The position numbers and the translations under genes are program-made. From a virus, in IMG/VR virus record IMGVR_UViG_3300045747_000167, positions 1 to 64,000 of that record: a stretch of DNA of 64,000 bases. One strand, 5' to 3'. Positions 1-64,000 of the stretch are shown here, one piece after another. The notes beneath the pieces were generated by a model, which was given only the letters and a program-made list of their open reading frames with translations, was not told the origin of the DNA and did no database searches. The first letter of the stretch is position 1. Each line of letters opens with the position of its first letter.

Positions 1-24
1 GTCGGGTATTGGTTGACAGGGCGG

Positions 25-48
25 CTCGACAGGAGAACTCCTATCGAG
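25..48. repeat. 24-bp near-perfect palindrome before terS
   Basis: Arms CTCGA-C-AGGAG (25-35) and CTCCT-A-TCGAG (38-48) pair over 10 bp, with one C/A mismatch and an AA centre. A TTGACA hexamer lies at 13-18 but no good -10 follows it. There is no T-run, so this is not a normal terminator. It could be a packaging or operator element just upstream of the small terminase. Confidence 0.45.
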
Positions 49-88
49 GACCGTCCCCAGCCCCCAGGCGCAGTGGTGAACTGCACGG

Positions 89-922
89 ATGGACACCAAG
101 ACACCCCGCCGCCCAGGTAGCAGACGCACGCAGCCCGGGAAGACCGCCGCTGACCCCATGGCCCGCGAACTCACGCCGCGCACCAAGGCAACGAAGGAGA
201 AGCAGGAGCTAGAGAAGAGCAACGGCAAGCCAGCACCCCTCACCCTGGATGAGCAGCTCGCACTGCACCGCAAGGCAGAACGGTCCATCGAACTGATGCG
301 CCTGCAGGACGAGGTCAAGCAGGCAGACAACGCATGGCGCACCAGGATGCGAGCCAAGCCAGGGATCGACTACGACCCAGCGGTGGCAGCCGAGATCCTG
401 CGACGCCTGTCGGACGGCGAGACGCTCAACGGCATCCTGGACACGGACGACCAGCGCTACCCCAGCAACGGGACGTTCTACAGGTGGATGGAGTCTGCTG
501 CGGGGGTTGCGGACGGCTTCTCGGAGCGCTACGCCCAGGCGCGCGAAGCCGGCTACAGAGCCATGGGCGAGGAGATCGTGCGCCTCGCGGACTACACCCG
601 CCTCGGGGCCAAGATCAAGACGGTGGGCGGCGAGGTCGAGGTCGTCACCCAGGACATGGTCGACCGCGCCAAACTGCAGATCGAGACCCGCAAGTGGGTG
701 CTGGCCCGCATGCTGCCCAAGGTGTACGGCGACCGCCTGGACGTCTCAGGCACCGTGAACCTCACCTACGAGCAGCGTCTGCAGTCCCTGGCCCAGGCTG
801 AAGTGGTGCGCCACGCTGCCCTGCCGATGGTCGAAAGGCTCGATTCCCCCCACATGCCCCCCATGCCAGCCTTCGACCCCACGCAAGTGGTTGATGCACA
901 AGGGGAATCTGGCACTGGGTGA
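89..922 (+). CDS. terS: Terminase small subunit
   Basis: This is the DNA-recognition subunit of the packaging motor, which binds the packaging site and presents DNA to the large terminase. The 277-residue product has a basic, disordered N-terminus. Its core pattern is typical of one phage small-terminase family: an IL-RRLSDGE-L-GI helix-turn-helix-like segment around residues 100-120, then FYRWME, then Y-QAREAGYRAMGEEIVRLAD, and finally R-WVLARMLPKVYGD. An internal ATG at 158 is an alternative start. The gene is separated from terL by about 2.35 kb holding six small genes, which is unusual because the two are often adjacent. Confidence 0.85.
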   Translation: MDTKTPRRPGSRRTQPGKTAADPMARELTPRTKATKEKQELEKSNGKPAPLTLDEQLALHRKAERSIELMRLQDEVKQADNAWRTRMRAKPGIDYDPAVAAEILRRLSDGETLNGILDTDDQRYPSNGTFYRWMESAAGVADGFSERYAQAREAGYRAMGEEIVRLADYTRLGAKIKTVGGEVEVVTQDMVDRAKLQIETRKWVLARMLPKVYGDRLDVSGTVNLTYEQRLQSLAQAEVVRHAALPMVERLDSPHMPPMPAFDPTQVVDAQGESGTG

Positions 923-1305
923 TGGGTGCTCAGCCCATGACAGAGTGTGCAGTAGTGCCAAAGTGTCGAAAAACACGGGCTGAGACCACTGCCAGGGCCT
1001 CACGAGCGCATGGCGCACGCGCATCGCGTACACAGATCAGCAGCCTGCCCTGCCGGCCTGCTGCCCTGGCCCTCCCGGCCCGGCCTGCCGCCCGCTCCGC
1101 GGCTCGATCGCGACCCCCACCCCCGGGGGGGTGACCGCCCGCCTGGCGCACCCCGGCTTGCCCTTGATCCACCCCTCTCAAATATTTCCCAAATTTTCCA
1201 GAAACCTGCCACCCCCCCTTGACAAGGCATATCCGCCTATCCGAGAATGCCTCCTGCAAATGTGAATCTCACCACGACATCCGACAAACCACCCGAAAGG
1301 CCTAC
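923..1305. other. Gene-free GC-rich spacer with candidate promoter
   Basis: No convincing gene lies in this 383-base gap. It holds a very GC-rich tract around 1060-1150 with a C/G-run palindrome near 1116-1133, then an A/T-richer stretch near 1180-1210. A TTGACA at 1219-1224 is followed 18 bp later by GAGAAT (1243-1248), a weak sigma70-type candidate. AGGCAT (1225-1230) and ATGCCT (1247-1252) form an inverted repeat around it. Being next to terS, the spacer is also a candidate cos/pac region. Confidence 0.45.
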
Positions 1306-1794
1306 ATGGGACGTATCAAAGGACAAACCGTACTGACGCTCACTCTGCGACAAAGGATCTCGCTGGCCGAGTACACCCAGCTGCACTACGTCGAGCGCAA
1401 GAAGTCGGACCAGGCCTTCGCACTCGATGCGTCCAAGGATCTGGGGTTCGAGATCAACAAGGACCATGTCCGAAAGATCAGGATCGAGTTCGAGATTGAG
1501 CCCTACCGGGTTGCATTGATCCGTGAGCGGGCCGCCATCAAGGCTGCCAAGGTTGCCGAGCGTGAGGCCAAGGAGCGAGCAGTGCTTGCCCACAGGGCGC
1601 AGCAGCTGGCCGTCCAGCAGGGCAAGACAAACCCAGAGCCCGCCGGCCTGATCCACATCGTGCGCGAGCTGCGCGAGATGGTCCTGACCCAGGCCGCGGT
1701 TGTCTCTGACCTGCGCCGGCGACTCGAGACCGTCGAGCGCTTCGAGTTCCCGCTGGTCGACAGCAAGACGGCGGCCGTCGGTCCCAACCACTGA
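1306..1794 (+). CDS. Hypothetical protein, possible DNA-binding/regulatory
   Basis: The 162-residue product is not recognised. The chosen ATG is preceded by GAAAGG at good spacing; a longer reading from 1219 has no ribosome-binding site. The N-terminal half is basic and alternates strand-like and helical stretches (LTLRQRISLAEY, then EINKDHVRKIRIEFEI). A charged helical stretch at about residues 60-90 and a C-terminal helix (IVRELREMVLTQAAVVSDLRRRLETVE) probably form a coiled coil. It sits alone after the gene-free spacer with its own candidate promoter, so a regulatory role is possible, but this is inference. Confidence 0.6.
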   Translation: MGRIKGQTVLTLTLRQRISLAEYTQLHYVERKKSDQAFALDASKDLGFEINKDHVRKIRIEFEIEPYRVALIRERAAIKAAKVAEREAKERAVLAHRAQQLAVQQGKTNPEPAGLIHIVRELREMVLTQAAVVSDLRRRLETVERFEFPLVDSKTAAVGPNH

Positions 1795-1811
1795 CATGGA
1801 GGCGCAAGCCA

Positions 1812-2021
1812 ATGACCGAGCGAGTACGAGACCTGCTGTGGGACAAGCGGCATCGAAGCCTTCCGCACGGGACCAAGCCGAAGCGGTTCGCCGTCTTTCG
1901 CAACGGGCACCTGTACGTCGGAACGGAGAGCCTTCACCGAACGGCGTCGGCTCGCAAGTTCCGGATCCAGCTGCGGCTGATCCGGCAGCATGCCGCGGCC
2001 CGATCTTCGCCTTCAAGCTGA
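1812..2021 (+). CDS. Small basic hypothetical protein
   Basis: This 69-codon frame starts 9 bases after a strong GGAGG (1798-1802), which is the main reason to accept it. The product is rich in Arg, Lys and His with no known domain. Its TGA overlaps the ATG of the next gene (TGATG), suggesting translational coupling. Another frame covers the same DNA but has no good ribosome-binding site. The function is unknown. Confidence 0.45.
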   Translation: MTERVRDLLWDKRHRSLPHGTKPKRFAVFRNGHLYVGTESLHRTASARKFRIQLRLIRQHAAARSSPSS

Positions 2022-2314
2022 TGCGCCGGCGCAAGGACGGCTCGCTCGGGCCGCTCTTCATCAACCGGCGCCAGCGCATCCGGCTCGGCGACAAGCTGCC
2101 GGCCGGGCTCCACCCGACCAAGGGCTACGCCCTCCGGCCTGGATGGCATGCCTGCAAGGAGAAGCTGGCGCCGCACCTGAGGCAGGGCGGTGACCGCGTC
2201 TGGTGCGCGGTGCTGCTCTGGGGCGTGACCGAGCACGATCGCCCGGCCTGCCAGGGTGGCACCTGGTACACGGCGGCCGCCATGCAAGTCATCTCGATTC
2301 TGGAGAACCAATGA
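2021..2314 (+). CDS. Conserved phage hypothetical protein
   Basis: The 97-residue product carries a pattern I recognise from many phage hypothetical proteins: RKDGSLGPLFINRRQRI, then HPTKGYALRPGWHAC and HDRPACQGGTWY. The conserved Trp, His and Cys positions suggest a small folded domain of unknown role. The family resemblance may begin a few codons upstream (FAFKL), so the true start could be an earlier non-ATG codon in the same frame. The gene overlaps both neighbours by a few bases. Confidence 0.6.
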   Translation: MRRRKDGSLGPLFINRRQRIRLGDKLPAGLHPTKGYALRPGWHACKEKLAPHLRQGGDRVWCAVLLWGVTEHDRPACQGGTWYTAAAMQVISILENQ

Positions 2315-2580
2315 ACGCTCTCGACAAGATCCCGCAGTTCCGAGTGGACTGGGCGAACCACCTACTGTGGTGCTGGCTGGTGTTCACTGCCCTGGTGGTG
2401 GTGGGCATGCCGACCGAGTCGGCGACGCTGCTGTGCCTGCTGGTGTCGGCCTACAAGAAGCTGGTGGACTACATCGAGTACCACGAGTCGGCTGGCATCT
2501 GCATCGCGAAGGGCCTGCTGACGCCGCTGATCCCGTACTCGGTGCTGGCGCTGCAGTACCTGAAGATGGTGGTGCTGTGA
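2311..2580 (+). CDS. Small membrane protein, holin candidate
   Basis: The 89-residue product has a hydrophobic segment at about residues 17-50 (LLWCWLVFTALVVVGM, then ATLLCLLVSAYKKL) and a second at about 66-85 (GLLTPLIPYSVLALQYL). It has two or three membrane spans and basic residues between them. The size and topology fit a holin or another inner-membrane phage protein, but the gene is 6 kb from the endolysin, so the lysis role is speculative. The start overlaps the upstream stop. Confidence 0.6.
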   Translation: MNALDKIPQFRVDWANHLLWCWLVFTALVVVGMPTESATLLCLLVSAYKKLVDYIEYHESAGICIAKGLLTPLIPYSVLALQYLKMVVL

Positions 2581-2849
2581 TGCGGGCCGCTCTTCTGCTG
2601 CTGCTCTGCGCTTCTGCACAGGCCGCTGACGTTCTCGGGACCGTGAGCACGCGCGCCGGTCGGATCGACCTCTACGCTGATGCTGGCCACTGCGTCGGCA
2701 ATGCGCTCATGGCCGAGTTCACCAGCGCTGCTGGGCGCAAGGTGCCTGGCTGCTGGGTGTCTGGCCAGGGCGTCGTGCAGATCGCCTGGTCGGACGGTGA
2801 TGTGACGCAGATCGATCCGCGCGCGATCAAGCGTCCCGAGTCGGTATGA
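2580..2849 (+). CDS. Small secreted protein
   Basis: The 89-residue product has a clear signal peptide (MRAALLLLLCASAQA, with cleavage likely after AQA) followed by a periplasmic domain of about 72 residues. The two cysteines of the mature part (in GHCVGNA and GCWVSG) could form a disulphide. The end pattern VQIAWSDGDVTQID resembles small exported proteins of other beta-proteobacterial phages. The start overlaps the upstream stop (TGATG). The function is unknown; a periplasmic role in host modification is possible. Confidence 0.6.
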   Translation: MRAALLLLLCASAQAADVLGTVSTRAGRIDLYADAGHCVGNALMAEFTSAAGRKVPGCWVSGQGVVQIAWSDGDVTQIDPRAIKRPESV

Positions 2850-3277
2850 GCGACACCCGCCGCGCCGCCATGCGCCTGGCCGACCTGCTCGAGAGCATGG
2901 CCTCGAGCTACGGGCAGACGTTCAAGTCGCACGCTGCGCTGGTGCGCGAGCTGGCCAAGCTGGTCAAGCATGACGGCGCCCTCGCCGAGCAGCAAGAGCA
3001 GGAGCCGCGCAAGTTGATCGGCTGGCGAACTGACGATTACCTAAACGAAACCGCTGACAAGAAGATTGCCGAGAATTGGTCTGTTCATTACAGCATGCTG
3101 CCGATCTTCGATGGCGATCCGCATACGAAGCTCTACGCCGCTCCAGTGGCGCAGCCGCTGACGGATCACTGCCCGATGTGTGATGAACGGCTGGCCGAAC
3201 AACGCGAAAACCAGCAGTGGCAAGCGGATGTGGCAAAGGGGCGCGCCCTCTTGGCCGCAGCAGAAGCCAAGCCATGA
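2846..3277 (+). CDS. Hypothetical protein with DUF551/Eaa-like part
   Basis: The 143-residue product has a helical N-terminal half (RLADLLESMASSYGQTFKSHAALVRELAKL). A middle part (GWRTDDYLNETADKKIAENWSVHYSMLPIFDGDPHTKLY) recalls the display-like segment of phage Eaa or DUF551-type hypothetical proteins. The HCPMCDERL motif near the end could bind a metal. The ATG overlaps the preceding stop (ATGA), and the gene's own stop overlaps the large terminase start. The role is unknown. Confidence 0.65.
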   Translation: MSDTRRAAMRLADLLESMASSYGQTFKSHAALVRELAKLVKHDGALAEQQEQEPRKLIGWRTDDYLNETADKKIAENWSVHYSMLPIFDGDPHTKLYAAPVAQPLTDHCPMCDERLAEQRENQQWQADVAKGRALLAAAEAKP

Positions 3278-4821
3278 GCACCAGCGTCCTCGAGCAGTTC
3301 AAGAACGACTTCCTGTTCTACGCTCCGAGGGCATTGCGCATCCGCACCAAGTCGGGCGGCATCGAGCCGCTGGTCCTGAACTCGGCGCAGATGTACATCC
3401 ATCACCGCATCGAGCAGCAGCGCAAGCGCATCGGCAAGGTGCGAGCGAACCTGCTCAAGGGGCGGCAGCAGGGCGCCAGCACCTACGTTCAGGGCCGCTA
3501 CTACCACAAGGTCTCGATGCAGCCCGGCGTGCGGGCGCTGATCCTGACGCACCTGGGCGACTCTACCGATGCGCTCTTCGAGATGACGAAGAGGTATCAC
3601 GACAACTGCCCCGACGAGCTGCGCCCGCAGACCGGCACCGCCAACAGCCACGAGCTGCACTTCCCGTCGCTGGACTCTGGCTACGTCGTGGCCACCGCCG
3701 GCAACCGCAAGGGCATCGGGCGCGGCCGCACGTTCCAGTACTTCCACGGCTCCGAGGTGGCCTTCTGGGAAGGCGCCGCGGACATCAAGGCTGGCCTGGG
3801 CCAGACGGTGCCGGACGAGGACGGCTCAGAGATCATCCGCGAGTCGACTGCGAACGGCGTCGGCAACGAGTTCCACCAGGACTGGACCGCGGCCGAGCGC
3901 GGCGAGGGGGACTACGAGAACATCTTCGTGCCGTGGTTCTGGCAGCCCGAGTACCGGCGCGCGGTCTACCCCGGGTTCCAGCTGGACCCGGTCGAGAAGG
4001 ACTACTTCGAGCGCTACGAGAAGCTGGGCCTGACCATCGAGCACATGGTCTGGCGCCGCGCCAAGCTGGTCAACGACTTCAAGGGCGACATCACCCTGTT
4101 CGACCAGGAGTACCCGGCCGAGCCAGTGCTCGCCTTCACCAAGGTCTCAGGCGACCCACTGATCGGCAGCGACAAGGTCAGCCGCGCGATGAAGATCGGC
4201 CTGAACGTCGAGCCCCGCGGCCCGCGCATCCTGGGCGTAGATCCGGCCGAGTACGGCAACGACTCGACCGCCATGGTGCTGCGCCAGGGCCGGCGCGCGT
4301 ACGGCATTGGGCCCGGCGAGAAGGTCTACCGGCTGCAGAAGTACGGCCCGATGGAGGTCGTCGCGAAGGTGGCCGACATGGCCGACAAGTGGAAGCCGGA
4401 CGCGATCAACGTGGACGCCACCGGTGTCGGGTCCGGAATCGCCGATCGGCTCAAGGAGCTGGGCTACCCGGTCAACCGGATCCAGTTCGGCGGCAAGCCT
4501 GCGCGCGAGGAGCTGTACCTCATCAAGCGCGACGAGATCTGGGGCGAGATGCGCGACTGGCTCGAGGACGAGCCGAACCAGCTACCCAACGACGACTCGC
4601 TGGCGACAGACATCTGCGGGCCGCGGTACAGCTACGACTCGAGCCGCCGGCTGCGGGTCGAGACCAAGGAGTCGATGCGCAAGCGCGGCCTGCGCTCGCC
4701 CGACAGCGCTGACGCCCTGGCCCTGACCTTTGCGACCCCGTTCGCCGCCGGCAAGGACGGCAGCAACCAGACCAGCAACGCTAACTACCGCGCTGCCCGC
4801 GGCGTGCGCCGCATCCGCTAA
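3274..4821 (+). CDS. terL: Terminase large subunit
   Basis: This is the packaging motor ATPase and headful/end-cutting nuclease. The 515-residue product has the expected size. The ATPase domain shows a deviant Walker A (LKGRQQGAST, residues 61-70) and a Walker B-like YFHGSEVAFWE. The C-terminal RNase H-like nuclease has its acidic residues in LGVDPAEYGNDST (from about residue 320), INVDATGVGSG and PDSADALALTF. The chosen ATG overlaps the upstream stop; an in-frame upstream extension lacks a ribosome-binding site. Confidence 0.93.
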   Translation: MSTSVLEQFKNDFLFYAPRALRIRTKSGGIEPLVLNSAQMYIHHRIEQQRKRIGKVRANLLKGRQQGASTYVQGRYYHKVSMQPGVRALILTHLGDSTDALFEMTKRYHDNCPDELRPQTGTANSHELHFPSLDSGYVVATAGNRKGIGRGRTFQYFHGSEVAFWEGAADIKAGLGQTVPDEDGSEIIRESTANGVGNEFHQDWTAAERGEGDYENIFVPWFWQPEYRRAVYPGFQLDPVEKDYFERYEKLGLTIEHMVWRRAKLVNDFKGDITLFDQEYPAEPVLAFTKVSGDPLIGSDKVSRAMKIGLNVEPRGPRILGVDPAEYGNDSTAMVLRQGRRAYGIGPGEKVYRLQKYGPMEVVAKVADMADKWKPDAINVDATGVGSGIADRLKELGYPVNRIQFGGKPAREELYLIKRDEIWGEMRDWLEDEPNQLPNDDSLATDICGPRYSYDSSRRLRVETKESMRKRGLRSPDSADALALTFATPFAAGKDGSNQTSNANYRAARGVRRIR

Positions 4822-4881
4822 ACCGTCCCCAGCGTGGTGGATGCCACGCAACCTCAACTTATCAGTCAACCAGAGAACCAG

Positions 4882-5196
4882 ATGACCTATATCGCCGCAA
4901 GAAACGACCGTGTCTTCGTGCGCCGCGCCGCCAAGGAGACCACCACCGCGTCCGGCATCGTGCTGACCGAGAAGGCGGCCGAGAAGGTCGTCACCGGAAC
5001 CGTCGTGGCCATCGGCCCGGGCCGTGTCACCGACGCTGGATACACGGCACCGATGGGCTTGTGGGAGGGCGACGAGGTGCTCTTCTCGAAGGTGGCCGGC
5101 GACACCGTGAAGATCGACGGCGAAGAGCTGGTCGTGCTGGCCGAGCGCGACATCTACGCCGTGCTGCGCCCCAGCGCTGACCGCGCCAAGCTCTGA
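4882..5196 (+). CDS. GroES-like co-chaperonin (Cpn10)
   Basis: The 104-residue product matches the Cpn10 pattern: VFVRRAAKETTTASGIVL, a mobile-loop-like TEKAAEKVV, then TGTVVAIGPGR, GDEVLFSKVAGDTVKIDGEELVVLAERDIYAVL. Cpn10 caps the GroEL chamber; phage versions such as T4 gp31 support folding of capsid proteins by host GroEL. The position between terL and portal fits a head-assembly role. The start was chosen where the family begins; a GTG at 4834 would add 16 residues. Confidence 0.88.
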   Translation: MTYIAARNDRVFVRRAAKETTTASGIVLTEKAAEKVVTGTVVAIGPGRVTDAGYTAPMGLWEGDEVLFSKVAGDTVKIDGEELVVLAERDIYAVLRPSADRAKL

Positions 5197-5256
5197 CCGT
5201 CCCCCTGCAGCCGTGCCGCACCCATCCTCGCACCATCCACGAAGGGGCTGCGGCAA

Positions 5257-5445
5257 ATGAGCGCTCAACGGCCTGACGAAGAAGCCTGCGATCAGACGGG
5301 CAACAACTTCTACGCCAAGTCAGTGTCGTCTTTGCGCGCGCGCATTGCCGACTACAAGCACTTCCTGCCTGACTGGCCGGCGCTGCACCAGTCGTTCCAA
5401 CGTGACCTCGATGCTCTATTGCTGAAGTCCGATCGGAACACCTGA
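5257..5445 (+). CDS. Small hypothetical protein
   Basis: The 62-residue product is not recognised. It is mainly helical and polar (VSSLRARIADYKHFLPDWPALHQSFQRDLDALLLKSD). GAAGGGG lies upstream of the ATG. Its TGA overlaps the portal ATG (TGATG), implying coupled translation with the portal gene. A small head-assembly or regulatory role is possible. Confidence 0.55.
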   Translation: MSAQRPDEEACDQTGNNFYAKSVSSLRARIADYKHFLPDWPALHQSFQRDLDALLLKSDRNT

Positions 5446-8003
5446 TGGAAGTCGTTGACGCACTGTCGCAGCACACGAAGACCGGCACCATGCCGGCCGT
5501 CGTCGGCCAGCTGTCACCCGAGGACTACTTCAAGTACGTCGAGGAGACCCGAGCACAGCCCGCGTTCCGCACGAAGATGGACAAGGCTGCCGACTACTAC
5601 GACGGCAACCAGCTGAACTCGCAGATCCTGCAAGACCTCGAGCTGATGGGCCTCGGCTCGCTGATGACGAACCTCGTCAAGCCGGCCATCGACGCAGTGC
5701 TGGGCATCGAGGCGAAGACCAGGCAGCGCCTGCGCGTCACCGCGGATGCGGACGAAGACCAGGATGTGGCCGAGGCGCTGAGCGCGCAGCTGGCCGAGGC
5801 CGAGCGCGAGAGCCGCCTGGACCGCGCCTGCAGCGACGCCTACGGCAGCCAGACCAAGGTCGGCCTGGGCTGGGTCCACGTCGGCCGGCAGCCGGACCCG
5901 TTCCTCTACAAGTACAAGGCCGAGGCGGTCCACCGGCGCGAGATGTTCTGGGACTGGTCCACGCCGATCAGTGACCCTGGCCTGGACACCTCCCGGTACC
6001 TCATCCGCGCCAAGTGGTTCCCGACCGAGCAGGTCAAGGCAGCCATGCCGCAGCACGGCGACCTGATCAACGCATCGGCCGGCGGCTGGCAGCCGGACTG
6101 GCTGCAGCGTGCGCGCGAAGACACCTCACTGCTGAATGCCTACGACCAGGAGACCCGCATGTCGGTCTCCTCGTGGGACTGGCGGAACATCGACAACCGG
6201 CGCATCGCGCTGCAGGAAGTCTGGTACGCCAAGTACATCCGCGGCCTGGTGCTGAACCTCGGCGACAAGGTGGTCGAGTTCGACAAGAAGAACCGACTCC
6301 ACATGGCCGCCGTCGGGTCTGGCCGCTTCACGCCGACCCCAGCGATCTACCGCAAGCTGCGTTCCTCGATCTGGTTCGGACCGCATCTGCTGCAGGACTA
6401 CGACGCGAACACGAACAAGTTCCCGTACGTCCCGTTCTGGGGCTTCCGCGAGGACTTGACCGGCACACCGTACGGCCTGATCCGCTCGATGATCCCGCTG
6501 CAGGACGAGGTCAATGCCCGCCGGCGCAAGCTGATGTGGCTCCTGTCCTCGAAACGGGTGCAGATCGACAGCGACGCCCTCGACGCGCGCTTCAACGACT
6601 TCGCCGACCTAGTCGACGAGGTGTCGCGCCCCGACGCGATGATCGTGACGAACCCGACGCGGACCAACAAGGACGCGGTCAAGGTCGAGTCCGACCTCGG
6701 CCTGAGCCAGCAGCAGTTCGAGGTGCTGGCTGAGGCCAAGCAGGGCATCCAGGACGCGGCTGGCATCTTCAACTCCGTGATGGGGAAGAAGGACACCGGC
6801 GCCGACAGCGGCCTGGCGATGAACACCCTGGTCGAGCAGTCATCGAACACGCTCGGCGAGCTGAACGACAACTTCCGCTTCGCGCGCCAGGAGGCTGCGA
6901 TGCGCCTGCTGGACATGATCCGGCAGGACTCGAGCGGCAAGCAGATTGACGTGGTGGTCGGCGAGACCAATGCGCGCAAGCGGACCATCTCCCTGAACAC
7001 GCCGCAGGTCGACGAGCTGACGGGCATCCAGTACCACGAGAACAGCACCGACAAAACGGCCTGCAAGGTCGCCCTGGAGGAGATCCCGACCACGCCGGCG
7101 TACCGCGCGCAGCAGCAGATGATGCTCAGCGAGGTCATCAAGTCGCTCCCGCCGGTGGCCTCTGCCGCCCTCACGCCGTACTTCATCGAAGGGTCGGACC
7201 TGCCGAAGCGCCACGAGATGGCTGACGCGGCCCGCAAGGCCATGGGCATGCCGATCGATGGCCAGCCGCAGGATCCGCAGGTCGCCGCGCTGCAGCAGCA
7301 GCTGCAGGATCTGCACACGCAGTCCGAAGACGCCATGCAGAAGTACGAGCAGGCGGTCCAGGAGCAGAGCAGCAGGGCCGAGCAGGCCAGCCAGCAGGTC
7401 TCCAGCCTGAAGCTGCAGCTCACGAACAAGCAATCCGAGCTGGAACTGCGCCACCAGGAGCTGGTGTTCGCGCACGAGAAGGACATCGCCGACAAGAAGA
7501 TCGCCGAAGCACAGGCGCTCGCTCAGGCGAACCCGGCCTCGGTGCCTCCGGACCCGGTGAAGATGAGCGAGCTGAGCATCAAGGAGCGCGAGCTGGCCCT
7601 GAAGGAGAAGCAGCACGAGCTGGCCACCTCCGCTCAAAGCGCCGACCACCAGCACCGCACAGCAGAGCTGGAGCACAACCAGCTCGTGGCTTCCCAGACC
7701 CCGCCGGAGGAGCCGGAGACCGAGGACGAGGGCGCCGAAGAGGCCCGCATCCAGGAGATCGTCACCAAGCTGGTCGATCCCATCGCACAGAAGCTCGACC
7801 TGGTGCTGGACGCACTCAGCCAGGCAGCGCAGCAGGACAAGACCGAGAAGGCCGCCAAGGCCTCGGCCCAAAAGGAGGTTCAACAGCAACAGGCAGCCGC
7901 TCAACCGGCCGCCGCCGCCCCCAAGAAGCGGAAGGTCACGATCCAACGTGACACGAACGGCCGCATGACGGGAGCGGTCCTCGAGGACCACGGAGATTCC
8001 TGA
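5445..8003 (+). CDS. Portal protein, P22-like type
   Basis: The portal forms the dodecameric ring at the capsid vertex through which DNA is packaged and ejected. The 852-residue product begins with an ADYYDGNQ segment and a KPAIDAVLGIEAKTR segment, as in P22-type portals. The core has PYVPFWGFREDLTGTPYGLIRSMIPLQDEVNARRRKLMWLLSS, the conserved clip/stem region of this family. From about residue 610 onwards there is a long Gln/Glu/Ala-rich coiled coil, comparable to the barrel extension of P22-like portals. A short Lys-rich patch (PKKRKV) lies near the C-terminus. Confidence 0.88.
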   Translation: MEVVDALSQHTKTGTMPAVVGQLSPEDYFKYVEETRAQPAFRTKMDKAADYYDGNQLNSQILQDLELMGLGSLMTNLVKPAIDAVLGIEAKTRQRLRVTADADEDQDVAEALSAQLAEAERESRLDRACSDAYGSQTKVGLGWVHVGRQPDPFLYKYKAEAVHRREMFWDWSTPISDPGLDTSRYLIRAKWFPTEQVKAAMPQHGDLINASAGGWQPDWLQRAREDTSLLNAYDQETRMSVSSWDWRNIDNRRIALQEVWYAKYIRGLVLNLGDKVVEFDKKNRLHMAAVGSGRFTPTPAIYRKLRSSIWFGPHLLQDYDANTNKFPYVPFWGFREDLTGTPYGLIRSMIPLQDEVNARRRKLMWLLSSKRVQIDSDALDARFNDFADLVDEVSRPDAMIVTNPTRTNKDAVKVESDLGLSQQQFEVLAEAKQGIQDAAGIFNSVMGKKDTGADSGLAMNTLVEQSSNTLGELNDNFRFARQEAAMRLLDMIRQDSSGKQIDVVVGETNARKRTISLNTPQVDELTGIQYHENSTDKTACKVALEEIPTTPAYRAQQQMMLSEVIKSLPPVASAALTPYFIEGSDLPKRHEMADAARKAMGMPIDGQPQDPQVAALQQQLQDLHTQSEDAMQKYEQAVQEQSSRAEQASQQVSSLKLQLTNKQSELELRHQELVFAHEKDIADKKIAEAQALAQANPASVPPDPVKMSELSIKERELALKEKQHELATSAQSADHQHRTAELEHNQLVASQTPPEEPETEDEGAEEARIQEIVTKLVDPIAQKLDLVLDALSQAAQQDKTEKAAKASAQKEVQQQQAAAQPAAAAPKKRKVTIQRDTNGRMTGAVLEDHGDS

Positions 8004-8005
8004 AG

Positions 8006-8242
8006 ATGGACACACAAACCACTATCAATGCCCTCTTCGGCATCGTCAGTTTCCTGAGCGGGTTCCTGCTCAAGGCGACATGGGACGCCTTGAAGGAGCT
8101 GCGCGTCGACATGGCCACGCTGCGCCAGTCGATCGCCGACAACTACGTCCGGCGAGACGACTTCCGAGAGCATTCCGACCGGGTGATGAACCTGCTCGAC
8201 AAGATCTACGAGAAGCTGGACGGCAAAGAGGACAAGCACTGA
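8006..8242 (+). CDS. Small membrane-anchored coiled-coil protein
   Basis: The 78-residue product has one N-terminal membrane span (about residues 8-25, LFGIVSFLSGFLLKATWDAL) and a charged helix ending in NYVRRDDFREHSDRVMNLLDKIYEKLD. Similar small proteins occur next to holin and endolysin genes in lambdoid phages. The TGA overlaps the next ATG. It probably belongs to the lysis block as an accessory or holin-related protein, but this is not proven. Confidence 0.65.
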   Translation: MDTQTTINALFGIVSFLSGFLLKATWDALKELRVDMATLRQSIADNYVRRDDFREHSDRVMNLLDKIYEKLDGKEDKH

Positions 8243-8460
8243 TGCTCAAGCACCTCTTCACCGGCCTCGACGGGGTCACCTACGACATCGGCAGGGTCGG
8301 CGGCGCGCTGTCGTTCCTGGTCGGCCTGGGCCTGGAGGTCTACAGCGTCGTCTGGCACGTCCAGTTCGACTTCCTGGCCTACGGTGCCGGCATCGCAGCC
8401 ATGGCAGCCGGCATCGGTGCGCTCCTGAAGCTCAAGGAGAGTCAGGAACCGAAGCCATGA
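8242..8460 (+). CDS. Small membrane protein, holin candidate
   Basis: The 72-residue product has two hydrophobic segments, at about residues 18-38 and 45-62 (DFLAYGAGIAAMAAGIGALL), and a charged C-terminal tail (KLKESQEPKP). The N-terminal LFTGLDGVTYDIGRV is shared with small phage membrane proteins often found next to endolysins. Placed directly upstream of the endolysin with an ATGA overlap, it is the best holin candidate. Canonical holins are highly diverse, so the assignment rests on position and topology. Confidence 0.65.
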   Translation: MLKHLFTGLDGVTYDIGRVGGALSFLVGLGLEVYSVVWHVQFDFLAYGAGIAAMAAGIGALLKLKESQEPKP

Positions 8461-8891
8461 TCACCACCGAGCAGTATTTCGGCGGCCGGCGCGAGTCTCA
8501 CCCGACCGAGTGCAGCCCATGGATCGATGACAACGCGCACCGCACGGTGGGCATCCTCAACCAGATGATCGCTCGCGCTGAGTCGTTTGGTGTTGTGATT
8601 CCACTCAATCCATGTGGCGATTTCGCGGGTTCGCAACTTGCCAGCGGCTGGCGGCCTCCGACCATCAACAGTTGCACGCCAGGCGCTGCGCTCAACAGCA
8701 AGCACATGACCGCGGAGGCGGGCGACCTGATGGACCCACATGGCCACTTCAAGGCCTGGCTGGCCACGCCTGAGGGCCAGTACAGCCTGGTCGACATCGG
8801 GTTGTGGATGGAGGATCCAGGGCACACCCCGACCTGGGTCCATCTGCAGGTCAAGCCGCCCAAGTCAGGCAAGCGCACGTTCATCCCATGA
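8457..8891 (+). CDS. Endolysin, M15-type peptidase
   Basis: The 144-residue product resembles peptidase M15 (VanY/D-Ala-D-Ala carboxypeptidase-like) endolysins, which cut peptide bridges of the cell wall at lysis. The likely zinc ligands are His83 and Asp90 in SKHMTAEAGD and His129 in TWVHLQV. The substrate-pocket motif SGWRPPTIN (residues 63-71) precedes them. It has no signal peptide, so it needs a holin. The start overlaps the stop of the holin candidate. Confidence 0.8.
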   Translation: MITTEQYFGGRRESHPTECSPWIDDNAHRTVGILNQMIARAESFGVVIPLNPCGDFAGSQLASGWRPPTINSCTPGAALNSKHMTAEAGDLMDPHGHFKAWLATPEGQYSLVDIGLWMEDPGHTPTWVHLQVKPPKSGKRTFIP

Positions 8892-9301
8892 CGACAGTCG
8901 CGGCCTCCGTGGCCGAGGGCGTCATGTGCTCCGACTCGCAGTGGAGCGACGGCATCCACAAGGGGCTGATGCGCAAGGTGTTCCGCATCCGCGGCAGCCT
9001 GATCGGCGTGGCCGGCGACATGCGGCAGATCGTCGAATGGGTGGCTGCATGGAAGGACGACCCGCGGGGCAGGCACAAGCAGAGCATTCACGCCCTCATC
9101 CTGAGCGCGGAAGGGCTCTCCACCTGGGACAACACGCAGCTCTTGATGCCCACCAATGAGCTGTACCAGGCGATCGGATCAGGCGCCGACTTCGCGCTTG
9201 GGGCCATGGACCAGGGAGCGAGCTGCCGCGAAGCGGTACGCATCGCATGCCGACGGGACGCCTCCAGTGGCCCGCCCGTCCGAACCTACAAACTGAGGTG
9301 A
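8888..9301 (+). CDS. HslV-like Ntn-hydrolase peptidase
   Basis: The 137-residue product starts M-T-T-V-A-A-S and continues GVMCSDSQWSDG, KVFRIRGSLIGVAGD. This is the pattern of HslV/20S proteasome beta-type N-terminal-nucleophile hydrolases, in which Thr2 becomes the catalytic residue after Met removal. Phages carry such genes near head genes, where they may act as capsid-processing or housekeeping peptidases. At 137 residues it is shorter than HslV (about 175). The ATG overlaps the endolysin stop. No other prohead protease is visible in the window. Confidence 0.72.
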   Translation: MTTVAASVAEGVMCSDSQWSDGIHKGLMRKVFRIRGSLIGVAGDMRQIVEWVAAWKDDPRGRHKQSIHALILSAEGLSTWDNTQLLMPTNELYQAIGSGADFALGAMDQGASCREAVRIACRRDASSGPPVRTYKLR

Positions 9302-9305
9302 CACT

Positions 9306-10523
9306 TTGGCCGCAAAACCGACCCCACAGAGCCTGCTGCTGCAAGCAGTGCGAACCCTCGAAGAGTGCGGCGGCAATGCGTCCGCAGCGGCCAAGGCGCT
9401 CAGCATCCCGCGGGCGACCCTGCAGTGCCGGATCCAGGCCGCACAACTGGCCAACATAACAGCCGAGACGAGCGTACCAAGTGATGCCAGTCGCATCCGC
9501 GATCTGGAGTCTCAACTGCGCGAAGCGCGTCAGGAGACCCTGGACGCAGAATACGTCAAGTCGAAGATTCTGCACCTGTCTGAACTCGAGCCAAAAGTCC
9601 CAGACTGGACTATTCGTCCTGTAAAGTCCTACAGCTTCACGGGCGTGCCGACGCTGTTCTGCTCCGACCTGCACTGGGGCGAGATCGTCGACCCACGCCA
9701 GATCGGCGGCGTGAACACCTACAACATGGCCATCGCGCGTGACCGTCTGCGCACCATGGTCGATGTTGCATGCGATCTGCTGTTCAACCACATAGCCCAA
9801 CCCAGGTATCCAGGCATCGTCCTGGCGCTGGGCGGTGACATGGTGACGGGCGACATCCATGAGGAACTGTCAGCTACCAATGAAAAGGAGATCATGCCGG
9901 TCGTGCTTGACCTATGGAGCAGCCTGGCATGGGTCATCGAGACGCTGGCCGACAAGTTCGGCCATGTCTTCGTGCCATGCGTGAGTGGCAACCATGGCCG
10001 GAACACTCACAAGATCCGCGCCAAGGGGCGCAACTTCACGAGCTTCGACTGGCTCCTGTACCAGTTCTTGGCCAAGAGATTCGAGGCCGACAGGCGGGTC
10101 CAGTTCCAGATCCCTGATGGGTCTGATGCGCTGTACTCGATCTACGGTCACCGGTTCCTGCTGACGCACGGGGACCAGTTCCGCTCTGGCGGGGACAGCA
10201 TGATCGGAGCCCTTGGGCCGCTGATTCGCGGGGACCACAAGAAGCGGAGCCGGAATAACCAGATCGACCTGGGCTACGACACCATGCTCTGCGGTCACTG
10301 GCACCAGCTCATCCAACTCCAACGCCTGATCGTCAACGGCAGCCTCAAGGGCTATGACGAATATGCGTACCAGGCAAACTTTGGGTTTGAAGTACCACGA
10401 CAAGCGCTGTGGATTAACCATCCTCGACACGGCATCACGTTCTCCGCACCAGTCAATGTCGACAAGACCAAGCAGGCCAACGAGAAGCCTTCTGAGTGGG
10501 TGAGCTGGAAGGAGGCGGCATGA
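9306..10523 (+). CDS. Metallophosphoesterase with N-terminal HTH
   Basis: The 405-residue product has a calcineurin-like phosphoesterase domain. Metal-binding motifs appear in order: FCSDLHWGE (Asp121, His123), ALGGDMVTGD, VSGNHGR, LTHGDQF and CGHWHQ. Residues 10-45 (AVRTLEECGGNASAAAKALSIPRATLQCRI) form a Fis-like helix-turn-helix, followed by a short coiled coil. A DNA-targeted nuclease or phosphatase is therefore likely. The start is TTG, chosen because GAGGTG lies five bases upstream; no ATG is available near the HTH. Confidence 0.82.
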   Translation: MAAKPTPQSLLLQAVRTLEECGGNASAAAKALSIPRATLQCRIQAAQLANITAETSVPSDASRIRDLESQLREARQETLDAEYVKSKILHLSELEPKVPDWTIRPVKSYSFTGVPTLFCSDLHWGEIVDPRQIGGVNTYNMAIARDRLRTMVDVACDLLFNHIAQPRYPGIVLALGGDMVTGDIHEELSATNEKEIMPVVLDLWSSLAWVIETLADKFGHVFVPCVSGNHGRNTHKIRAKGRNFTSFDWLLYQFLAKRFEADRRVQFQIPDGSDALYSIYGHRFLLTHGDQFRSGGDSMIGALGPLIRGDHKKRSRNNQIDLGYDTMLCGHWHQLIQLQRLIVNGSLKGYDEYAYQANFGFEVPRQALWINHPRHGITFSAPVNVDKTKQANEKPSEWVSWKEAA

Positions 10524-11068
10524 TTGCGCGCCTGACGTGCGGCGTGTGCGATACGCCGAGACCAGTGGGGTCAGATTGCCGGCCCTGTGCGAACGCGAGG
10601 AATGCCGCGTACAAGCTGCGCCATGCGGCCAAGGTTGCCGCAAAACGGTCTGACTACAAGAAGCGGCGCCACGCAGCGAAGGCCCCTGAGCGGGCAGCCA
10701 AGAAGGCTGCGAAACGGGCATCTGTCCCTGTGCGCCGCAAGCAGGCAAAGGTCGCATGGAAGGCTCGCAACCCTGGGGCCGTCAACGAGTCGACTGCCCA
10801 CAGGTTCGCCGCAAAGATGAGGGCCACGCCAGCATGGGCCGACCGCGAGCTGATGGCCGGGCTCTACACCTTGGCGAGCATCTACACCGACTTCCTCGGC
10901 GAGCGCTTCCACGTCGACCACATCGTGCCACTCAGGTCCGACATCGTCTGTGGCCTGCACACCGAAGCCAATCTCCAGATCCTCCCAGGCGCCGAGAACA
11001 TCCGCAAGGGCAACCGCTGGTGGCCCGGCATGCCGGAGGACCGCAAGACCATCCCCCTTGCAGCCTGA
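10520..11068 (+). CDS. HNH endonuclease
   Basis: The 182-residue product has an N-terminal CGVCDTPRPVGSDCRPC cluster that may bind zinc, then a long Lys/Arg/Ala-rich linker. The HNH nuclease core follows: FHVDHIVPLRSDIVCGLHTEANLQILPGAENIRKGNR. Such proteins nick or cut DNA and are often found near packaging genes or as homing elements. The ATG overlaps the phosphoesterase stop, so both are co-translated. Confidence 0.82.
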   Translation: MIARLTCGVCDTPRPVGSDCRPCANARNAAYKLRHAAKVAAKRSDYKKRRHAAKAPERAAKKAAKRASVPVRRKQAKVAWKARNPGAVNESTAHRFAAKMRATPAWADRELMAGLYTLASIYTDFLGERFHVDHIVPLRSDIVCGLHTEANLQILPGAENIRKGNRWWPGMPEDRKTIPLAA

Positions 11069-11104
11069 CGAGGGCAGGCTTCGGCCCAAACCCAAGGACT
11101 GCAC

Positions 11105-12415
11105 ATGAGCTTCGTCACCTACGTCCGCAAGCCTCTGAAAGAGATTGCGACCTTGCCCTTCCAGGGGCAAGGCGTGCTGGTCATGGTCGAGGACTTGCCC
11201 GGCAACCCGCTGTGCGACTGGGCAGGCACAAGCTACACCGTGCCGTTCACCTCCGCACAAGCAGCAGCGGTGGCGGCTGCGGGCCGTTTGTCGTGCCTGC
11301 CAAGATGGGCGACCGCGCTGGCAAACGTCAGGGCTGGCACCGGAAATGCCCGCTTGATGGTACTGGGGGACAGCACTTCGGCGGGTGCGTTCGCCAATTC
11401 CGGCGCCGGCTTTGCAAGCAATAATATGGCTTCATGCTGGCCGTATCTGTTGGCGCCACTGTTTACTGCGCAGGGATACACGCCAAACATAGGTTCTGTG
11501 TTCGGAGACGTGACCAACAGCACGATTGTTGCCACCCTTGTCGCGCACGACACGCGGCGCGCCATAGGCGCAAATTGGACTCTAGGTGCGTTCATCACGT
11601 TTGGCGGCAACGTACTGTCAAACGCCAACGCAACCACAACGCTCGCCAGTTTTACCCCTGCTGCCGCGTTTGACACCATCATCGTCACTACCATCAACAA
11701 CGCCGGTTATGGCGTCATGAGCGTAGCAATTGACGGGGGGGCGACTCTTCAGGATATAAACCTAGCTACAGGCGGCAGCGTTGTTACTCGCACGACAATG
11801 TCTGTGCCGAGGGGAACTCATCGCATTGACCTGTTCAGGGCGATAGCCGATGGCGCGTCCATCCGAAATATCAACTGCGTTTCAATCGAAACCACGGACT
11901 CCACCAAGCGCACGGTGGACATCATCAACGCATCGGTCGGCGGGATAACCTGTGCGATAACAGCGAATACAACCGCGTATTTCAACTCGCTGTCGGTGTT
12001 CCCGAACTACAACCCAGACTTGACCATCATTTGCATTGGCATCAATGATTGGGTTGCCGGCACGGCGGCAGGAACATATGACCTTGTGACGGCCGGAACC
12101 GTAGCAGTTAATACGCAGAAGATCATCGACTCAGCACGGCTTAGCGGCGATGTGATCTTGATGACCCCCGTCCCATCAAAGGTGAGTTCGTACACCCAGG
12201 CCGCGCAAAACCTGATCTTGGCTGCGATCCGCACCACGGGGGCGTTGAGCAACGTGCCAATCGTGGATTTGTACGCCAACTGGGGAAACTACGTCGCAGG
12301 GACTACCGCTGGCTATTACTTGCCAAATATCGATGCCGTGCATCCGGGTGCGGCAGGATACACCGACATGGCATCTCGCGTTGCTGGGGTTCGCGGGTTG
12401 TTTGGCGCTACCTGA
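11105..12415 (+). CDS. Tailspike A: anchor domain plus SGNH hydrolase
   Basis: The 436-residue product begins with a 47-residue module identical to that of the protein at 13451, then an SGNH/GDSL hydrolase domain: block I MVLGDSTSAG (Ser90), block III CIGINDW and block V DAVHPG (Asp410, His413). SGNH domains of tailspikes remove acetyl or other esters from surface polysaccharides. The shared N-terminus is probably the virion anchor. Tailspike A is likely a receptor-modifying enzyme on the particle. The body of the gene is more A/T-rich than its neighbours, suggesting recent acquisition. Confidence 0.82.
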   Translation: MSFVTYVRKPLKEIATLPFQGQGVLVMVEDLPGNPLCDWAGTSYTVPFTSAQAAAVAAAGRLSCLPRWATALANVRAGTGNARLMVLGDSTSAGAFANSGAGFASNNMASCWPYLLAPLFTAQGYTPNIGSVFGDVTNSTIVATLVAHDTRRAIGANWTLGAFITFGGNVLSNANATTTLASFTPAAAFDTIIVTTINNAGYGVMSVAIDGGATLQDINLATGGSVVTRTTMSVPRGTHRIDLFRAIADGASIRNINCVSIETTDSTKRTVDIINASVGGITCAITANTTAYFNSLSVFPNYNPDLTIICIGINDWVAGTAAGTYDLVTAGTVAVNTQKIIDSARLSGDVILMTPVPSKVSSYTQAAQNLILAAIRTTGALSNVPIVDLYANWGNYVAGTTAGYYLPNIDAVHPGAAGYTDMASRVAGVRGLFGAT

Positions 12416-12417
12416 CC

Positions 12418-12518
12418 ATGACCCCCACCACAGCCGCCTGGGCGGCGCTGAGCCGACCATCCCCCCGCGGCCTCCCCAATGGCAGTCTGCGGGCCTGCAA
12501 ACCAACCAGAGACACAGC
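12418..12518 (+). repeat. First copy of post-tailspike module
   Basis: Immediately after tailspike A lies an ATG (12418) followed by an ACC/CCA-rich stretch. The self-complementary GCCGCCTGGGCGGC (12433-12446) follows and continues GCTGA. The same sequence follows tailspike B at 15124-15160. Read from the ATG it encodes a peptide with TTAAWAAL that runs to a stop near 12535. It may be a transcript-processing hairpin, a mini-ORF, or the remains of a cassette duplication. Confidence 0.5.
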
Positions 12519-12932
12519 ATGCCCAAGCTGACCCTCGACGACATCAACCGCGTCGTCGCGCACGCCGAGTTCCACGTCTTCGCGAACAAGACGACAGTCG
12601 TCTGCCTGACCACGAAGAATGGCTTCCAGGTGATCGGCTACAGCTCGTGCGTCGACCCGAAGGACTACGACGTCGCGATCGGCAACAAGATCGCGGTCGA
12701 TGACGCCATCCGGCAGCTGTGGAAGCTCGAGGGCTACCTGCAGACATTCCTGGACGTGCAGGGCTTCCAGGACGCCGTCGAGTCGGCCGCGCACCGCATG
12801 CTGGCCGCAGAGACCGAGGCCGAAGCACAGGCCAAGGCCGAAGCCGCCGTGACGCCCGACGCGAAGTCGATCGACAACTGGACCGCCTCGGTGGTGGCGA
12901 CCACCGAAGCATCGCTCGATCCGCAGGCCTGA
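12519..12932 (+). CDS. N4 gp49/Sf6 gp66-family protein
   Basis: The 137-residue product matches the phage gp49/gp66 family: INRVVAHAEFHVFANKTTVVCLTTKNGFQVIGYSSCVDPKDYDVAIGNKIAVDDAIRQLWKLEGYL. The family is widespread in phages but its function is unknown. The C-terminus is Ala/Glu-rich and extends beyond the family core. The gene lies between the two tailspike genes and next to the spanins. Confidence 0.82.
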   Translation: MPKLTLDDINRVVAHAEFHVFANKTTVVCLTTKNGFQVIGYSSCVDPKDYDVAIGNKIAVDDAIRQLWKLEGYLQTFLDVQGFQDAVESAAHRMLAAETEAEAQAKAEAAVTPDAKSIDNWTASVVATTEASLDPQA

Positions 12933-12935
12933 CCC

Positions 12936-13454
12936 ATGCCCATCTGGCTGAGCCTCATCCCCTGGCGCCTGGTTGCCGTTGCGGTGGCCTGCGCAGGGGT
13001 GTGGTTCGCCTGGACAGAGCATGGCGCATCCCGCTACCAGGACGGCCGCCGCGACATGCAGGCGGTCGTCGTCGCCCAGGTCCAGGAGGAGCAGCGTGCC
13101 CTCCAGGAGCTGGCCAACAAGCACCAGGAGAAGGTCAATGAAATCGCAGCTGCTGACCAGGAGCGCATATCTCTGCTTGAGCGCCGTGTTTCTGCTCTGG
13201 ACACTGGAACTCGCGGCCTGCGCGAGCGCCTCACCGCGGTCGTTGCCAGCACTGTCGGACCTCCCGAAGCTCCCGGTGCCACCGGCCAGCCTGATGCAGG
13301 CGCCGCCGCCCTCGGGAGCATATCTAGCTCGTGTTCAGACCTGGCAGCAGGACTCGCTCGCGACGCTGAACGCCTTGCCGACCAGGTCCGCGGCCTCCAG
13401 TCCTACGCCGTCGAAGTGAGCGGCGCGCCGCCGAACCTGGAGCACTCGCAATGA
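12936..13454 (+). CDS. Rz: i-spanin (Rz-like)
   Basis: The 172-residue product has an N-terminal membrane anchor (about residues 5-25, LIPWRLVAVAVACAGVWFAW) followed by a long periplasmic coiled coil (QEEQRALQELANKHQEKVNEIAAADQERISLLERRVSAL). This is the topology of Rz inner-membrane spanins, which bridge to an outer-membrane lipoprotein and fuse the two membranes in the last step of lysis. The o-spanin is nested in another frame at 13138-13419. The gene ends with an ATGA overlap onto tailspike B. Confidence 0.82.
   Translation: MPIWLSLIPWRLVAVAVACAGVWFAWTEHGASRYQDGRRDMQAVVVAQVQEEQRALQELANKHQEKVNEIAAADQERISLLERRVSALDTGTRGLRERLTAVVASTVGPPEAPGATGQPDAGAAALGSISSSCSDLAAGLARDAERLADQVRGLQSYAVEVSGAPPNLEHSQ
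13138..13419 (+). CDS. Rz1: o-spanin (Rz1-like), nested in Rz
   Basis: This 93-residue frame lies entirely inside the Rz gene in a different frame. It starts at an ATG after AGGAGAAGG. It has a hydrophobic signal ending in a lipobox (LELAAC), which predicts a lipoprotein attached to the outer membrane. A Pro-rich mature part follows (ALSDLPKLPVPPASLMQAPPPSGAY), as in Rz1. Nesting, lipobox and proline content together make this assignment strong. Confidence 0.85.
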   Translation: MKSQLLTRSAYLCLSAVFLLWTLELAACASASPRSLPALSDLPKLPVPPASLMQAPPPSGAYLARVQTWQQDSLATLNALPTRSAASSPTPSK

Positions 13455-15124
13455 GCTTCGTCACCTATGTCCGAAAGCCCCTGAAAGAGATCGCTACCCT
13501 GCCATTCCAAGGACAGGGCGTGTTGGTCATGGTCGAGGATCTGCCAGGCAACCCGCTGTGCGACTGGGCGGGCACAAGCTATACCGTGCCGCTTACCACC
13601 GCACAAGCAGCAGCGTTGGCGGCAGGCCCCATCGCCGCAAAGCGCAGCATCACCGGCATAGGTGACTCGATCATGGGCTACGGCGACAACGTTGGCGCAG
13701 GCGGAACCGGGACCGGCGCAACCTCGCAATCGCACGTCGCTTGGGCAATCTCTCAGATGCCCGGCGCTGGCCTGAACATCATCTCCAATCGTGGCGTGGG
13801 TGGAACCCTGATTGACGGAGCGGCGGCAAGTTCACTGATCGGCACCGGATCGACGCCTCAATGGCCGTTGGCTGCGGTGGATAACTCAGACATCCTGTGG
13901 ATTCACAGCGGCATCAACCACCTAAACCCAAGCATTGACGCCGGTACACCCACCGTCGCACAAATCCTGACGAAGTTCCGGCGCCTGTTCGATCTGGTGG
14001 CTCCGGCAAAAGCACTGGTGATCGTTGATGCCCTGACGCCGCTCAACGCGAGCGCGGCGACCCCCAGCGGCGCAGCAGCAAGACGTTCAGACATCCCGCT
14101 TATCAACGCCGGCCTGCAAACGCTGTGCGCCGGCTATCGCAACGTCAAGTTCAACGACATCTATACCCCGATGGCGCTGGACAATGCAGGCAATGCCAAC
14201 CCGGACTATTTCACGCGCCTGAACGGCATCCACTTCACGACCTGGGGCGCCTACATCGCTGGCGTCACATCGGCTCAGACTCTGTTGCGCAACCTGTACC
14301 CGGCCGCAGCTTTCCGCGTGAGCAAGGCCGTCACCCTGATGGACTTCACCGGCACGGCCGGCACAAAGACGGCTGGAAGCGGGACCATCAACGGCAGCGT
14401 GGCGACTAACCTGGCTCTGACCATCGCAGCCGGCACGGGCGTGGTAACTGCCAGCGTGGCCGACAATAAGCAGCGCTTGGTGATCGACAATAGCGCGGGC
14501 GCTGTCACTTGCACGGTGCAGCTCAACTTTTCCAACACCGCAAGCTGGAACGGCACCCTGGCCAACGGCGACACGGTGGTCGCATACGCCAAGATCGAGT
14601 GCGCCTCGCAGACCGGCATGCGCCGCTGCAATCCGACGTATATCCTCAATCCGGCAGGCACGCCGGTCAACATCGACGGGCTTTCAAAGAGCACGCAGGA
14701 GCTGGCTGATTCTGGGCCGCAGGGTGTGGTATTGCCGCTGTTCCCGCCGAACTTCTCGGGCATCTTCCAGACGCAACCCTTTGCGCTCAATGCCGTTGTG
14801 GCGACGATGAACATGGCCGTGACGATCGAGCTGGCCCCGATGTACTACGTCTTCTCCGTGTCTGGGGTGACGGTGGTTCCGACGGTTGGCGCGACCTACA
14901 CCAACAACGCGCAAACCTTCACTGTCGCGGCGTTCAATGTCTCGGGCGGCGTGGGGACGATCCTGGCGACGGCGGCCGGCGCGCCTTCAGCTTCAGGAAC
15001 CCTTTCCAAGAGCGGCGGCACTGGCGATGCAACCATTGCATTCTCAGCATATGTGACGACCCCGGGTGGCACGGCTGACGTGAGCATCAGCGGCTATGGC
15101 TACAACGGGCTGACGCCGCTGTGA
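13451..15124 (+). CDS. Tailspike B: anchor domain plus SGNH hydrolase
   Basis: The 557-residue product shares its first 47 residues exactly with tailspike A, although the DNA differs at many third codon positions. An SGNH hydrolase follows: GIGDSIMGYG (Ser73), HSGINHL and NGIHFTTWG (His261). After about residue 290 comes a beta-rich, Thr/Ala/Val-rich part likely to be the trimeric stalk. It is probably a second receptor-modifying spike with different specificity. The ATG overlaps the Rz stop. Confidence 0.82.
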   Translation: MSFVTYVRKPLKEIATLPFQGQGVLVMVEDLPGNPLCDWAGTSYTVPLTTAQAAALAAGPIAAKRSITGIGDSIMGYGDNVGAGGTGTGATSQSHVAWAISQMPGAGLNIISNRGVGGTLIDGAAASSLIGTGSTPQWPLAAVDNSDILWIHSGINHLNPSIDAGTPTVAQILTKFRRLFDLVAPAKALVIVDALTPLNASAATPSGAAARRSDIPLINAGLQTLCAGYRNVKFNDIYTPMALDNAGNANPDYFTRLNGIHFTTWGAYIAGVTSAQTLLRNLYPAAAFRVSKAVTLMDFTGTAGTKTAGSGTINGSVATNLALTIAAGTGVVTASVADNKQRLVIDNSAGAVTCTVQLNFSNTASWNGTLANGDTVVAYAKIECASQTGMRRCNPTYILNPAGTPVNIDGLSKSTQELADSGPQGVVLPLFPPNFSGIFQTQPFALNAVVATMNMAVTIELAPMYYVFSVSGVTVVPTVGATYTNNAQTFTVAAFNVSGGVGTILATAAGAPSASGTLSKSGGTGDATIAFSAYVTTPGGTADVSISGYGYNGLTPL

Positions 15125-15171
15125 TGGCGACCACCACCCCAGCCGCCTGGGCGGCGCTGAACAACAAATGA
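15124..15171 (+). repeat. Second copy of post-tailspike module / mini-ORF
   Basis: The tailspike B stop overlaps an ATG (TGATG) that opens a 15-codon frame reading MATTTPAAWAALNNK. It contains the same GCCGCCTGGGCGGC hairpin (15142-15155) as the module after tailspike A. The coding potential is unproven. The repeat marks the 3' boundary of a duplicated tailspike cassette. Confidence 0.5.
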
Positions 15172-15232
15172 AGTCCTTCAATCCAATCGCCGATGCAGCG
15201 CGCGCCGCACCAGAGCAATAGAGGAACCAGCA

Positions 15233-15646
15233 ATGACCGTTCAGTACAGCACTACCGTGCGCGCCGCGATGGCCGATGCCTGGGAAACCGCCCAGGGCAC
15301 CGCCGTCAAGGTACGCATCTACACCGGCACGCAGCCTGCCAGCTGCGCCACCGCCGCCAGCGGCACGCTCATCATCGAATTTGCGCTGGCAAGCGATTGG
15401 GCGACCAACCCCGGCACGGGCGTGAAGGTGCTCAACGGCCTGCCTCTGAGCGGAGCAGCCACGGGCGCCGGAACCAACACGGCCGGGCACTACCGCTTCT
15501 ACGACACGGCTGGCACCAACTGCCACGAGCAGGGCAGCATCACGGCCACGGGCGGCGGTGGCGACATGACCATCGACAACACGTCGATCGCCAGCGGGCA
15601 GACCGTGCAAGTCACGGGCTACACGAAGACCTGGCCCGGCGCATAA
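15233..15646 (+). CDS. Hypothetical structural protein
   Basis: The 137-residue product is rich in Thr, Ala and Gly and appears all-beta (VKVRIYTGTQPASCATAASGTLIIEFALASDWA, then GHYRFYDTAGTNCHEQGSITATGGGGDMTIDNTSIASGQTVQV). Similar short beta-rich proteins occur beside phage tail or decoration genes. The AGAGGAACCAGCA leader gives a good ribosome-binding site. It is probably a virion component; the exact role is unknown. Confidence 0.65.
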   Translation: MTVQYSTTVRAAMADAWETAQGTAVKVRIYTGTQPASCATAASGTLIIEFALASDWATNPGTGVKVLNGLPLSGAATGAGTNTAGHYRFYDTAGTNCHEQGSITATGGGGDMTIDNTSIASGQTVQVTGYTKTWPGA

Positions 15647-15692
15647 CGGCATCACTGCTGGCGCACTCACCCCACAAAACTGAGACATACAA

Positions 15693-16364
15693 ATGGCGGC
15701 CAAAACAGACCAAGTCATCATCCTGCCGACAGACACGGGAAACACCGGGAAGAAGATCCGCACCAAGGAAAGTGTGGTTGGCGCGAACACGGTCGAAGAG
15801 TATTTCTTTATCCCCAGCACCGAGCGCGATCTTGTGGGCCAGCACAAGTTTGTTGTCCCGGCACAGGCAATCCCTGCCGCAGTCCATACGGGAACAACGA
15901 CAGGATTTCTTTTCCTCATCAATCCGCTGACCAGCACGGTCAAAATTGCGATTGACCGGATGACGTTTAAGCACAACTTCAGCACGACACTGGCTGTCGA
16001 TCTGATCGCACCGCTAATCAACGTCAACCGCATCACGTTCACTGGCACGCTGTCTGCCACGACCACAACGCCGGCCAGGAGAAAAACGGCAGATGCAGCA
16101 GCTCAGGGCCTGATTGCCACGGCGTCAACCGGCCTTACCGTGACGCTGGGCGCTGCTGTGTTCGGCTTTGTCGGAAACACGATGGACCTTGTCACGGGCG
16201 GTGGTGGGCACTGGTCGGCGCAGACCGACGAATGGAATCCGTCAGAGGAAGACGATGAGCTTGTCTTGGTTGCTGGCGAAGGCCTTGTTGTCTGGTCTAC
16301 CTTTGCAGTGACGACAGCAAACCGCAAGCTTTTGATTAACGGGGCGTGGTTCGAGTACAACTAA
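15693..16364 (+). CDS. Hypothetical structural protein
   Basis: The 223-residue beta-rich product is not recognised. It has Thr-rich strands (INVNRITFTGTLSATTTTPARRKTADAAAQ) and a C-terminal part with WSAQTDEWNPSEEDDELVLVAGEGLVVWSTFAVTTANRKLLINGAWFEYN, which resembles virion surface or decoration proteins. The next gene begins directly after its stop, so the two are probably co-translated. Confidence 0.62.
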   Translation: MAAKTDQVIILPTDTGNTGKKIRTKESVVGANTVEEYFFIPSTERDLVGQHKFVVPAQAIPAAVHTGTTTGFLFLINPLTSTVKIAIDRMTFKHNFSTTLAVDLIAPLINVNRITFTGTLSATTTTPARRKTADAAAQGLIATASTGLTVTLGAAVFGFVGNTMDLVTGGGGHWSAQTDEWNPSEEDDELVLVAGEGLVVWSTFAVTTANRKLLINGAWFEYN

Positions 16365-17678
16365 ATGGCCTCGACGCTGATTGATGGCGTTGTCTTCCAC
16401 GACGGTTTCGCAACACCCGCAACACCCGGCACGTCGGCGCTTGTCGACGGAGTAAACCAGCAGGGATTTGCCACTGGCGCCAGCGCGACAGCGCAGCCAG
16501 TTGACGGCATTCTCGGGCTGACTTCATGGTCAGTATCAGGGGGTGCGGCCAGCGCCACATCAACGCAGGCAGTCCCCGATGCAGCGCTGGTGGCCACGAG
16601 CAAGGCGCTGGCCAGCGCGACCTCGACGCAAAGTGTTCCCGATGCGGAACTGGTGGCAACGTCTGCTGTGCGCGCCAGCGCCAGCACAACGCAATCGGTG
16701 CCAGATGCCGCGCTGATCGCCTCCGCGAAGGCGCTTGCCAGCGCCACGTCAACGCAGTCGATTCCCGATGCAGCGCTGGTGGCCACTGCCACGGCGCCGG
16801 CTTCCGCGCGCACTCTGGCGGCGGCTCAGAACGTTCCAGATGCAACATTGGTGGCAACTTCGGCGGTAACGGCCAGCGTTGCATCCGCGCAGTCTGTTCC
16901 TGATGCCACGCTCTCTGCGACGGCTGCCGCCATAGCTTCTGCGACATCATCACAAGCAGTTCCAGATGCGGCACTGACTACAGCCTCAACGGTTCGATCC
17001 AGCGCCACGGCATCGCAGTCCGTGCCAGGCGCATCGCAGTCGGCGACCGCCGCCACCATGGCGACGGCGGCGGCCAACCAGTCGGTGCTTGATGCGGCTC
17101 TGACTGCGACGGCATCGACAGGCGTGGGAACAATCAGCCTGACTGCGACGCAGATGGTCCCGCAGCCGACGCTTGTCGCGACGGCCGCGGTGGACGCGTC
17201 GATTTCTGCCACTCAGAGCGTTCCTGACGCCGCTCTGTCTGCGACGGTGCTATCGGGCTCAGGCATCGCGCCGCCGTCTCCGGGCGACACGCTGGGAAGC
17301 GGAGGGCCCGACGACAGCGATGAGGACAAGCACTTCGCCAAGTCCGCTGCGGCGGCAAAGGCCAGGTACGCGCCGGCAGCCATCGATGCGGTGGCCGATG
17401 TCCAGGAGGCGCCGGCTTTGCTGGCCCATGTGGTCGCGCTGCCAGCGGCCCCGGGCGTTGGCCTCGAGAGCGTCATCAAGAAGGCCACGCAGGCGGCCGC
17501 GCAGGCCAGCGCGCAGCTGGACACCGAAGCAGACGACGAAGAGGCGATCGTGATGTCTCTGCTGCACCTCGACACCAACGTGCAGCCAAAGAGGCAGCAG
17601 TTCATCCAGCTGGACGACGTGGGTCAAGACGAAGAAGACGCCCTGGTCATGGCGCTTCTCCACCTCGAACTCGCCTGA
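16365..17678 (+). CDS. Repeat protein with about eleven VPDA motifs
   Basis: The 437-residue product carries about eleven copies of a motif Q-S-V-P-D-A-A-L-V-A, spaced about 21-24 residues apart between residues 65 and 300 and linked by Ala/Ser/Thr-rich stretches. The later copies are degenerate. The C-terminal part is acidic and repeats DDEEAIVMSLLHLD and DEEDALVMALLHLE. The composition suggests a fibrous, low-complexity virion surface protein. No known domain was recognised. The ATG directly follows the preceding stop. Confidence 0.65.
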   Translation: MASTLIDGVVFHDGFATPATPGTSALVDGVNQQGFATGASATAQPVDGILGLTSWSVSGGAASATSTQAVPDAALVATSKALASATSTQSVPDAELVATSAVRASASTTQSVPDAALIASAKALASATSTQSIPDAALVATATAPASARTLAAAQNVPDATLVATSAVTASVASAQSVPDATLSATAAAIASATSSQAVPDAALTTASTVRSSATASQSVPGASQSATAATMATAAANQSVLDAALTATASTGVGTISLTATQMVPQPTLVATAAVDASISATQSVPDAALSATVLSGSGIAPPSPGDTLGSGGPDDSDEDKHFAKSAAAAKARYAPAAIDAVADVQEAPALLAHVVALPAAPGVGLESVIKKATQAAAQASAQLDTEADDEEAIVMSLLHLDTNVQPKRQQFIQLDDVGQDEEDALVMALLHLELA

Positions 17679-17799
17679 CCTCGCAAGAAACCTTCCCCCT
17701 TGTTCTCAAGCCGTTCAAGACTCGCGCCCAGCTGCACTCATAGCGGCCTGAGCGACATCAGGTGGGAGCGGCGAATCACGTATCCCAACGAGAACGGGA

Positions 17800-18867
17800 A
17801 TGGAAGACATGAGCGAAAAGCGCGACCTCGAGTACTACATGGCCCACCCCCATGAGATGCCGTCCAACATGGACGATCTCCTGGCCCTCGAAGGAGGGGA
17901 CGAAGGTGGCCTCGATGTCCCGCCACTCAAAGAGGGTGAAACAAGCGCAACGCCCGGCGCGAGTGGTGGCGAGAAGGTTGCTGAGAGTGGTGCCGCAAGC
18001 GGAGATCCCGCCGGCGGCGCGGCGAACAAGGCAGGCACGGAGCCGCCGCAGGTCATCAAGAGCAGGGACGGGAAGCACGAAATTCCGTACCAGGTTCTGG
18101 AGACCGAACGCGATCGCCGTCAGGCTGCTGAGAAAGCCGCGGAGACGTTGCGACAGCAACTGGCCGACCTGCAGGCGCAGGCGACCGGCAAGACTGCAGC
18201 CCCCGCGCCAGCGGCGGCAGTGGCCCAGCCGGACACGCCCAGCGAAGCAGACATCGATCAGATCGCTGCCGACTTCCCGGAGCAGGGGAAGGTACTGAAG
18301 GCGCTGCTGGGCACGGTGACGGCCCTGCAGCAGGAGTTGGGGAACTTGCGGCAGAACGATGCTGCACGCTCCACTCGAGATGCGACGACCGCGCAGGGCA
18401 CTGTCCAGCAAGCGATCGACGGCAACGAGAAGCTCCGCTACCTCCAGGCCAAAGACCCTGAACTCTTCGCGGAAGCCATCCGTCTCGACAACCAGCTCAA
18501 GGCATCCCCGCGCACGAAGGGGCTCACCCTCACGGAACGGTTCACCAAGGTGGTGACCGGGCTCGAGGCGACGTTCGGTGAAATCGATGTGCCGGCCGAG
18601 TTCAAGACCTCGCCGGCCCCGACGCCAACGCCGACTCCTGCTCCGAAGGTGGCCCAGAAAACAGACGTGGCTGCACAAGCCAGGGCTGCGGTGGAAGCGG
18701 CCGAAAAGGCCCAACGCATCCAGTCGTTGTCGGACATCCCCGGTGGAACCCCACCGGCCGCAACGGAGCTGGAAGCGCTCGGGAACCTGTCGGTCCAAGA
18801 GCTGGGCGTTCGTCTCCAGGAGATGGATCCCGCGAAGCTCACTGCCCTGCTGGCGCGTGCGGCCTGA
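17800..18867 (+). CDS. Scaffolding protein
   Basis: The 355-residue product is acidic and helical with low-complexity linkers (Ala/Pro/Gly-rich, including a PTPTPTPAP stretch near residue 270). A coiled coil lies at about residues 100-125 (ETERDRRQAAEKAAETLRQQLADLQAQ). The position directly upstream of the major capsid gene and the composition are typical of a scaffold that shapes the procapsid and then leaves. A second ATG at 17809 is an alternative start. Confidence 0.75.
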   Translation: MEDMSEKRDLEYYMAHPHEMPSNMDDLLALEGGDEGGLDVPPLKEGETSATPGASGGEKVAESGAASGDPAGGAANKAGTEPPQVIKSRDGKHEIPYQVLETERDRRQAAEKAAETLRQQLADLQAQATGKTAAPAPAAAVAQPDTPSEADIDQIAADFPEQGKVLKALLGTVTALQQELGNLRQNDAARSTRDATTAQGTVQQAIDGNEKLRYLQAKDPELFAEAIRLDNQLKASPRTKGLTLTERFTKVVTGLEATFGEIDVPAEFKTSPAPTPTPTPAPKVAQKTDVAAQARAAVEAAEKAQRIQSLSDIPGGTPPAATELEALGNLSVQELGVRLQEMDPAKLTALLARAA

Positions 18868-18898
18868 GTGATTCGGCCGAACCCTCAGGAGTTTTGAA

Positions 18899-20203
18899 AT
18901 GTCTCAGACCGCAGTTCTCGCTGGCGACGCACTCGCCAGAAAGCTGTACAGCGTCGCGCTCTTCGCGCAGACGCAGCGTATGCCCGGCTTCGGCCGCCAG
19001 CTCACGGGTCCGGTTGCCGACGCCGGCGCCGCCCTCAGCAAGATCAAAGGCCAGTCGGTCCCCGACATGCCGATCGTGCGCGTGACCGACCTGTCGAAGA
19101 CCGCGGGTGACACCGTGTCGGTCGACATGTTCGGCGTGATTGGTGGCGCCCCGATCGCGGGCGACCAGATCGCCGAAGGTCGTGGCGAGAAGCTGACCTC
19201 CAGCTCGATGGACATCAGCATCAACCTGCTGACCAAGGCGGTCGACGCCGGCGGCAAGATGAGCCAGCAGCGCACGCTGCAGGATCTGCGCACCATCGCG
19301 ATGGCGCAGCTGACGAACTACTTCGCCCGCCTGGACGACCAGTCCTCGCTGGTGCACATCGCAGGCGCGCGCGGCTTCCAGACCCAGAACGACTGGGTGA
19401 TCCCGCTGCAGAGCGACATCACGAACTTCTCGGACGTGATGGTCAACTCCGTGAAGGCGCCGACCTACAACCGGCACTTCGTGGCAAGCGGCACGACCGT
19501 CGTTCGTGGCGGTGCGCAGCTCGGCTCGATCGCGACGACCGACGTGTTCAAGCTGGAACACATCGACGCCCTGCGGACCTTCATCGACGAACTGGAGTAC
19601 CCGCTCCAGCCGGTGCGGATCTCCGATGACCCGGCGGCCGCCGACGATCCGATGTGGGTCATGTTCGTGTCCCCGCGCCAGTACAGCTCGCTGCTGGCGG
19701 CCAGCGGCACGACCGCGCTGCGCACTTTCCAGCAGAACGCCTGGAATCGTGCCAGCTACGGCTCGAAGCACCCGCTGTTCCGCGGCGAAGTCGGCATGTG
19801 GAACGGCATCCTGGTGAAGAAGCTGAACCGTTCGATCCGCTTCATCAGCGGCTCCTCGGCGCAGATCATCACCACGACTGGCGGCATTGGCGTTTCGGCG
19901 GGCAATGCCCTGACGGGGACTGAAACCTCGCAGGCCATCGCCGGCGCGATCACGACCAGCTATGCGGTCGACCGCGCCATCCTGCTGGGCGCCCAGGCCC
20001 TGGCCAACGTCTACGGGAAGAACAAGTCCTCGGACTACTACTTCTCATGGCTGGAGCGCCAGTACAACTTCCAGCGCAACCTGGAAGTGGCCGGCGACAT
20101 GATGGGCGGCAAGGCGAAGCTGCGCTTCAACTACGACGAAAGCGGCGTGAAGGTTCCGACCGACCACGGCGTGATCGTTCTGGACACAGCCGTCGCGCTG
20201 TAA
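18899..20203 (+). CDS. Major capsid protein, N4-gp56 family
   Basis: The 434-residue product matches the N4-gp56 family of HK97-fold capsid proteins. Conserved stretches are GDTVSVDMFGVIGGAPIAGDQIAEGRGEKL, MSISINLLTKAVDAGGKMSQQRT (first letters approximate) and the C-terminal GAQALANVYGKN, FSWLERQYNFQRNLEVAGDMMGGKAKLRFN. The ribosome-binding site CTCAGGAG precedes the ATG. A GNRA-capped hairpin follows the stop. The family is found in N4-like and other podoviruses. Confidence 0.88.
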   Translation: MSQTAVLAGDALARKLYSVALFAQTQRMPGFGRQLTGPVADAGAALSKIKGQSVPDMPIVRVTDLSKTAGDTVSVDMFGVIGGAPIAGDQIAEGRGEKLTSSSMDISINLLTKAVDAGGKMSQQRTLQDLRTIAMAQLTNYFARLDDQSSLVHIAGARGFQTQNDWVIPLQSDITNFSDVMVNSVKAPTYNRHFVASGTTVVRGGAQLGSIATTDVFKLEHIDALRTFIDELEYPLQPVRISDDPAAADDPMWVMFVSPRQYSSLLAASGTTALRTFQQNAWNRASYGSKHPLFRGEVGMWNGILVKKLNRSIRFISGSSAQIITTTGGIGVSAGNALTGTETSQAIAGAITTSYAVDRAILLGAQALANVYGKNKSSDYYFSWLERQYNFQRNLEVAGDMMGGKAKLRFNYDESGVKVPTDHGVIVLDTAVAL

Positions 20204-20207
20204 AGAC

Positions 20208-20227
20208 GAGCCGGGGCAACCCGGCTC
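20208..20227 (+). promoter_or_regulatory. Stable hairpin after capsid gene
   Basis: GAGCCGGG and CCCGGCTC pair perfectly over 8 bp with a GCAA tetraloop, four bases after the capsid stop codon. The downstream sequence is TTCACCACCCTCTT, so the T-run is poor. A mild terminator or a 3'-end stabiliser setting the ratio of capsid to downstream mRNA is plausible. Confidence 0.6.
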
Positions 20228-20254
20228 TTCACCACCCTCTTAGGAGAATCGAAG

Positions 20255-20737
20255 ATGGCTACCTACAACGCGATGGACCTTCTGACGAAGGCCGTGCCCG
20301 GCATCGACCAGGCAATCGCCCTCACCGGCTCGCTCGACAACTCGACGACCGGCAACAACGCGACCACGCTCAGCGGCGACCAGCTGCGACCCGTGAAGAT
20401 CCCGGCCGGCGTCCGGGTGTCGCTGCTGATCGTCAGCGTGACCACGGCATTCGGTGCCACCGCACCGGCCTCGATCGGCGTCTCGCACACCGACGGCTCG
20501 ACGGTGCCCGCCAGCGTCTACACGCTGCCCCGCGGCACCCTGGCCGCCGCGACGGTGATCCAGCCGATCACCGATGCCACGCTGGCCACCACCGGCAACA
20601 AAGTGGTGGTTCCTGTGAACGGCCCCTTCATCACCGCGAAGGAGTCGTACCTGGAATTCCTGTTCGGCACGGTCGTCACGGGCGCCAAGGGCGTGGCCGA
20701 CATCACGGTGCTGGGCGAGTTCGTCGGCTCGCGCTGA
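20255..20737 (+). CDS. Probable head decoration protein
   Basis: The 160-residue beta-rich product lies between the capsid gene and a strong terminator. It has Thr/Val/Gly-rich strands (GVRVSLLIVSVTTAFGATAPASIGVSHTDGSTVPASVYTLP) and no known enzymatic motif. The position and composition fit a capsid-stabilising decoration protein. TTAGGAGAA precedes the ATG. Being cut off from the next gene by the terminator suggests it is made in large amounts together with the capsid protein. Confidence 0.6.
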   Translation: MATYNAMDLLTKAVPGIDQAIALTGSLDNSTTGNNATTLSGDQLRPVKIPAGVRVSLLIVSVTTAFGATAPASIGVSHTDGSTVPASVYTLPRGTLAAATVIQPITDATLATTGNKVVVPVNGPFITAKESYLEFLFGTVVTGAKGVADITVLGEFVGSR

Positions 20738-20755
20738 TCGACGCTCGTTGAGCCC

Positions 20756-20786
20756 AAGGGGGCGCTCACAAGGCGCCCCTTTTTCT
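20756..20786 (+). terminator. Rho-independent terminator
   Basis: GGGGCGC (20759-20765) pairs with GCGCCCC (20773-20779), and the stem extends through a G-T and two A-T pairs. The loop is TCACAAG. The run TTTTTCTC follows directly. It separates the highly expressed head genes from the adaptor and tail genes. Confidence 0.88.
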
Positions 20787-20805
20787 CAGCGTGCCGAGGA
20801 ACACC

Positions 20806-21210
20806 ATGCAGGCCAACATGATCCCCGTCCGGTACATCGGCAACAGCCGCACCTGGACCGATGACCTCTACGGCTCGAACGTGGTCTTCAAGAAGAACCA
20901 GGTCAGCCAGACGCCGGACTGGGCCGCCAAGAGCCTGCTGCGCCACACCGAGTTCGCAGACGCGCGTCCGATCGAGCAGCGCGGCAAGCCGATCATCGCC
21001 GACAAGCCCGACGTCCTCACCGAGCACGAGCGCGAGATCGACGAGCTGGACAGCCTCGAGCAGCACGCGCAGATCCACACGATGACCAAGGCGCAGCTGG
21101 CCGTCTACGCCCAGCGCGCGTTCGGCGTCAAGCTGGACGTCACCGACCTCAAGGTCGACGTCGTCCACACGGTGCGCAACCTGATCCGCGCCCGGGGCAG
21201 GGTGAACTGA
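20806..21210 (+). CDS. Hypothetical head-tail region protein
   Basis: The 134-residue product starts MQANMIPVRYIGNSRTWTDDLYGSNVVFKKNQ and has a charged helical middle and a C-terminal KAQLAVYAQRAFGVKLDVTDLKVDVVHTVRNLIR helix pair. GAGGAACACC precedes the ATG; a GTG at 20791 is an alternative. The place between decoration and adaptor genes suggests a head-completion role, but the family was not recognised. Confidence 0.65.
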   Translation: MQANMIPVRYIGNSRTWTDDLYGSNVVFKKNQVSQTPDWAAKSLLRHTEFADARPIEQRGKPIIADKPDVLTEHEREIDELDSLEQHAQIHTMTKAQLAVYAQRAFGVKLDVTDLKVDVVHTVRNLIRARGRVN

Positions 21211-21211
21211 C

Positions 21212-21541
21212 ATGGCCTACACGATGCAGAACATCGTGGACCAGGCCCGCCTGCCGCTCAACGACGCGCGCAAGGCACGGTACAGCGACGCCTACCTGCT
21301 GACCTACGCCAACTCGGCGGTCAAGCGCACCTACGAGCTGCGCCCCGACCTGCTGATCGGCACCGGCTGGGCGGCCTTCACCGACCTGACGCTGGTGGGC
21401 ACCTTCCCCCTGCCAGACCGCTTCGCCCAGACTGTCTCCGACTACGTGGGCGGCCGCGCGGAGCTGAAGGACGAGGATGCTTCCTCGCAAGCCCGCGCGC
21501 AACAGCTCATGCAGCTGTTTGCCGCGGAGCTGCTTGCTTGA
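21212..21541 (+). CDS. Head-tail adaptor-like protein
   Basis: The 109-residue product (MQNIVDQARLPLNDARKARYSDAYLLTYANSAVKRTYELRPDLL, then FPLPDRFAQTVSDYVGGRAELKDED) resembles small phage adaptor proteins of the DUF6682 type that join the portal to the tail. It is helical with a short central hairpin. Its stop overlaps the TTG start of the next gene. Confidence 0.7.
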   Translation: MAYTMQNIVDQARLPLNDARKARYSDAYLLTYANSAVKRTYELRPDLLIGTGWAAFTDLTLVGTFPLPDRFAQTVSDYVGGRAELKDEDASSQARAQQLMQLFAAELLA

Positions 21542-22194
21542 AAGCCTACACCACCCTGCTCGATGACCTGATGCCGGAATTGCCGGGCGCTGAGACTGCG
21601 CTCGTGCTGCACCACATCAAGCGGACCTGCAACGACTTCTACGAGCGCAGTCTGTACTCGCAGGAGGTGCTCGTTCCAATGAGCGTCGTGGCCGGCACGG
21701 CGACCTACAACATCGTCTCGGCCGACCCCTCAAACTTCGAGTGCGGCAAGGTGCTCGATGTGAAGCTGGTCGACTCGACCAACTCGATCTCCCCGCTGAA
21801 GCTGTCCCCGCGCACGCCGGCGCAGCTGAACACCGAGATGCCTGACTGGGAGAGCCAGACCGGCACGCCGAAGTTCTATACCCAGCGCGCGATCGACCAG
21901 ATCACCCTGGCCTACGTGCCGGCCGACAGCTACGCATCGAGCCTCTACGTGACGATGGCCAAGCTGCCGCTGTACGCCGGCGGTGGGATCGACGACTTCG
22001 TCTACGAGAAGTTCGCCGAGGCGCTGGCCGCCGGTGCCAAGGCACGCCTGATGCGGATGAGCAAGAAGCCGTGGACAGACAAGGTGCAGGCCCGGGAATA
22101 CATGGCCGAGTTCGATCGGGAGGTGGCAGCCGCCGCCGTCATCGTTGGCAAGGCCTACGGCAGGGGCAAGCTGCGCGCCCGCGCCTACGGGTGA
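21538..22194 (+). CDS. Putative tail adaptor/head-tail connector
   Basis: The 218-residue product uses a TTG start overlapping the previous stop (TTGA). It has an N-terminal helix (LLDDLMPELPGAETALVLHHIKRTCNDFYERS), a beta-rich centre (YNIVSADPSNFECGKVLDVKLVD, then TLAYVPADSYASSLYVTMAKLPLYAG) and C-terminal helices (YEKFAEALAAGAKARLMRMSKKPW). This order is common in podovirus tail-tube or adaptor proteins. The assignment rests on position and architecture. Confidence 0.68.
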   Translation: MKAYTTLLDDLMPELPGAETALVLHHIKRTCNDFYERSLYSQEVLVPMSVVAGTATYNIVSADPSNFECGKVLDVKLVDSTNSISPLKLSPRTPAQLNTEMPDWESQTGTPKFYTQRAIDQITLAYVPADSYASSLYVTMAKLPLYAGGGIDDFVYEKFAEALAAGAKARLMRMSKKPWTDKVQAREYMAEFDREVAAAAVIVGKAYGRGKLRARAYG

Positions 22195-22198
22195 TGCC

Positions 22199-23863
22199 AT
22201 GGCCATCGACATCCACAAGTTCGGCGGCGTCGCACCAGCGCTGACTCCCTGGAAGCTGCCACTGGGCATGGCCCAGATTGCAGAGAACATCAACCCAGAC
22301 TCGCGCACGGTCAAGCCGTGGAACGACGTCATCGTCGACGCCACCGGGTTCACTGCCGGCGCCACCACGACCATCTACCGGTTCGGCCGGAGCCTCATAT
22401 CGGACGTCAGCTACTGGTTCCAGTGGGCCTACGACGTCGACGTGGTCAAGGGTCCGATCATCGCGGACACCGCAGAGCGCACGTTCTGGACGGGGCAGGG
22501 CGCTCCGAAGTGGACCAACTCGACCCTGGCCCTGACCAGCGCCCCGTACCCGGCGGCCTACCGCGACCTCGGCGTGACGCGCCCGGTCACGGCGCCCACG
22601 ATGACGGTCACCGGATCGGCGACCTCGAACGACTACCAGGTGGTGGGCTACGCCTACACCAACGTGACGGCCTACGGCGAAGAGTCGGCGCCTTCGGCGA
22701 TCTGCACCGGCCAGAAGGTCTACTCGGGCCAGACGGCCAGCTGCAGCGCCTTCGATGCGCTGCCCACCGGCACCGGCTCATGCGTCGCGCGCCGGCTGTA
22801 CCGCACCGTCACGAGCAGCACCGACACCAACCTGTACTTCGTCAAGGAGTCGGCCGACTCGACCGTCATCGACGACGTCGGGACCAACATCGGCGAGGCC
22901 ATCCAGACCACCGCATGGGATCCGCCTTCGAGCACGCTGTTCGGCCTTATCGCGATGGCCAACGGGATCCTGATCGGGTTCGACGGCTACGACGTGTGCC
23001 CGAGCGCCCAGTACGCCCCCTACGCATGGCCGAGACGGTACAAGCTGTCGACCGACTGGCCGATCGTCGGCGGCTGTTCGCTGGGCACGCAGGCGGTGGT
23101 CCTCACCTGGGGCAACCCGTACATGCTGTCCGGCACCTCGCCGGACTCGCTGACCCTGACGAAGCTGGACACGCCCGAGGCCTGCGTCAGCAAGCGCTCG
23201 ATCGCCAACATCTCCAGCGAGATGCCGTCCATGACCGGGACCAACATCCGCGTCGGCACGGTCTTCTACGCCAGTGCGAACGGGCTGTGCTCGATCGACT
23301 CCGGCGGCAACGTGCGCAACGTCACCGAGAAGTACTTCAATCGGGCCGACTGGCAGGCCATGGCGCCGACCTCGATGCAGGGCTTCACCTACAACGGGCG
23401 CTACTTCGGCTTCTTCAACACCGGAGCGGTGCAGGGTGGGTTCTGCTACGACCCGCGGGGCGAAGACGCTGCGGTGACGCTCTTCCCGTTCTACGCGACG
23501 GGCGGCTTTGCGGACATCGCGACCGGCCATCTGCACCTCCAGGTGGGCACGCAGATCGTTCAGTGGAACGCCGCCGGCACGCCGCTGACGGCGACCTGGC
23601 GTTCGGGCGTGATCGAGACGCCGATGCAGACCTACAAGTTCGCTGCCGTCCTGGCGCGGGCCTACGCCGGCGCAGTCACCTTCCAGCTGTATGCCGACGG
23701 CAACCTCATCTGGACCGAGGTCGTGCAGAACGCCCGGCCGTTCAAGCTGCCGGGCGACGACAAGGCCTTCCAGTGGGAGATCGTGATCACGACCACCTCT
23801 GAGGTCTATGAGGTGGTCCTGGCGCGCAGTGCCGAGGACATGGAACAGGCGGGGAACCAGTGA
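22199..23863 (+). CDS. Structural tail protein, beta-propeller-like
   Basis: The 554-residue product is beta-rich throughout, with repeated short motifs (YRFGRSLISDVSYWFQWAYDVDVVKGPIIADT, then WPIVGGCSLGTQAVVLTWGNPYMLSGTSPDSLTL). This pattern is seen in podovirus tail needle/hub or stabilisation-type proteins. It follows the adaptor genes and precedes the FN3-repeat protein with a GTGA overlap. The specific role in the tail was not identified. Confidence 0.7.
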   Translation: MAIDIHKFGGVAPALTPWKLPLGMAQIAENINPDSRTVKPWNDVIVDATGFTAGATTTIYRFGRSLISDVSYWFQWAYDVDVVKGPIIADTAERTFWTGQGAPKWTNSTLALTSAPYPAAYRDLGVTRPVTAPTMTVTGSATSNDYQVVGYAYTNVTAYGEESAPSAICTGQKVYSGQTASCSAFDALPTGTGSCVARRLYRTVTSSTDTNLYFVKESADSTVIDDVGTNIGEAIQTTAWDPPSSTLFGLIAMANGILIGFDGYDVCPSAQYAPYAWPRRYKLSTDWPIVGGCSLGTQAVVLTWGNPYMLSGTSPDSLTLTKLDTPEACVSKRSIANISSEMPSMTGTNIRVGTVFYASANGLCSIDSGGNVRNVTEKYFNRADWQAMAPTSMQGFTYNGRYFGFFNTGAVQGGFCYDPRGEDAAVTLFPFYATGGFADIATGHLHLQVGTQIVQWNAAGTPLTATWRSGVIETPMQTYKFAAVLARAYAGAVTFQLYADGNLIWTEVVQNARPFKLPGDDKAFQWEIVITTTSEVYEVVLARSAEDMEQAGNQ

Positions 23864-26169
23864 GTGGACTGCCGAGCCTTCCACCCGGCCTGCCGGCAGG
23901 CCTCGAGAAGTTCCTCCGCAAGCTAGGGGAGCAGGTCGAGGTCGCCAACAGCGACCGCGGTTCGCCGCTGAACGCGAAGCCGACGATCCAGGATCTGATC
24001 GACATCGGCCTGATCAACGCGAGCACGACCCAGTCGCTGAAGGCGAACGGCAAGAGCTTCACGCTCGACAACGCATCGAGCTGGTTGTCACCGGCCATGC
24101 CGGGCTGGTTCTCAGACCTCGAGAACCCGCCGGCCCCCAACGGACTGACGGTTGCCATGAACCAGGCCAACATGGTCCTGGCGTGGAACCTCTGGAACAG
24201 CGTCTACTACGGGCAGACGCTGGTGTACCGGGCGGATTCGAACAACCTCTCGGCCGCGGTGCTGATCGGATCGACGACGGGGAACACCTACGTCGACAAC
24301 CTGCCGCCGGCTGGCCAGGCCTACTTCTACTGGATCCGCACCCAGAGCAAGAGCCTGAACACCTCGGACTACAACCTGGTGTCTGGCACGACGGTGGGGA
24401 ACGTCGCCGGCGCGCCGTCAGTGACGAGTGTGTTCGACAGCACCGACGTCGTGCTGAGCTGGCCGACCCCGACCTCAGCCCTGCAGATCAAGTACTACAT
24501 CATCCGGTACGGCGCCTCGTTCGCTGCTGGCCTGGATGTCGGCACCTCGAACACGAACACGCTGCGCCTGACCTGCGCCTTCGGCGGCACGCGGCTGTTC
24601 TGGGTGGCCGCGGTCGACATCAATGGGCAGCTCGGGCTGGCCGGCTCGTGCTCAGTCACGGTGGTGCCACCGAACGCACCAACGGCCACACAGACGATTC
24701 AAAACGACTCCCTGGTGCTGTCCTACTCGGCGGCGTCGATGTCCCTGCCAATCGACTCCTATGAGGTCCGGTACGGCGCCTCGTTCGCCGCGGGCACCAC
24801 GGTCGGCAAGGGCGTCGGCACTCGCTTCGAGACAGCCGTCAACTGGACTGGCAACCGAACCTTCTGGGTGGCGGCCTACGACACCGCTGGCAACCAGAGC
24901 ACCGCCACGCAGGTCATCTTCGCGCCGACCCTGCCATCTGCCGTCGCCCTGACCACGCAGGTCGTCGACAACAACGTCCTGCTGTCCTGGACCGCATCCA
25001 CTGGCTCGCTGTCGGTGGTGTCCTACCTGGTCGATCGGGGCGGTGTGTCTATCGGGACGATTGCCGGGCGCTTCACGGTGGTCTTCGAGACCGCGGCCGG
25101 CACCTACACCTACGGCATCACACCGATCGACAGCGCGGGCAATACCGGCACGCGCGCGACGACCAGCGCGACCGTGGCGCAGCCGCCCGACTACCAGCTG
25201 CAGTCGAACGCGAACTCTGGCTTCTCTGGTGCCGCCTCTGTCGTGACGATCAGCAACGCGACGCCTGGCGTGGTGACGTGGTTGCAGCAGCCGTTCATGG
25301 CCGACACGCCGGTGACCTTCACGACCACCGGCGCGCTGCCGTCTCCGCTGGTGGCGGGAACCACCTACTACGTCAATAGCCCGGGCACCGACACGTTCCA
25401 GCTGGCTGCCACCGTGGGCGGCGCCGCGATCAATACGACGACGGCCGGCAGCGGGGTCCACACCGCGTCATCGCGTGGGTTCGACGTCGCCATCGATCCT
25501 GCCTCCGGAGGCCTGCTCTGCAACGTCGACACCAACGAGACCTGGGCGACGCACTTCACCTCGCGCGGGTGGACCACCATCGACCAGCAGATCGCCGCTG
25601 GATACCCCCTGTACACGATCGGCAAGACGACCGGTCGCTATGCCGAGATCGTCGACTACGGGGCAACCATCTCGGCTGCCAAGGTCACGATGACGCCGAC
25701 GCTCTACTCGTCGAACGGCACCGTGACCATCACCCCGACGGTCTCGACGAGCCCGAACTCGACGGTCTGGACCGACTTCGTGGGCGTGTATTCGGCCTAC
25801 TCGACGGCCTACCGCTACGTCAAGTACATCCTGAACATGACGGCCACGCACGACGGCAGTGGCCTGGCCACGGACACCGCGAGCCTGATCGTGATCCAGC
25901 CCCTGAACTACCGGCTGGACGTCAAGCAGCGGACCTTCCAAGGGATGGTCTCTGCGCTGTCCACCGATGCCGGTGGCACGTCCGTTGACATCACCGGCCA
26001 GTTCATCGACGTGGCATCGATCACCGTCTCTGCGCTGGGGACCACGGCCCTCTTCGTGGTCTACGACTTCGTGGACACGGCCAACCCGACCGCCTTTAAG
26101 GTGCTCGTCTTCAATTCGTCCGGCACGCGCGTGAGTGCGACCGTGAGCTACACCCTTCGAGGAGTCTGA
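23860..26169 (+). CDS. Tail protein with fibronectin-III-like repeats
   Basis: The 769-residue product begins with a GTG overlapping the previous stop. After a 90-residue N-terminal region it has four tandem fibronectin-III-like domains (about residues 92-440). Two of them repeat RYGASFAAG and end in FWVAA-D--G. The C-terminal part resembles the central-fibre or host-specificity domains of tail proteins (TWATHFTSRGWTTIDQQIAAGYPLYTIGKTTGRYAEIVDYGA and onward). It probably projects from the tail and contacts the cell surface. Confidence 0.75.
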   Translation: MSGLPSLPPGLPAGLEKFLRKLGEQVEVANSDRGSPLNAKPTIQDLIDIGLINASTTQSLKANGKSFTLDNASSWLSPAMPGWFSDLENPPAPNGLTVAMNQANMVLAWNLWNSVYYGQTLVYRADSNNLSAAVLIGSTTGNTYVDNLPPAGQAYFYWIRTQSKSLNTSDYNLVSGTTVGNVAGAPSVTSVFDSTDVVLSWPTPTSALQIKYYIIRYGASFAAGLDVGTSNTNTLRLTCAFGGTRLFWVAAVDINGQLGLAGSCSVTVVPPNAPTATQTIQNDSLVLSYSAASMSLPIDSYEVRYGASFAAGTTVGKGVGTRFETAVNWTGNRTFWVAAYDTAGNQSTATQVIFAPTLPSAVALTTQVVDNNVLLSWTASTGSLSVVSYLVDRGGVSIGTIAGRFTVVFETAAGTYTYGITPIDSAGNTGTRATTSATVAQPPDYQLQSNANSGFSGAASVVTISNATPGVVTWLQQPFMADTPVTFTTTGALPSPLVAGTTYYVNSPGTDTFQLAATVGGAAINTTTAGSGVHTASSRGFDVAIDPASGGLLCNVDTNETWATHFTSRGWTTIDQQIAAGYPLYTIGKTTGRYAEIVDYGATISAAKVTMTPTLYSSNGTVTITPTVSTSPNSTVWTDFVGVYSAYSTAYRYVKYILNMTATHDGSGLATDTASLIVIQPLNYRLDVKQRTFQGMVSALSTDAGGTSVDITGQFIDVASITVSALGTTALFVVYDFVDTANPTAFKVLVFNSSGTRVSATVSYTLRGV

Positions 26170-26170
26170 G

Positions 26171-27961
26171 ATGGCTGACTTTGCCACCCTGTCGAGCGCG
26201 ACCAACTACCTGACCCTGCTGGCCTCGATCAGCGACCGGGACAAGGATCTCGCATTCGCGCTCGACCCCGCCAGCACGACCGTCACCACGCCACCGACCA
26301 ACGCGGTGCGCTACAACAGCGCGAACAAGCGGTGGGAGAAGTACAACGGCAGCTCGTGGGCCGAGCTGATCGTTGCCGCCACCGACGCCTTCGCCATGAC
26401 GGTGACCGGCCTGCGCACCGGTACGCTGTACGGCACCACGACGAACTCGGGCACGATCTCTGGCGGCACGGTGAACGTCACTACGCTGCAGGCCGGCGGG
26501 TCGAACGCATGGACCGCGGCGAGCCTGGTCAACGTCAGCCAGCTGACCAACGACTCGGGCTACCTGACCTCCGCATCGCTGGGCGCGTACCTGACCACCG
26601 CGGCTGCCGCGACGACCTACGCTGCCCTGGCCGGCGCCACCTTCACCGGCAACGTCGGCATCGGTGTCGCGCCCTCGTACCGGCTGGACATCCAGGGGGC
26701 GTCGACCGCCTTCGCAGCGCTGCGCGCCACCATCGGGAACATGGCCGGGATCGCGCTGGCAGGCAATGCCAACACCCCGTTCTCTGGCTCGTTCGACCTG
26801 GAGCAGGATGCCACCGCGGCCTACGTCTGGAACCGTGCAAATACCGCACTGCTCTTCGCCACCAACAACGCGCAGCGCATGCAGGTCGACAGCAGCGGCA
26901 ACTTGTGCCTCGGCACGACATCGTCCACTGGGGCCAGATTCTCTGTTGACGATGGAGGCGGGTCACTCATTGCCAACCTGAACAGCACCCACGCAAACGG
27001 CGGCTACATCCGGGTCCAAAAATCCGGCACTTCGATCGGCGATATTGGAGCGGGCGCCCAGGTGGTTTCCGGTGGTGGCGCCAGCGACTTCGGCATCAAT
27101 ACCCGCGGCGTGAACAACCTGATCTTGGGCACGAACTCCGTTGAGCGGATGCGGGTCGATGGAAGCGGGAACGTTGGAATCGCCACCACAACTGCCATTG
27201 GCAGCGTGAAGCTGAACGTGGCTGGCGGCATCAACTCGACCGGCCTGAACGCCAGTGGGACTGGTGGATTCTTCAACTCTTCCAACAAGTTCGGCGTCGA
27301 CAACAATGCCGGCCAGACGCGCCTGTACTCAAGCGGACCCAACTCGGCGACGCGGGGTTCGTACGACTTCCGCATCACCGACTCTGTCGGGTCGCTGGAC
27401 GCCTCCGCGATGGTGATCGATGCCAGCGGCAACGTCGGCATCGGCACAACTGGCGGCACCAGCAGGCTCGACATCGACAGCGCGGCAGCCGTGCTTGTGA
27501 CGAAGTTGAACAGCACAGCAGCGAACGGACCGTACGCTCGCTTTGACAAGTCCAGTGTTCCGGTCGGCGACATCGGGACCGGCGCCAACCTGGTCTCCGG
27601 CGGTGGCGCCAGTGACTTCGGCATCAACGTGCGCGGCACGAACAACCTGCTGTTCGGCGCCAACTCCGTCGAGCGCATGCGTATCACCGGCGCCGGCAAG
27701 GTCGGCATCGGCATGACTCCGACGACCTATGCGCTCGAGGTCAGCGGTGATGTGCAGGCCACCAACTTCCGCGGCGCCGTTGTCGGCAACGTGACAGGCA
27801 ACGTGACAGGCTCGAGCGGCAGCTGCACGGGTAACGCGGCCACCGCCAGCGCGGTGACCTGGGCCAACGTCAGCAGCAAGCCGATCAACTCGATCACCAC
27901 GACGACTTCGACCTCGACGCCCACTGGTGGCGTGTCGGGCGACATCGTCTTCCAGTACTAA
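26171..27961 (+). CDS. Tail fibre protein with duplicated segment
   Basis: The 596-residue product has fibre-type motifs: VSQLTNDSGYLT, repeated short DSSGNLCLG/GSGNVGI turns and a C-terminal NVTGNVTGSSGSCTGNAATA-type collar as seen in phage fibres. A segment of about 90 residues is present twice (about 254-340 and 430-517), sharing VSGGGASDFGIN-RG-NNL--G-NSVERMR. It is probably a trimeric beta-structured fibre. No S74 chaperone domain is present here, although one occurs in the protein at 29566. Confidence 0.78.
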   Translation: MADFATLSSATNYLTLLASISDRDKDLAFALDPASTTVTTPPTNAVRYNSANKRWEKYNGSSWAELIVAATDAFAMTVTGLRTGTLYGTTTNSGTISGGTVNVTTLQAGGSNAWTAASLVNVSQLTNDSGYLTSASLGAYLTTAAAATTYAALAGATFTGNVGIGVAPSYRLDIQGASTAFAALRATIGNMAGIALAGNANTPFSGSFDLEQDATAAYVWNRANTALLFATNNAQRMQVDSSGNLCLGTTSSTGARFSVDDGGGSLIANLNSTHANGGYIRVQKSGTSIGDIGAGAQVVSGGGASDFGINTRGVNNLILGTNSVERMRVDGSGNVGIATTTAIGSVKLNVAGGINSTGLNASGTGGFFNSSNKFGVDNNAGQTRLYSSGPNSATRGSYDFRITDSVGSLDASAMVIDASGNVGIGTTGGTSRLDIDSAAAVLVTKLNSTAANGPYARFDKSSVPVGDIGTGANLVSGGGASDFGINVRGTNNLLFGANSVERMRITGAGKVGIGMTPTTYALEVSGDVQATNFRGAVVGNVTGNVTGSSGSCTGNAATASAVTWANVSSKPINSITTTTSTSTPTGGVSGDIVFQY

Positions 27962-27964
27962 GCC

Positions 27965-28501
27965 ATGGCTGCCAACTACTGGATGAACGACGCGGGCACC
28001 TGGCGCAAGGCCGTCCAGGTGTACCTCAACGACTCAGGAACCTGGCGCAAGGCGAAGGCGATCTGGTTCAACGATGGCGGCACCTGGCGCAAGGTCTTCA
28101 GCGGCTTCACCGCCAACGCCTTCTCGGTGTTCAATGCGCTGGCTCAGACCTCCGATGGCCTGGGCAGCAAGCAAGCGACATGCAGCTTCAATTCCGACGG
28201 CACATTCTCGGTGGCCTGCACGACCATCGGACTGACGTTCAACGACAACTGGGGCCTGCCAACGACCACCGGGATTGGCTCATCATGGTCCATCAAGGTG
28301 ACAGTCACGTCGGGCGCGTTCAGCTTGTCTGGCACCACCGGCTCATGGGTCAGCCTGGCGAGCGCATGGACCGCGTTCAAGAGTGGCACCACCGCCTCCA
28401 GCTCGGTGACGTTCACCGTCGAGTTCTCACCTGATGGCGGTGCAACGACAGCATTGACCGTGACCGGGTGCAGCCTTGCCTACAACTCTTCACCGGCCTA
28501 A
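27965..28501 (+). CDS. Small tail-associated protein with WRK repeats
   Basis: The 178-residue product starts with three tandem copies of an about 16-residue unit ending D-G/S/A-GTWRKA (residues 5-50, each beginning with an aromatic residue followed by N-D). A beta-rich domain follows (TCSFNSDGTFSVACTTIGLTFNDNWGLPTTTGIGSSW). Short tandem GTWRKA units occur in some phage fibre and baseplate proteins. It sits directly after the fibre gene and probably decorates it. Confidence 0.65.
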   Translation: MAANYWMNDAGTWRKAVQVYLNDSGTWRKAKAIWFNDGGTWRKVFSGFTANAFSVFNALAQTSDGLGSKQATCSFNSDGTFSVACTTIGLTFNDNWGLPTTTGIGSSWSIKVTVTSGAFSLSGTTGSWVSLASAWTAFKSGTTASSSVTFTVEFSPDGGATTALTVTGCSLAYNSSPA

Positions 28502-28514
28502 GCCAGGGGCACAC

Positions 28515-29036
28515 ATGACCTTGACCATCCTGGGCGGCGCCCTCAAGCCGAAGGTCCACGACGGCGTGCCGATCGACCAGATCTACGGCATCGATGCGCT
28601 CGGCAACTACGTCGGACTGGTGCCGGCGGCGATGGCTGCATCCGCGGCCTGTTGCCCGCCGCCGAAGTCTGGCGAGTGGCGCTGGGATGGTGCGGCATGG
28701 CAGCCGTACCTGAACATCGAGGCCCAGATCCTGGCCATCGAGGCGGAACGCGATGCGAAGCTGAATGCCGGCGTGCAGTGGAATGGGTTCGGTTGGTACA
28801 CGGACGACCTCTTCCAGCAGCAGCTGGCGGCCTACCTGCAGTCCTTCTCCGAGGGGATCCTTCCCGTCGGATCCACCGTGATGATCCGGCGCGACGATGG
28901 CGTCGTGGTGCCGCTCACGCGGGACGACCTGCGCGCGCTGGCCGGCTCCGTCCTGGCCTACGTCCAGGGAGTCTGGCAGTGGAGCTGGAACCGGAAGGCG
29001 CAAGTCAGGGCCCAACCGTCCCCCCCGGGACCATAG
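28515..29036 (+). CDS. Tail fibre-associated protein, DUF4376-like C-terminus
   Basis: The 173-residue product has an N-terminal part (MTLTILGGALKPKVHDGVPIDQIYGIDALGNYVGL) and a helical C-terminal part (EAQILAIEAERDAKLNAGVQWNGFGWYTDDLFQQQLAAYLQS) resembling the DUF4376 domain of tail-fibre assembly or accessory proteins. The ATG follows GCCAGGGGCACAC. It probably assists assembly of the fibre encoded just upstream. Confidence 0.68.
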   Translation: MTLTILGGALKPKVHDGVPIDQIYGIDALGNYVGLVPAAMAASAACCPPPKSGEWRWDGAAWQPYLNIEAQILAIEAERDAKLNAGVQWNGFGWYTDDLFQQQLAAYLQSFSEGILPVGSTVMIRRDDGVVVPLTRDDLRALAGSVLAYVQGVWQWSWNRKAQVRAQPSPPGP

Positions 29037-29053
29037 CGGGTGAGAGTGCCCGC

Positions 29054-29203
29054 ATGGACGAACTCACGCTCAAGCTGCCGCGCGCACACGTCGAACTGTT
29101 GATGGCCCTGCTGACGCAGACGCCGCTGCCGTTCACCCAGTCTGCGCCGGTGATCGAAGCCATCGGCAAGCAGGTCCAGGCGCAGGCCCCGCAGGAGTCC
29201 TGA
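29054..29203 (+). CDS. Small hypothetical protein
   Basis: The 49-residue product (MDELTLKLPRAHVELLMALL, then FTQSAPVIEAIGKQVQAQ) has two amphipathic helices. It lies between fibre-accessory and virion genes with one base between its stop and the next start. The leader has GGGTGAGAG, an imperfect ribosome-binding site. It looks like a real small gene by context. Confidence 0.5.
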   Translation: MDELTLKLPRAHVELLMALLTQTPLPFTQSAPVIEAIGKQVQAQAPQES

Positions 29204-29204
29204 C

Positions 29205-29564
29205 GTGCAGGAAGCCGCCTCGCGCCGCGAGCTGATGGCGATGTGGCGGCACCTGATCGAACCGGTGCTGCTCGACGGCATCCAGCCGATCCAGTGGGAC
29301 GAGGCGCTGCAGCTCAATGCGCGCGTGACGTCGCAGCGAGAGTCGGTCCTGATGACGGTCGACGGTGATCTGGGCGACTCGCGCGTGAGGACTGTGGTGG
29401 TGGCGGCCGGCGACATGCATGACGTGTGCGACCTGGTGGCTGAGATGGAAGACGACGCTCGTGCGTGCGGCTGCAAGAAGGTCTTGTATGTCGGCCGCCA
29501 GGGCTGGCACCGGGTGATGCCCGGCTACAAGGTTGCCGCCGTGATTGGCGCGAAGGAGCTGTGA
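29205..29564 (+). CDS. Conserved phage hypothetical protein
   Basis: The 119-residue product begins with GTG. Its C-terminal pattern ACGCKKVLYVGRQGWHRVMPGYKVAAVIGAKEL resembles small phage proteins sometimes described as acetyltransferase-like. The conserved GR-GW--V and a terminal L fit that family. It sits just before the internal-virion genes. The biochemical activity is not established. Confidence 0.62.
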   Translation: MQEAASRRELMAMWRHLIEPVLLDGIQPIQWDEALQLNARVTSQRESVLMTVDGDLGDSRVRTVVVAAGDMHDVCDLVAEMEDDARACGCKKVLYVGRQGWHRVMPGYKVAAVIGAKEL

Positions 29565-29565
29565 C

Positions 29566-31338
29566 ATGGGCGGCATTGTTAGCGGGATCCTCAACGCAGT
29601 CGGGCTGATCCCCGACGCGCCCGACATGACGCCTGTGGCCAACGCCACGGCGCAGGCATCCGATCTGGCCGCCAAGACGGCGCAGCAGCAGCTCGACTTC
29701 GCCAAGCAGCAGTACGCCGACCAGAAGCCGCTGGTGGACGCCGCCGGCAAGGCTGCGCTGGCGTCGAACGCGCAGGACCAGGCCATCGCCAAGCAGGCCG
29801 CCGAGCGCTCGCAGACCGCCTGGACGCAGAACCAGAACGCGACGCAGGGTGCCGTCGGGCAGATGGGCCTCAACGCCCTCGGCGCCCAGTACCTCAACCC
29901 TGAGCAGACGTCCCAGCTACAGGCCGCGCAGGCCGTCCTGGCCAACCCAGCCGCCACGCCCGAGCAGCGCACCGCGGCGCAGTCGCAGCTGGCCGCCCTG
30001 CAGAAGGCGGCCGAGACCGCCGGCATCGGCCTGGAGCAGGCCAAGGGCACGAACCTGGTGAACACTGCGCAGGGGCAGGCCGATCAGGTCAACTCAGCCT
30101 TCGGTACGAACGCCACCGCCACCAAGCAGGGCGGCACCGACTATGCCTCCGGCCTGGCAGACATCGGCTCGAAGTTCGGCACCCAGGCGATCGGCATCGG
30201 CGAGCAGGATGCGCAGGCCGCGCTCGACAACGCAGACACGATCGGCGGCCAGCTGCAGTCGATCGCCAAGCAGCGTGCCGCCGACTTCGAGAAGAACGCC
30301 GGCACGCAAGCGAACGCAGACATCGCGAACTCGGCAGACCAGGCGAACCGGCAGCTGTTGCGCCTGGGTGGCGACCCGAACAAGATGGCCGCCATGGGCG
30401 CCGACATCGCGAACTCGCAGCAGCTCGCGCGGATCGGCTCCGGCAATCAGGTCGCCAGCATCAACATCGCGAACCTGAACGCAGCCGACGACAAGGCGCT
30501 GGGCCTCAAGTCCTCGGCGCTGGATGCGGCGCGCGCGTCCCGCACCCAGGCGAAGGAGACGGCGCTCGGGATGAACCTGAACGCGGCGCAGGGCGGCCTG
30601 TCCGCGGTGACCAGCGCCAACCAGTCGGCCGCCGACAAGACGCTGCAGGGCAATACCACCGGCCAGAGCCTGACATTCAACGCGCAGAACCAGGCCAACT
30701 CGCTCAACAACAACGCCAAGGACAAGGTCGATGCTGGCCTGAACTCGCTGCAGCAGGGTGCCGCGAACTACGGCGCCGGCTTCGCGAACACCTCTGGGCA
30801 GAACGCGCAGAACGCTGTCGTGGCCGGCACGGCTGGCGTCAACGGCCTGGCGACGGCGGTGAACAGCGGCAACCAGACCACCAGCACCACGCTGGGCGGC
30901 ATGAACGGCGGCATGACTGCGGCGCAGATCCAGAACACCGGCGCGCTGGGGCTGGCGAACGCGAACACCAACCAGTACAACGCCGAGGCGAACGCCATCA
31001 ACGGCGCCGTCAAGAACATCGCCGGGATGATTGGCACCAACCCGACCACCGGGATCGTCAGCGACAAGAAGGCAAAGAAGAACCGCAAGCCGGTGGATGA
31101 CGACGCCGCGCTGGAGGGCCTGGAGGCTGTTGCCCCCGAGAGCTGGTCCTACAAGAAGGGCGTGGCAGATGGCGGCAAGCATGTCGGCCCGATGGCCCAG
31201 GACATGAACGAAGAGTTCGGCGAGCAGGTCGCACCCGGCGGCAAGCAGATCGACGTCATCTCGAACCTCGGCCTGCACCACGCTGCCATTCGCGCGCTGG
31301 CCAAGAAGGTCGGCCACCTGGAGCGGAGACGCGCATGA
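29566..31338 (+). CDS. Virion protein with S74-type chaperone end
   Basis: The 590-residue product is Ala/Gln/Asn-rich and mostly helical from about residue 20 to 490, as in ejected internal virion proteins. Its last 90 residues (SDKKAKKNRKPVDDDAALEGLEAVAPESWSYKKG, then HVGPMAQDMNEEFGE, NLGLHHAAIRALAKKVGHLERR) match the intramolecular chaperone domain of endosialidase and fibres (peptidase S74). That domain usually trimerises a fibre and cuts itself off. Its presence on a helical, probably internal protein is unusual. The start was placed after TGTGACATGG context. Confidence 0.72.
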   Translation: MGGIVSGILNAVGLIPDAPDMTPVANATAQASDLAAKTAQQQLDFAKQQYADQKPLVDAAGKAALASNAQDQAIAKQAAERSQTAWTQNQNATQGAVGQMGLNALGAQYLNPEQTSQLQAAQAVLANPAATPEQRTAAQSQLAALQKAAETAGIGLEQAKGTNLVNTAQGQADQVNSAFGTNATATKQGGTDYASGLADIGSKFGTQAIGIGEQDAQAALDNADTIGGQLQSIAKQRAADFEKNAGTQANADIANSADQANRQLLRLGGDPNKMAAMGADIANSQQLARIGSGNQVASINIANLNAADDKALGLKSSALDAARASRTQAKETALGMNLNAAQGGLSAVTSANQSAADKTLQGNTTGQSLTFNAQNQANSLNNNAKDKVDAGLNSLQQGAANYGAGFANTSGQNAQNAVVAGTAGVNGLATAVNSGNQTTSTTLGGMNGGMTAAQIQNTGALGLANANTNQYNAEANAINGAVKNIAGMIGTNPTTGIVSDKKAKKNRKPVDDDAALEGLEAVAPESWSYKKGVADGGKHVGPMAQDMNEEFGEQVAPGGKQIDVISNLGLHHAAIRALAKKVGHLERRRA

Positions 31339-32768
31339 CCATCCTCGGCATCTACGACACACTCCGTTCTCGCGGCGCGCTGCAGGACGTCGAGTCCGCT
31401 CAGCCCACCAGCGGCCAGGTCTCCAACGACCCCTCCGCGTTCGGGCCCGGCCTCGACGGTGTGGCGCCGCCGGACCCCGGTTCGCGCCAGACCACGCAGT
31501 TCCTGGGCAAGAACTACGACTCCGGCCTGAGCGACACGCAGGTCGACCAGGCCCGTTCGAAGGCGCGCGTGTCGACCATGCGCCAGTACAGCCTGAACGA
31601 CGAGGCCAATGCGCAGGAGAAGGCAGATGCCGACGTCGGCCTGCAGCAGGCGCACTCGAAGTACTTCAATGCCGAGGGCGCCGCGAAGGAGCTGGCGACC
31701 AAGACCGCCGCGGCCGATCGCGCTCGCATCGAGACGGCCCGCAGGATCAATGAGGCTGCCGGCGCCAGGATTGCCGACCTGAAGGACGAGGCCGGCAACT
31801 CGCGTCCGGCCACGCACGATGAGCTGATCGGCGTCGCCAAGGATCGCCTGACGCACCTCACGTCGATGGGCCTGACCGAGGACGCCGACAAGGCGCAGAC
31901 TGAGTTTGCGTCCCTGGTCGGGCAGAAGGTGACCATGGAGACGGCCGAGCGCAACCGCGCCGCCGCGCCGGCCCTGGCCGCTCTGCAGCTGGGTGAGTTC
32001 CAGCCGGCCCTGGACTGGGCCAAGAAGTTCGTTCCTGGCGGCGCGCCGATCACCAACATCCAGGCTGGCAGCAAGCCCGGCACGGTGAAGGTGACCGTTG
32101 GCGCCGGCGGCAAGACGCATACCCAGGAAATGACGACCGCCAACGTCGCCGCGGAGATCCAGAAGTTCGTGACCATGGCGGCCTCTTCGGACCCGAAGGC
32201 GGCCACCGAGTTCCTGACCGGAGAAGCGCTGAAGCATGCGCAGACCGAGGCCCAACTTGCGTCCGCCGCCCACTCGCGCGCCGGCGCTGCCAAGGAGGGT
32301 GCGCAGACTGCCGACATCAAGGAGTCGACCTCCAAGAAGAAGCAGATCGACGATGCACTGACCGCTGCGTCTCCCGCCTACGACAAGCCGGAAGCGGAGC
32401 GCACTGCCGCAGACAAGCTGGCCATCACCAAGTACGAGCGTCTGCAGTCCCTGGAGAAGCTGCGCGGTGGTGGCGGTGGGGCCGCCAAGAGCCCTGCGCG
32501 CGCCCCGTTCAACGCCAAGATCCGCGGACGCGACGTCACGGTGCGAACCGACGAGAGCGGCAACATGTTCTACCTGGACACGGCAACCGACGCCAAGGGC
32601 AATCCGATCCCGGGCGGCGCCCCGGTTGAGCGGCCAATCAGCAAAGCCGATCTGGCCGCCGGCAACCCGGCACCAGTGGCGCGCCCTCAGAACAAGGGCG
32701 ACTACGACAAGCTGCCCTCAGGCACCCAGTACATCGCACCCAACGGCCAGACCCTGGTCAAGAAGTAG
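31335..32768 (+). CDS. Putative internal virion protein
   Basis: The 477-residue product is helical and Ala/Lys/Asp-rich, with coiled-coil stretches in residues 75-230 and 295-380 and flexible Pro/Gly linkers at both ends. The position between another internal-type protein and the giant protein, and the ATGA overlap with the upstream gene, suggest a set of proteins ejected with the DNA, as in P22, T7 and N4. No enzymatic motif was seen. Confidence 0.65.
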   Translation: MTILGIYDTLRSRGALQDVESAQPTSGQVSNDPSAFGPGLDGVAPPDPGSRQTTQFLGKNYDSGLSDTQVDQARSKARVSTMRQYSLNDEANAQEKADADVGLQQAHSKYFNAEGAAKELATKTAAADRARIETARRINEAAGARIADLKDEAGNSRPATHDELIGVAKDRLTHLTSMGLTEDADKAQTEFASLVGQKVTMETAERNRAAAPALAALQLGEFQPALDWAKKFVPGGAPITNIQAGSKPGTVKVTVGAGGKTHTQEMTTANVAAEIQKFVTMAASSDPKAATEFLTGEALKHAQTEAQLASAAHSRAGAAKEGAQTADIKESTSKKKQIDDALTAASPAYDKPEAERTAADKLAITKYERLQSLEKLRGGGGGAAKSPARAPFNAKIRGRDVTVRTDESGNMFYLDTATDAKGNPIPGGAPVERPISKADLAAGNPAPVARPQNKGDYDKLPSGTQYIAPNGQTLVKK

Positions 32769-32777
32769 GAGCCCGCC

Positions 32778-35700
32778 TTGGCTGAAGAGAACTGGTGGTC
32801 GAAGGACTCCCCGGCGCCGGCTCCTGCCGCCCGGCCAGCGCCGGATGACCAATGGTGGTCCCAGGATAGCCCGGCTGGCCCTACGCCGGCCGGTCAGCAA
32901 GCACAGGTCCGTGCCCAGACTGACGCCGACTTCTCGGGCCCCGAGCCAGGCATGGCCAGCCAGGCTGCCAAGGGCACGTTCGACTCTGTCGGTATGGGCG
33001 AGGGCGGCACCATCCGCACGGCCGGCGACATCGCTGGCGCCACGCCGGAAGGCTTCCTGGCCACCATGGGAAACCTCGGCGGCAAGCTGGTCAAGGGCAT
33101 CTCCGACGCTGCTGCCAAGGTGCCTGCGGTCAACATTGGCTTGCTGGGAGCGAAGGTTGGTGGCCTGGTCAGCAACAGTGTCGCGCACAAGTTCGCCGAT
33201 GAGACGACGGCGGCGGCGGGATACGCCACCCAGGAGGGCCGCGATCGGGTCGCTACCGCGCTGGCTGACCCGACTGCCCATCCGATCGAAGCCGCGCGCT
33301 ACGGCGCATCGCAGGCCGTCAGCGACTACGGCAAGAAGCAGCAGGAGTTCTACGCCGGCGAGCTGCACAAGGACGCTCCTGCGATGGAGCGCCAGAACAA
33401 GGAAGTCCAGGACGCCGAAGGCTTCTGGAACACGGTCGCCACCTCGCTCGCCAACCCGCTGTCGCTCACCAGCACCGTGGCCCAGTCGTTCCCCGACATG
33501 GCCGCTGGCATGGGCATCAGCCGGGCTGCCATGCTCGGCAAGCAGATCCTATCAACCCCGGTTGGTAAACAGGCGCTGGCCGCCGGCGAAGAGGCATTCC
33601 AGAAGACGATCCTCGATGCTGCCGGGAACCCCGCCACCTTCGCGGACGCCAGCAAGTTGGCAGCCGCCGCGCGCCAGCAGGCCATCAAGGACACGCTCAA
33701 GGCCAACCAGGGTGCGCTCGAGGGCATCGCTGGCGGCGCCGGCCTGATCGCAGAGTCGGTGCAGTCTGGCGGCAACACGCGCCAGGCTGTGCAGGACTTC
33801 GTCAGCCAGCGGCCCGACATGGAGCTGCAGCGGGACAACGCGACATACCGCGACCTGCGCATCCACCACAGCGAGGAAGAGGCCAAGGCCATGCTGGGCG
33901 ATCAGCTCGGCAACCAGGCCGCCGGCTCATCGGCCCTGTGGACTGGCGCCATGGGCAAGGTGTCCGGCGCTGCTGACGCCTGGGGCCACACGATCGGCGG
34001 CGGCAAGGTCACCGGCAAGCAGGCCCTGACCGGCACCCTCAAGGAGGGCGGCCAGGAGATGCTGCAGAACCCTGGCGAGGACTTCGCCAAGTACGAGGCA
34101 CAGGTCCAGGCCGACCCGACGCAGAAGTTCGACCTCGGCGGCTCGATGGCGCAGGGCCTGATGGGCGGCGTGGCGCAGGGCGGCGGCATGCACGGCACTG
34201 GCTACGTGGCCAGCCGCTCCCGCACCGACCCCACAGAGCCTGCCGTGCTGCTTGCCGGCCGCCCTGTCACGGGCTACACCGATGCGCAACTGAAGCAGTA
34301 CTCCGAGTCCGGCGTGCTCACCGCGCCGGTGAAGGAGAAGGTCGACGCTGAGATCGCGCGCCGCGCGCAGCCAGGGGCTGCCCCGGCGCAAGGAGACGCA
34401 CTTGACACCGCGGTCGACAAGTACGCAGCCGGGCTTCCCGGAGAGGGTAAGCCGGGCCCTGCAGATGCAGGGGGTGCCGGAGCTGGAGTCGCAGGCGCTG
34501 GCCAGGCTGGTGGCCTCGACCCCGCCCGGGTCGCCCGTGACCGTGCCACCCTACCTGCACAGGGCGATGGACTGCCTGGGCAGGCTGGTGCGCCTGCAGT
34601 AGGCAGCATCATCCCGAAGCCTGCAACCACGCAAGGAACACTCGATGCCATCGAAGAGCAAGCGGCTGAAGCGCGCCGCCAAGCAGCGGCTGATGTTGAG
34701 TCTCGCCAGGAAACAGATCGCAAGGCAGCGCTGCGTGGAGGCGACCCAGCCCAGCCCAACCCTCTCGACAACCTCGCCAACGCTGATGCCGCCCAACGAT
34801 CTGCCGGTGTGCGACTGGTCGTGGCAGACCATGGCGGCAGCGCCACTTCGGGAGTGTCCCACCTGGAGTCTGCGAGAACGCGAAACGACGCCAGCCTGGT
34901 CAGTGGCCGCGCCTCTCTAGCCAAGCTGGGCGGCAGCGTCCCAGACCTGCAGCCGATCCAGGACCGTGGCCTGTTCCGCCGGGCCAGCGCAGTGGCAGAC
35001 GCGATCGAGTCCGTGACGGGGTCAAGGCCGGTGCTGTACCACGACACGCGCTCCGGTGCAGCCGACGGCTTCGAGCACAACGGCGTGGCCTACGTGAACG
35101 CCGGCAACCTGGAGCAGAGCCTCCAGCACACGGTCTTCCACGAGACCTTCCACGTCGCCGAGCGCCGCGCGCGGCAGGGCGATGCGTCGGCCCAGCAGTT
35201 CGTCAAGACCGCCGAGTCGATCTTCGACATGATCTCGCAGGAGGGCCGGAAGGCCTACGCGGAGAAGTACCTCTTCAAGCACCAGCTCGAGAACGGCGCC
35301 ATGACCGCCGAAGAAGCGCTGGCTCACCCGAAGCTGAAGAGCGAGATGATCGCCGACTTCTTCGGCCAACGTGGCAACGACGCCAAGTTCATCCGCCACC
35401 TGGCGCAGCGCTCGCCGGAGCACTTCGGTGGCTTCGCCCGCCGGTGGATCGACTCGCTGACCAACATGATCCAGCAGCTGCGTGGCTCGCGCGGCAGCTA
35501 CGGTGCGAAGGACATCGACCAGTACATCCAGAAGCTGAGCCACGCCAAGGCGGTGGCTGCCAGTGCGCTGATCCAATGGCGGCGCGACAACCCGCGCTTC
35601 GCCTCCAACCTGCCGGCCCCGGGCGAGACGCATCGCCCCGCCAACGCGCGCCAGGCCCGCCTGGACGACCTGCTGTCGGACGACACGCACGCCGCGGTGA

Positions 35701-38700
35701 CGGGCTACAAGCAGAGCGCCAAGCAGACCTACGACGTCCTCGAGCCCGGCGCCCGCACGCGCGCCGAGGCGCAGCTCGCCCCGCAGCTCAAGCTGGCCGA
35801 GGAGGCAAAGCCCGAGTTCGACCGCCGCCTGATCAACATCGCGAACCAGCTGGGCGGCGAGGCGCAGACCCCGCCGGTGAAGGGCATGCAGCGCGCCGCG
35901 GTGCGCCTGGTCGTGGACCACAAGGGCGACAATCTGAAAACTACCGACCTGCTGCGCGGATCGGTGGTGGTGCCGTCCCTGAGCGACATCCCGGCTGCCA
36001 TGCGCGCGGTCGGCGCCAACTTCCCCGTGGTCCGCACGAAGGACCGCTTCACGACGCCCACGAACGACGGCTACCGCGACGTGCTGATGAACGTCCGCAT
36101 GCCCAATGGCCTGGTCGCCGAGGTGCAGATCCACACGCCCGAGACTGCGGCCGCGCGCCAGGCCGGGCACGGTATCTACGAGGATGCCCGCGCGCACCGC
36201 GCCGCCGGCAACGAGGCGGCTGCCGCGCCGCTGGACGACCTGACCCGGCAACTGCATGGGCAGGCCTACCAGAAGGCGCTGGGTGGCGCCGCGCCGGCGT
36301 TCAGCACGAAGCAGTACCCAATGGCCCCGGCTGGAACACGGTACGAAGAGCACGCCAAGGCGCCGACCATGATGAGCCCTGACGAGTTCTTGAGTCAGGT
36401 GCGGCCGCTTGACATTGACGAGGCGTCTCGAGACAACATCGATGACCTCAAGCGGCACATCGAGAGTGGAGGGAAGCTGGATCCGCTGCACATCCGCAAG
36501 GATGGCAAGGAGGACGGCCGGCACCGTGCTGTGGCCTCGCGTGAGCTTGGCATCAAGCTGGTGCCTGTGATTGATGAGCGCGAAGCTACCAGCTTCAGCG
36601 ACAAGCAGGATCCCGGCACCGAAGACGGCGCACCACAGCCCGCCTGGGAGGCGCCGAAGCACAGCCGTGCCGGCGAGGTGACCGACAACGCCCGCTACCA
36701 GAGCGGCGCGCGCAAGGGGCAGTACATCGGTGCGCCGGCCAAGTACAACACGCCGGCCAAGATCCCGACGCTGCGCCGCGCCTTCCTGAACCTGGCGCGC
36801 GAGGGCGAGGCCGGGCGCTTCTGGTACGAGAACAGCGGTCACGCGGTCCTGCAGATGACCTTCAACGACCGGGCCGAGGCGCGCCGGTTCATCGCCCTGC
36901 TGGCCATCTACTCGCCCCAAGCGAAGGTCGATGCCAACACCACGATGGCACTGCGCGCGTGGGCCCAGTACAAGGCTGGCGTTCCAATCGACACGAAGAC
37001 TGCTGACCTCGACGCCAAGGCCGACGCGATCCTCTACAAGGGTCAGCAGTGGGAGGGCGAGAAGACCAACAACTTCTTCCGCAACCTGTTGCGCCAGGTC
37101 GACGAGCAGTCTGGCTCGAAGGACCAGCAGGGCGTCACGGTCGACATGTGGATGATGCGCGCCGCCGGCTACGACAAGGATTCCCCTACCGACGCCAACT
37201 ACCTCTTCGTCGAGAACGAAACCAATCGGCTGGCCAAGGAGCTTGGCTGGGAGCCGCAGCAGGTCCAGGCCGCGATCTGGGTGGCGATGAAGGCGCGCCT
37301 GGAGAACGCTGAAGTCAAGGCCGCCACAGAGAAGGAGTCGACTCGCAAGGGCTACATGCACTACGAGGACAAGGTCGACCCCGAGACCGGCAAGACCAAA
37401 CAGGTGCGCGTGGTCGACGATGAGGTCAAGCATCGCCGCGTCTGGCTCAAGCATGCGATGGCGCTTGCCGTCAGCGAGGGCGACACGCAGCGCGCCAAGT
37501 TCGACTTCAGCGACGGCCTGCGCCGGCACCTGGGCCAGATCAGCTGGGAGGCGAAGCCTGGCCGCCCGACTGGCATCCTGCCCGGCATCCACACTGCCAG
37601 CTACCAGCAGCAGGCCGAGTTCCAGAAAGCGGCTGCAGAGGCCATGACGGGGCCGCATGGGGAGGATCTGCTGGCTCAGAAGCTGGGCTTGCTCCGCGAC
37701 GGCCAGGTGGCTGCTCCGGGCGTGTGGCAGTCCGACGTCGGCGCCGGCATGCAGTACATGGTCCCGATGATCCCGTTGAAGGGCGCCAAGCAGGGCCAGT
37801 TCGGCGTCGCGCCGGAAGTGGCCAAGAACCTGAACGTCTACGCCGCAACGCTTGGCCTGCTGTTCCGCCAGGATGGCGTTGGCTGGCACCGCCCGTTCTT
37901 CACCGCCACCGGCCCGAAGGCCAACGCAGTCGACGTCAGGATCGGCCGCCCGCTGACGCCCGAGGAGGCAAGCTCTCTCTGGACCGAGGTCGACAAGGAG
38001 CTGCGCGCCGCCGGCCTGCCGGACTGGGAAAAGAATGCCGCTCTGGTGTCAAGCCCCCAAGGCATGCGCCTGATCCAGTTCGGAATCATGGACAATGTCG
38101 CCTTCTACAAGGCGATGACGAAGGCGGTCGACCGGGCGTTCCCGGGAGACATCGACGTCAAGCTGGGCAAGTTTGCCAGCGTTGGCGACATGCCTACGAA
38201 CGACTGGAAGGTTCACCAAAATGGCGAAGATTACGCATCTCGGATTGCTGAAGCCGGGCGATCCGATGTTCTCGGGTTCGCCCGAGATGTTCTCGCGCCG
38301 CGCGTTCAAGCCCTCTTCGAAGACTTCAGCCAGCGATACGGCTGGGGCGACCCCGGCCAGCTCAGCTTCTCCGGCAAGCAGCGAGACGCCGGAGACGGAA
38401 GCGGACGGGATCAGGGCGGAAGCCTTGCGCCGCTCCCAGGTGCGCCAGCTGTTCAAGGCGCCGCCGGACCAGACCCCCGACTCACAGGGGTAGCGCACGC
38501 CTACGCGGCTGAGCGCGGCATCCAGCTGCGCCGCCAGGCCGAGTACGTCCAGGTCGACCCAGAGCGCGCCGCGCGCATCGCGGCCGCCTACGACGCGATG
38601 CCGCACGCGCCGAACGACCCGCGCGTCAAGGCAGCCTACGCCGACCTGATCCAGCAGACCACGGACCAGTTCCACGCCCTGGAGAAGGCCGGCTACAAGT

Positions 38701-41700
38701 TCACCTTCTTCGACGGCGCGACAGACCCCTACAAGGGCAACCCCTGGAACGCGATGCGAGACCTGCGCGCCAACAAGCGCATGGCGGTCTACGGCACCTA
38801 TGACGGCTACGGCACCGAGGGCGTCACCAAGGGGATGATCGAGGACAACCCCATGCTGGCCGACACCGGCATGCGCTGGCCCGACCAGAAGGGTGTGATG
38901 CATCCGGTCCTGGCCAACGACCTGTTCCGCGCCGTGCATGACGCCTTCGGCCACGGTCTGGAGGGCGCCGGCTTCCGCGCGCAGGGTGAGGAGAACGCCT
39001 GGCAGGCGCACGCTCGCATGTTCACTGGCGACGCCGTCGGCGCGATCACCAGCGAGACCCGCGGTCAGAACAGCTGGCTGAACTACGGCCCCTATGGCGA
39101 GAAGAACCGCACCGCCAAGGTCAAGGACACCGTCTTCGCCGACCAGAAGACCGGGCTGATGCCGGAGTGGACCTGGACCGAGGGGAGCGTCGGCGACGAG
39201 GGCGGAATCAACGAGTCCCGCAAGCAGCCACCGGTTCCCAACGGCCACCTCCAGACCGATCTGCCCGAGGAGGGCAAGATCCAGGCTGGCCGCCGCGTCG
39301 TGCAGGACCAGCATCTCCGCATGCGCCAGCTGCGCGAGTGGGCGACCGAGAACGGCGCCCGCCTGACGCCAGCCTCCGACGCCTACGCCACCGAGGAGCG
39401 CATGCACGGCCGCATGGCCAGCAAGATCGAGGACTTCCGCGAGAAGACCATCAAGCCGCTGGTCGAGAAGACGCAGGCCGCCGGCTTCACCATGGACCAG
39501 GTGGCCGAGGTTCTGCACGCCGAGCACGCCCGCGAGCGCAACGAGCAGGTCGCCAAGATTAACCCGAAGATGCCAGACGCCGGCAGCGGCATGGCCACCG
39601 CCGACGCACGCGCCATCCTGGCCCGCACCACGCCCGAGCTGCGGCAGCTGGCACGCCAGTGGCAGGCCATCACGATCGCCTCGCGCGACGTGCTGCTGAA
39701 GGCAGGGATCATCAGCCAGGACATGGCCGACCGCTGGGACGCGACCTACAAGCACTACGTGCCCCTGAAGGGCGGCGACGAAGAGAGCGCGGCGCGCACC
39801 GGCACCGGGCAGGGCCTGAGCGTGAACGGCAAGCAGAAGCGCGCCATGGGCCACAACGCCCGCGAAGAGCACATCGTCGAGAACATCCTGCAGGACTACG
39901 AGCGCTCGGTCATGCTGGCCGAGAAGAACCGCGTCGGGCAGTCGATGATGCTGTGGCTGACCGAGATGAACGACCCGCGGGTGGGCACCGTCTCGCAGCC
40001 GGTCAAGCGTGCCACCCTGATGCCGACCGCGAGCTACGACGTGCGCGGCGTGGGCCTGAGTGTGGCCACCTTCGACACCCGAGCCGAGGCCGACAAGTTC
40101 ATCCGACAGCAGATCGCCGCCAACTCGCCGGGCGCCAAGCGCCTGAACGTCGTCAAGACGCTGGGCGACCCGACGGTGCAGTACCGCTCGCGCCCGCAGC
40201 TCGAAGAGAACGAGGCGATGGTCTACGTCAAGGGGCACGCCATCCGCATGCAGCTCGTCGACCCGCTGCTGGCCCAGAGCTACAAGAAGCTGAACGCCGA
40301 CGGCATGAACCGTCTGATCGCCATCAGCAGGGCATTCCAGACCTACCTGTCGCGCGCCTACACCGGCTACAACCCGGCCTTCATCGTGCGCAACATGATC
40401 CGCGACTTCGGCAGCGGCACGATCAAGCTGACCGGAAACTTCGGCGCCGGCACGACGGCCAAGATCATCGGGAAGTACCCAGGCGCCCTGGCCAGCATGC
40501 TTCGCTACAGCATGACCGGCAAGAGCACGCCGGCGATCGACGGCTACCGGGCCAACGGCGGCAGCACGGGCGCCGCCTGGCTGAGCGACATGGAGCGGAT
40601 CGGGCTGAACATCCAGCACGACTTCGAGCGCTACCAGGGCGTGATGGCCCAGGTGAAGCAGGGCAAGCCCGGCGCGGCCGCGCGCGTCGCCGCTCGCAAG
40701 GTGGTCGGCAGCCTGGTGGGCTGGATCGAGCACCTGAACGCCGCGACCGAAAACGCCATGCGGTTGGCCACCTACCAGGAGATCCTGAAGGAGACCGGCT
40801 CGCCCGAGCAGGCCGCCAGCGCTGCCAAGAACAGCACCGTCAACTTCAACCGCAAGGGCGAGAAGACCTCGACGCTGGCTGCCCTGTACCTGTTCTTCAA
40901 CCCGAGCGTGCAGGACACCGCCAGCGTGGTCGAGACGATGACCCGCGGCGCGCACAAGGAGCAGGCGTGGGCCCTGTGCGCCGCCATGACAACCCTGGCC
41001 TTCACCGCGGCCGCGCTGCAGTTCGGCGGCGACGATGACGCCTACGAGGAGTGGAAGAAGCTCAGCGACTACACCCGCGACAAGAACCTGGTGATCCGGA
41101 TCGGCAAGGGCAAGTACGTCACCATCCCAGTGCCGTTCGGGTTCGGCTTCTTCCACACGCTGGGCAACAGCCTCTTCATGATGAGCAAGGGCGAGAGCGC
41201 CAACTCGCTGTCGGTCGGCGTGGCCGCCAACATCCTGGACCACTTCAGCCCGGTCGGCAACCCGATCAACGGCGCCAAAACATGGGGCACGATCAACGGC
41301 AAAGGCCTGGTGGAACTCACCCCCGGGCTGGTCGGCGGCGACCTGTTCCGCGACCTGTTCCGCTGGGCCATCGCCAACCGCACCTCGCTGGGCGGCGACA
41401 TCGTTCCGGACTCGAAGTTCGACGAGGGCCGCCCCAACTTCCTGCGCGAGAACCGCAGCACGAAGGGCACCGCCTTCGACGCCGTGTCGCGCGGCCTGAG
41501 CGACGCCACCGGTGGCACGCCGACGCAGGGCGGCAAGGTCGACATCAGCCCCGAGACGCTGAAGTTCTGGTTCGGCGCGATCTCTGGCGGCACGGGCACG
41601 TTCATCTCCGACGCCTTCGCCCTGGCCGGACTGGGTGTGCGCGCAGCGGTGGCGCCGGCCGGCGAGGACATCTCGTCGCTCAAGCCCGAGATGCACGAGA

Positions 41701-42086
41701 TACCCATCGCGAAGGACTACGTCCGCGAGTCAGGCGTCAAGGATGCCCGCCGCGCCTTCTGGGAGGCCTCCAACGAGGCCAAGCTGGCCATCGCAGACCT
41801 CAAGCGCGCCACCAAGGCTGGCGATGAGGTCGGGGCCGAGCGGGTCTACAACGAGAAGGGCGAGATCCTGCATCTGGCCGGGCTGCAGAAGAGCCTCGGC
41901 AAGATGATCTCAGCGCAGCGCGACCAGGTGGAGGCGATCAACGCCGACAAGACCACCAGCCTGGCGTTCAAGCGCGCCGCGGTGGCGCGCCTGGAGAAGG
42001 AAGAGACCGAGATCTACGACGACTTCCTGCGGGCTGCTACTGAGGCCGGGCACGCTACCGAGGCGCGGAAGGCGGCGGGGCGCTGA
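32778..42086 (+). CDS. Giant polyvalent virion protein (3102 residues)
   Basis: One uninterrupted frame begins with TTG after GTAGGAGCCCGCC. Recognisable parts in order are as follows. About 750-860 is a metallopeptidase-like motif HETFH (His788, Glu789, His792). About 1025-1135 is a RelA/SpoT-like fold (RGSVVVPS, KDRFTTPTNDGYRDVLMNV, EVQIHTPE). About 1198-1268 is a ParB-like segment (DPLHIRKDGKEDGRHRAVASRELG). About 1330-1485 resembles a polyvalent-protein DUF. About 1905-2135 has HDAFGHGLEGAGFRAQGEENAWQAH. About 2650-2810 is an LPD38-like segment with a hydrophobic stretch. A charged coiled coil forms the C-terminus. This fits the polyvalent protein class, whose members are injected with phage DNA to counter host defences. 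Confidence 0.85.
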   Translation: MAEENWWSKDSPAPAPAARPAPDDQWWSQDSPAGPTPAGQQAQVRAQTDADFSGPEPGMASQAAKGTFDSVGMGEGGTIRTAGDIAGATPEGFLATMGNLGGKLVKGISDAAAKVPAVNIGLLGAKVGGLVSNSVAHKFADETTAAAGYATQEGRDRVATALADPTAHPIEAARYGASQAVSDYGKKQQEFYAGELHKDAPAMERQNKEVQDAEGFWNTVATSLANPLSLTSTVAQSFPDMAAGMGISRAAMLGKQILSTPVGKQALAAGEEAFQKTILDAAGNPATFADASKLAAAARQQAIKDTLKANQGALEGIAGGAGLIAESVQSGGNTRQAVQDFVSQRPDMELQRDNATYRDLRIHHSEEEAKAMLGDQLGNQAAGSSALWTGAMGKVSGAADAWGHTIGGGKVTGKQALTGTLKEGGQEMLQNPGEDFAKYEAQVQADPTQKFDLGGSMAQGLMGGVAQGGGMHGTGYVASRSRTDPTEPAVLLAGRPVTGYTDAQLKQYSESGVLTAPVKEKVDAEIARRAQPGAAPAQGDALDTAVDKYAAGLPGEGKPGPADAGGAGAGVAGAGQAGGLDPARVARDRATLPAQGDGLPGQAGAPAVGSIIPKPATTQGTLDAIEEQAAEARRQAAADVESRQETDRKAALRGGDPAQPNPLDNLANADAAQRSAGVRLVVADHGGSATSGVSHLESARTRNDASLVSGRASLAKLGGSVPDLQPIQDRGLFRRASAVADAIESVTGSRPVLYHDTRSGAADGFEHNGVAYVNAGNLEQSLQHTVFHETFHVAERRARQGDASAQQFVKTAESIFDMISQEGRKAYAEKYLFKHQLENGAMTAEEALAHPKLKSEMIADFFGQRGNDAKFIRHLAQRSPEHFGGFARRWIDSLTNMIQQLRGSRGSYGAKDIDQYIQKLSHAKAVAASALIQWRRDNPRFASNLPAPGETHRPANARQARLDDLLSDDTHAAVTGYKQSAKQTYDVLEPGARTRAEAQLAPQLKLAEEAKPEFDRRLINIANQLGGEAQTPPVKGMQRAAVRLVVDHKGDNLKTTDLLRGSVVVPSLSDIPAAMRAVGANFPVVRTKDRFTTPTNDGYRDVLMNVRMPNGLVAEVQIHTPETAAARQAGHGIYEDARAHRAAGNEAAAAPLDDLTRQLHGQAYQKALGGAAPAFSTKQYPMAPAGTRYEEHAKAPTMMSPDEFLSQVRPLDIDEASRDNIDDLKRHIESGGKLDPLHIRKDGKEDGRHRAVASRELGIKLVPVIDEREATSFSDKQDPGTEDGAPQPAWEAPKHSRAGEVTDNARYQSGARKGQYIGAPAKYNTPAKIPTLRRAFLNLAREGEAGRFWYENSGHAVLQMTFNDRAEARRFIALLAIYSPQAKVDANTTMALRAWAQYKAGVPIDTKTADLDAKADAILYKGQQWEGEKTNNFFRNLLRQVDEQSGSKDQQGVTVDMWMMRAAGYDKDSPTDANYLFVENETNRLAKELGWEPQQVQAAIWVAMKARLENAEVKAATEKESTRKGYMHYEDKVDPETGKTKQVRVVDDEVKHRRVWLKHAMALAVSEGDTQRAKFDFSDGLRRHLGQISWEAKPGRPTGILPGIHTASYQQQAEFQKAAAEAMTGPHGEDLLAQKLGLLRDGQVAAPGVWQSDVGAGMQYMVPMIPLKGAKQGQFGVAPEVAKNLNVYAATLGLLFRQDGVGWHRPFFTATGPKANAVDVRIGRPLTPEEASSLWTEVDKELRAAGLPDWEKNAALVSSPQGMRLIQFGIMDNVAFYKAMTKAVDRAFPGDIDVKLGKFASVGDMPTNDWKVHQNGEDYASRIAEAGRSDVLGFARDVLAPRVQALFEDFSQRYGWGDPGQLSFSGKQRDAGDGSGRDQGGSLAPLPGAPAVQGAAGPDPRLTGVAHAYAAERGIQLRRQAEYVQVDPERAARIAAAYDAMPHAPNDPRVKAAYADLIQQTTDQFHALEKAGYKFTFFDGATDPYKGNPWNAMRDLRANKRMAVYGTYDGYGTEGVTKGMIEDNPMLADTGMRWPDQKGVMHPVLANDLFRAVHDAFGHGLEGAGFRAQGEENAWQAHARMFTGDAVGAITSETRGQNSWLNYGPYGEKNRTAKVKDTVFADQKTGLMPEWTWTEGSVGDEGGINESRKQPPVPNGHLQTDLPEEGKIQAGRRVVQDQHLRMRQLREWATENGARLTPASDAYATEERMHGRMASKIEDFREKTIKPLVEKTQAAGFTMDQVAEVLHAEHARERNEQVAKINPKMPDAGSGMATADARAILARTTPELRQLARQWQAITIASRDVLLKAGIISQDMADRWDATYKHYVPLKGGDEESAARTGTGQGLSVNGKQKRAMGHNAREEHIVENILQDYERSVMLAEKNRVGQSMMLWLTEMNDPRVGTVSQPVKRATLMPTASYDVRGVGLSVATFDTRAEADKFIRQQIAANSPGAKRLNVVKTLGDPTVQYRSRPQLEENEAMVYVKGHAIRMQLVDPLLAQSYKKLNADGMNRLIAISRAFQTYLSRAYTGYNPAFIVRNMIRDFGSGTIKLTGNFGAGTTAKIIGKYPGALASMLRYSMTGKSTPAIDGYRANGGSTGAAWLSDMERIGLNIQHDFERYQGVMAQVKQGKPGAAARVAARKVVGSLVGWIEHLNAATENAMRLATYQEILKETGSPEQAASAAKNSTVNFNRKGEKTSTLAALYLFFNPSVQDTASVVETMTRGAHKEQAWALCAAMTTLAFTAAALQFGGDDDAYEEWKKLSDYTRDKNLVIRIGKGKYVTIPVPFGFGFFHTLGNSLFMMSKGESANSLSVGVAANILDHFSPVGNPINGAKTWGTINGKGLVELTPGLVGGDLFRDLFRWAIANRTSLGGDIVPDSKFDEGRPNFLRENRSTKGTAFDAVSRGLSDATGGTPTQGGKVDISPETLKFWFGAISGGTGTFISDAFALAGLGVRAAVAPAGEDISSLKPEMHEIPIAKDYVRESGVKDARRAFWEASNEAKLAIADLKRATKAGDEVGAERVYNEKGEILHLAGLQKSLGKMISAQRDQVEAINADKTTSLAFKRAAVARLEKEETEIYDDFLRAATEAGHATEARKAAGR

Positions 42087-42285
42087 TCCTGTGCTCGATC
42101 TCTCCGTCGCAATCTTCAGCCCAGCCATGGCGGTCGATGCTGTGCATGCGGCCTTGCAGGTACTCATAGGCCCACTGGTAGGCCGCGATCGCGCGCCCAG
42201 CCTCATCCAGCAGGGCCGCGATGTCGTCCGCGCCCTCGTTCCGGCATAGGTCTGCCTCGTCGCTGAGGCGCTCTTGAAGCGTCAT
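42055..42285 (-). CDS. Small hypothetical protein
   Basis: The 76-residue product (MTLQERLSDEADLCRNEGADDIAALLDEAGRAIAAYQW) is helical and resembles small phage proteins of unknown function that count on an N-terminal Leu-Cys-Arg/Ala-Leu-Leu pattern. The ATG overlaps the upstream stop (TGATG). The 3' end overlaps the convergent giant gene by 32 bp. It is the last gene of the leftward operon, beyond attP. Confidence 0.62.
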   Translation of the reverse strand: MTLQERLSDEADLCRNEGADDIAALLDEAGRAIAAYQWAYEYLQGRMHSIDRHGWAEDCDGEIEHRISAPPPSAPR

Positions 42286-42500
42286 CACAGAATCCTCATC
42301 CGTTCACTGACCACGATAGAGCCGTAGCACACGTCCACGGCGGGCTCTTCCATCCAGACGCCCAGCTCCCACGGGATGGCGCCGCTGATCACGAAGCGCT
42401 CGATCTCGAGCAGGCTCTGCAGCTTGATCTGCTGGATGGCGGCCTGGACCTGTGGGACCATCTCCGCACCGACGAGGTGAGCAAGGGGCTCTGGGTTCAT
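42285..42500 (-). CDS. Small hypothetical protein
   Basis: The 71-residue product (MNPEPLAHLVGAEMVPQVQAAIQQIKLQSLLEIERFVISGAIPWELGVWMEEPAVDVCYGSIVV) has one long N-terminal helix and a short beta part. It was not recognised. It starts about 110 bases beyond the attP core as read leftward, and is translationally coupled to the next gene. Confidence 0.58.
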   Translation of the reverse strand: MNPEPLAHLVGAEMVPQVQAAIQQIKLQSLLEIERFVISGAIPWELGVWMEEPAVDVCYGSIVVSERMRIL

Positions 42501-42558
42501 TGTCTGTTACATCCTGGGGGGCTGGTGGGGGGATGACCGTGGGGCGTCGAGTACCAAT

Positions 42559-42592
42559 GCGTATGTGCCTCCTGCCGTAAGGCACGTATGCC
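42559..42592. repeat. Direct and inverted repeats beside attP
   Basis: GTATGTGCCT (42561-42570) and CGTATGCCT (42585-42593) are near-copies in direct orientation. GTGCCT (42565-42570) and AGGCAC (42580-42585) form an inverted repeat. Located 20-50 bp from the tRNA-derived core, they are candidate integrase arm-type or excisionase sites. Confidence 0.4.
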
Positions 42593-42612
42593 TACTCAGA
42601 GACGCGCATAGC

Positions 42613-42640
42613 TTGGGTTCGAGTCCCATCAGCCACCCCA
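42613..42640 (+). other. attP: attP core: 3' end of tRNA-His
   Basis: The sequence reads as the T-arm and acceptor end of a bacterial tRNA-His: GGGTTCGAGTCCCA, then TCAGCCACC and CCA. The discriminator C before CCA is diagnostic of tRNA-His. No other part of a tRNA is present upstream, so this is not a complete gene. Phages often integrate into tRNA 3' ends and restore the gene by carrying such a copy. Integrase lies about 1.6 kb to the right. Confidence 0.8.
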
Positions 42641-42649
42641 ACTATTTAC

Positions 42650-42880
42650 CTATGAAGATTGCTCTCTAGACTGGTTTTGTGGGGGAGCCGCGGGGCAGCT
42701 CTTGAATCTGAAGCCCAGGATCAGCCCCACCTCACCGCGCAGCACCGGCTCCGGCTCGCCGCGCCGCGCACGGAAGCGCGCCAGGCTCTGCTGGTAGCGC
42801 CACTCGTCTCGCGGGCTGAGGCGGCCCAAGCCCATCGGCGGGCCGCCCGGGTCGCGCATGCGGAAGTGGTGGTGCTTCAT
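42650..42880 (-). CDS. Small basic hypothetical protein
   Basis: The 76-residue product (MKHHHFRMRDPGGPPMGLGRLSPRDEWRYQQSLARFRARRGEPEPVLRGEV) is Arg/Pro-rich. It was not recognised. The ATG overlaps the upstream stop. The stop lies 10 bases from attP. The first residues include a run of His that may bind metal. Confidence 0.5.
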   Translation of the reverse strand: MKHHHFRMRDPGGPPMGLGRLSPRDEWRYQQSLARFRARRGEPEPVLRGEVGLILGFRFKSCPAAPPQNQSREQSS

Positions 42881-43170
42881 GGCCTGATCTCGATCTTGAT
42901 GGCTGCCGGAACCCTGGCCCACAGGTAGCGCTTCTTCCCGGTGCTGGTGGTCGACGCGAAGAAGACGGTCCACCCAGCCTTGCGCAGCTTGCGCGCGCGC
43001 CGGGAGCACACCGTGCGCCCATCGCACATGACCTTCATGCAGTGCTCGTACATCCGCTGCTGGTACGGCTGCAGCATCAGCTTGCTGTCGGCCACGAACC
43101 TGGTGTTCAGGTCCAGCAGCTTCCCGGCGGCCAGGACCATCTTCAGGTTGATCTCTTGGGCTGTGCTCAT
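42877..43170 (-). CDS. Hypothetical protein
   Basis: The 97-residue product has an N-terminal helix (INLKMVLAAGKLLDLNTRFVADSKLMLQPYQQRMYEHCMKVM) and a basic C-terminal part (RRARKLRKAGWTVFFASTTSTGKKRYLWARVPAAIKIEIRP) that could bind nucleic acid. It was not recognised. It overlaps both neighbours by a few bases in the leftward operon. Confidence 0.55.
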   Translation of the reverse strand: MSTAQEINLKMVLAAGKLLDLNTRFVADSKLMLQPYQQRMYEHCMKVMCDGRTVCSRRARKLRKAGWTVFFASTTSTGKKRYLWARVPAAIKIEIRP

Positions 43171-43568
43171 GGCTTCACCACGAAGTCGGGCAGCTTGGTC
43201 GCATGGAAGTCCAGCACCAGCTTGCTCAGCCGGTCCACCTCGCGCAGCGCCATGTAGGCCAGCACGGTGTACTTGTCCTCGCCGGTGAGGCCTTCGCGCC
43301 TGGAGAGATCGAGGATCCGTCGGGCCACGTTCGCCGACGGCGGAGGCAGTCCGAACTGACCCTGCTCGCCCCAGCCTTCCGAACAGCCGCGGTAGGTCAG
43401 CTCGTCCAGCTCGATCCGCATCTGGTTGGTGGTGCGCTCGCGGTCGGCCATGAAGATGGTCGGGCCCTGGTTCTGGCGCTGCCGTTCGCGGATCATGTTG
43501 AAGTCCATGGCCGTCTGCCCTCCGATGTGGGCCAGCTTCTCGGGCGGCCATTTGAAGTCGTCGCTCAT
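43167..43568 (-). CDS. Hypothetical protein
   Basis: The 133-residue product (MSDDFKWPPEKLAHIGGQTAMDFNMIRERQRQNQGPTIFM, then MRIELDELTYRGCSEGWGEQ) was not recognised. It has a helical N-terminus, a central Gly/Pro-rich part and helical repeats at the end (NVARRILDLSRREGLTGEDKYTVLAYMALREVDRLSKLVLDF). Translational overlaps with neighbours indicate operon membership. Confidence 0.58.
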   Translation of the reverse strand: MSDDFKWPPEKLAHIGGQTAMDFNMIRERQRQNQGPTIFMADRERTTNQMRIELDELTYRGCSEGWGEQGQFGLPPPSANVARRILDLSRREGLTGEDKYTVLAYMALREVDRLSKLVLDFHATKLPDFVVKP

Positions 43569-43789
43569 AGTCCGAACCTTTCCTTGATGGCATTGCAGAC
43601 CATATCGTTGGGGCTTTCGAACATTGGTATCGAGAGGTCATCCATTGCTTCGATCATCCCGATGATCTCGGCCGCCACCAGCTTGGCTACCTGGTCGTAG
43701 ACCCTGGCCAGCATCTCGGCCTCGTCCTGCCGCGCCGGGCTCGACTCGGCCTCCAGCTTGGCGCGGGTGATGTCGATCGGGTGGTCCAT
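43565..43789 (-). CDS. Hypothetical protein
   Basis: The 74-residue product (ITRAKLEAESSPARQDEAEMLARVYDQVAKLVAAEIIGMIEAMDDLSIPMFESPNDMVCNAIKERFGL) is almost fully helical and acidic. It was not recognised. The ATG overlaps the previous stop (TGATG). Confidence 0.55.
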   Translation of the reverse strand: MDHPIDITRAKLEAESSPARQDEAEMLARVYDQVAKLVAAEIIGMIEAMDDLSIPMFESPNDMVCNAIKERFGL

Positions 43790-44232
43790 CAGAGCCCCCT
43801 CTCGTGCTGTGCGCGGGCACGCATCCGGCGCAGCTGGCGCGCCACGTACGAGCGACCCCTCTGGTCAAAGAGGTCGCGCTTATCGAAATCGATCCCGAGA
43901 CTCACCGGCGCCACGAAGCGCGCAGTGATGGTGCCGCTGCCATCGAAGGAGTTCGGCGTCACCAGATGCATATCCGGCGGGTCGAACGTCATGCAGGATG
44001 CGATGTACGTCCGATAACAGATGCGCCGGCTGATCGGATCCTCGAACTTCTTGTGGCTCACGCGGGTATTGGTGCGCCGCTTGCGCTCGTCCAGCGCGCC
44101 CAGCTTGGCAGCCCGCCGGTCGGACAGCAGGAAATCGATCGCCAGCTCGGGGCGCGTCTTCTTGTAGCGCGCGGTGGCCAGCCGGACCAGCTCGCGCGTC
44201 TCGCTGTCGGGGAGGAAGAGGTGGTTGATCAC
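43789..44232 (-). CDS. Hypothetical protein next to integrase
   Basis: The 147-residue product is basic with alternating helix and strand (RELVRLATARYKKTRPELAIDFLLSDRRAAKLGALDERKRRTN). A beta-rich part follows (SGTITARFVAPVSLGIDFDKRDLFDQRGRSYVARQLRRMRARAQ). It was not recognised. The GTG start follows CAGGAGGCAGTC and overlaps the integrase stop (GTGA). Confidence 0.58.
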   Translation of the reverse strand: MINHLFLPDSETRELVRLATARYKKTRPELAIDFLLSDRRAAKLGALDERKRRTNTRVSHKKFEDPISRRICYRTYIASCMTFDPPDMHLVTPNSFDGSGTITARFVAPVSLGIDFDKRDLFDQRGRSYVARQLRRMRARAQHERGL

Positions 44233-45467
44233 GACTGCCTCCTGATTGGTGACGCGGCCTGCCCCGCCGATGTGCAGGATTTGGAGGCGTTCGATTTGTC
44301 CGCGTCGTTGACCTTGGTAGATGCCGCGATCCAGGCCTCCAGGCCGGCGACCTCTCGGTCGTCCTGGTCTCCCTTCACCCAGCGGGCATAGGTCGAGTGG
44401 AAGATCTCCACGCTGTGCCCCATCTGCCCGGCGCACCAGGCCGCCGTGCGCCCTGCCATCAGCATCATGGTGGCGAAGGTATGGCGGGCGTGGTTCGGGG
44501 CCCTGTAGCGGATCCCCAGGCGCTTCAGGCAGGGTGTCCAGTAGCTGCGCCGGAACGCGCGCTCCTCGAGCCATGCCGTGCCGTAGCGCGGGTCCAGCCA
44601 GACGTGCTCGCCGGCCAGCTTGGTGTGCTTGGCCTGCCGCTGCAGGGCCGCCAGCGACCGGCTGTTCAGGCGCACGTCGCGCGACACGCCAGTCTTGGTC
44701 TTGGCCTTGTCGACGCCGCGCACGATGGCCTCGTGGATGCGCTGGTAGCCGCTGTTGAAGTCGATCGAGCCCCAGCGCAGGCCCGCCATCTCGGACGTCC
44801 GCACGCCGCTGTAGAAGCGCCACTCGACCATGTTGGCCACGGCCTCGGGGCAGTGCGTACGCATGTCGGCGATGATGGCCTCGGCCTCCTGCATCGAGAA
44901 CGGGTCGGGCGGCTCGCGCTGCCAGCTGGCGCGCGGGATCTTGGATGCCGGGTTGTCCTTCAGCGTGCCGTCGGTGACCGCCAGCTGCAGCGCCTCGCGC
45001 AGCACGCTGACGTAGTTGTTGATCGTCTTGCCGGACAGGCTGGCGCGCGCGCCGAGGGCGAGTAGGAAGTGGCTGTGCTTCAGCCCCCGCACCGGGCGGT
45101 CGCCGAGCAGCCCGCCGTCGACCGCGGAGCCCTTCCAGAACTTGATCGCCGAGGTGTAGCCGGCGCGCGTCGAGTGCTCGATGCGCTGCGTGCTGAGCCA
45201 GGTGTCCAGCTGCCGGCCCAGCGTCAGCTCGACGCCGGTGGTGGCATCGTCGCCCGAGGGGAAGTGCTCCGCGTAGCTGAAGGTGCCGAGGCGGATCATC
45301 TCCTTCACATCGTGCGAGAAGCGCTCGGCCCAGCGGATGTTCGCCGGCGTCGGCGCCATCGGCCTGCCGTTCGTCATGAGCACCGGGCGGCGGCGCTTCC
45401 CCTCGAACAGGAAGTCCAGACGCATGCTGTACTTCCTGACCTCGACCCCAGAACCTGACCTGCCCAT
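44229..45467 (-). CDS. int: Tyrosine integrase
   Basis: The 412-residue product is a phage-type tyrosine recombinase that joins attP to the host tRNA-His site. The N-terminal 70 residues (VEVRKYSMRLDFLFEGKRRRPVLMTNGRPMAPTPANIRWAERFSHDVKEMIRLGTFSYAEHFP) match the DUF3596 arm-binding domain. A SAM-like core-binding domain follows (about 80-180). The catalytic domain has Arg223 in SGVRTSEMAGLRW, Lys in KTKTGVSRD, Arg328-His329 in NHARHTFA, His351 in MGHSVEIFHSTYARW and nucleophile Tyr360. GGAGG precedes the ATG. The C-terminus overlaps the next start. Confidence 0.92.
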   Translation of the reverse strand: MGRSGSGVEVRKYSMRLDFLFEGKRRRPVLMTNGRPMAPTPANIRWAERFSHDVKEMIRLGTFSYAEHFPSGDDATTGVELTLGRQLDTWLSTQRIEHSTRAGYTSAIKFWKGSAVDGGLLGDRPVRGLKHSHFLLALGARASLSGKTINNYVSVLREALQLAVTDGTLKDNPASKIPRASWQREPPDPFSMQEAEAIIADMRTHCPEAVANMVEWRFYSGVRTSEMAGLRWGSIDFNSGYQRIHEAIVRGVDKAKTKTGVSRDVRLNSRSLAALQRQAKHTKLAGEHVWLDPRYGTAWLEERAFRRSYWTPCLKRLGIRYRAPNHARHTFATMMLMAGRTAAWCAGQMGHSVEIFHSTYARWVKGDQDDREVAGLEAWIAASTKVNDADKSNASKSCTSAGQAASPIRRQS

Positions 45468-45510
45468 GGCGCCTCCGTGTATGCAGATTTGCATTCTACA
45501 GGCACACCAC

Positions 45511-45693
45511 TTACTTGGCAAGCACCCAGTTCTGCACACCTCGTAAATCGATCCAGATCTGCCCGCTGGGGTCGCGGTGAAATTGCCTACCGTCGACCCA
45601 CTGACCGCGGTAGATCTTGCCTTCAATGGCGCGCTTCGTCAGCCCGAGCAGCTCGACGGCGCGCTTGATGGTGACGAGGTTGTCGAGGCTCAC
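45511..45693 (-). CDS. xis: Excisionase-like protein
   Basis: The 60-residue product (NLVTIKRAVELLGLTKRAIEGKIYRGQWVDGRQFHRDPSGQIWIDLRGVQNWV) is typical of small winged-helix excisionases that direct the integrase to excise the prophage. A helix-turn-helix covers about residues 7-30. GTG start; it sits just upstream (in transcription) of int, the usual order. The start overlaps the previous stop. Confidence 0.82.
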   Translation of the reverse strand: MSLDNLVTIKRAVELLGLTKRAIEGKIYRGQWVDGRQFHRDPSGQIWIDLRGVQNWVLAK

Positions 45694-46022
45694 TTGGCAC
45701 CAGCGAGGCGCACCGCCAGCCCATGCAGGCGCGCGTTGAACCACCGGCGCAAGGCGTACTGGCGCAGGATCGAGACCGCGGTGAAGCACCACCCGAGCCA
45801 GAAGTTCGAGCCCATCGACAGGTGGCCGCCTGGCATGGCCAATGGGATGAGCAGCAGGTTGAAGCAGTAGTTCAGAGAGAACCCGACAACCAGGTTCGCC
45901 CACGCCTCCAGGATGGCGCTGCGCGGGCTTTGGCCGGGCCCTGGCGCCCTGTGGTAGGCCACCCAGGTGAATACCGCGGTGAACACCATGGATGCCAGGC
46001 CCAGGCACTCAAGAGGCGTCAC
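45690..46022 (-). CDS. Membrane protein, DUF7220-like
   Basis: The 110-residue product has three hydrophobic segments. The pattern AILEAWANLVVGFSLNYCFNLLLIPL, then GWCFTAVSILRQYALRRWFNARLHG, recalls the DUF7220 family of small phage membrane proteins. The function is unknown. GTG start. Both ends overlap neighbouring genes. Confidence 0.72.
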   Translation of the reverse strand: MTPLECLGLASMVFTAVFTWVAYHRAPGPGQSPRSAILEAWANLVVGFSLNYCFNLLLIPLAMPGGHLSMGSNFWLGWCFTAVSILRQYALRRWFNARLHGLAVRLAGAK

Positions 46023-46512
46023 GGCGCTTGTCCTTCAGGATCTCGAACAGCAGGCCCTGCGCGTTGAACAGGATGGCGCAGAGGTCTTCCTCCATCGACT
46101 GTGTCGACAGCGGGTCTTGCACCTTGTAGCCGCGGAAGCGGGTCCAGAGGTGCAGCCAGTGGCGCCACAGCCCCTTGACGTAGGTGGTCTGGGGGATGCC
46201 CTTCTGCCAGTTGTCGGAGTCGCGCACGCTGCCGTCCGGCTGCACCCGGTGGGCATTCATGTATTCACAGTACCTCTCGATCACGATGGGCGACAGGAAG
46301 CCCTCGGGGTCGTAGCGGCCGGCATCGCTGGAGCGGGTGGCGCCGGTCTCGAACTTGCGGACCTTAGCCGCATCCACTGCCTCCTTTGCGGCATCGATGC
46401 GACTGCCCAAAGCCGATGCACTCATGCAGTTCAGACGGTGGCCGCGGTACTCCGGCTCCCCGCACTCGACGCAGTGCGTACCAATCGTGGTGCACGGTGG
46501 CAGCTGGCTCAT
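46009..46512 (-). CDS. Hypothetical protein, DUF5664-like
   Basis: The 167-residue product has an N-terminal CVECGEPEYRGHRLNC zinc-ribbon-like part. The C-terminal pattern GRYDPEGFLSPIVIERYCEYMNAHRVQPDGSVRDSDNWQKGIPQTTYVKGLWRHWLHLW, then EEDLCAILFNAQGLLFEILKDKR, is shared with phage proteins related to DUF5664 (dATP/dGTP pyrophosphohydrolase-like). The catalytic activity is uncertain because the family is poorly characterised. Confidence 0.68.
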   Translation of the reverse strand: MSQLPPCTTIGTHCVECGEPEYRGHRLNCMSASALGSRIDAAKEAVDAAKVRKFETGATRSSDAGRYDPEGFLSPIVIERYCEYMNAHRVQPDGSVRDSDNWQKGIPQTTYVKGLWRHWLHLWTRFRGYKVQDPLSTQSMEEDLCAILFNAQGLLFEILKDKRRDAS

Positions 46513-46925
46513 AGCACGAAGTCCCTCAGGTCGACCATGAAGATGGGTGTCTGCGGCAGCTGCATGCCGTCGGCGTCCACCAGCGGCTTCGCGCGCTGCT
46601 TCAGCCACTGGGTGGTGAAGGCGTCGAAGGCCTGCTCGAACGTGATGTCGTGCAGCTTCGCCGTCGCAACGATGACCGCCGTCTTGTTGTAGACCACGAC
46701 GATCTCGCCGTTGGTCTCGGCTGTGCCGACGATGCACCCGTCATAGACCTTGGCGGGCTCCATGAAGGTCAACTTCTCCTGCCCGCTGGCGTGGAGCAGC
46801 AGCTGCCGCACGTCGATCGGGATGCTCGGCTCGTCGAGCATGGCCTCCTCGGCGTCGCGCTTGATCTTGTCGAGGTGCGCGACGGCGGCGTTGGCGGCCG
46901 GAGTGAGCTTGGGTGGGTTGGCCAT
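46509..46925 (-). CDS. Hypothetical protein
   Basis: The 138-residue product starts with a helical part (AANAAVAHLDKIKRDAEEAMLDEPSIPIDVRQLLLHA) followed by a beta-rich part (YDGCIVGTAETNGEIVVVYNKTAVIVATAKLHDITFEQAFDAFTTQWL). It was not recognised. The ATG overlaps the stop of the upstream membrane gene. Confidence 0.58.
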   Translation of the reverse strand: MANPPKLTPAANAAVAHLDKIKRDAEEAMLDEPSIPIDVRQLLLHASGQEKLTFMEPAKVYDGCIVGTAETNGEIVVVYNKTAVIVATAKLHDITFEQAFDAFTTQWLKQRAKPLVDADGMQLPQTPIFMVDLRDFVL

Positions 46926-47131
46926 CACCGTCTCCGCAGCAGTTCGTCCACCGAGATCGACTCGCCAGACCACAGGCGCACCGCGTTGGCGAAGAGCAGG
47001 ATGACCCACAGCAACCCGAGGGCGCCGAAGGCCCAGCCGGGAGCGCCGAAGTGGTCGAGCGCCAACCACCACAACAACCCAGTGCTGAGCGGGAGGTTCG
47101 GCGGCACGCTGCCGTGTGCGAGGTACTTCAT
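46925..47131 (-). CDS. Small membrane protein
   Basis: The 68-residue product has two hydrophobic segments at about residues 17-52 (TGLLWWLALDHFGAPGWAFGALGLLWVILLFANAV) and a charged tail (RLWSGESISVDELLRRR). It was not recognised. It overlaps both neighbouring genes by a few bases. Confidence 0.6.
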   Translation of the reverse strand: MKYLAHGSVPPNLPLSTGLLWWLALDHFGAPGWAFGALGLLWVILLFANAVRLWSGESISVDELLRRR

Positions 47132-47355
47132 TGCTTCTTGCCCTCGTGCTTGCCCTTGATGTGGGCGTGGATGAACGAGCCGAAGCTCTTGGCCTTGGCC
47201 AGCTTGCCGATCACTTCGCCCGGCACGCCGGGGTAGTGGTACAGGCCGCCGTCGTGGAAGCGGACGGCCAAGGTCTTCGTATTCGCGTCGTAGCCGTAGC
47301 TGTGGACATTGGACGAGGTGACCTCGGTCATCGGGATGGCTGTCTTCTCGGCCAC
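47128..47355 (-). CDS. KTSC-domain protein
   Basis: The 75-residue product matches the KTSC domain named after the C-terminus of some lysyl-tRNA synthetases: VTSSNVHSYGYDANTKTLAVRFHDGGLYHYPGVPGEVIGKLAKAKSFGSFIHAHIKG. The domain is a small fold of uncertain function common in phages and plasmids. GTG start after AGGAGGCCAT. Confidence 0.85.
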   Translation of the reverse strand: MAEKTAIPMTEVTSSNVHSYGYDANTKTLAVRFHDGGLYHYPGVPGEVIGKLAKAKSFGSFIHAHIKGKHEGKKQ

Positions 47356-47459
47356 ATGGCCTCCTTGTTGGGCGGGGGTCAGGCAAGCCGCCTGGTTGTC
47401 GCTTGGTCAGCCGGATACGTCAGTGACCCGGCAGAACTCTCCTGACCCCCATTGAGTGG

Positions 47460-47804
47460 TCAGGCCGGGACGTGGGCCCAGTCATCGGCCAGGATGTCTT
47501 CGGTCAGCGGCACGAAGACCTCGACGCTGCCGTCTTCCTCGAACATGACGAACTCGGGCTTGTTCAGCACGCCCAGGTCGCCGAGGCCGAGCAGCTTGAT
47601 GTAGGTGTTCTCGACCCAGTCGTAGCGGGACACGGCCTCGCCGGCCTTGAGCAGCTCCAGCGCCTCGCCGAAGGTCTTGTCGCACGGCACGGTGATCGGC
47701 ACAGTGATCGCCTTGGGTTGCTGCTGGAAGCCGCACGATGCGCTGCAGCCGTCGGTCTCGCAGTTTTCGGCCGCGAAGGGGTCTTTGACGTAGGTCGGTT
47801 TCAT
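47460..47804 (-). CDS. DUF2829 (Tad2-like) protein, candidate anti-Thoeris
   Basis: The 114-residue product has FGEALELLKAGEAVSRYDWVENTYIKLL, then PEFVMFEEDGSVEVFVPLTEDILADDWAHV. This is the pattern of DUF2829: F--AL--LK-G--V-R--W and a terminal D-ILA-DW. DUF2829 includes Tad2, which sequesters the signalling nucleotide of the Thoeris defence system. The Cys-rich N-terminal extension (CETDGCSASC) is not part of the known core. Tad2 activity is an inference; the family also has members of unknown function. GAGGAAACAG precedes the ATG. Confidence 0.78.
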   Translation of the reverse strand: MKPTYVKDPFAAENCETDGCSASCGFQQQPKAITVPITVPCDKTFGEALELLKAGEAVSRYDWVENTYIKLLGLGDLGVLNKPEFVMFEEDGSVEVFVPLTEDILADDWAHVPA

Positions 47805-47828
47805 CTGTTTCCTCGTGAGTGAAAGTGT

Positions 47829-47904
47829 GGCAAAGGAGGGGACTCGAACCCCCGTCACGCCGGTTTACAACGCCTGCGTGGTCCTACCTCTAGACGACCC
47901 CCGC
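47829..47904 (-). tRNA. tRNA-like element with elongated anticodon arm
   Basis: Read leftward from 47904, the acceptor GCGGGGG pairs with CCTTTGC (three G-U pairs). A Glu-type D-arm follows (GTC-TAGAGGTAG-GAC), and a canonical T-arm GGGGG-TTCGAGT-CCCCT is present. The middle arm is abnormal: CACGCAGG pairs with CCGGCGTG (one A/G mismatch) around a 9-base loop CGTTGTAAA, and only two bases remain for the variable loop. If C and A close the loop, the anticodon would be TGT (Thr). CCA is not encoded. It may be a pseudo-tRNA or a noncanonical one. Confidence 0.55.
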
Positions 47905-47912
47905 CGTTGAAA

Positions 47913-48779
47913 TCAGCTGCAGCTGCCCAGGCGCACCGGGATGCCGCCGAGGCCTTCCTTGACCTTGTCCAGCAGCGCGGTGGCGGCCAGCTCGAACACG
48001 ACGTCGGCGCGCACCAGCTCGTACCAGAACACGACCTTGCTGTTCGACACGCGGTACTTCAGGCGCGCCACGATCGGCCACGCCGGCACCGGCTCGTCGG
48101 CCTTGTGCAGGGCCCAGAAGACCGGGATGCCGATCTGGAACTTGCTGAAGACCTTCATGCGCTCGACGGTCTCGGGCTTGTCGCTGTCGACGAACTCGAG
48201 CGTCACGCCGCCGGACTGCGTGTTGATCTTCGACTTGTAGGTCTTGTCGGCATTGGCCTCGAACGCGGTGGCCATCGTCAGGATGTCCAGGCTCGACGGG
48301 TAGCCGCTGCCATCGCCGCCGGCCACGTCCTTCTCGTTGTTCTCCAGGAACAGCGCGAAGTCGGCCTGGGACTGCGGCGTGCCGTCCTGCTTGTACCAGA
48401 CCTGCCACTCGTGGCTGGTCTTGGGCGTGTAGACGGCGCGCTTCTGGCGCCAGCCGGCCGAGTCGACGGTGTGGTCGTCGAACACCGCGGTGAATCCCAG
48501 CTTGCCGGCGGCCGGGTCGAACTCGGCCCAGACGTCGGTGCGGCCGCTGTTGTGCGCCAGGACGTAGGCGATGAAGCTGTCGGCGTCGCTGAAGCTGGCG
48601 GTGGTCTTGGCGCGCCGCGGGTTGTCGAGGTGGCCCTCGGTGTCGATGGTCTTCAGCTCGGTTCCACGGGGCACTGCCACGTAGTGAATCGAGCCGCCCG
48701 CGGTGACTTCCAGCTCCAGGGGCACATGCGCCGTGGGCAGGTTGTCGATGATCGCTTGCGCGATGTTGTCGTGATCCAA
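47913..48779 (-). CDS. YfdQ-like protein (DUF2303)
   Basis: The 288-residue product matches DUF2303, named YfdQ in E. coli prophage CPS-53: RAKTTASFSDADSFIAYVLAHN, then AEFDPAAGKLGFTAVFDDH, SHEWQVWYKQDG, FALFLENNEKDV, VTLEFVDSDKPETVERMKVFSKFQIGIPVFW. The function is unknown; it often accompanies phage recombination genes. TTG start after GGAGATCACC. The tRNA-like element begins directly after its stop. Confidence 0.85.
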   Translation of the reverse strand: MDHDNIAQAIIDNLPTAHVPLELEVTAGGSIHYVAVPRGTELKTIDTEGHLDNPRRAKTTASFSDADSFIAYVLAHNSGRTDVWAEFDPAAGKLGFTAVFDDHTVDSAGWRQKRAVYTPKTSHEWQVWYKQDGTPQSQADFALFLENNEKDVAGGDGSGYPSSLDILTMATAFEANADKTYKSKINTQSGGVTLEFVDSDKPETVERMKVFSKFQIGIPVFWALHKADEPVPAWPIVARLKYRVSNSKVVFWYELVRADVVFELAATALLDKVKEGLGGIPVRLGSCS

Positions 48780-48807
48780 GGTGATCTCCGTGTGGTGATG
48801 GTGCGGG

Positions 48808-49131
48808 TCAGCCGGCGTTCAGCACGCGCGTCTGCGCGGCGACCGGCTGCAGGTCCAGCTTGCGCTGGTTCGGGTTGCTCTCGGAGAGGTTGCCCTCGAC
48901 CGTGCCCCAGAGCATGTCGGGGGCGGGCTTCTCGACCGGCGTCTTGTCGGTCACGTCGGCGGCCACCGACAGTGCGGCGCCGACCTTCTTGATGTCGATG
49001 GTCAGGGTCAGCTTGCCGGGCTTGCCGGTCTCTTCGACGGCCTTGACGATGCCGGCGAGCAGGTCGCCAGCGCGGACATTCAGGCCACCTTCTTGCAGCA
49101 GCTGCAGGGTGGCGCTCAGGGGTTTGCTCAT
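48808..49131 (-). CDS. Hypothetical protein upstream of YfdQ-like gene
   Basis: The 107-residue product (LQEGGLNVRAGDLLAGIVKAVEETGKPGKLTLTIDIKKVGAALSVAADVTDKTPVEKPAPDMLWGTVEGNLSESNPNQRKLDLQPV) is small, acidic and beta-rich. It occurs with DUF2303 genes in related phages. The function is unknown. The 148-base spacer to SSB holds no gene. Confidence 0.65.
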   Translation of the reverse strand: MSKPLSATLQLLQEGGLNVRAGDLLAGIVKAVEETGKPGKLTLTIDIKKVGAALSVAADVTDKTPVEKPAPDMLWGTVEGNLSESNPNQRKLDLQPVAAQTRVLNAG

Positions 49132-49279
49132 CTCAGTCCTCGGTGTGAATTGAAGGTGGTCGGTGGCCTGGTCTGTTTCGCTCGTAGCCCCGGCTCAGGG
49201 TGCTTCCATGTCCCCGTAGGGAACCGATGCCGCCCCACACAACCAGGGGATCTCGCGGCAATTCGGCTGCAACGTCAGA

Positions 49280-49696
49280 TCAGAAGGGAATATCGGAATC
49301 GATGTCGTCGTCGAAGTTGTTCTTGGCGGGCTTCGGCGGCGGCGCGGGGGCCGGCTTCGGGGCAGGCGCTTCTGACTTGGAGGCCGACCCGGCGAAGTCC
49401 AGGCCAGCAATGCGCGCCACCAGCTTGCTGCTGCTGGTGCCGTCCTGGCGCTCGAACGTCTCGATGTGCACGTCCTCGAGAGACACCGCGACTTGCTGGC
49501 CCTTGACCAGGTACTGCGTCAGGGCCTCGGCCTGCTTGCCCCAGAGGGCACCATCAACCCAGGTCGTGGGCCTCTTGCCGTCGGCGCCTTTGCGGCCGTA
49601 AGAAAATGCCAGCGACACGTTGGCCACAGACTGTCCATCTGCGGTGTGCCTCAGTTCGGCGTCACGGCCCACCCGGGCCAGACCAAAAGCTCTCAT
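49280..49696 (-). CDS. ssb: Single-stranded DNA-binding protein
   Basis: The 138-residue product has the OB-fold pattern of bacterial SSB: GLARVGRDAELRHTADGQSVANVSLAFSYGRK, WVDGALWGKQAEALTQYLVKGQQVAVSLEDVHIETFERQDG, KLVARIAGLDF. The tail is Pro/Ala-rich and ends in the conserved acidic DDDIDSDIPF that recruits partners. It protects single strands during replication and works with the ERF/YqaJ pair. The ATG overlaps the stop of the upstream HNH gene. Confidence 0.92.
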   Translation of the reverse strand: MRAFGLARVGRDAELRHTADGQSVANVSLAFSYGRKGADGKRPTTWVDGALWGKQAEALTQYLVKGQQVAVSLEDVHIETFERQDGTSSSKLVARIAGLDFAGSASKSEAPAPKPAPAPPPKPAKNNFDDDIDSDIPF

Positions 49697-50328
49697 GCGT
49701 TCTCCTTGCGAATACCGATTGGTGTGTTGACTGCTTGCTGTTCGGTCCAGCCGCTTCTCATGCGGCGGGCCACTGTTGACCTGTTGCTGCCCAGCAGGCG
49801 TGAGGCGGCCGACGCAGTCGCCCTCTGCCCGCTGGCATCGACGAACAGGTTGGTGGACCTGTTGCTGGCCTGCTCGATCGGCGTTGCCCAGCTGCAGTTG
49901 CCGGGTTCGTAGTTGCCGTTGTTGTTCTCCCGTTCGATGGACATGCCATCCGGTCTTGGGCCCATGTCGCTCAGGAAGTTCTCGTACGAGTGCCAACGCT
50001 CGCAAACCGTGATCCCTCGGCCGCCGTAGCGGTGCCACTTGTGGTGCTGCGGGTTCTCGCACCGCTGCAGCATTGCGTGCCACGCCTTGTATGGGGCCGT
50101 GCTGGATGCGCCATGCTTCTTGTTGACCTGGCCTGCAACCTCGCGCGCCAGGCACCCACAGGACGACGTTGCTCCGCTCTTCAGTGACTGGGCCAAGACC
50201 AATGACGATTGGCCGCAATCGCACCGGCAGGCCCACTTGGCGTTGCCTCGCGCGTCGCTCCCGTCTCTAGCGGTCACGACCAAGCGCCCGAACCTGACGC
50301 CTGAGAGGTCTGCGGCCTGCCCTGGCAT
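49693..50328 (-). CDS. HNH-type homing endonuclease-like protein
   Basis: The 211-residue product has a zinc-ribbon-like N-terminus (KWACRCDCG, SSCGCLA). A nuclease-type core follows (RYGGRGITVCERWHSYENFLSDMGPRPDGMSIERENNNGNYEPGNCSWAT, EQASNRSTN), and a helix-turn-helix-like C-terminus ends it (TASAASRLLGSNRSTVARRM). This arrangement is common in freestanding phage homing-type nucleases. It is inserted between SSB and the gene at 50328. The start overlaps the upstream stop (TGATG). Confidence 0.75.
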   Translation of the reverse strand: MPGQAADLSGVRFGRLVVTARDGSDARGNAKWACRCDCGQSSLVLAQSLKSGATSSCGCLAREVAGQVNKKHGASSTAPYKAWHAMLQRCENPQHHKWHRYGGRGITVCERWHSYENFLSDMGPRPDGMSIERENNNGNYEPGNCSWATPIEQASNRSTNLFVDASGQRATASAASRLLGSNRSTVARRMRSGWTEQQAVNTPIGIRKENA

Positions 50329-51434
50329 CACACTTCCTTGGTGGTGGTCTTGATGTGGTCGATCAGGTCGGCCAGCTGCGCTGGCGAGAGGCCGATGGTC
50401 CCGGCGTCGATCAGCGTGCCGCCAAACTTCAGGGCCATGGTTGCGGCTTCGGCCAGACGCTGCTCCTCGGGCGAGAAGTTGGGCGGCGCCGCGCGCAACC
50501 CGCCAGTGCGAGCGCGCTTCGGCGGCACCGGGGCGGCAGCCGGCGGCTCGACGATCTCGCCTGTCGCCGCGCTCGCGACGATGCCGCCCGGCGAGGTGAA
50601 TGTCTTCTCGGGCTCGGCAGCCTTGGGTGCCGACTCTTCTGCTTGGCGCGCGGCAGCCGCACGCAGCGCAGCGATCTCGGCCTGCGCTGCCGCAGCCTCG
50701 GCCGCCAGCCGCTCGTTCTCGGCCTTCAGCTCGATGGCCGCCTTCTCCTGCGCCTCGCGGGCGATGGTGTCGTGCAGCATCTGCTTCAAGCCCAGCAGCA
50801 CCTCGGTGCGGACCAGCTCGGCAGCGCCCTTGAACTCTTCCCAGTCGTCGCCGATGGGCCGGGCTTCGATGGCGGCCACCGCCTTGGCCAGCGCCACCGA
50901 GTCCCTGCCAACGGCAGCGATCAGGTACGACTTGAACTTGGTCAGGTTCTCCTGGTGCTTGGCCTTGCGCTCAGCCTCGATGCGGTCGCGCTCAGCCTTG
51001 GCGTCGGCCTTGCGCTTGTCCTCGGCGTCGATCTGGGCCTTGATGTGCTCCTCGATCGGGTTGAGGAACGTGGTGATCGCCTCGACCTCCTCGCCGACGG
51101 CCCGGCTGACAGCGGCCAGCTCGGCCTTGCTGTCCTTGGCCACGTTCTGGGCGGCGTAGCGCGGCGCGCGGACCTCGGCCAGGGCGCGCTTGGCCTCGTC
51201 GTAGCCCTTGCCGGTGCTGACGTCGAAGGCGACGCCCTTGTACTTGGCGACCAGGGCAGCCGCGCCGGCGCGCCAGGATCCGAAGCGGCTGAGCGCGACG
51301 GCCTTGACGTCGACCGTGGCCAGCTCGGTGCCGGGCTGCTGCAGGGACTGCTGCGGCACGCCGTTCTGGTGGACCAAGCCGATGCCCGGCTCGGTAGCCT
51401 GCGCGAAGGGGTCGAAAGTCTTGTCTTCGATCAC
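50328..51434 (-). CDS. Coiled-coil phage protein of unknown function
   Basis: The 368-residue product has an N-terminal domain (residues 30-110), then a Lys/Glu-rich coiled coil (AQIDAEDKRKADAKAERDRIEAERKAKHQENLTKFKSYL), a middle domain (DDWEEFKGAAELVRTEVLLGLKQML) and a second coiled coil rich in Ala and Gln. It is commonly found in phage recombination modules and may be a scaffold or DNA-metabolism factor. GTG start. The C-terminus is disordered and basic. Confidence 0.65.
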   Translation of the reverse strand: MIEDKTFDPFAQATEPGIGLVHQNGVPQQSLQQPGTELATVDVKAVALSRFGSWRAGAAALVAKYKGVAFDVSTGKGYDEAKRALAEVRAPRYAAQNVAKDSKAELAAVSRAVGEEVEAITTFLNPIEEHIKAQIDAEDKRKADAKAERDRIEAERKAKHQENLTKFKSYLIAAVGRDSVALAKAVAAIEARPIGDDWEEFKGAAELVRTEVLLGLKQMLHDTIAREAQEKAAIELKAENERLAAEAAAAQAEIAALRAAAARQAEESAPKAAEPEKTFTSPGGIVASAATGEIVEPPAAAPVPPKRARTGGLRAAPPNFSPEEQRLAEAATMALKFGGTLIDAGTIGLSPAQLADLIDHIKTTTKEV

Positions 51435-51937
51435 AGTGTGTTTCCTTGGTGGTTGATTCGCTTTGCGTCGATGTATGCTTGGTGAGCGAGCTGAGGGTCA
51501 TCAAACACCCCCAAGAACTGCTTCTTTCCGCCGGTGCAAATGTCGGCTCTGAACCTGTTCCCACCGTGGCGAGACACACCCAGCAGGCCGGTTGAGCTGT
51601 TCTTCTTGGCCGCCTTGCGGTTTTGACTGTTCACGCTTGGAGACACGTCACGCAAGTTGCTCCATCGGTTGTCGCTTCGGTCGCCGTTGATGTGATCGAT
51701 GTGGGCAGATGGCCAGGCGCCTGTCATCAGGAGCCACGCAAGCCGATGCGACGCGTGCTGCTTGTTCTCGAAACTGATGCGCAAGTGGCCATGTCGATCC
51801 TTGCTTCCGGCGCGAGAGCCAACCGCAAGATTCCCGTTGATAGGGTGACCCTTCAGTCGATGGAACTCCCCAGAGATCGGGTCGTACTCGATCGCTTCTC
51901 GCAAGCGCACAAGGAATGTTGGCGACTGGGTGATCAT
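51431..51937 (-). CDS. HNH endonuclease with AP2-type domain
   Basis: The 168-residue product has a NUMOD-like/HNH core: YDPISGEFHRLKGHP, then HIDHINGDRSDNRWSNLRDVSPSVNSQNRK. The C-terminal AP2-like DNA-binding part has STGLLGVSRHGGNRFRADICTGGKKQFLGVFDDPQLAHQAYIDAKR. Such genes are mobile homing-type elements. It is inserted cleanly between the coiled-coil gene and the exonuclease, using overlapping start and stop codons. Confidence 0.82.
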   Translation of the reverse strand: MITQSPTFLVRLREAIEYDPISGEFHRLKGHPINGNLAVGSRAGSKDRHGHLRISFENKQHASHRLAWLLMTGAWPSAHIDHINGDRSDNRWSNLRDVSPSVNSQNRKAAKKNSSTGLLGVSRHGGNRFRADICTGGKKQFLGVFDDPQLAHQAYIDAKRINHQGNTL

Positions 51938-52791
51938 CCGAAAATGCCTTCTGCTTCGGGAAGGTCGTTGGTGACCGCGGGCGCGGTCGGGGCGGGTGTC
52001 GGCGACACGAACTCGATTGCAGGGGCGCTGTCGCCATTGATCCAGCCGCGCAGGTCGGCGCGGTACTTCTCGACCCGGGCGTCGAACTCCATCAGGTCGG
52101 TCTTCAGCTCTTCGATGGCGGCCTCGTCGCGCTCGATGCGGATGACACGCATCTGCCGGCCCTCGGGCAGGTCAGGCGCCCACAGAACCAGGTCCAGCCA
52201 GTCCAGGTGCAGCAGCCAGATCTCCATCACGCACTGGTGCCAGTACTCGCTGTAGTCACCGAAGATCAGCGCAGTGAACAGCGTGTCGCTGCTCAGCATG
52301 GTCTTGACCTCGATGCCGCCACGCTCCTGCTTGCCGGTGATGTCGACCGAGAAGCACAGCCCGTCCGGAGAGACGCCGAACTTCTTGTCGCCGGTGCGAA
52401 CGAAGCCGATCTCCTCGACCAGCCGGCCGGTGGCCAACTCATAGGCCTGCCGCGCGCGGGGCTCCTCGACCTGACCCTCGCGCATGTCGGCGGTCTGGAA
52501 GATGTTGCCGCGCATGCGGCCGTCCTCGCGCGCCCTGGCCAGATCCATGGCGTAGAGCGCCTGCTTCTGGCTGGGGCCGCCGCGGGTGAACGGGCGCGCC
52601 TCCTGCGTCACGTCGCCGGCCTTGTTGCGCTTCTCGGGCCGAGCCTCCTTGTCGGCCAGCCGGTCGCAGGCATCCTTCGCCTTGCTGCCGGTGCAGACGC
52701 CCTTGCGGTCGGCGTGCCACTCCTCGCTGCCTTGCTTGGCGAACGAGATGTACCACCCGGCCGGCAGGCCGAACAGCTCCTGCGGGCTCAC
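51934..52791 (-). CDS. YqaJ-type recombination exonuclease
   Basis: The 285-residue product is a lambda-exonuclease/YqaJ-type PD-(D/E)XK nuclease that degrades DNA ends to expose strands for annealing. Visible residues are Arg29-Lys30 in DRKGVCTGSKA, Glu110 in QVEEPRARQAYE, Asp143 in VSPDGL, Glu161 and Lys163 in GIEVKT, and Gln186 in EYWHQCVMEIWLL. GTG start overlapping the ERF stop. The pair forms a typical phage recombination module. Confidence 0.85.
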   Translation of the reverse strand: MSPQELFGLPAGWYISFAKQGSEEWHADRKGVCTGSKAKDACDRLADKEARPEKRNKAGDVTQEARPFTRGGPSQKQALYAMDLARAREDGRMRGNIFQTADMREGQVEEPRARQAYELATGRLVEEIGFVRTGDKKFGVSPDGLCFSVDITGKQERGGIEVKTMLSSDTLFTALIFGDYSEYWHQCVMEIWLLHLDWLDLVLWAPDLPEGRQMRVIRIERDEAAIEELKTDLMEFDARVEKYRADLRGWINGDSAPAIEFVSPTPAPTAPAVTNDLPEAEGIFG

Positions 52792-53549
52792 TTGGCGGCG
52801 CCCTTCAGCTCGGCGCGGCGTGCCTCGACGGCGGCCTTCAGCTTGTCGTAGGCGGGCCGGTTGTCCAGCGCGGCCAGGGACGTCTTGCCGGTGGTCCAGA
52901 GCGCGACCACCGCCTTGTCATCGGCGCACTTGGCCAACTGGTCCAGCAGGCCCTTCAGCACCTTGTCGACGGCCTCCTGCGGCACATCATCTGCACCGCC
53001 GTCACCATCGTCGTCCTGCTCTTCAGCCGCAAGGCCCAGGATGGCAGTGGCGCTGTAGCGCTCCAGGTACGCCTTGGTGCTGCCGCGGGCCTGCAGAGCA
53101 TTGCGTCCAGGGCCGGTGTCCGGCGGGCCGCTCTGCTGCACGGACTCGCTGTGGCCAGCTGCGTGACGCAGTGTGCATTGCACGGTCATCCAGTCTTTCT
53201 CGTCGGCCAGCAGCTTCCAGCTGATCGACAGGCCATGTTTGGCCAGGGCGGGCGACGTCACCTTCACGATCTCGGCGAGCGTCAGGTGCTTCTTGCCCTT
53301 CAGCGGCCCATCGGTGATCTCTTTGCGCTTCACCAGTTGGATGGCCTCGGACTTGAAGCCGGCGAACGCAGCGTTGAACAGCTTCTCGGCCTCGTGCTTC
53401 TCCCACTGGATCTGCATCTCCATGAGCTGCTGCAGGCGCTCCAGCGGAGCCTGGGACTGGACCGCCAGCGCGACGAGGTCGGCCGGCGTGGTGCGAGCAA
53501 CAGCCAACGGCTGCTGCGGAATCGGGGTGAGTTCGTTCATTTGAACCAT
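52788..53549 (-). CDS. erf: ERF-family single-strand annealing protein
   Basis: The 253-residue product matches the ERF family: LFNAAFAGFKSEAIQLVKRKEITDGPLKGKKHLTLAEIVKVTSPALAKHGLSISWKLLAD, then MTVQCTLRHAAGHSESVQQSGPPD, GSTKAYLERYSATAILGLA. ERF anneals complementary single strands for recombination and circularisation. An ATG at 53540 is an alternative start. It is the second gene of the pL operon. Confidence 0.88.
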   Translation of the reverse strand: MVQMNELTPIPQQPLAVARTTPADLVALAVQSQAPLERLQQLMEMQIQWEKHEAEKLFNAAFAGFKSEAIQLVKRKEITDGPLKGKKHLTLAEIVKVTSPALAKHGLSISWKLLADEKDWMTVQCTLRHAAGHSESVQQSGPPDTGPGRNALQARGSTKAYLERYSATAILGLAAEEQDDDGDGGADDVPQEAVDKVLKGLLDQLAKCADDKAVVALWTTGKTSLAALDNRPAYDKLKAAVEARRAELKGAAK

Positions 53550-53627
53550 GCGATGAGACGTTGGAATAGGCTCGGCCGGCGGAAGTGCGTCATCGCACCG
53601 CTGGAGAGCAGGAGGGAGCGCAGCGGG

Positions 53628-53792
53628 TTACGCCGCACCGGAGAGGCCCCACGGGAAGATGACCATGGCGGCCATCAGCAGCACGAAGACTGCGGCGCCG
53701 GCAAACCACCAGGAGCCCGGGATCGCGTGATCCCGCTCAGCGTCTGCTCGGGCCCACCTGTCGTGGGAGTAGTTCGTGGGGGTGCGATGCAT
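53628..53792 (-). CDS. Small membrane protein, first gene of pL operon
   Basis: This 54-codon frame has MHRTPTNYSHDRWARADAERD as a cytoplasmic part and one membrane span (about 27-48, SWWFAGAAVFVLLMAAMVIF). The ATG lies 8 bases after the pL -10 box, so the mRNA would have almost no leader. No separate ribosome-binding site is possible there. The gene may be a small regulatory or membrane-acting early protein. Confidence 0.6.
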   Translation of the reverse strand: MHRTPTNYSHDRWARADAERDHAIPGSWWFAGAAVFVLLMAAMVIFPWGLSGAA

Positions 53793-53795
53793 AAG

Positions 53796-53829
53796 TGCCT
53801 ATTCTAGGCATGGTCGCATTTGACGTCAA
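53796..53829 (-). promoter_or_regulatory. Early-left promoter pL with operator
   Basis: Read leftward, TTGACG (53829-53824) is followed after 17 bp by TAGAAT (53806-53801), a near-consensus sigma70 promoter. The perfect 15-bp palindrome TGCCTATTCTAGGCA (53796-53810) overlaps the -10 and is the likely repressor operator. Transcription would start at or just before the ATG at 53792. Confidence 0.8.
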
Positions 53830-54017
53830 GCGCATTTGCAGCGGCAATGCACATTGGCCTGCTCTAGGGCCCACACAAGCACACAAACCGGCAACCGGTC
53901 TGTGCTATCAACTGGGAATCACCCCAAACACAACCCACACCCCCAACCCCTAGGGGGATGTGATACATGTTATTACCAGTTAGTCTCCCCATCTGGGAAG
54001 GCAAAAATGACTAAACA
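53830..54017. other. Immunity-region spacer
   Basis: No gene is visible in these 188 bases, which are less GC-rich than the neighbours and contain an A/C-rich stretch (53920-53950), CCCCTAGGGG (53947-53956) and an AT-rich TGATACATGTTATTACCAG stretch. The last could hold a weak -10 for the following gene; no clear -35 was found. Confidence 0.4.
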
Positions 54018-54419
54018 ATGATCAAGTCAACCGTGCCGAAGAGGCACAACATCTCCTTGGATGGAGGCGTCCTACTGGTGTCTGCGGGCGGCGTCCTGAC
54101 GTCGGCGGCGATGGAGTCGCTGGGCGATGCGGTGGCATCGATACCGCACGCGGCACTGGTCATCGACTACGCCAAAGGCACATCGGCGGCACCGCCTATT
54201 TCGGTGGTGCGCCACATGCGGGCCCGGCCGCGGATCCCCATGGGGATCGTGGTGCCTCCTGCGTTGGTGCAGGCCGCAACTGCAGAGGCCATGCAGATGG
54301 CCCTGCTCGAAGGGTCCGTGAGGCGGGTGTTCCTACAGCCCCGCGACGCCCACCCTTGGGCGCTGCGTCAGCTTGTGGTCAGCGAGATGCAACAGGAATG
54401 GCGGCGGGCTCAGGGTTGA
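54018..54419 (+). CDS. Hypothetical protein convergent with repressor
   Basis: The 133-residue product (RHNISLDGGVLLVSAGGVLTSAAMESLGDAVASIPHAALVIDYAKG, then MRARPRIPMGIVVPPALVQAATAEAMQMALLEGSVRRVFLQ) appears alpha/beta and STAS-like, but no known family was confirmed. The GGAAGG upstream is 14 bases away from the ATG. Its 3' end overlaps the convergent repressor gene by 41 bp, so its transcription could interfere with repressor expression. Confidence 0.5.
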   Translation: MIKSTVPKRHNISLDGGVLLVSAGGVLTSAAMESLGDAVASIPHAALVIDYAKGTSAAPPISVVRHMRARPRIPMGIVVPPALVQAATAEAMQMALLEGSVRRVFLQPRDAHPWALRQLVVSEMQQEWRRAQG

Positions 54420-54762
54420 GCATGGCCTGAGCCACCGCGTAGAGCGCGGCCTGCTTGCTGGGGTGCAGCGTCTCGAATGCCCTGGCCAGTTCGACTGCCA
54501 TCGGCGAGAAGGTGGCCGGCATCGGGCCAGCGCCCGGGTGGAAGCCGGGCTGCAGCAGTTGCCAGGGCTGCACGTTGAATGCCTTCGCCAGGCCATCTAG
54601 CTTGTCGACGCTGGGCGCGTTCTTCATCGCCAAGACACGACCGACGGTGGTCTGGTCGAAGCCGGCGCGCTCAGCGATCTCGGCCTGGGACAGCTGGTGG
54701 TCGGCGGCATTCCTGAGCAGGCCGACGTTCTCGGCCAATACCTGTTGAGCTGTCTTGATCAT
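54379..54762 (-). CDS. Phage repressor, short HTH type (CI-like)
   Basis: The 127-residue product has an N-terminal helix-turn-helix of the XRE type: QLSQAEIAERAGFDQTTVGRVLAMKNAPSVDKLDGLAKAFNVQPWQLL (residues 24-70). The C-terminal half is short and has no LexA/S24 self-cleavage domain, so RecA-driven cleavage is not expected. Divergent to the Cro-like gene, it is the probable lysogeny repressor. No ribosome-binding site is visible before the ATG. Confidence 0.82.
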   Translation of the reverse strand: MIKTAQQVLAENVGLLRNAADHQLSQAEIAERAGFDQTTVGRVLAMKNAPSVDKLDGLAKAFNVQPWQLLQPGFHPGAGPMPATFSPMAVELARAFETLHPSKQAALYAVAQAMLNPEPAAIPVASR

Positions 54763-54788
54763 GGTGTTTGTGTGGTGAATGTCACATT

Positions 54789-54803
54789 TGCCTAGAGTTG
54801 GCA
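54789..54803. promoter_or_regulatory. Second operator-like palindrome
   Basis: TGCCTAGAGTTGGCA differs from a perfect TGCCTA-N3-TAGGCA only at one arm position and matches the palindrome at pL in length and arms. It lies 27 bp upstream of the repressor ATG. Further AGGCA half-sites occur at 54809-54813, 54855-54859 and 54884-54887 in the same intergenic region. Confidence 0.6.
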
Positions 54804-54872
54804 GTCTGAGGCACGTCTAGTCGGTTGGTCTGTGCGGCGGGGCACACAACCCTCAGGCACAAATGAATCCTC

Positions 54873-54901
54873 TTGACGTTTCAGGCATATGCGCCTAGCA
54901 T
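54873..54901 (+). promoter_or_regulatory. Early-right promoter pR
   Basis: TTGACG (54873-54878), a 17-bp spacer and TAGCAT (54896-54901) form a good sigma70 promoter with the same -35 and spacing as pL. An AGGCATATGCGCCT operator-like element lies between the boxes. The Cro-like ATG begins six bases after the -10, so the transcript is likely leaderless. Confidence 0.78.
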
Positions 54902-54907
54902 GCCGGA

Positions 54908-55117
54908 ATGGCCAAATACATCGACCTCCTGGAGCGAGTCCAGGCCGAACTGAAGCACCGTGATGGAGAGCTGCGTGCCGTGGCGGATGGCAGCGGAATC
55001 CACTACGACACTCTGCGGCGAATCAGGGATGGAATACACGATCCAGGTTACTCAAAAGTCAGAGTGCTTGGCGAGTTCTTCTGTTTCGTGCCTTCTGCAC
55101 GCCATCGCACGGCCTGA
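54908..55117 (+). CDS. Cro-like regulator
   Basis: The 69-residue product has a helix-turn-helix (ELRAVADGSGIHYDTLRRIRDGIHDPGYSKVRVLGEFF) and is transcribed divergently from the repressor. By position it is the Cro-type protein that favours lytic growth by binding the same operators. The ATG follows the -10 so closely that initiation is likely leaderless. Confidence 0.78.
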   Translation: MAKYIDLLERVQAELKHRDGELRAVADGSGIHYDTLRRIRDGIHDPGYSKVRVLGEFFCFVPSARHRTA

Positions 55118-55187
55118 AGTTTAGGCCACCTGTGCATATTTGCAATCCGGCCCCGTGGGGGGTGTATGCCTGTCCAGTGGTGTCGCA

Positions 55188-55475
55188 ATGACGCCAGCGC
55201 AGTGCAGCGCCCTCATGTTGCCCTGGTCTGACGAGGAGATCGCGCGCTTCCAGGTGCGCGAGCAGTTCCTGGTCGGCCGCGGGCTCAGCCCCAAGCGCGC
55301 TGAGGGCATTGCAGACCGACTGGCACTGCGCGACCAGCAGGGCGACGACCGCCGCATCTGCATCGAGTGCTCGCATGCCTACGTCAGCGCCAAGGGCGCC
55401 GGATGCCGCGTGCGCCAGCCCATCGTCCACAACGTCCTGGCGCGCTGCGCCGGGTTCAAGCCCGCCATCCAATGA
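55188..55475 (+). CDS. Small cysteine-rich protein
   Basis: The 95-residue product has helices (SDEEIARFQVREQFLVGRGLSPKRAEGIADRLALRD) and then CIECSHAYVSAKGAGC, CAGF, a possible zinc-binding part. It resembles small phage proteins upstream of replication genes. The stop overlaps the start of the ParB-like gene (ATGA). The 5' end is uncertain. Confidence 0.65.
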   Translation: MTPAQCSALMLPWSDEEIARFQVREQFLVGRGLSPKRAEGIADRLALRDQQGDDRRICIECSHAYVSAKGAGCRVRQPIVHNVLARCAGFKPAIQ

Positions 55476-56455
55476 CCATCCAGCTTCTTGCCATCGAGCG
55501 CATCCGCATCGACGGCGGCACCCAGCAGCGCGCTGAACTCAATCTCGACGCTGTGGCCGACTACGCAGAGGCCTACGAACGTGGCGCCAAGATGCCGCCG
55601 CTGACCGTTTACTTCGACGGCACATCGGTGTGGTTGACCGATGGGTTCCATCGTTTCTTTGCCGCTAAGAAGCTCGGGTTCCGAAGCATCGAGTGCGAGG
55701 TCGTAGACGGCACGCAACGTGATGCGGTGTATGCGTCCACGAAGGCCAACCCCAAGCACGGATTGAGCCGCAACAACGCCGACAAGCGCAAGGCCGTCGG
55801 AACGTTGCTGGCCGACGCCGAGTGGTCTCAGATGTCGGACAGCAAGATCGCCAACGAGCTGGACGTCAGCCAGCCGTTCGTGTCTGGCCTGAGGGCAAAG
55901 CTCACTCCAAACGTTATAAGTGAGAACCGCACCTACACCACCAAGCACGGCACCACCTCCACGATGAAGGTGGGGCGCATCGGGAAGGCTGCGCAGGAGC
56001 GCGCTGCTGCCCCAGCAGAGCCGCCCGCGCCGCCGCCGGTTGCCGCACCAGCACCGCCGCCCGACCTCCCGCCGCTGGAGGACGACCCGTCGATGGTGCC
56101 GCCGCCGGCCGCCGCGCCAGCTCCAGCAAGTGACCAGCAAGTACCGGCCCCATCGCCCGCAGCCGATACCGGCACCGAATCGCCCCAGACCGATGCGACG
56201 CGCGACCTGACGCCGGAAGAGCTGGCGATGAAGGAGTACGAGGAGACGCTGGCCGAGAACGCCCGCATGAGCGCCATCTTCGATGCCGACGACCGGCTGG
56301 CCGCCGCGGTGGCCGAGAACAAGCGGCTGCACACCGAGCTTCAGTTCGCCAAGGTGCGGCTCAACAGCGAACTTGAGAAGTGTGCCGCCCTGGTGCGCAA
56401 GTGCATGGCGCTCGAGACCAAGCTGAAGCGGATCGAGAAGGGCGCCGGCAAGTGA
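55472..56455 (+). CDS. ParB-like nuclease-domain protein
   Basis: The 327-residue product starts with a ParB/sulfiredoxin-type domain: IRIDGGTQQRAELNLDAVADYAEAY, MPPLTVYFDGTSVWLTDGFHRFFAAKKLGFRSIECEVVDG. A helix-turn-helix follows (SDSKIANELDVSQPFVSGLRAKL). The middle is Pro/Ala-rich and disordered, and the C-terminus is a coiled coil. It is a probable DNA-binding replication or partition-type factor. Its stop overlaps the GTG of the helicase. Confidence 0.82.
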   Translation: MTIQLLAIERIRIDGGTQQRAELNLDAVADYAEAYERGAKMPPLTVYFDGTSVWLTDGFHRFFAAKKLGFRSIECEVVDGTQRDAVYASTKANPKHGLSRNNADKRKAVGTLLADAEWSQMSDSKIANELDVSQPFVSGLRAKLTPNVISENRTYTTKHGTTSTMKVGRIGKAAQERAAAPAEPPAPPPVAAPAPPPDLPPLEDDPSMVPPPAAAPAPASDQQVPAPSPAADTGTESPQTDATRDLTPEELAMKEYEETLAENARMSAIFDADDRLAAAVAENKRLHTELQFAKVRLNSELEKCAALVRKCMALETKLKRIEKGAGK

Positions 56456-57993
56456 GCGGCCTGTTCGACACCACGCCGAACTACGGCTCGGCCAAGTTCC
56501 CTGAGCCGCGCATGGGTCAGGCTGAGGCGCACGAGGCGCTGCGCCAGGGTATCCGTGCGGGGCACCGGCGCCAGATGCTGATGAGCCCCACCGGCAGCGG
56601 CAAGACCTACCTGGGCATGCGTGTGATCCACGAGGCGCTGATCCGTGGCAAGCGCACGCTGTTCGTCTGCGACCGGCGCACCCTGATCAACCAGACCTCT
56701 GAGGTGGCCGACAAGTATGGCCTCAGCGCTCATGGCGTGATCATGGCGAACCACTGGCGGGTCGACCATGAGATGCCGTTCCAGATCGGATCGGTGCAGA
56801 CGCTGATGCGGCGCGAGTGGAAGGATGACTTCGACGTCATCGTGATCGACGAGGCGCACACTGTGTACGGGTGGATCCAGACTCTGCTGGAGTCCACGCG
56901 CGCTGCGGTGATCGGCCTGTCGGCCACCCCGTTCTCGGTCGGCCTGGGCCGGCACTACACGCGGCTGGTCAATGCCGCCACCATGGCCCAGCTCACCGAG
57001 GCCGGTGTACTGGTGCCGATGCGGGTGCTGAGCTGCACCAAGGTCAACATGCAAGGCGCTGCCACCAGCGGCGGCGAGTGGACCGATGGTGCGGCTGGCG
57101 AGCGCGGCATGGCCATCGTGGGCGATGTTGTCTCTGAGTGGCAGCGCTACGCAGAGAACCGCAAGACGATCGTGTTTGGATCGACCATCGCCCACTGCGA
57201 GGAGATGTGCAAGCAGTTCAACGAGGCCGGCGTGATGGCCCAGCTGTTCACCTCGGAGACCACCGAGGATGAGCGCAACGCCATCGTCAAGGAGTTCAAG
57301 AAGCCTGACTCGGTGACCCGCGTGCTGATCAGCGTCGAGGCCCTGGCCAAGGGCTTCGATGTGCCCGACGTCGGCTGCGTGTGCGACGTCCGGCCGCTGC
57401 GCAAAAGCCTCAGCACGGCCATCCAGATGTGGGGCCGCGGACTGCGCTCCAGCCCTGAGACCGGCAAGAAGGACTGCCTGCTGCTGGACTTCAGCGGCAA
57501 CATCGTGCGCTTCCGCGACGACTACGCTGAGATCTTCTTCAACGGGCTGGCCGACCTCGACACCGGCGAGCGCATGGACAAGTCGATCCGGCGCGAGGAC
57601 GAGGACGAGAAGACTCCACCGAAGTGCCCGCAGTGCGGCTACTCGCCGATGGGCAAACGGTGTGTGGCGTGCGGCCACGAGCGGGTGCGTCTGGCCATGG
57701 TCGAGACGACTGCTGGCGAGATGAAGGAAATCTACATCGGCAAGACCAAGCTGGCCGATGACCGCAAGCACCTCTATGAGCAGGTTGTCAGCTACACGCG
57801 CAGTCATGGCAACCCCGAGACCGCCAAGCAGAGGGCTTACTACCTGTTCAAGGAAATGAGCGGCACTGATCCGCTCGGCCTGAACTACGAACGGACCCCG
57901 AGCGTGCCGATCACGAAGCCGGTGCTGAACCGCATCAAGGCGAGGAATATCGCTTTCGTTCGCGGACAACAGAAGGCCAGGGCTACCGCATGA
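56452..57993 (+). CDS. SF2 (DEAD/DEAH) helicase
   Basis: The 513-residue product is a superfamily 2 helicase. Walker A SPTGSGKT is at residues 45-52 and motif II DEAH at 133-136. Motif III-like GLSATPF, motif V-like SVEALAKGFDVPDVG and motif VI-like QMWGRGLRS are visible. The C-terminal CPQCGYSPMGKRCVACGHE (about 392-411) is a zinc ribbon. It acts in phage DNA replication with the Toprim protein. GTG start overlapping the previous stop. Confidence 0.9.
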   Translation: MSGLFDTTPNYGSAKFPEPRMGQAEAHEALRQGIRAGHRRQMLMSPTGSGKTYLGMRVIHEALIRGKRTLFVCDRRTLINQTSEVADKYGLSAHGVIMANHWRVDHEMPFQIGSVQTLMRREWKDDFDVIVIDEAHTVYGWIQTLLESTRAAVIGLSATPFSVGLGRHYTRLVNAATMAQLTEAGVLVPMRVLSCTKVNMQGAATSGGEWTDGAAGERGMAIVGDVVSEWQRYAENRKTIVFGSTIAHCEEMCKQFNEAGVMAQLFTSETTEDERNAIVKEFKKPDSVTRVLISVEALAKGFDVPDVGCVCDVRPLRKSLSTAIQMWGRGLRSSPETGKKDCLLLDFSGNIVRFRDDYAEIFFNGLADLDTGERMDKSIRREDEDEKTPPKCPQCGYSPMGKRCVACGHERVRLAMVETTAGEMKEIYIGKTKLADDRKHLYEQVVSYTRSHGNPETAKQRAYYLFKEMSGTDPLGLNYERTPSVPITKPVLNRIKARNIAFVRGQQKARATA

Positions 57994-58916
57994 GCGCTGC
58001 CGAGTTCATCGACTTCGCGCGGGTCAACGGTGTCGTCATCGACAAGCTGGTGGACGATGACAAGCTGCACCGCGTGCCCACCACAGAGCACCCCCGCAGC
58101 AGGTCGGGCGCCTACCGCTGGGATGGCACCAGCGGCTTCGTATGGAATTGGGAGGCCGAGGGCATATGCCAGGTCTTCCGCGACCCGCATGCGAAGCCGC
58201 GCAGCCTGGCAGACCAGCAGCGCGCTGCCAGGCGCAGGGAGAACTTCCAGCAGGAGCGTGAACACAACGCCGAGCGCGCCGCTGCTAAGGCACAGGCCAT
58301 GCTGGCATCGGCCACAGTCGACACGCACGGCTATCTTGAACTGAAGGGCTTGGGCGACATCAAGGGACTCGTGCTGCCTGACGGCGAGCTGATGATCCCG
58401 ATGATCGGCCTGCACTCCCGGCGCATCGTCGGCGCGCAGACCATCAAGTGGCTGGCCGACGTCCGCAAGTGGGAGAAGAAGTACCTCTTCGGGATGAACG
58501 CCAAGGGCGCCGTGGCACGCCTGGGTCCGGCGCGGCCGCCCGAGCTGTTCCTGTGCGAGGGCTGGGCGACCGGCTTGAGTATCGAGATGGCCCTGCACCG
58601 CATGCGCCTCAACGCTGGCGTGCTGGTGACCTTCTCTGCAGCCAACCTGCAGTGGTGCGCGCAGCACACGGTCGGGCGCCGCATCGTGATCGCAGACCAC
58701 GACGCACCGCAGCGCGACCCCGAGAAGGCGAAGCACAACCCGGGCTGCACTGGGCAGCTTGCGGCGGCCTCTACGGGGCTGCCGTGGGTGTGCCCAAACG
58801 AGGAAGGCTGGGACGCAAATGACGTCCACAAGAGCCGCAGCCTGACCCACCTGTGCGCCATGTTGATGACGGCCCGGGCGGCCGAGCCAGCGCCGTTCGT
58901 GGTGCCGCCCTTGTAG
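57990..58916 (+). CDS. Toprim-domain primase-like protein
   Basis: The 308-residue product has an N-terminal helical part and a Toprim domain: PELFLCEGWATGLSIEMAL (from about residue 181, catalytic Glu) and RRIVIADHDAPQRDPEKA (Asp-His-Asp, about 231). The middle contains YLELKGLGDIKGLVLPDGELMIPMIGLHSRRIVGAQTI, as in phage P4-alpha-type or DUF7146 primases. It probably makes primers and works with the preceding helicase. Confidence 0.85.
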   Translation: MSAAEFIDFARVNGVVIDKLVDDDKLHRVPTTEHPRSRSGAYRWDGTSGFVWNWEAEGICQVFRDPHAKPRSLADQQRAARRRENFQQEREHNAERAAAKAQAMLASATVDTHGYLELKGLGDIKGLVLPDGELMIPMIGLHSRRIVGAQTIKWLADVRKWEKKYLFGMNAKGAVARLGPARPPELFLCEGWATGLSIEMALHRMRLNAGVLVTFSAANLQWCAQHTVGRRIVIADHDAPQRDPEKAKHNPGCTGQLAAASTGLPWVCPNEEGWDANDVHKSRSLTHLCAMLMTARAAEPAPFVVPPL

Positions 58917-58946
58917 GGTCGATCTCGATGCCTCAGGTGGACGCCT

Positions 58947-59069
58947 ATGCACCAGCGCCTGAGACACGACACCCCTACTGGGCGGGCAGACGCGGAGGCA
59001 GGGGAGGTGGGTGGCGAAGGCAGCGCCCCAGCGTCGAACGGCTACCGGGTCATGGACGCCGACGGGTGA
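58947..59069 (+). CDS. Small hypothetical protein in spacer
   Basis: A 40-codon frame with AGGTGG six bases upstream of the ATG reads MHQRLRHDTPTGRADAEAGE and ends GYRVMDADG. The coding evidence is the strong ribosome-binding site and plausible composition. The rest of the 248-base spacer 58917-59164 holds no other gene. Confidence 0.45.
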   Translation: MHQRLRHDTPTGRADAEAGEVGGEGSAPASNGYRVMDADG

Positions 59070-59164
59070 CATGTGAAGGCAGATCTCGGAGGGCTAGGTC
59101 TGCCTTCCTCGGGGTGATAGAGGTTGTAGGTCTTCCAGAGAGTGCATTGATCAAAGGAGTAGGT

Positions 59165-59635
59165 ATGGCAAGTGTGGTGGTAGTCAAAGGTGAAGACGGC
59201 AAGCTGACCGGCCTGGGCGAAAAGGCTGGCAAGGCCTGGGGTGCGTTCATGCGCTGGGTGGCCGACATGGCCCCTGGCGACACGCTGCAGTTCGAGTGGA
59301 ACAAGCCGCGCAGCCTGCAGCACCACCGGCACTTCTTCGCGATGCTGCACGCCCTGCTGGACCGGCAGGAGCAGTTCGAGTCGATGGACCAGCTCCGCAT
59401 GTGGCTGACCGTCGGCGCCGGCCACGCCGCATTCGTGCCGGGCCCTGACGGCGCCATGGTGGCGCTGCCGGACAGCATCGCATTCCACCGCCTGGACGAG
59501 GTTGAGTTCAGCGCATTCCGTGCTGCCGTGGAGCGGTTCCTGTGGACCCCTCACGCGCAGGCTTTCATGTGGCCGCACTTGGGCCGCGCACAACGATACG
59601 CAGCGGTCGAGAGCCTGCTGGGAGAGTTTCGATGA
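59165..59635 (+). CDS. DUF1367-like replication-region protein
   Basis: The 156-residue product (FMRWVADMAPGDTLQFEWNKPRSLQHHRHFFAMLHALLDRQEQFESMDQLRMWLTVGAGH, then FHRLDEVEFSAFRAAVERFLW) matches the phage DUF1367 pattern. The family is widespread beside NinB/RusA-type genes; its function is unknown. GGAGTAGGT before the ATG is a strong ribosome-binding site. Confidence 0.72.
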   Translation: MASVVVVKGEDGKLTGLGEKAGKAWGAFMRWVADMAPGDTLQFEWNKPRSLQHHRHFFAMLHALLDRQEQFESMDQLRMWLTVGAGHAAFVPGPDGAMVALPDSIAFHRLDEVEFSAFRAAVERFLWTPHAQAFMWPHLGRAQRYAAVESLLGEFR

Positions 59636-59979
59636 ACCGCAATCCGCTGGCCATGTTCAGGTCCAAGGGCAGGCTGAAGCCCGGGGTCATGAACAAGACC
59701 GAGACCGAGTACAGCCAGATGCTGGACGCGCGGCTGCATGCAGGCGAGATCCTCTGGTGGTGCTTCGAACCTTTCAAGATCCGGCTGGCTGACCGCTCGT
59801 TCTACGACGTCGACTTCGGCGTGCTGACGGCCGACCGAGACCTGCAGATCCATGAGGTCAAGGGCGGCTACATCACAGAGGACGGCAGGCTGAAGCTGAA
59901 GATCGCCGCGGAGCATTTCCCGGCGCAGTTCATCCTGGCCCAGAAGGTCAAGAAGCAATGGGAGATCACCGAGCTATGA
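59632..59979 (+). CDS. DUF1064-type nuclease
   Basis: The 115-residue product has NKTETEYSQMLDARLHAGEILWWCFEPFKI, then DVDFGVLTADRDLQIHEVKGGYITEDGRLKLKIAAE. This is the pattern of DUF1064, a PD-(D/E)XK-type phage endonuclease. Catalytic residues are the Asp in DVDF (59 or 61), Glu75 and Lys77 in HEVKG. It probably processes branched DNA. GGAGAG precedes the ATG. Confidence 0.8.
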   Translation: MNRNPLAMFRSKGRLKPGVMNKTETEYSQMLDARLHAGEILWWCFEPFKIRLADRSFYDVDFGVLTADRDLQIHEVKGGYITEDGRLKLKIAAEHFPAQFILAQKVKKQWEITEL

Positions 59980-60203
59980 GCGCAGACCTTCGCACCGGCA
60001 AGGATCTCCTGTGCCGAACCATCCTGGCCCTGAAGACCGGCCCGAAGACGGTGGAGGACATCGCCGTGCTGCTGGAGTCGGACCACACAGTGGCCGGTGA
60101 CCAGCTCACTGTGCTGAAGCGCCATGGGCTCGTGACATCGCGCGTCAAGGTGGAGAGCGTGCGGCGCGGCCTGAAGCCTGCCGTCTACTCGCTGGCCCTA
60201 TGA
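59976..60203 (+). CDS. Small winged-helix protein
   Basis: The 75-residue product (LLCRTILALKTGPKTVEDIAVLLESDHTVAGDQLTVLKRHGLVTSRVKVESVRRGLKPAVYSLAL) has a winged helix-turn-helix typical of small DNA-binding regulators. The ATG overlaps the nuclease stop. It may be an accessory to DNA metabolism or transcription control of the right operon. Confidence 0.7.
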   Translation: MSADLRTGKDLLCRTILALKTGPKTVEDIAVLLESDHTVAGDQLTVLKRHGLVTSRVKVESVRRGLKPAVYSLAL

Positions 60204-61189
60204 ACCGCACCACCCCGATGAAGCGCACCGGGTTCAAGCGCACACCGCGCCGGCCCGAGAAGCGCATGGACGACTACACGCCGAAGCCGCGCGAGACCGC
60301 AGTGGCCAGCGCCGCACCGGACAGCACCTTCGCGCCGCAGCCGAAGTTCGTTCATCTGCGCGACGAGCGCTTCCGCGACATGTGCCGCGACATGCGCTGC
60401 CAGCACTGTGGAGCCTGGGGCGCACATGCAGGCGTGACCTGGGCGCATAGCAACCAGAGCAAACACGGCAAATCGATGTCCTGCAAGGCCAGCGATCAGT
60501 ACGTGGCCGCGATGTGCTCGCTCTGCCATAGGGAGCTGGACCAAGGAAAGTTGTGGACCCAGGAGGAGAAGGTCGAGATCTGGGACGAAGCGCACAGGCG
60601 CACGGTCATGACGGCGCTCAGGAGGGGCACTTGGCCAAGCGGCGTGCCCGTACCCCTGGACGAGTACAGAAAACGCCAGGAACACCCTGTTCCGGCTGAA
60701 CTGGAGGTGGTTGCGATGAGAGGACTTCGTGGTCGACAACTGGTCGACAAGGACTACTACGACGTGCTGGCCAGGAACGATGGCTGGATGTCGGCCCAGG
60801 ACGTATCGAGGCAGCTGGGCGTGTCGTGGTACATCTGCAGTTTCGGGCTGCGTCGGATGGTCGAAGGCGGGACGGTCGAGGAGGATGTGATTGACGTCGC
60901 CGGAGCGGCGCGCAGCGCAGAACACTCGCGTGTCTATCGTGCGCGCCCACTGCCGGGCGAGTCGAGGCGGGTCGAGTCTGACCTGCCGGCGTGGATGGCA
61001 CCTCAAGCAGTCGTGAACTGCGGGGTGGCCAGACGCATCAATGGGACCGCAGGGATGCTGCGGTGGGAGCGCCAGGAATCGGACGATCAGTCCGACAGCC
61101 AGGGCGCCCCGGGCGGGCCGGAGAACGGCGCCGCGAGCACGACCGAGATGTCCTCCGGCTTGGTGCCGGTGGGTTCAGTCGAGGGGTAG
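60200..61189 (+). CDS. YbcO-like nuclease fused to winged helix
   Basis: The 329-residue product has MKRTGFKR at the N-terminus and a YbcO/DUF1364-like zinc nuclease core (CQHCGAWGAHAGVTWAHSNQSKHGKSMSCKASDQYVAAMCSLCHRELDQG). A C-terminal winged helix follows (DYYDVLARNDGWMSAQDVSRQLGVSWYICSFGLRRMVEGGTVEED). Such fusions are unusual. YbcO-type nucleases are found with Holliday-junction resolvases in lambdoid phages. The last 40 residues are disordered; the 3' end overlaps a convergent gene. Confidence 0.75.
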   Translation: MNRTTPMKRTGFKRTPRRPEKRMDDYTPKPRETAVASAAPDSTFAPQPKFVHLRDERFRDMCRDMRCQHCGAWGAHAGVTWAHSNQSKHGKSMSCKASDQYVAAMCSLCHRELDQGKLWTQEEKVEIWDEAHRRTVMTALRRGTWPSGVPVPLDEYRKRQEHPVPAELEVVAMRGLRGRQLVDKDYYDVLARNDGWMSAQDVSRQLGVSWYICSFGLRRMVEGGTVEEDVIDVAGAARSAEHSRVYRARPLPGESRRVESDLPAWMAPQAVVNCGVARRINGTAGMLRWERQESDDQSDSQGAPGGPENGAASTTEMSSGLVPVGSVEG

Positions 61190-61362
61190 GAGCGAACGCC
61201 CAGCGCCAGGGCAGCGCAGGCGAGTTCCACGGTGCGCGGGATCGGGTACTTGCCCCGGACCCACGCGTACCACCCAGGCCTGGAGATGTCGAGCATCTCG
61301 CAGGCCTTGGTGACCGAGATGCCGAGGTGCTCACGCCAGCGAGTGAGTTGGGCGGGTGTCAA
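61087..61362 (-). CDS. Cro/XRE-like HTH protein
   Basis: The 91-residue product (LTPAQLTRWREHLGISVTKACEMLDISRPGWYAWVRGKYPIPRTVELACAALALGV) has a clear helix-turn-helix. The TTG start follows GAAGGAGGTGCCGCA and overlaps the upstream stop (TTGA). A longer in-frame reading through the upstream gene is rejected. The C-terminal tail is disordered. It may regulate the right-hand operons. Confidence 0.72.
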   Translation of the reverse strand: MTPAQLTRWREHLGISVTKACEMLDISRPGWYAWVRGKYPIPRTVELACAALALGVRSYPSTEPTGTKPEDISVVLAAPFSGPPGAPWLSD

Positions 61363-61544
61363 TGCGGCACCTCCTTCAGCTCCTCGACAGGCTCGTCGCA
61401 CTTGTCGCAGAAGTCGTAGCGTGAGCCGAAGTAGTAGAACAACTCGCCCTTGCTGTTCTCCCAGGCGAGGGCCGAGGTCACGCCCTGCTCGTGCTTGCAC
61501 TCACGGCAGCGCATGCGCAGCGTGATGTTGGCGTGCTTGGTCAC
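61359..61544 (-). CDS. Zinc-ribbon protein
   Basis: The 61-residue product has MRCRECKHEQ and later FCDKCDEPV, two CxxC pairs separated by about 28 residues, so one zinc ribbon is likely. It was not recognised further. GTG start overlapping the HD gene stop. Confidence 0.68.
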   Translation of the reverse strand: MTKHANITLRMRCRECKHEQGVTSALAWENSKGELFYYFGSRYDFCDKCDEPVEELKEVPH

Positions 61545-61987
61545 GACGTGGCCTCGCTCTTCAGCGACTCCAGCGCGAGGATGTACTTCTCGGCCAGCCG
61601 CACCGCCTGGGCCGGCGGCAGCTTCTCCAGGCGCGCCGGATCCATGTTGTCCGCGATGTCTGCGCGCTTGATCAGCACGGCATCAGCCGACTGCTTCAGC
61701 CACCCCATGTAGATCGGGTACGGGTCTGTCCTGCGCTTCGTGAGCAGCAGCACCAGGGAGATGGCCGCCGCCGGCACGCCGCGCTTGAAGAGACCCTCGG
61801 CGGTCGTCTTCTCGTCCTCGATGCTGTCGTGCAGCAGCGCGGCGATGATCTGGCTGGCGTGGCCGCCGGCCTGGGCGACGCGCCATGCGACCCGCGTCAG
61901 GTGGCCGATGTACGGCTGGCCCGCCTTGTCGACTTGGCCGGCGTGCAACTGCTCGGCCAGGGTGTATGCCTCGTGGTAGTTCATCAT
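61541..61987 (-). CDS. HD-domain hydrolase, MESH1/SpoT-like
   Basis: The 148-residue product has the HD motifs of (p)ppGpp hydrolases: YIGHLTRVAWRV (His29), IIAALLHDSIEDEKTT (His53-Asp54, Glu57-Asp58) and VLIKRADIADNM (Asp110). The spacing and the HD-ED box match the small MESH1-type or SpoT N-terminal fold, so it probably hydrolyses alarmones or a related nucleotide. Two Met codons begin the frame; AAGGATCGC precedes it. Confidence 0.82.
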   Translation of the reverse strand: MMNYHEAYTLAEQLHAGQVDKAGQPYIGHLTRVAWRVAQAGGHASQIIAALLHDSIEDEKTTAEGLFKRGVPAAAISLVLLLTKRRTDPYPIYMGWLKQSADAVLIKRADIADNMDPARLEKLPPAQAVRLAEKYILALESLKSEATS

Positions 61988-61996
61988 GCGATCCTT

Positions 61997-62311
61997 TCAG
62001 AGCTGGATGCCGGCACGTTCGAACAGCGCTTCGACCTCGGCATCGATCAGCAACGCGGTGAGGCGCGCCGGGATCAGCGACGAGTCGAGCATGCGCAGCG
62101 CGCGCGCCAACTGGGTGTAGGTCGGCAGGCCGACGTTTTGGGCCCAGGCGTCGGCGATGGCGATCGCCTCACGCGAAGGCGACAACGCCGGCTTCGTCTG
62201 CTGCTTCTCGGACGGCTGCACCTTGCGGACGTAGTCGCCGAGCGTGACCTCGCCCAGCGTCTGCTGGCCTGGGGGGTTCGTGGTGGCCTTGTGGGGCGGA
62301 ATGTGGAACAT
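61997..62311 (-). CDS. Hypothetical protein
   Basis: The 104-residue product has a flexible N-terminus (MFHIPPHKATTNPPGQQTLGEVTLGDYVRKVQPSEKQQTK) and helices (SREAIAIADAWAQNVGLPTYTQLARALRMLDSSLIPARLTALLIDAEVEALFERAGIQL). It was not recognised. GGAGATTGAG before the ATG is a good ribosome-binding site. Confidence 0.58.
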   Translation of the reverse strand: MFHIPPHKATTNPPGQQTLGEVTLGDYVRKVQPSEKQQTKPALSPSREAIAIADAWAQNVGLPTYTQLARALRMLDSSLIPARLTALLIDAEVEALFERAGIQL

Positions 62312-62333
62312 CTCAATCTCCGGGTTAGGTGGG

Positions 62334-62386
62334 TCGGGATGACGCCACTCCCGAGCACCGCACGCGGTGCAAGGGGCTGAGGTCTA
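62334..62386 (-). repeat. Structured stop-codon element E1
   Basis: This is copy 1 of a 52-53 nt element that starts at the stop codon of the preceding gene. In the plus orientation it reads TCGGGATGACGCCACTC, then a hairpin GCACCGC-AC-GCGGTGC (62355-62370), then GGGCTGAGGTCTA. It is the most degenerate of the four copies in its outer arm (TGAGGTCT). The inner stem is perfect over 7 bp. Confidence 0.75.
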
Positions 62387-62623
62387 GCCGCGATGCGCGA
62401 GACGGTTGCGCAGCACGTTGCGGCGCTTCAGGGCGGCGCGCTTCGTGCGGGCATAGCTGCCCTTGTTGCGGGTGCTGCCGTGGGTGGCAGCGGGCGCACT
62501 GGTCTTGGCCGGCTTGAGGGCCGGAGAGGCCACTGCGGTGACGGCCGAGGAGGCCAGGGCGATGCCGACGGCCAGCAGCGCACGGATGCGGGTGAGGCCG
62601 ATGTCGAGGTGACTGCGTTGCAT
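62384..62623 (-). CDS. Small secreted basic protein
   Basis: The 79-residue product has a signal peptide (RIRALLAVGIALASSAVTAVASPA) and a basic tail rich in Lys, Arg and Ser/Thr (STRNKGSYARTKRAALKRRNVLRNRLAHRG). AAGGAG precedes the ATG; an upstream in-frame ATG was rejected. The function is unknown. Element E1 begins at its stop and element E2 lies upstream of its start. Confidence 0.65.
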   Translation of the reverse strand: MQRSHLDIGLTRIRALLAVGIALASSAVTAVASPALKPAKTSAPAATHGSTRNKGSYARTKRAALKRRNVLRNRLAHRG

Positions 62624-62648
62624 GCTGCAACTCCTTCGTGATGTGTCG

Positions 62649-62700
62649 TCGGGATGACTCCACTCCAAGGCGCACCGAGATGCGCGATGGGCTGGGGTCA
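62649..62700 (-). repeat. Structured stop-codon element E2
   Basis: This is copy 2 of the element, starting at the stop of the hexapeptide-repeat gene. In the plus orientation it reads TCGGGATGACTCCACTCC, an inner hairpin GCGCA-CCGAGA-TGCGC, then GGGCTGGGGTCA. The outer arms TGACTCCA and TGGGGTCA pair with one T-G wobble. Confidence 0.78.
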
Positions 62701-63504
62701 GGGCTTCGCCGGCAGGCGCCCGTGGGCGCGCGCGATACCCAGGATCAGTTCCTTGTGGGCGCGCCAGAAGCGCAGCGCCTCGCGACCGTCCATCGCAGCG
62801 ATGGCGGCGTCGTCAAAGGCCTCCCATTCAGCAAGCGCGTGGTCTTGGCAGCCGATGGAAATCTGCGTGTCGGTGATCGTCACGTCCCAGGTCAGGCCGC
62901 CGATGAAGATGGGGGTCTTTGATGCGTTGCCGTAGACCCAGGCGTTGCCGTAGACCCGGGCGTTGCCGAAGACCCGGGCGTTGCCGTAGACCTGGGCGTT
63001 GCCGAAGACCTGGGCGTCGCCGTAGACCTGGGCGTTGCCGAAGACCCGGGCGTTGCCGTAGACCTGGGCGTTGCCGAAGACCCAGGCGTTGCCGTAGACC
63101 CAGGCGTTGCCGAAGACCCGGGCGTTGCCGTAGACCTGGGCGTCGCCGTAGACCTGGGCGTTGCCGAAGACCCGGGCGTTGCCGAAGACCCGGGCGTTGC
63201 CGTAGACCCGGGCGTCGCCGAAGACCTGGGCGTCGCCGTAGACCTGGGCGTTGTCGTAGACCTGGGCGTCGCCGTAGACCTGGGCGTTGCCGTAGACCTG
63301 GGCGTCGCCGTAGACCCAGGCGTTGCCGTAGACCCAGGCGTTGCCGTAGACCGACAGGCTGGCCTCAGCCTCGACATAGCCGCCAATGTCTCCCGCTGCG
63401 ACGTGCAAGGCCGCGATAGCAACCAGTGCTCGGATGCGCTTGACCGTGCGCCCTGGCGCGATGGTGATCTCGTCGCCGGGCACGAATTCGTACTTGGTGT
63501 TCAC
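62698..63504 (-). CDS. Hexapeptide-repeat left-handed beta-helix protein
   Basis: The 268-residue product starts (VKRIRALVAIAALHVAAGDIGGYVEAEASLSVYGNA) with a module seen in phage and YdcK-like proteins. 24 tandem hexapeptides of the form V-Y/F-G-N/D-A-x follow, about residues 51-194. The repeats predict a left-handed parallel beta-helix, as in acetyltransferases and other LbH proteins. The C-terminal domain (TWDVTITDTQISIGCQDHALAEWEAFDDAAIAAMDGREALRFW) is conserved in this family. GTG start after AGGAGAACCAA. Confidence 0.85.
   Translation of the reverse strand: MNTKYEFVPGDEITIAPGRTVKRIRALVAIAALHVAAGDIGGYVEAEASLSVYGNAWVYGNAWVYGDAQVYGNAQVYGDAQVYDNAQVYGDAQVFGDARVYGNARVFGNARVFGNAQVYGDAQVYGNARVFGNAWVYGNAWVFGNAQVYGNARVFGNAQVYGDAQVFGNAQVYGNARVFGNARVYGNAWVYGNASKTPIFIGGLTWDVTITDTQISIGCQDHALAEWEAFDDAAIAAMDGREALRFWRAHKELILGIARAHGRLPAKP
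62922..63353 (-). repeat. 24 tandem 18-bp repeats
   Basis: The unit in the plus orientation is TTGCCGTAGACCTGGGCG with frequent substitutions at codons for Tyr/Phe, Asn/Asp and Gln/Arg/Trp. It encodes the 24 hexapeptides of the beta-helix gene. The near-identity of units suggests recent expansion by slippage or recombination. It is in frame, so the copy number can change without frameshift. Confidence 0.92.
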
Positions 63505-63527
63505 TTGGTTCTCCTGAGAAGGTGTCG

Positions 63528-63579
63528 TCGGGATGACGCCACTCGCAAGCCCACCGAGGTGGGCAAGCGGCTGGGGTCA
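63528..63579 (-). repeat. Structured stop-codon element E3
   Basis: This is copy 3 of the element, starting at the stop of the gene at 63577. In the plus orientation it reads TCGGGATGACGCCACTC, an inner hairpin GCCCACC-GA-GGTGGGC, then CGGCTGGGGTCA. The outer arms TGACGCCA and TGGGGTCA pair with one G/G mismatch. Confidence 0.78.
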
Positions 63580-63849
63580 CTCTTCGATGTAGGTCTCTTC
63601 GACTTGCACGTAGAACATGCAGCTACCGTCGCCGGCACCGAAGGACGAGAACGCGCCCTGCTGCGCCTCGGTGAACTCGGCCAGCACGTTGTCGATCTCA
63701 TCGGCCACGCGCGAGTCGTTGCGGTACTCGCTGATCACTTCGAGGGCGGCCTTGACTGCGCCGTCGCGGGACTGGAAGACGCGCGGCGATGCGGTCGGGC
63801 TGGACGCTTCGCCGGTCTCGCTCAAGACCCAGACGTTGTTGTCGGACAT
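63577..63849 (-). CDS. Hypothetical protein
   Basis: The 90-residue product (MSDNNVWVLSETGEASSPTASPRVFQSRDGAVKAALEVISEYRNDSRVADEIDNVLAEFTEAQQGAFSSFGAGDGSCMFYVQVEE) is acidic, with a beta N-terminus and helices. It was not recognised. AGGAGCAACC precedes the ATG. Element E3 begins at its stop. Confidence 0.62.
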   Translation of the reverse strand: MSDNNVWVLSETGEASSPTASPRVFQSRDGAVKAALEVISEYRNDSRVADEIDNVLAEFTEAQQGAFSSFGAGDGSCMFYVQVEETYIEE

Positions 63850-63871
63850 GGTTGCTCCTGGTTGCGTGAGA

Positions 63872-63923
63872 TCGGAATGACCGCACTCCAAAGGCCCGCA
63901 CGCGGGCCGATGGGCTGGGGTCA
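63872..63923 (-). repeat. Structured stop-codon element E4
   Basis: This is copy 4 of the element, starting at the stop codon of the partial gene at the window edge. In the plus orientation it reads TCGGAATGACCGCACTCC, an inner hairpin GCCCGC-AC-GCGGGC, then TGGGCTGGGGTCA. The outer arms TGACCGCA and TGGGGTCA pair with one mismatch. Confidence 0.78.
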
Positions 63924-64000
63924 GAAGAATCGGTTGGCGCAGATCGGCCCGATGCCGTTCGCCACGGACACCGGGTCGGTCAGTTCGCGGTTGCAGATGC
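63921..64000 (-). CDS. Partial zinc-ribbon protein, DUF6011-like
   Basis: The last 25 residues are visible; the start is beyond the window. The pattern C-N-RELTDPVSVANGIGPICANRFF matches the end of DUF6011-type zinc ribbons, small phage proteins of unknown function that end in a GIGP-C motif. The reading frame is the only open one across the edge with this pattern. Confidence 0.65.
   Translation of the reverse strand, partial: ICNRELTDPVSVANGIGPICANRFF

Follow-up and report, generated by a model that had tools for sequence, protein, structure and literature searches.

What is the short structured sequence that recurs between the leftward genes near the end of this viral DNA, and what does it do there? 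The window analysed here, 64,000 nucleotides long, comprises positions 1-64000 of a 66,036-bp IMG/VR viral record. A preliminary description had reported four copies of the element between successive leftward genes, and all four lie where it placed them. To the right of position 64000, where it advised looking for more, there are two extra copies (64892-64937 and 65592-65639), which brings the record to six. The length needed revision: against the 52-53 nt first given, the conserved unit, read on the minus strand, is 46 nt (~40-51 nt in relatives). The reported anchoring at stop codons holds for copies 2-4, where TGA forms the first three bases of the element; in copy 1 the codon is TAG, with a one-base shift. 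Re-checked coordinates of the four copies and of the neighbouring genes are given below, with E values from covariance model R2, which contains no window sequence.

62340-62385, minus strand: copy 1, a P1-P2-P3 rod; the TAG at 62384-62386, which ends the upstream 79-aa ORF, overlaps its 5' base; E = 7e-13
62655-62700, minus strand: copy 2; first three bases are the TGA of the beta-solenoid gene; E = 7e-11
63534-63579, minus strand: copy 3; first three bases are the TGA of the 90-aa ORF; E = 3e-16
63878-63923, minus strand: copy 4; first three bases are the TGA of the upstream 315-aa ORF; E = 3e-14
61997-62311, minus strand: gene following copy 1; starts with MFHIPPHK, an N-terminus seen again behind the element in several contigs
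62384-62623, minus strand: 79-aa ORF between copies 2 and 1
62698-63504, minus strand: YdcK-type beta-solenoid gene between copies 3 and 2 (PF18836, E 1e-35)
63577-63849, minus strand: 90-aa ORF between copies 4 and 3

Recovery of all four copies by a model built without them excludes a chance origin. Within the gene at 62698-63504 (minus strand), ~24 tandem 18-bp repeats (62924-63352) code for the YdcK-type beta-solenoid.

On the coding strand the element forms a single rod: P1, a 2x2 loop, P2, a second 2x2 loop, P3 and an apical loop. P1 is an 8-nt outer helix with one conserved mismatch, mostly pyrimidine-pyrimidine, at position 5 or 6; P2 has 3 bp, P3 about 6-7 bp, and the apical loop is ~4 nt (a tetraloop). 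As first described, the inner stems of the four window copies vary in their letters and keep complete pairing. The outer arms had been said to pair in copies 2-4, which they do; they are 8 nt long, and copy 1 pairs too, with two mismatches and one G-T pair. Among relatives the outer arms differ widely (TGACCCCA/TGGNGTCA, TGATCTCA/TGCGATCA, ACATTTCA/TGCAATGT, ACAGCTCA/TGCGCTGT and GATCCCCA/TGGCGATC). The helices are freely variable and the loop between P1 and P2, CA-GC/AG-TG, is near-invariant, with GC in 75 and AG in 78 of 82 copies and A8-U39 invariant.

Relatives were first gathered by pattern scans of viral contigs (a first loose scan by structure only returned mostly noise). The covariance model and the check for compensatory changes that had been proposed bore the structure out. 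In alignment A2, which consists of 29 gapless sequences chosen partly by structure, 92.1% of paired cells are complementary versus 65.0% after shuffling, and double-changed cells number 118 versus 32; 16 of 17 pairs show compensatory changes on both sides. The covariation score is 0.661, compared with 0.151 for shuffled alignments and at most 0.103 for slid structures, and RNAalifold, unaided, recovered the same structure. Because membership of A2 depended partly on structure, two unbiased helix tests were made. The inner helix is present in 19 of 21 sequences chosen by their outer arms alone (mean z -3.5). Conversely, in 22 sequences chosen only by their core, 3.77 of 6 outer-arm positions are paired; permutation gives 2.48 +/- 0.23, and none of 2000 trials exceeded 3.27. 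Covariation is thus strong, also where the helix played no part in the choice of sequences. On the coding strand G.T mismatches outnumber A.C mismatches (~41 vs 22, columns 5 and 6 omitted), as expected of an RNA made from that strand; since the copies are not independent, this wobble test is merely suggestive.

An addition to the preliminary description is a second, alternative hairpin. The 3' arm of P1 can also pair with the immediate downstream flank to form P4, so that P1 and P4 are mutually exclusive. P4 lies just ahead of the next Shine-Dalgarno sequence, with its 5' edge at the internal loop. It takes forms such as AGTGC-N6-GCACT or, in the window, GTGgCGTC-ATCCC-GACGaCAC, with variants AGTGG/CCACT and GGTGGC/GCCACC. 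The window copies are as follows.

62329-62348, minus strand: P4 of copy 1, GTGGcGTC-ATCCC-GACCCAC, predicted by folding, also with the 5' arm blocked
62643-62663, minus strand: P4 of copy 2, GTG-GA-GTC-ATCCC-GAC-GA-CAC, read off the sequence by the pattern of copies 3 and 4
63522-63542, minus strand: P4 of copy 3, GTGgCGTC-ATCCC-GACGaCAC, predicted by folding, free and blocked
63866-63886, minus strand: P4 of copy 4, GTGcGGTC-ATTCC-GATCtCAC, predicted by folding, free and blocked

The mean P4 fold energy is -6.80 with a copy's own flank and -5.48 +/- 0.28 with flanks swapped between contigs, the lowest of 1000 swaps reaching -6.34. By these predictions, the P4 pairing is flank-specific, each copy matching its own. 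Blocking the first 10 nt costs the molecule only 3.0 +/- 2.3 kcal/mol in stability. When those 10 nt are blocked, P4 with at least 4 pairs is predicted in 58 of 62 copies, versus 52.3 +/- 1.9 with swapped flanks.

Covariance model R1 found 82 distinct copies in ~35 viral contigs, a few of these contigs being near-duplicates, and the context counts below are based on the 82 copies. Most carriers hold 1-6 copies per record, on one strand and grouped within a few kb. The family was previously uncatalogued, and no Rfam 15 family reaches its gathering score at the window elements or at 18 further loci. When phage and plasmid collections were searched with the element by BLASTN, a single credible match emerged, in Macromonas phage BK-30P, the one cultured carrier; the other matches were short and looked like chance. 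The search of phage and Burkholderiales genomes that had been suggested yielded copies in viral contigs; in 398 Pseudomonadota and 399 Burkholderiales genomes the model gave weak matches only (at most 30 bits). The best bacterial-genome match (L087) lies within a GC-rich repeat-like stretch, and the sole strict-pattern match in 85,000 prokaryote species genomes, in Devosia (L023), did not reach E <= 1 genome-wide with the model. No convincing copy was found in these bacterial genomes, though several carriers look temperate; the scans are incompletely sensitive, and weak bacterial copies could escape the large ones because few candidates were scored per genome.

The carriers are many unrelated phages, probably of Betaproteobacteria. 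No gene family is common to all of them, the contigs being partial. Near relatives of carriers, namely Acidovorax phage AP1, DSL-LC04, HTVC027P, 023Pt_psg01, PS-1 and ctpbd312, hold no copy, and a search for loci related through the window primase found none. Betaproteobacterial hosts are probable because the cultured carrier infects Macromonas, the window helicase is closest to that of Acidovorax phage AP1, and the Rfam family Betaproteobacteria-1 is present in the window and in the carrier L016. This RNA (RF02932) lies at 58930-59050 (plus strand) in the window and at 3443-3565 (plus strand) in L016, with 74.6 and 86.8 bits; it scored above cut-off in 3 of 398 sampled Pseudomonadota genomes, and a literature search by its name found no mention. 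T7-type RNA polymerase is encoded by 2 of 20 carriers. Among 14 records, 5 encode a tyrosine integrase, the window record included, and none an RNase III gene. The window phage may be temperate, as its tyrosine recombinase domain (PF00589, E 1e-17; 44409-44891, minus strand, in a 469-codon frame) suggests.

How the element sits among genes is equally regular. A stop codon (56 TGA, 2 TAA, 2 TAG) is found no more than 3 nt from the base of P1 in 60 of the 82 copies, and the next start codon follows the element at a median distance of 24 nt with a Shine-Dalgarno sequence in between. The reading frames of stop and next start are randomly related (22/20/17). Many different small genes precede the copies, and in arrays each gene is followed by an element 0-2 nt past its stop; within a single array the outer arms vary. 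The related phages L031 and L045 are 100% identical over 78 bp, from the element up to the start codon, while the genes on both sides are different, and L031 has one additional unit of gene, element and Shine-Dalgarno sequence compared with L026. In the carrier L005, an additional hairpin (gaggacagtcatattgtcctc; ggggacagcttgtctgtccc), at 11985-12010 and at 13160-13184, stands between stop codon and element before two copies.

In one lineage (L026, L031, L035, L044 and L045) the first copy terminates a conserved non-coding leader of ~200 nt. This leader lies at ~1936-2120 (minus strand) in L026, with equivalents in the other four and possible diverged forms in L059 and at 19820-19990 in L021. 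On visual inspection at least one of its helices covaries (CCACCG/CGTGG to CCTACC/GTAGG), and it has no Rfam match; a tRNA or tmRNA origin was unsupported. It is possibly a separate structured RNA. Directly 3' of the element, ORFs beginning MFH(I/V)P(A/P)HK...PP.Q occur in the window (61997-62311, minus strand) and in L026, L027, L031, L035, L044, L045, L058 and L017. Their length is 20 aa in the L026 lineage (MFHVPAHKNTQTPPAQFTPK) and 104 aa in the window, and they could be leader peptides or carry a conserved N-terminal tag.

Placement, random frame and the overlap of P1 with P4 together indicate a cis-acting mRNA element. We therefore consider it very probable that the element acts as RNA in cis, one of the roles proposed at the outset. 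It sits at gene junctions of what are probably early or accessory phage operons, and it probably governs the cutting, protection or translation of the phage messages.

As to what such an RNA does, we tentatively favor a site of mRNA processing and stability that would work like the RNase III sites of T7 without being homologous to them. A host endonuclease, most simply RNase III, would cleave the 3' strand of the rod within or close to the conserved internal loop. The upstream message would then keep the P2-P3 hairpin to cap its 3' end, and the released 3' arm could refold into P4 and cap the downstream message at its 5' end. In this way one polycistronic transcript would yield single-gene messages, each separately stabilized. 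A host factor is the simplest actor because the carriers have no gene family in common and none of the 14 records encodes RNase III. The covarying rod, the flank-specific P4 with its 5' edge at the internal loop and the coding-strand G.T excess are consistent with this proposal, which would also explain the copies at leader ends. Cutting and capping, like the switching considered below, are what we infer from sequence, structure statistics and context.

For the comparison with T7 we use its RNase III sites R0.3, R0.5, R1, R1.1 and R1.3. Like the element, they form rods interrupted by internal loops and lie in the leader or between early genes; the intergenic rods are ~45-50 nt long, and stop codons lie near the base of R0.5 and R1. 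R0.3 lies in the leader before the first gene, and some copies here likewise end a non-coding leader. With 21 positions per strand and internal loops, our element matches the intergenic or leader rod of ~20 bp expected of T7-type sites. However, the T7 sites lack the CA-GC/AG-TG loop and show no sequence or model similarity to the element (covariance model R1 had no match in T7 500-8000), whose cleavage is putative. A single cut divides T7 R1.1 into pieces of 47 and 13 nt (PMC4858673). Three features fit the processing proposal less well. The lower half of an RNase III substrate would be expected to be longer than P1, which has 8 nt and a mismatch; processing does not require exact placement at stop codons; and the letters of CA-GC/AG-TG are not obviously needed by RNase III, a hint of a more specific reader.

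The placement at stop codons leads to the main rival, which is possible though doubtful: a switch between P1 and P4 that the ribosome operates to couple neighboring genes. A terminating ribosome would cover about the first 10 nt and open P1, so that P4 forms; once it departs, P1 would return, and the two states would alter 30S loading at the Shine-Dalgarno sequence just downstream. The stop codon close to the P1 base in 60/82 copies, the prediction of P4 in 58/62 copies once 10 nt are blocked and the start codon a median 24 nt past the element all agree with such coupling. Going by the ribosome footprint, the internal loop would lie about at the leading edge of the terminating ribosome. However, the leader-end copies have no evident upstream ORF, swapped flanks still yield P4 in 52/62 cases, and the Shine-Dalgarno sequence is apparently free in both states, which leaves the output unclear. 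The switch accounts for stop-codon placement better than processing does, but not for the leader copies, and neither fully explains the near-invariance of CA-GC/AG-TG. A wider form of the idea, which we regard as rather improbable, is a new two-state class of phage RNA that senses the ribosome terminating upstream and also marks the borders of exchangeable gene cassettes, letting unrelated phages add small genes whose expression control is already built in, without an integrase.

The near-invariant loop amid variable helices (GC 75/82, AG 78/82, A8-U39 invariant) would be explained if CA-GC/AG-TG were recognized by a specific host or phage RNA-binding protein that regulates translation or stability. 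We judge this improbable, as there is no candidate protein and the carriers, whose contigs are partial, do not share any phage gene family.

The arrays raise the question whether gene and element form an exchangeable cassette, with phages swapping small genes via the element as shared sequence or, less likely, via an integron-like site in folded single-strand DNA. Differing genes each with an element 0-2 nt past the stop, the L031/L045 identity amid different genes and the extra unit in L031 relative to L026 would fit. Still, ordinary homologous recombination between repeats of another function would give the identical pattern, the outer arms are non-identical within one array, tyrosine integrases occur in only 5/14 records, and P4 and the fixed Shine-Dalgarno distance are left unexplained; recombination as the function is improbable. 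Of the mobile intergenic repeat suggested in the preliminary description, what stands is that units of gene and element are gained or lost among related phages; no accompanying transposase or attC signature was found. Integron attC sites, clusters of which have been reported in phages (PMC9892861), are likewise imperfect palindromes that follow stop codons immediately, in arrays whose small genes differ. Unlike them, the element has the RYYYAAC/GTTRRRY core pair in 0/62 copies and either core in only 2, and attC identity was rejected. REP/BIME sequences share the short imperfect palindromes in intergenic positions; REP identity was rejected as well, with the GTAG/GGAG foot in 1/62 copies and a Y1 (RAYT-type) transposase in 0/14 records, positive controls being detected. 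Similar in position are the extended start-associated sequences (ESAS) of Cluster K mycobacteriophages, which are described (PMC3203893) as imperfect inverted repeats of unknown function, present in many copies, their arms separated by a spacer that varies, and located among non-structural genes just 5' of ribosome-binding sites, as our element is, with a consensus that varies by subcluster. That account gives them 17-bp arms tied to a 13-bp start sequence, GGGATAGGAGCCC, in actinobacterial phages, and presents them as inverted repeats, without a two-state fold or stop-codon anchoring. Our context table, by reading, has no GGGATAGGAGCCC start sequence after the elements.

Lastly, an intrinsic transcription terminator, or a stop-codon readthrough or frameshift signal, is extremely improbable: the hairpin does immediately follow stop codons, and at L005 13185 P4 is followed by TTTT, but a T-run occurs in only 1/62 copies and the stop-to-start frame is random (22/20/17), counts that ruled these readings out, and no intrinsic terminator was predicted at the window elements.

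Taken together, we identified a widespread and strongly covarying phage RNA, previously uncatalogued and missing from Rfam. If the element is a processing site, the T7 paradigm of messages punctuated by RNase III would extend to phages, temperate as well as lytic, that probably infect Betaproteobacteria, and both new message ends would be capped by built-in hairpins. If it is instead a ribosome-driven switch, it would be a portable and compact part for coupling genes. Its cassette behavior provides a way to study how phages assemble small accessory genes into arrays, and the covariance model makes these readings testable in metagenomes and in the cultured Macromonas phage BK-30P.
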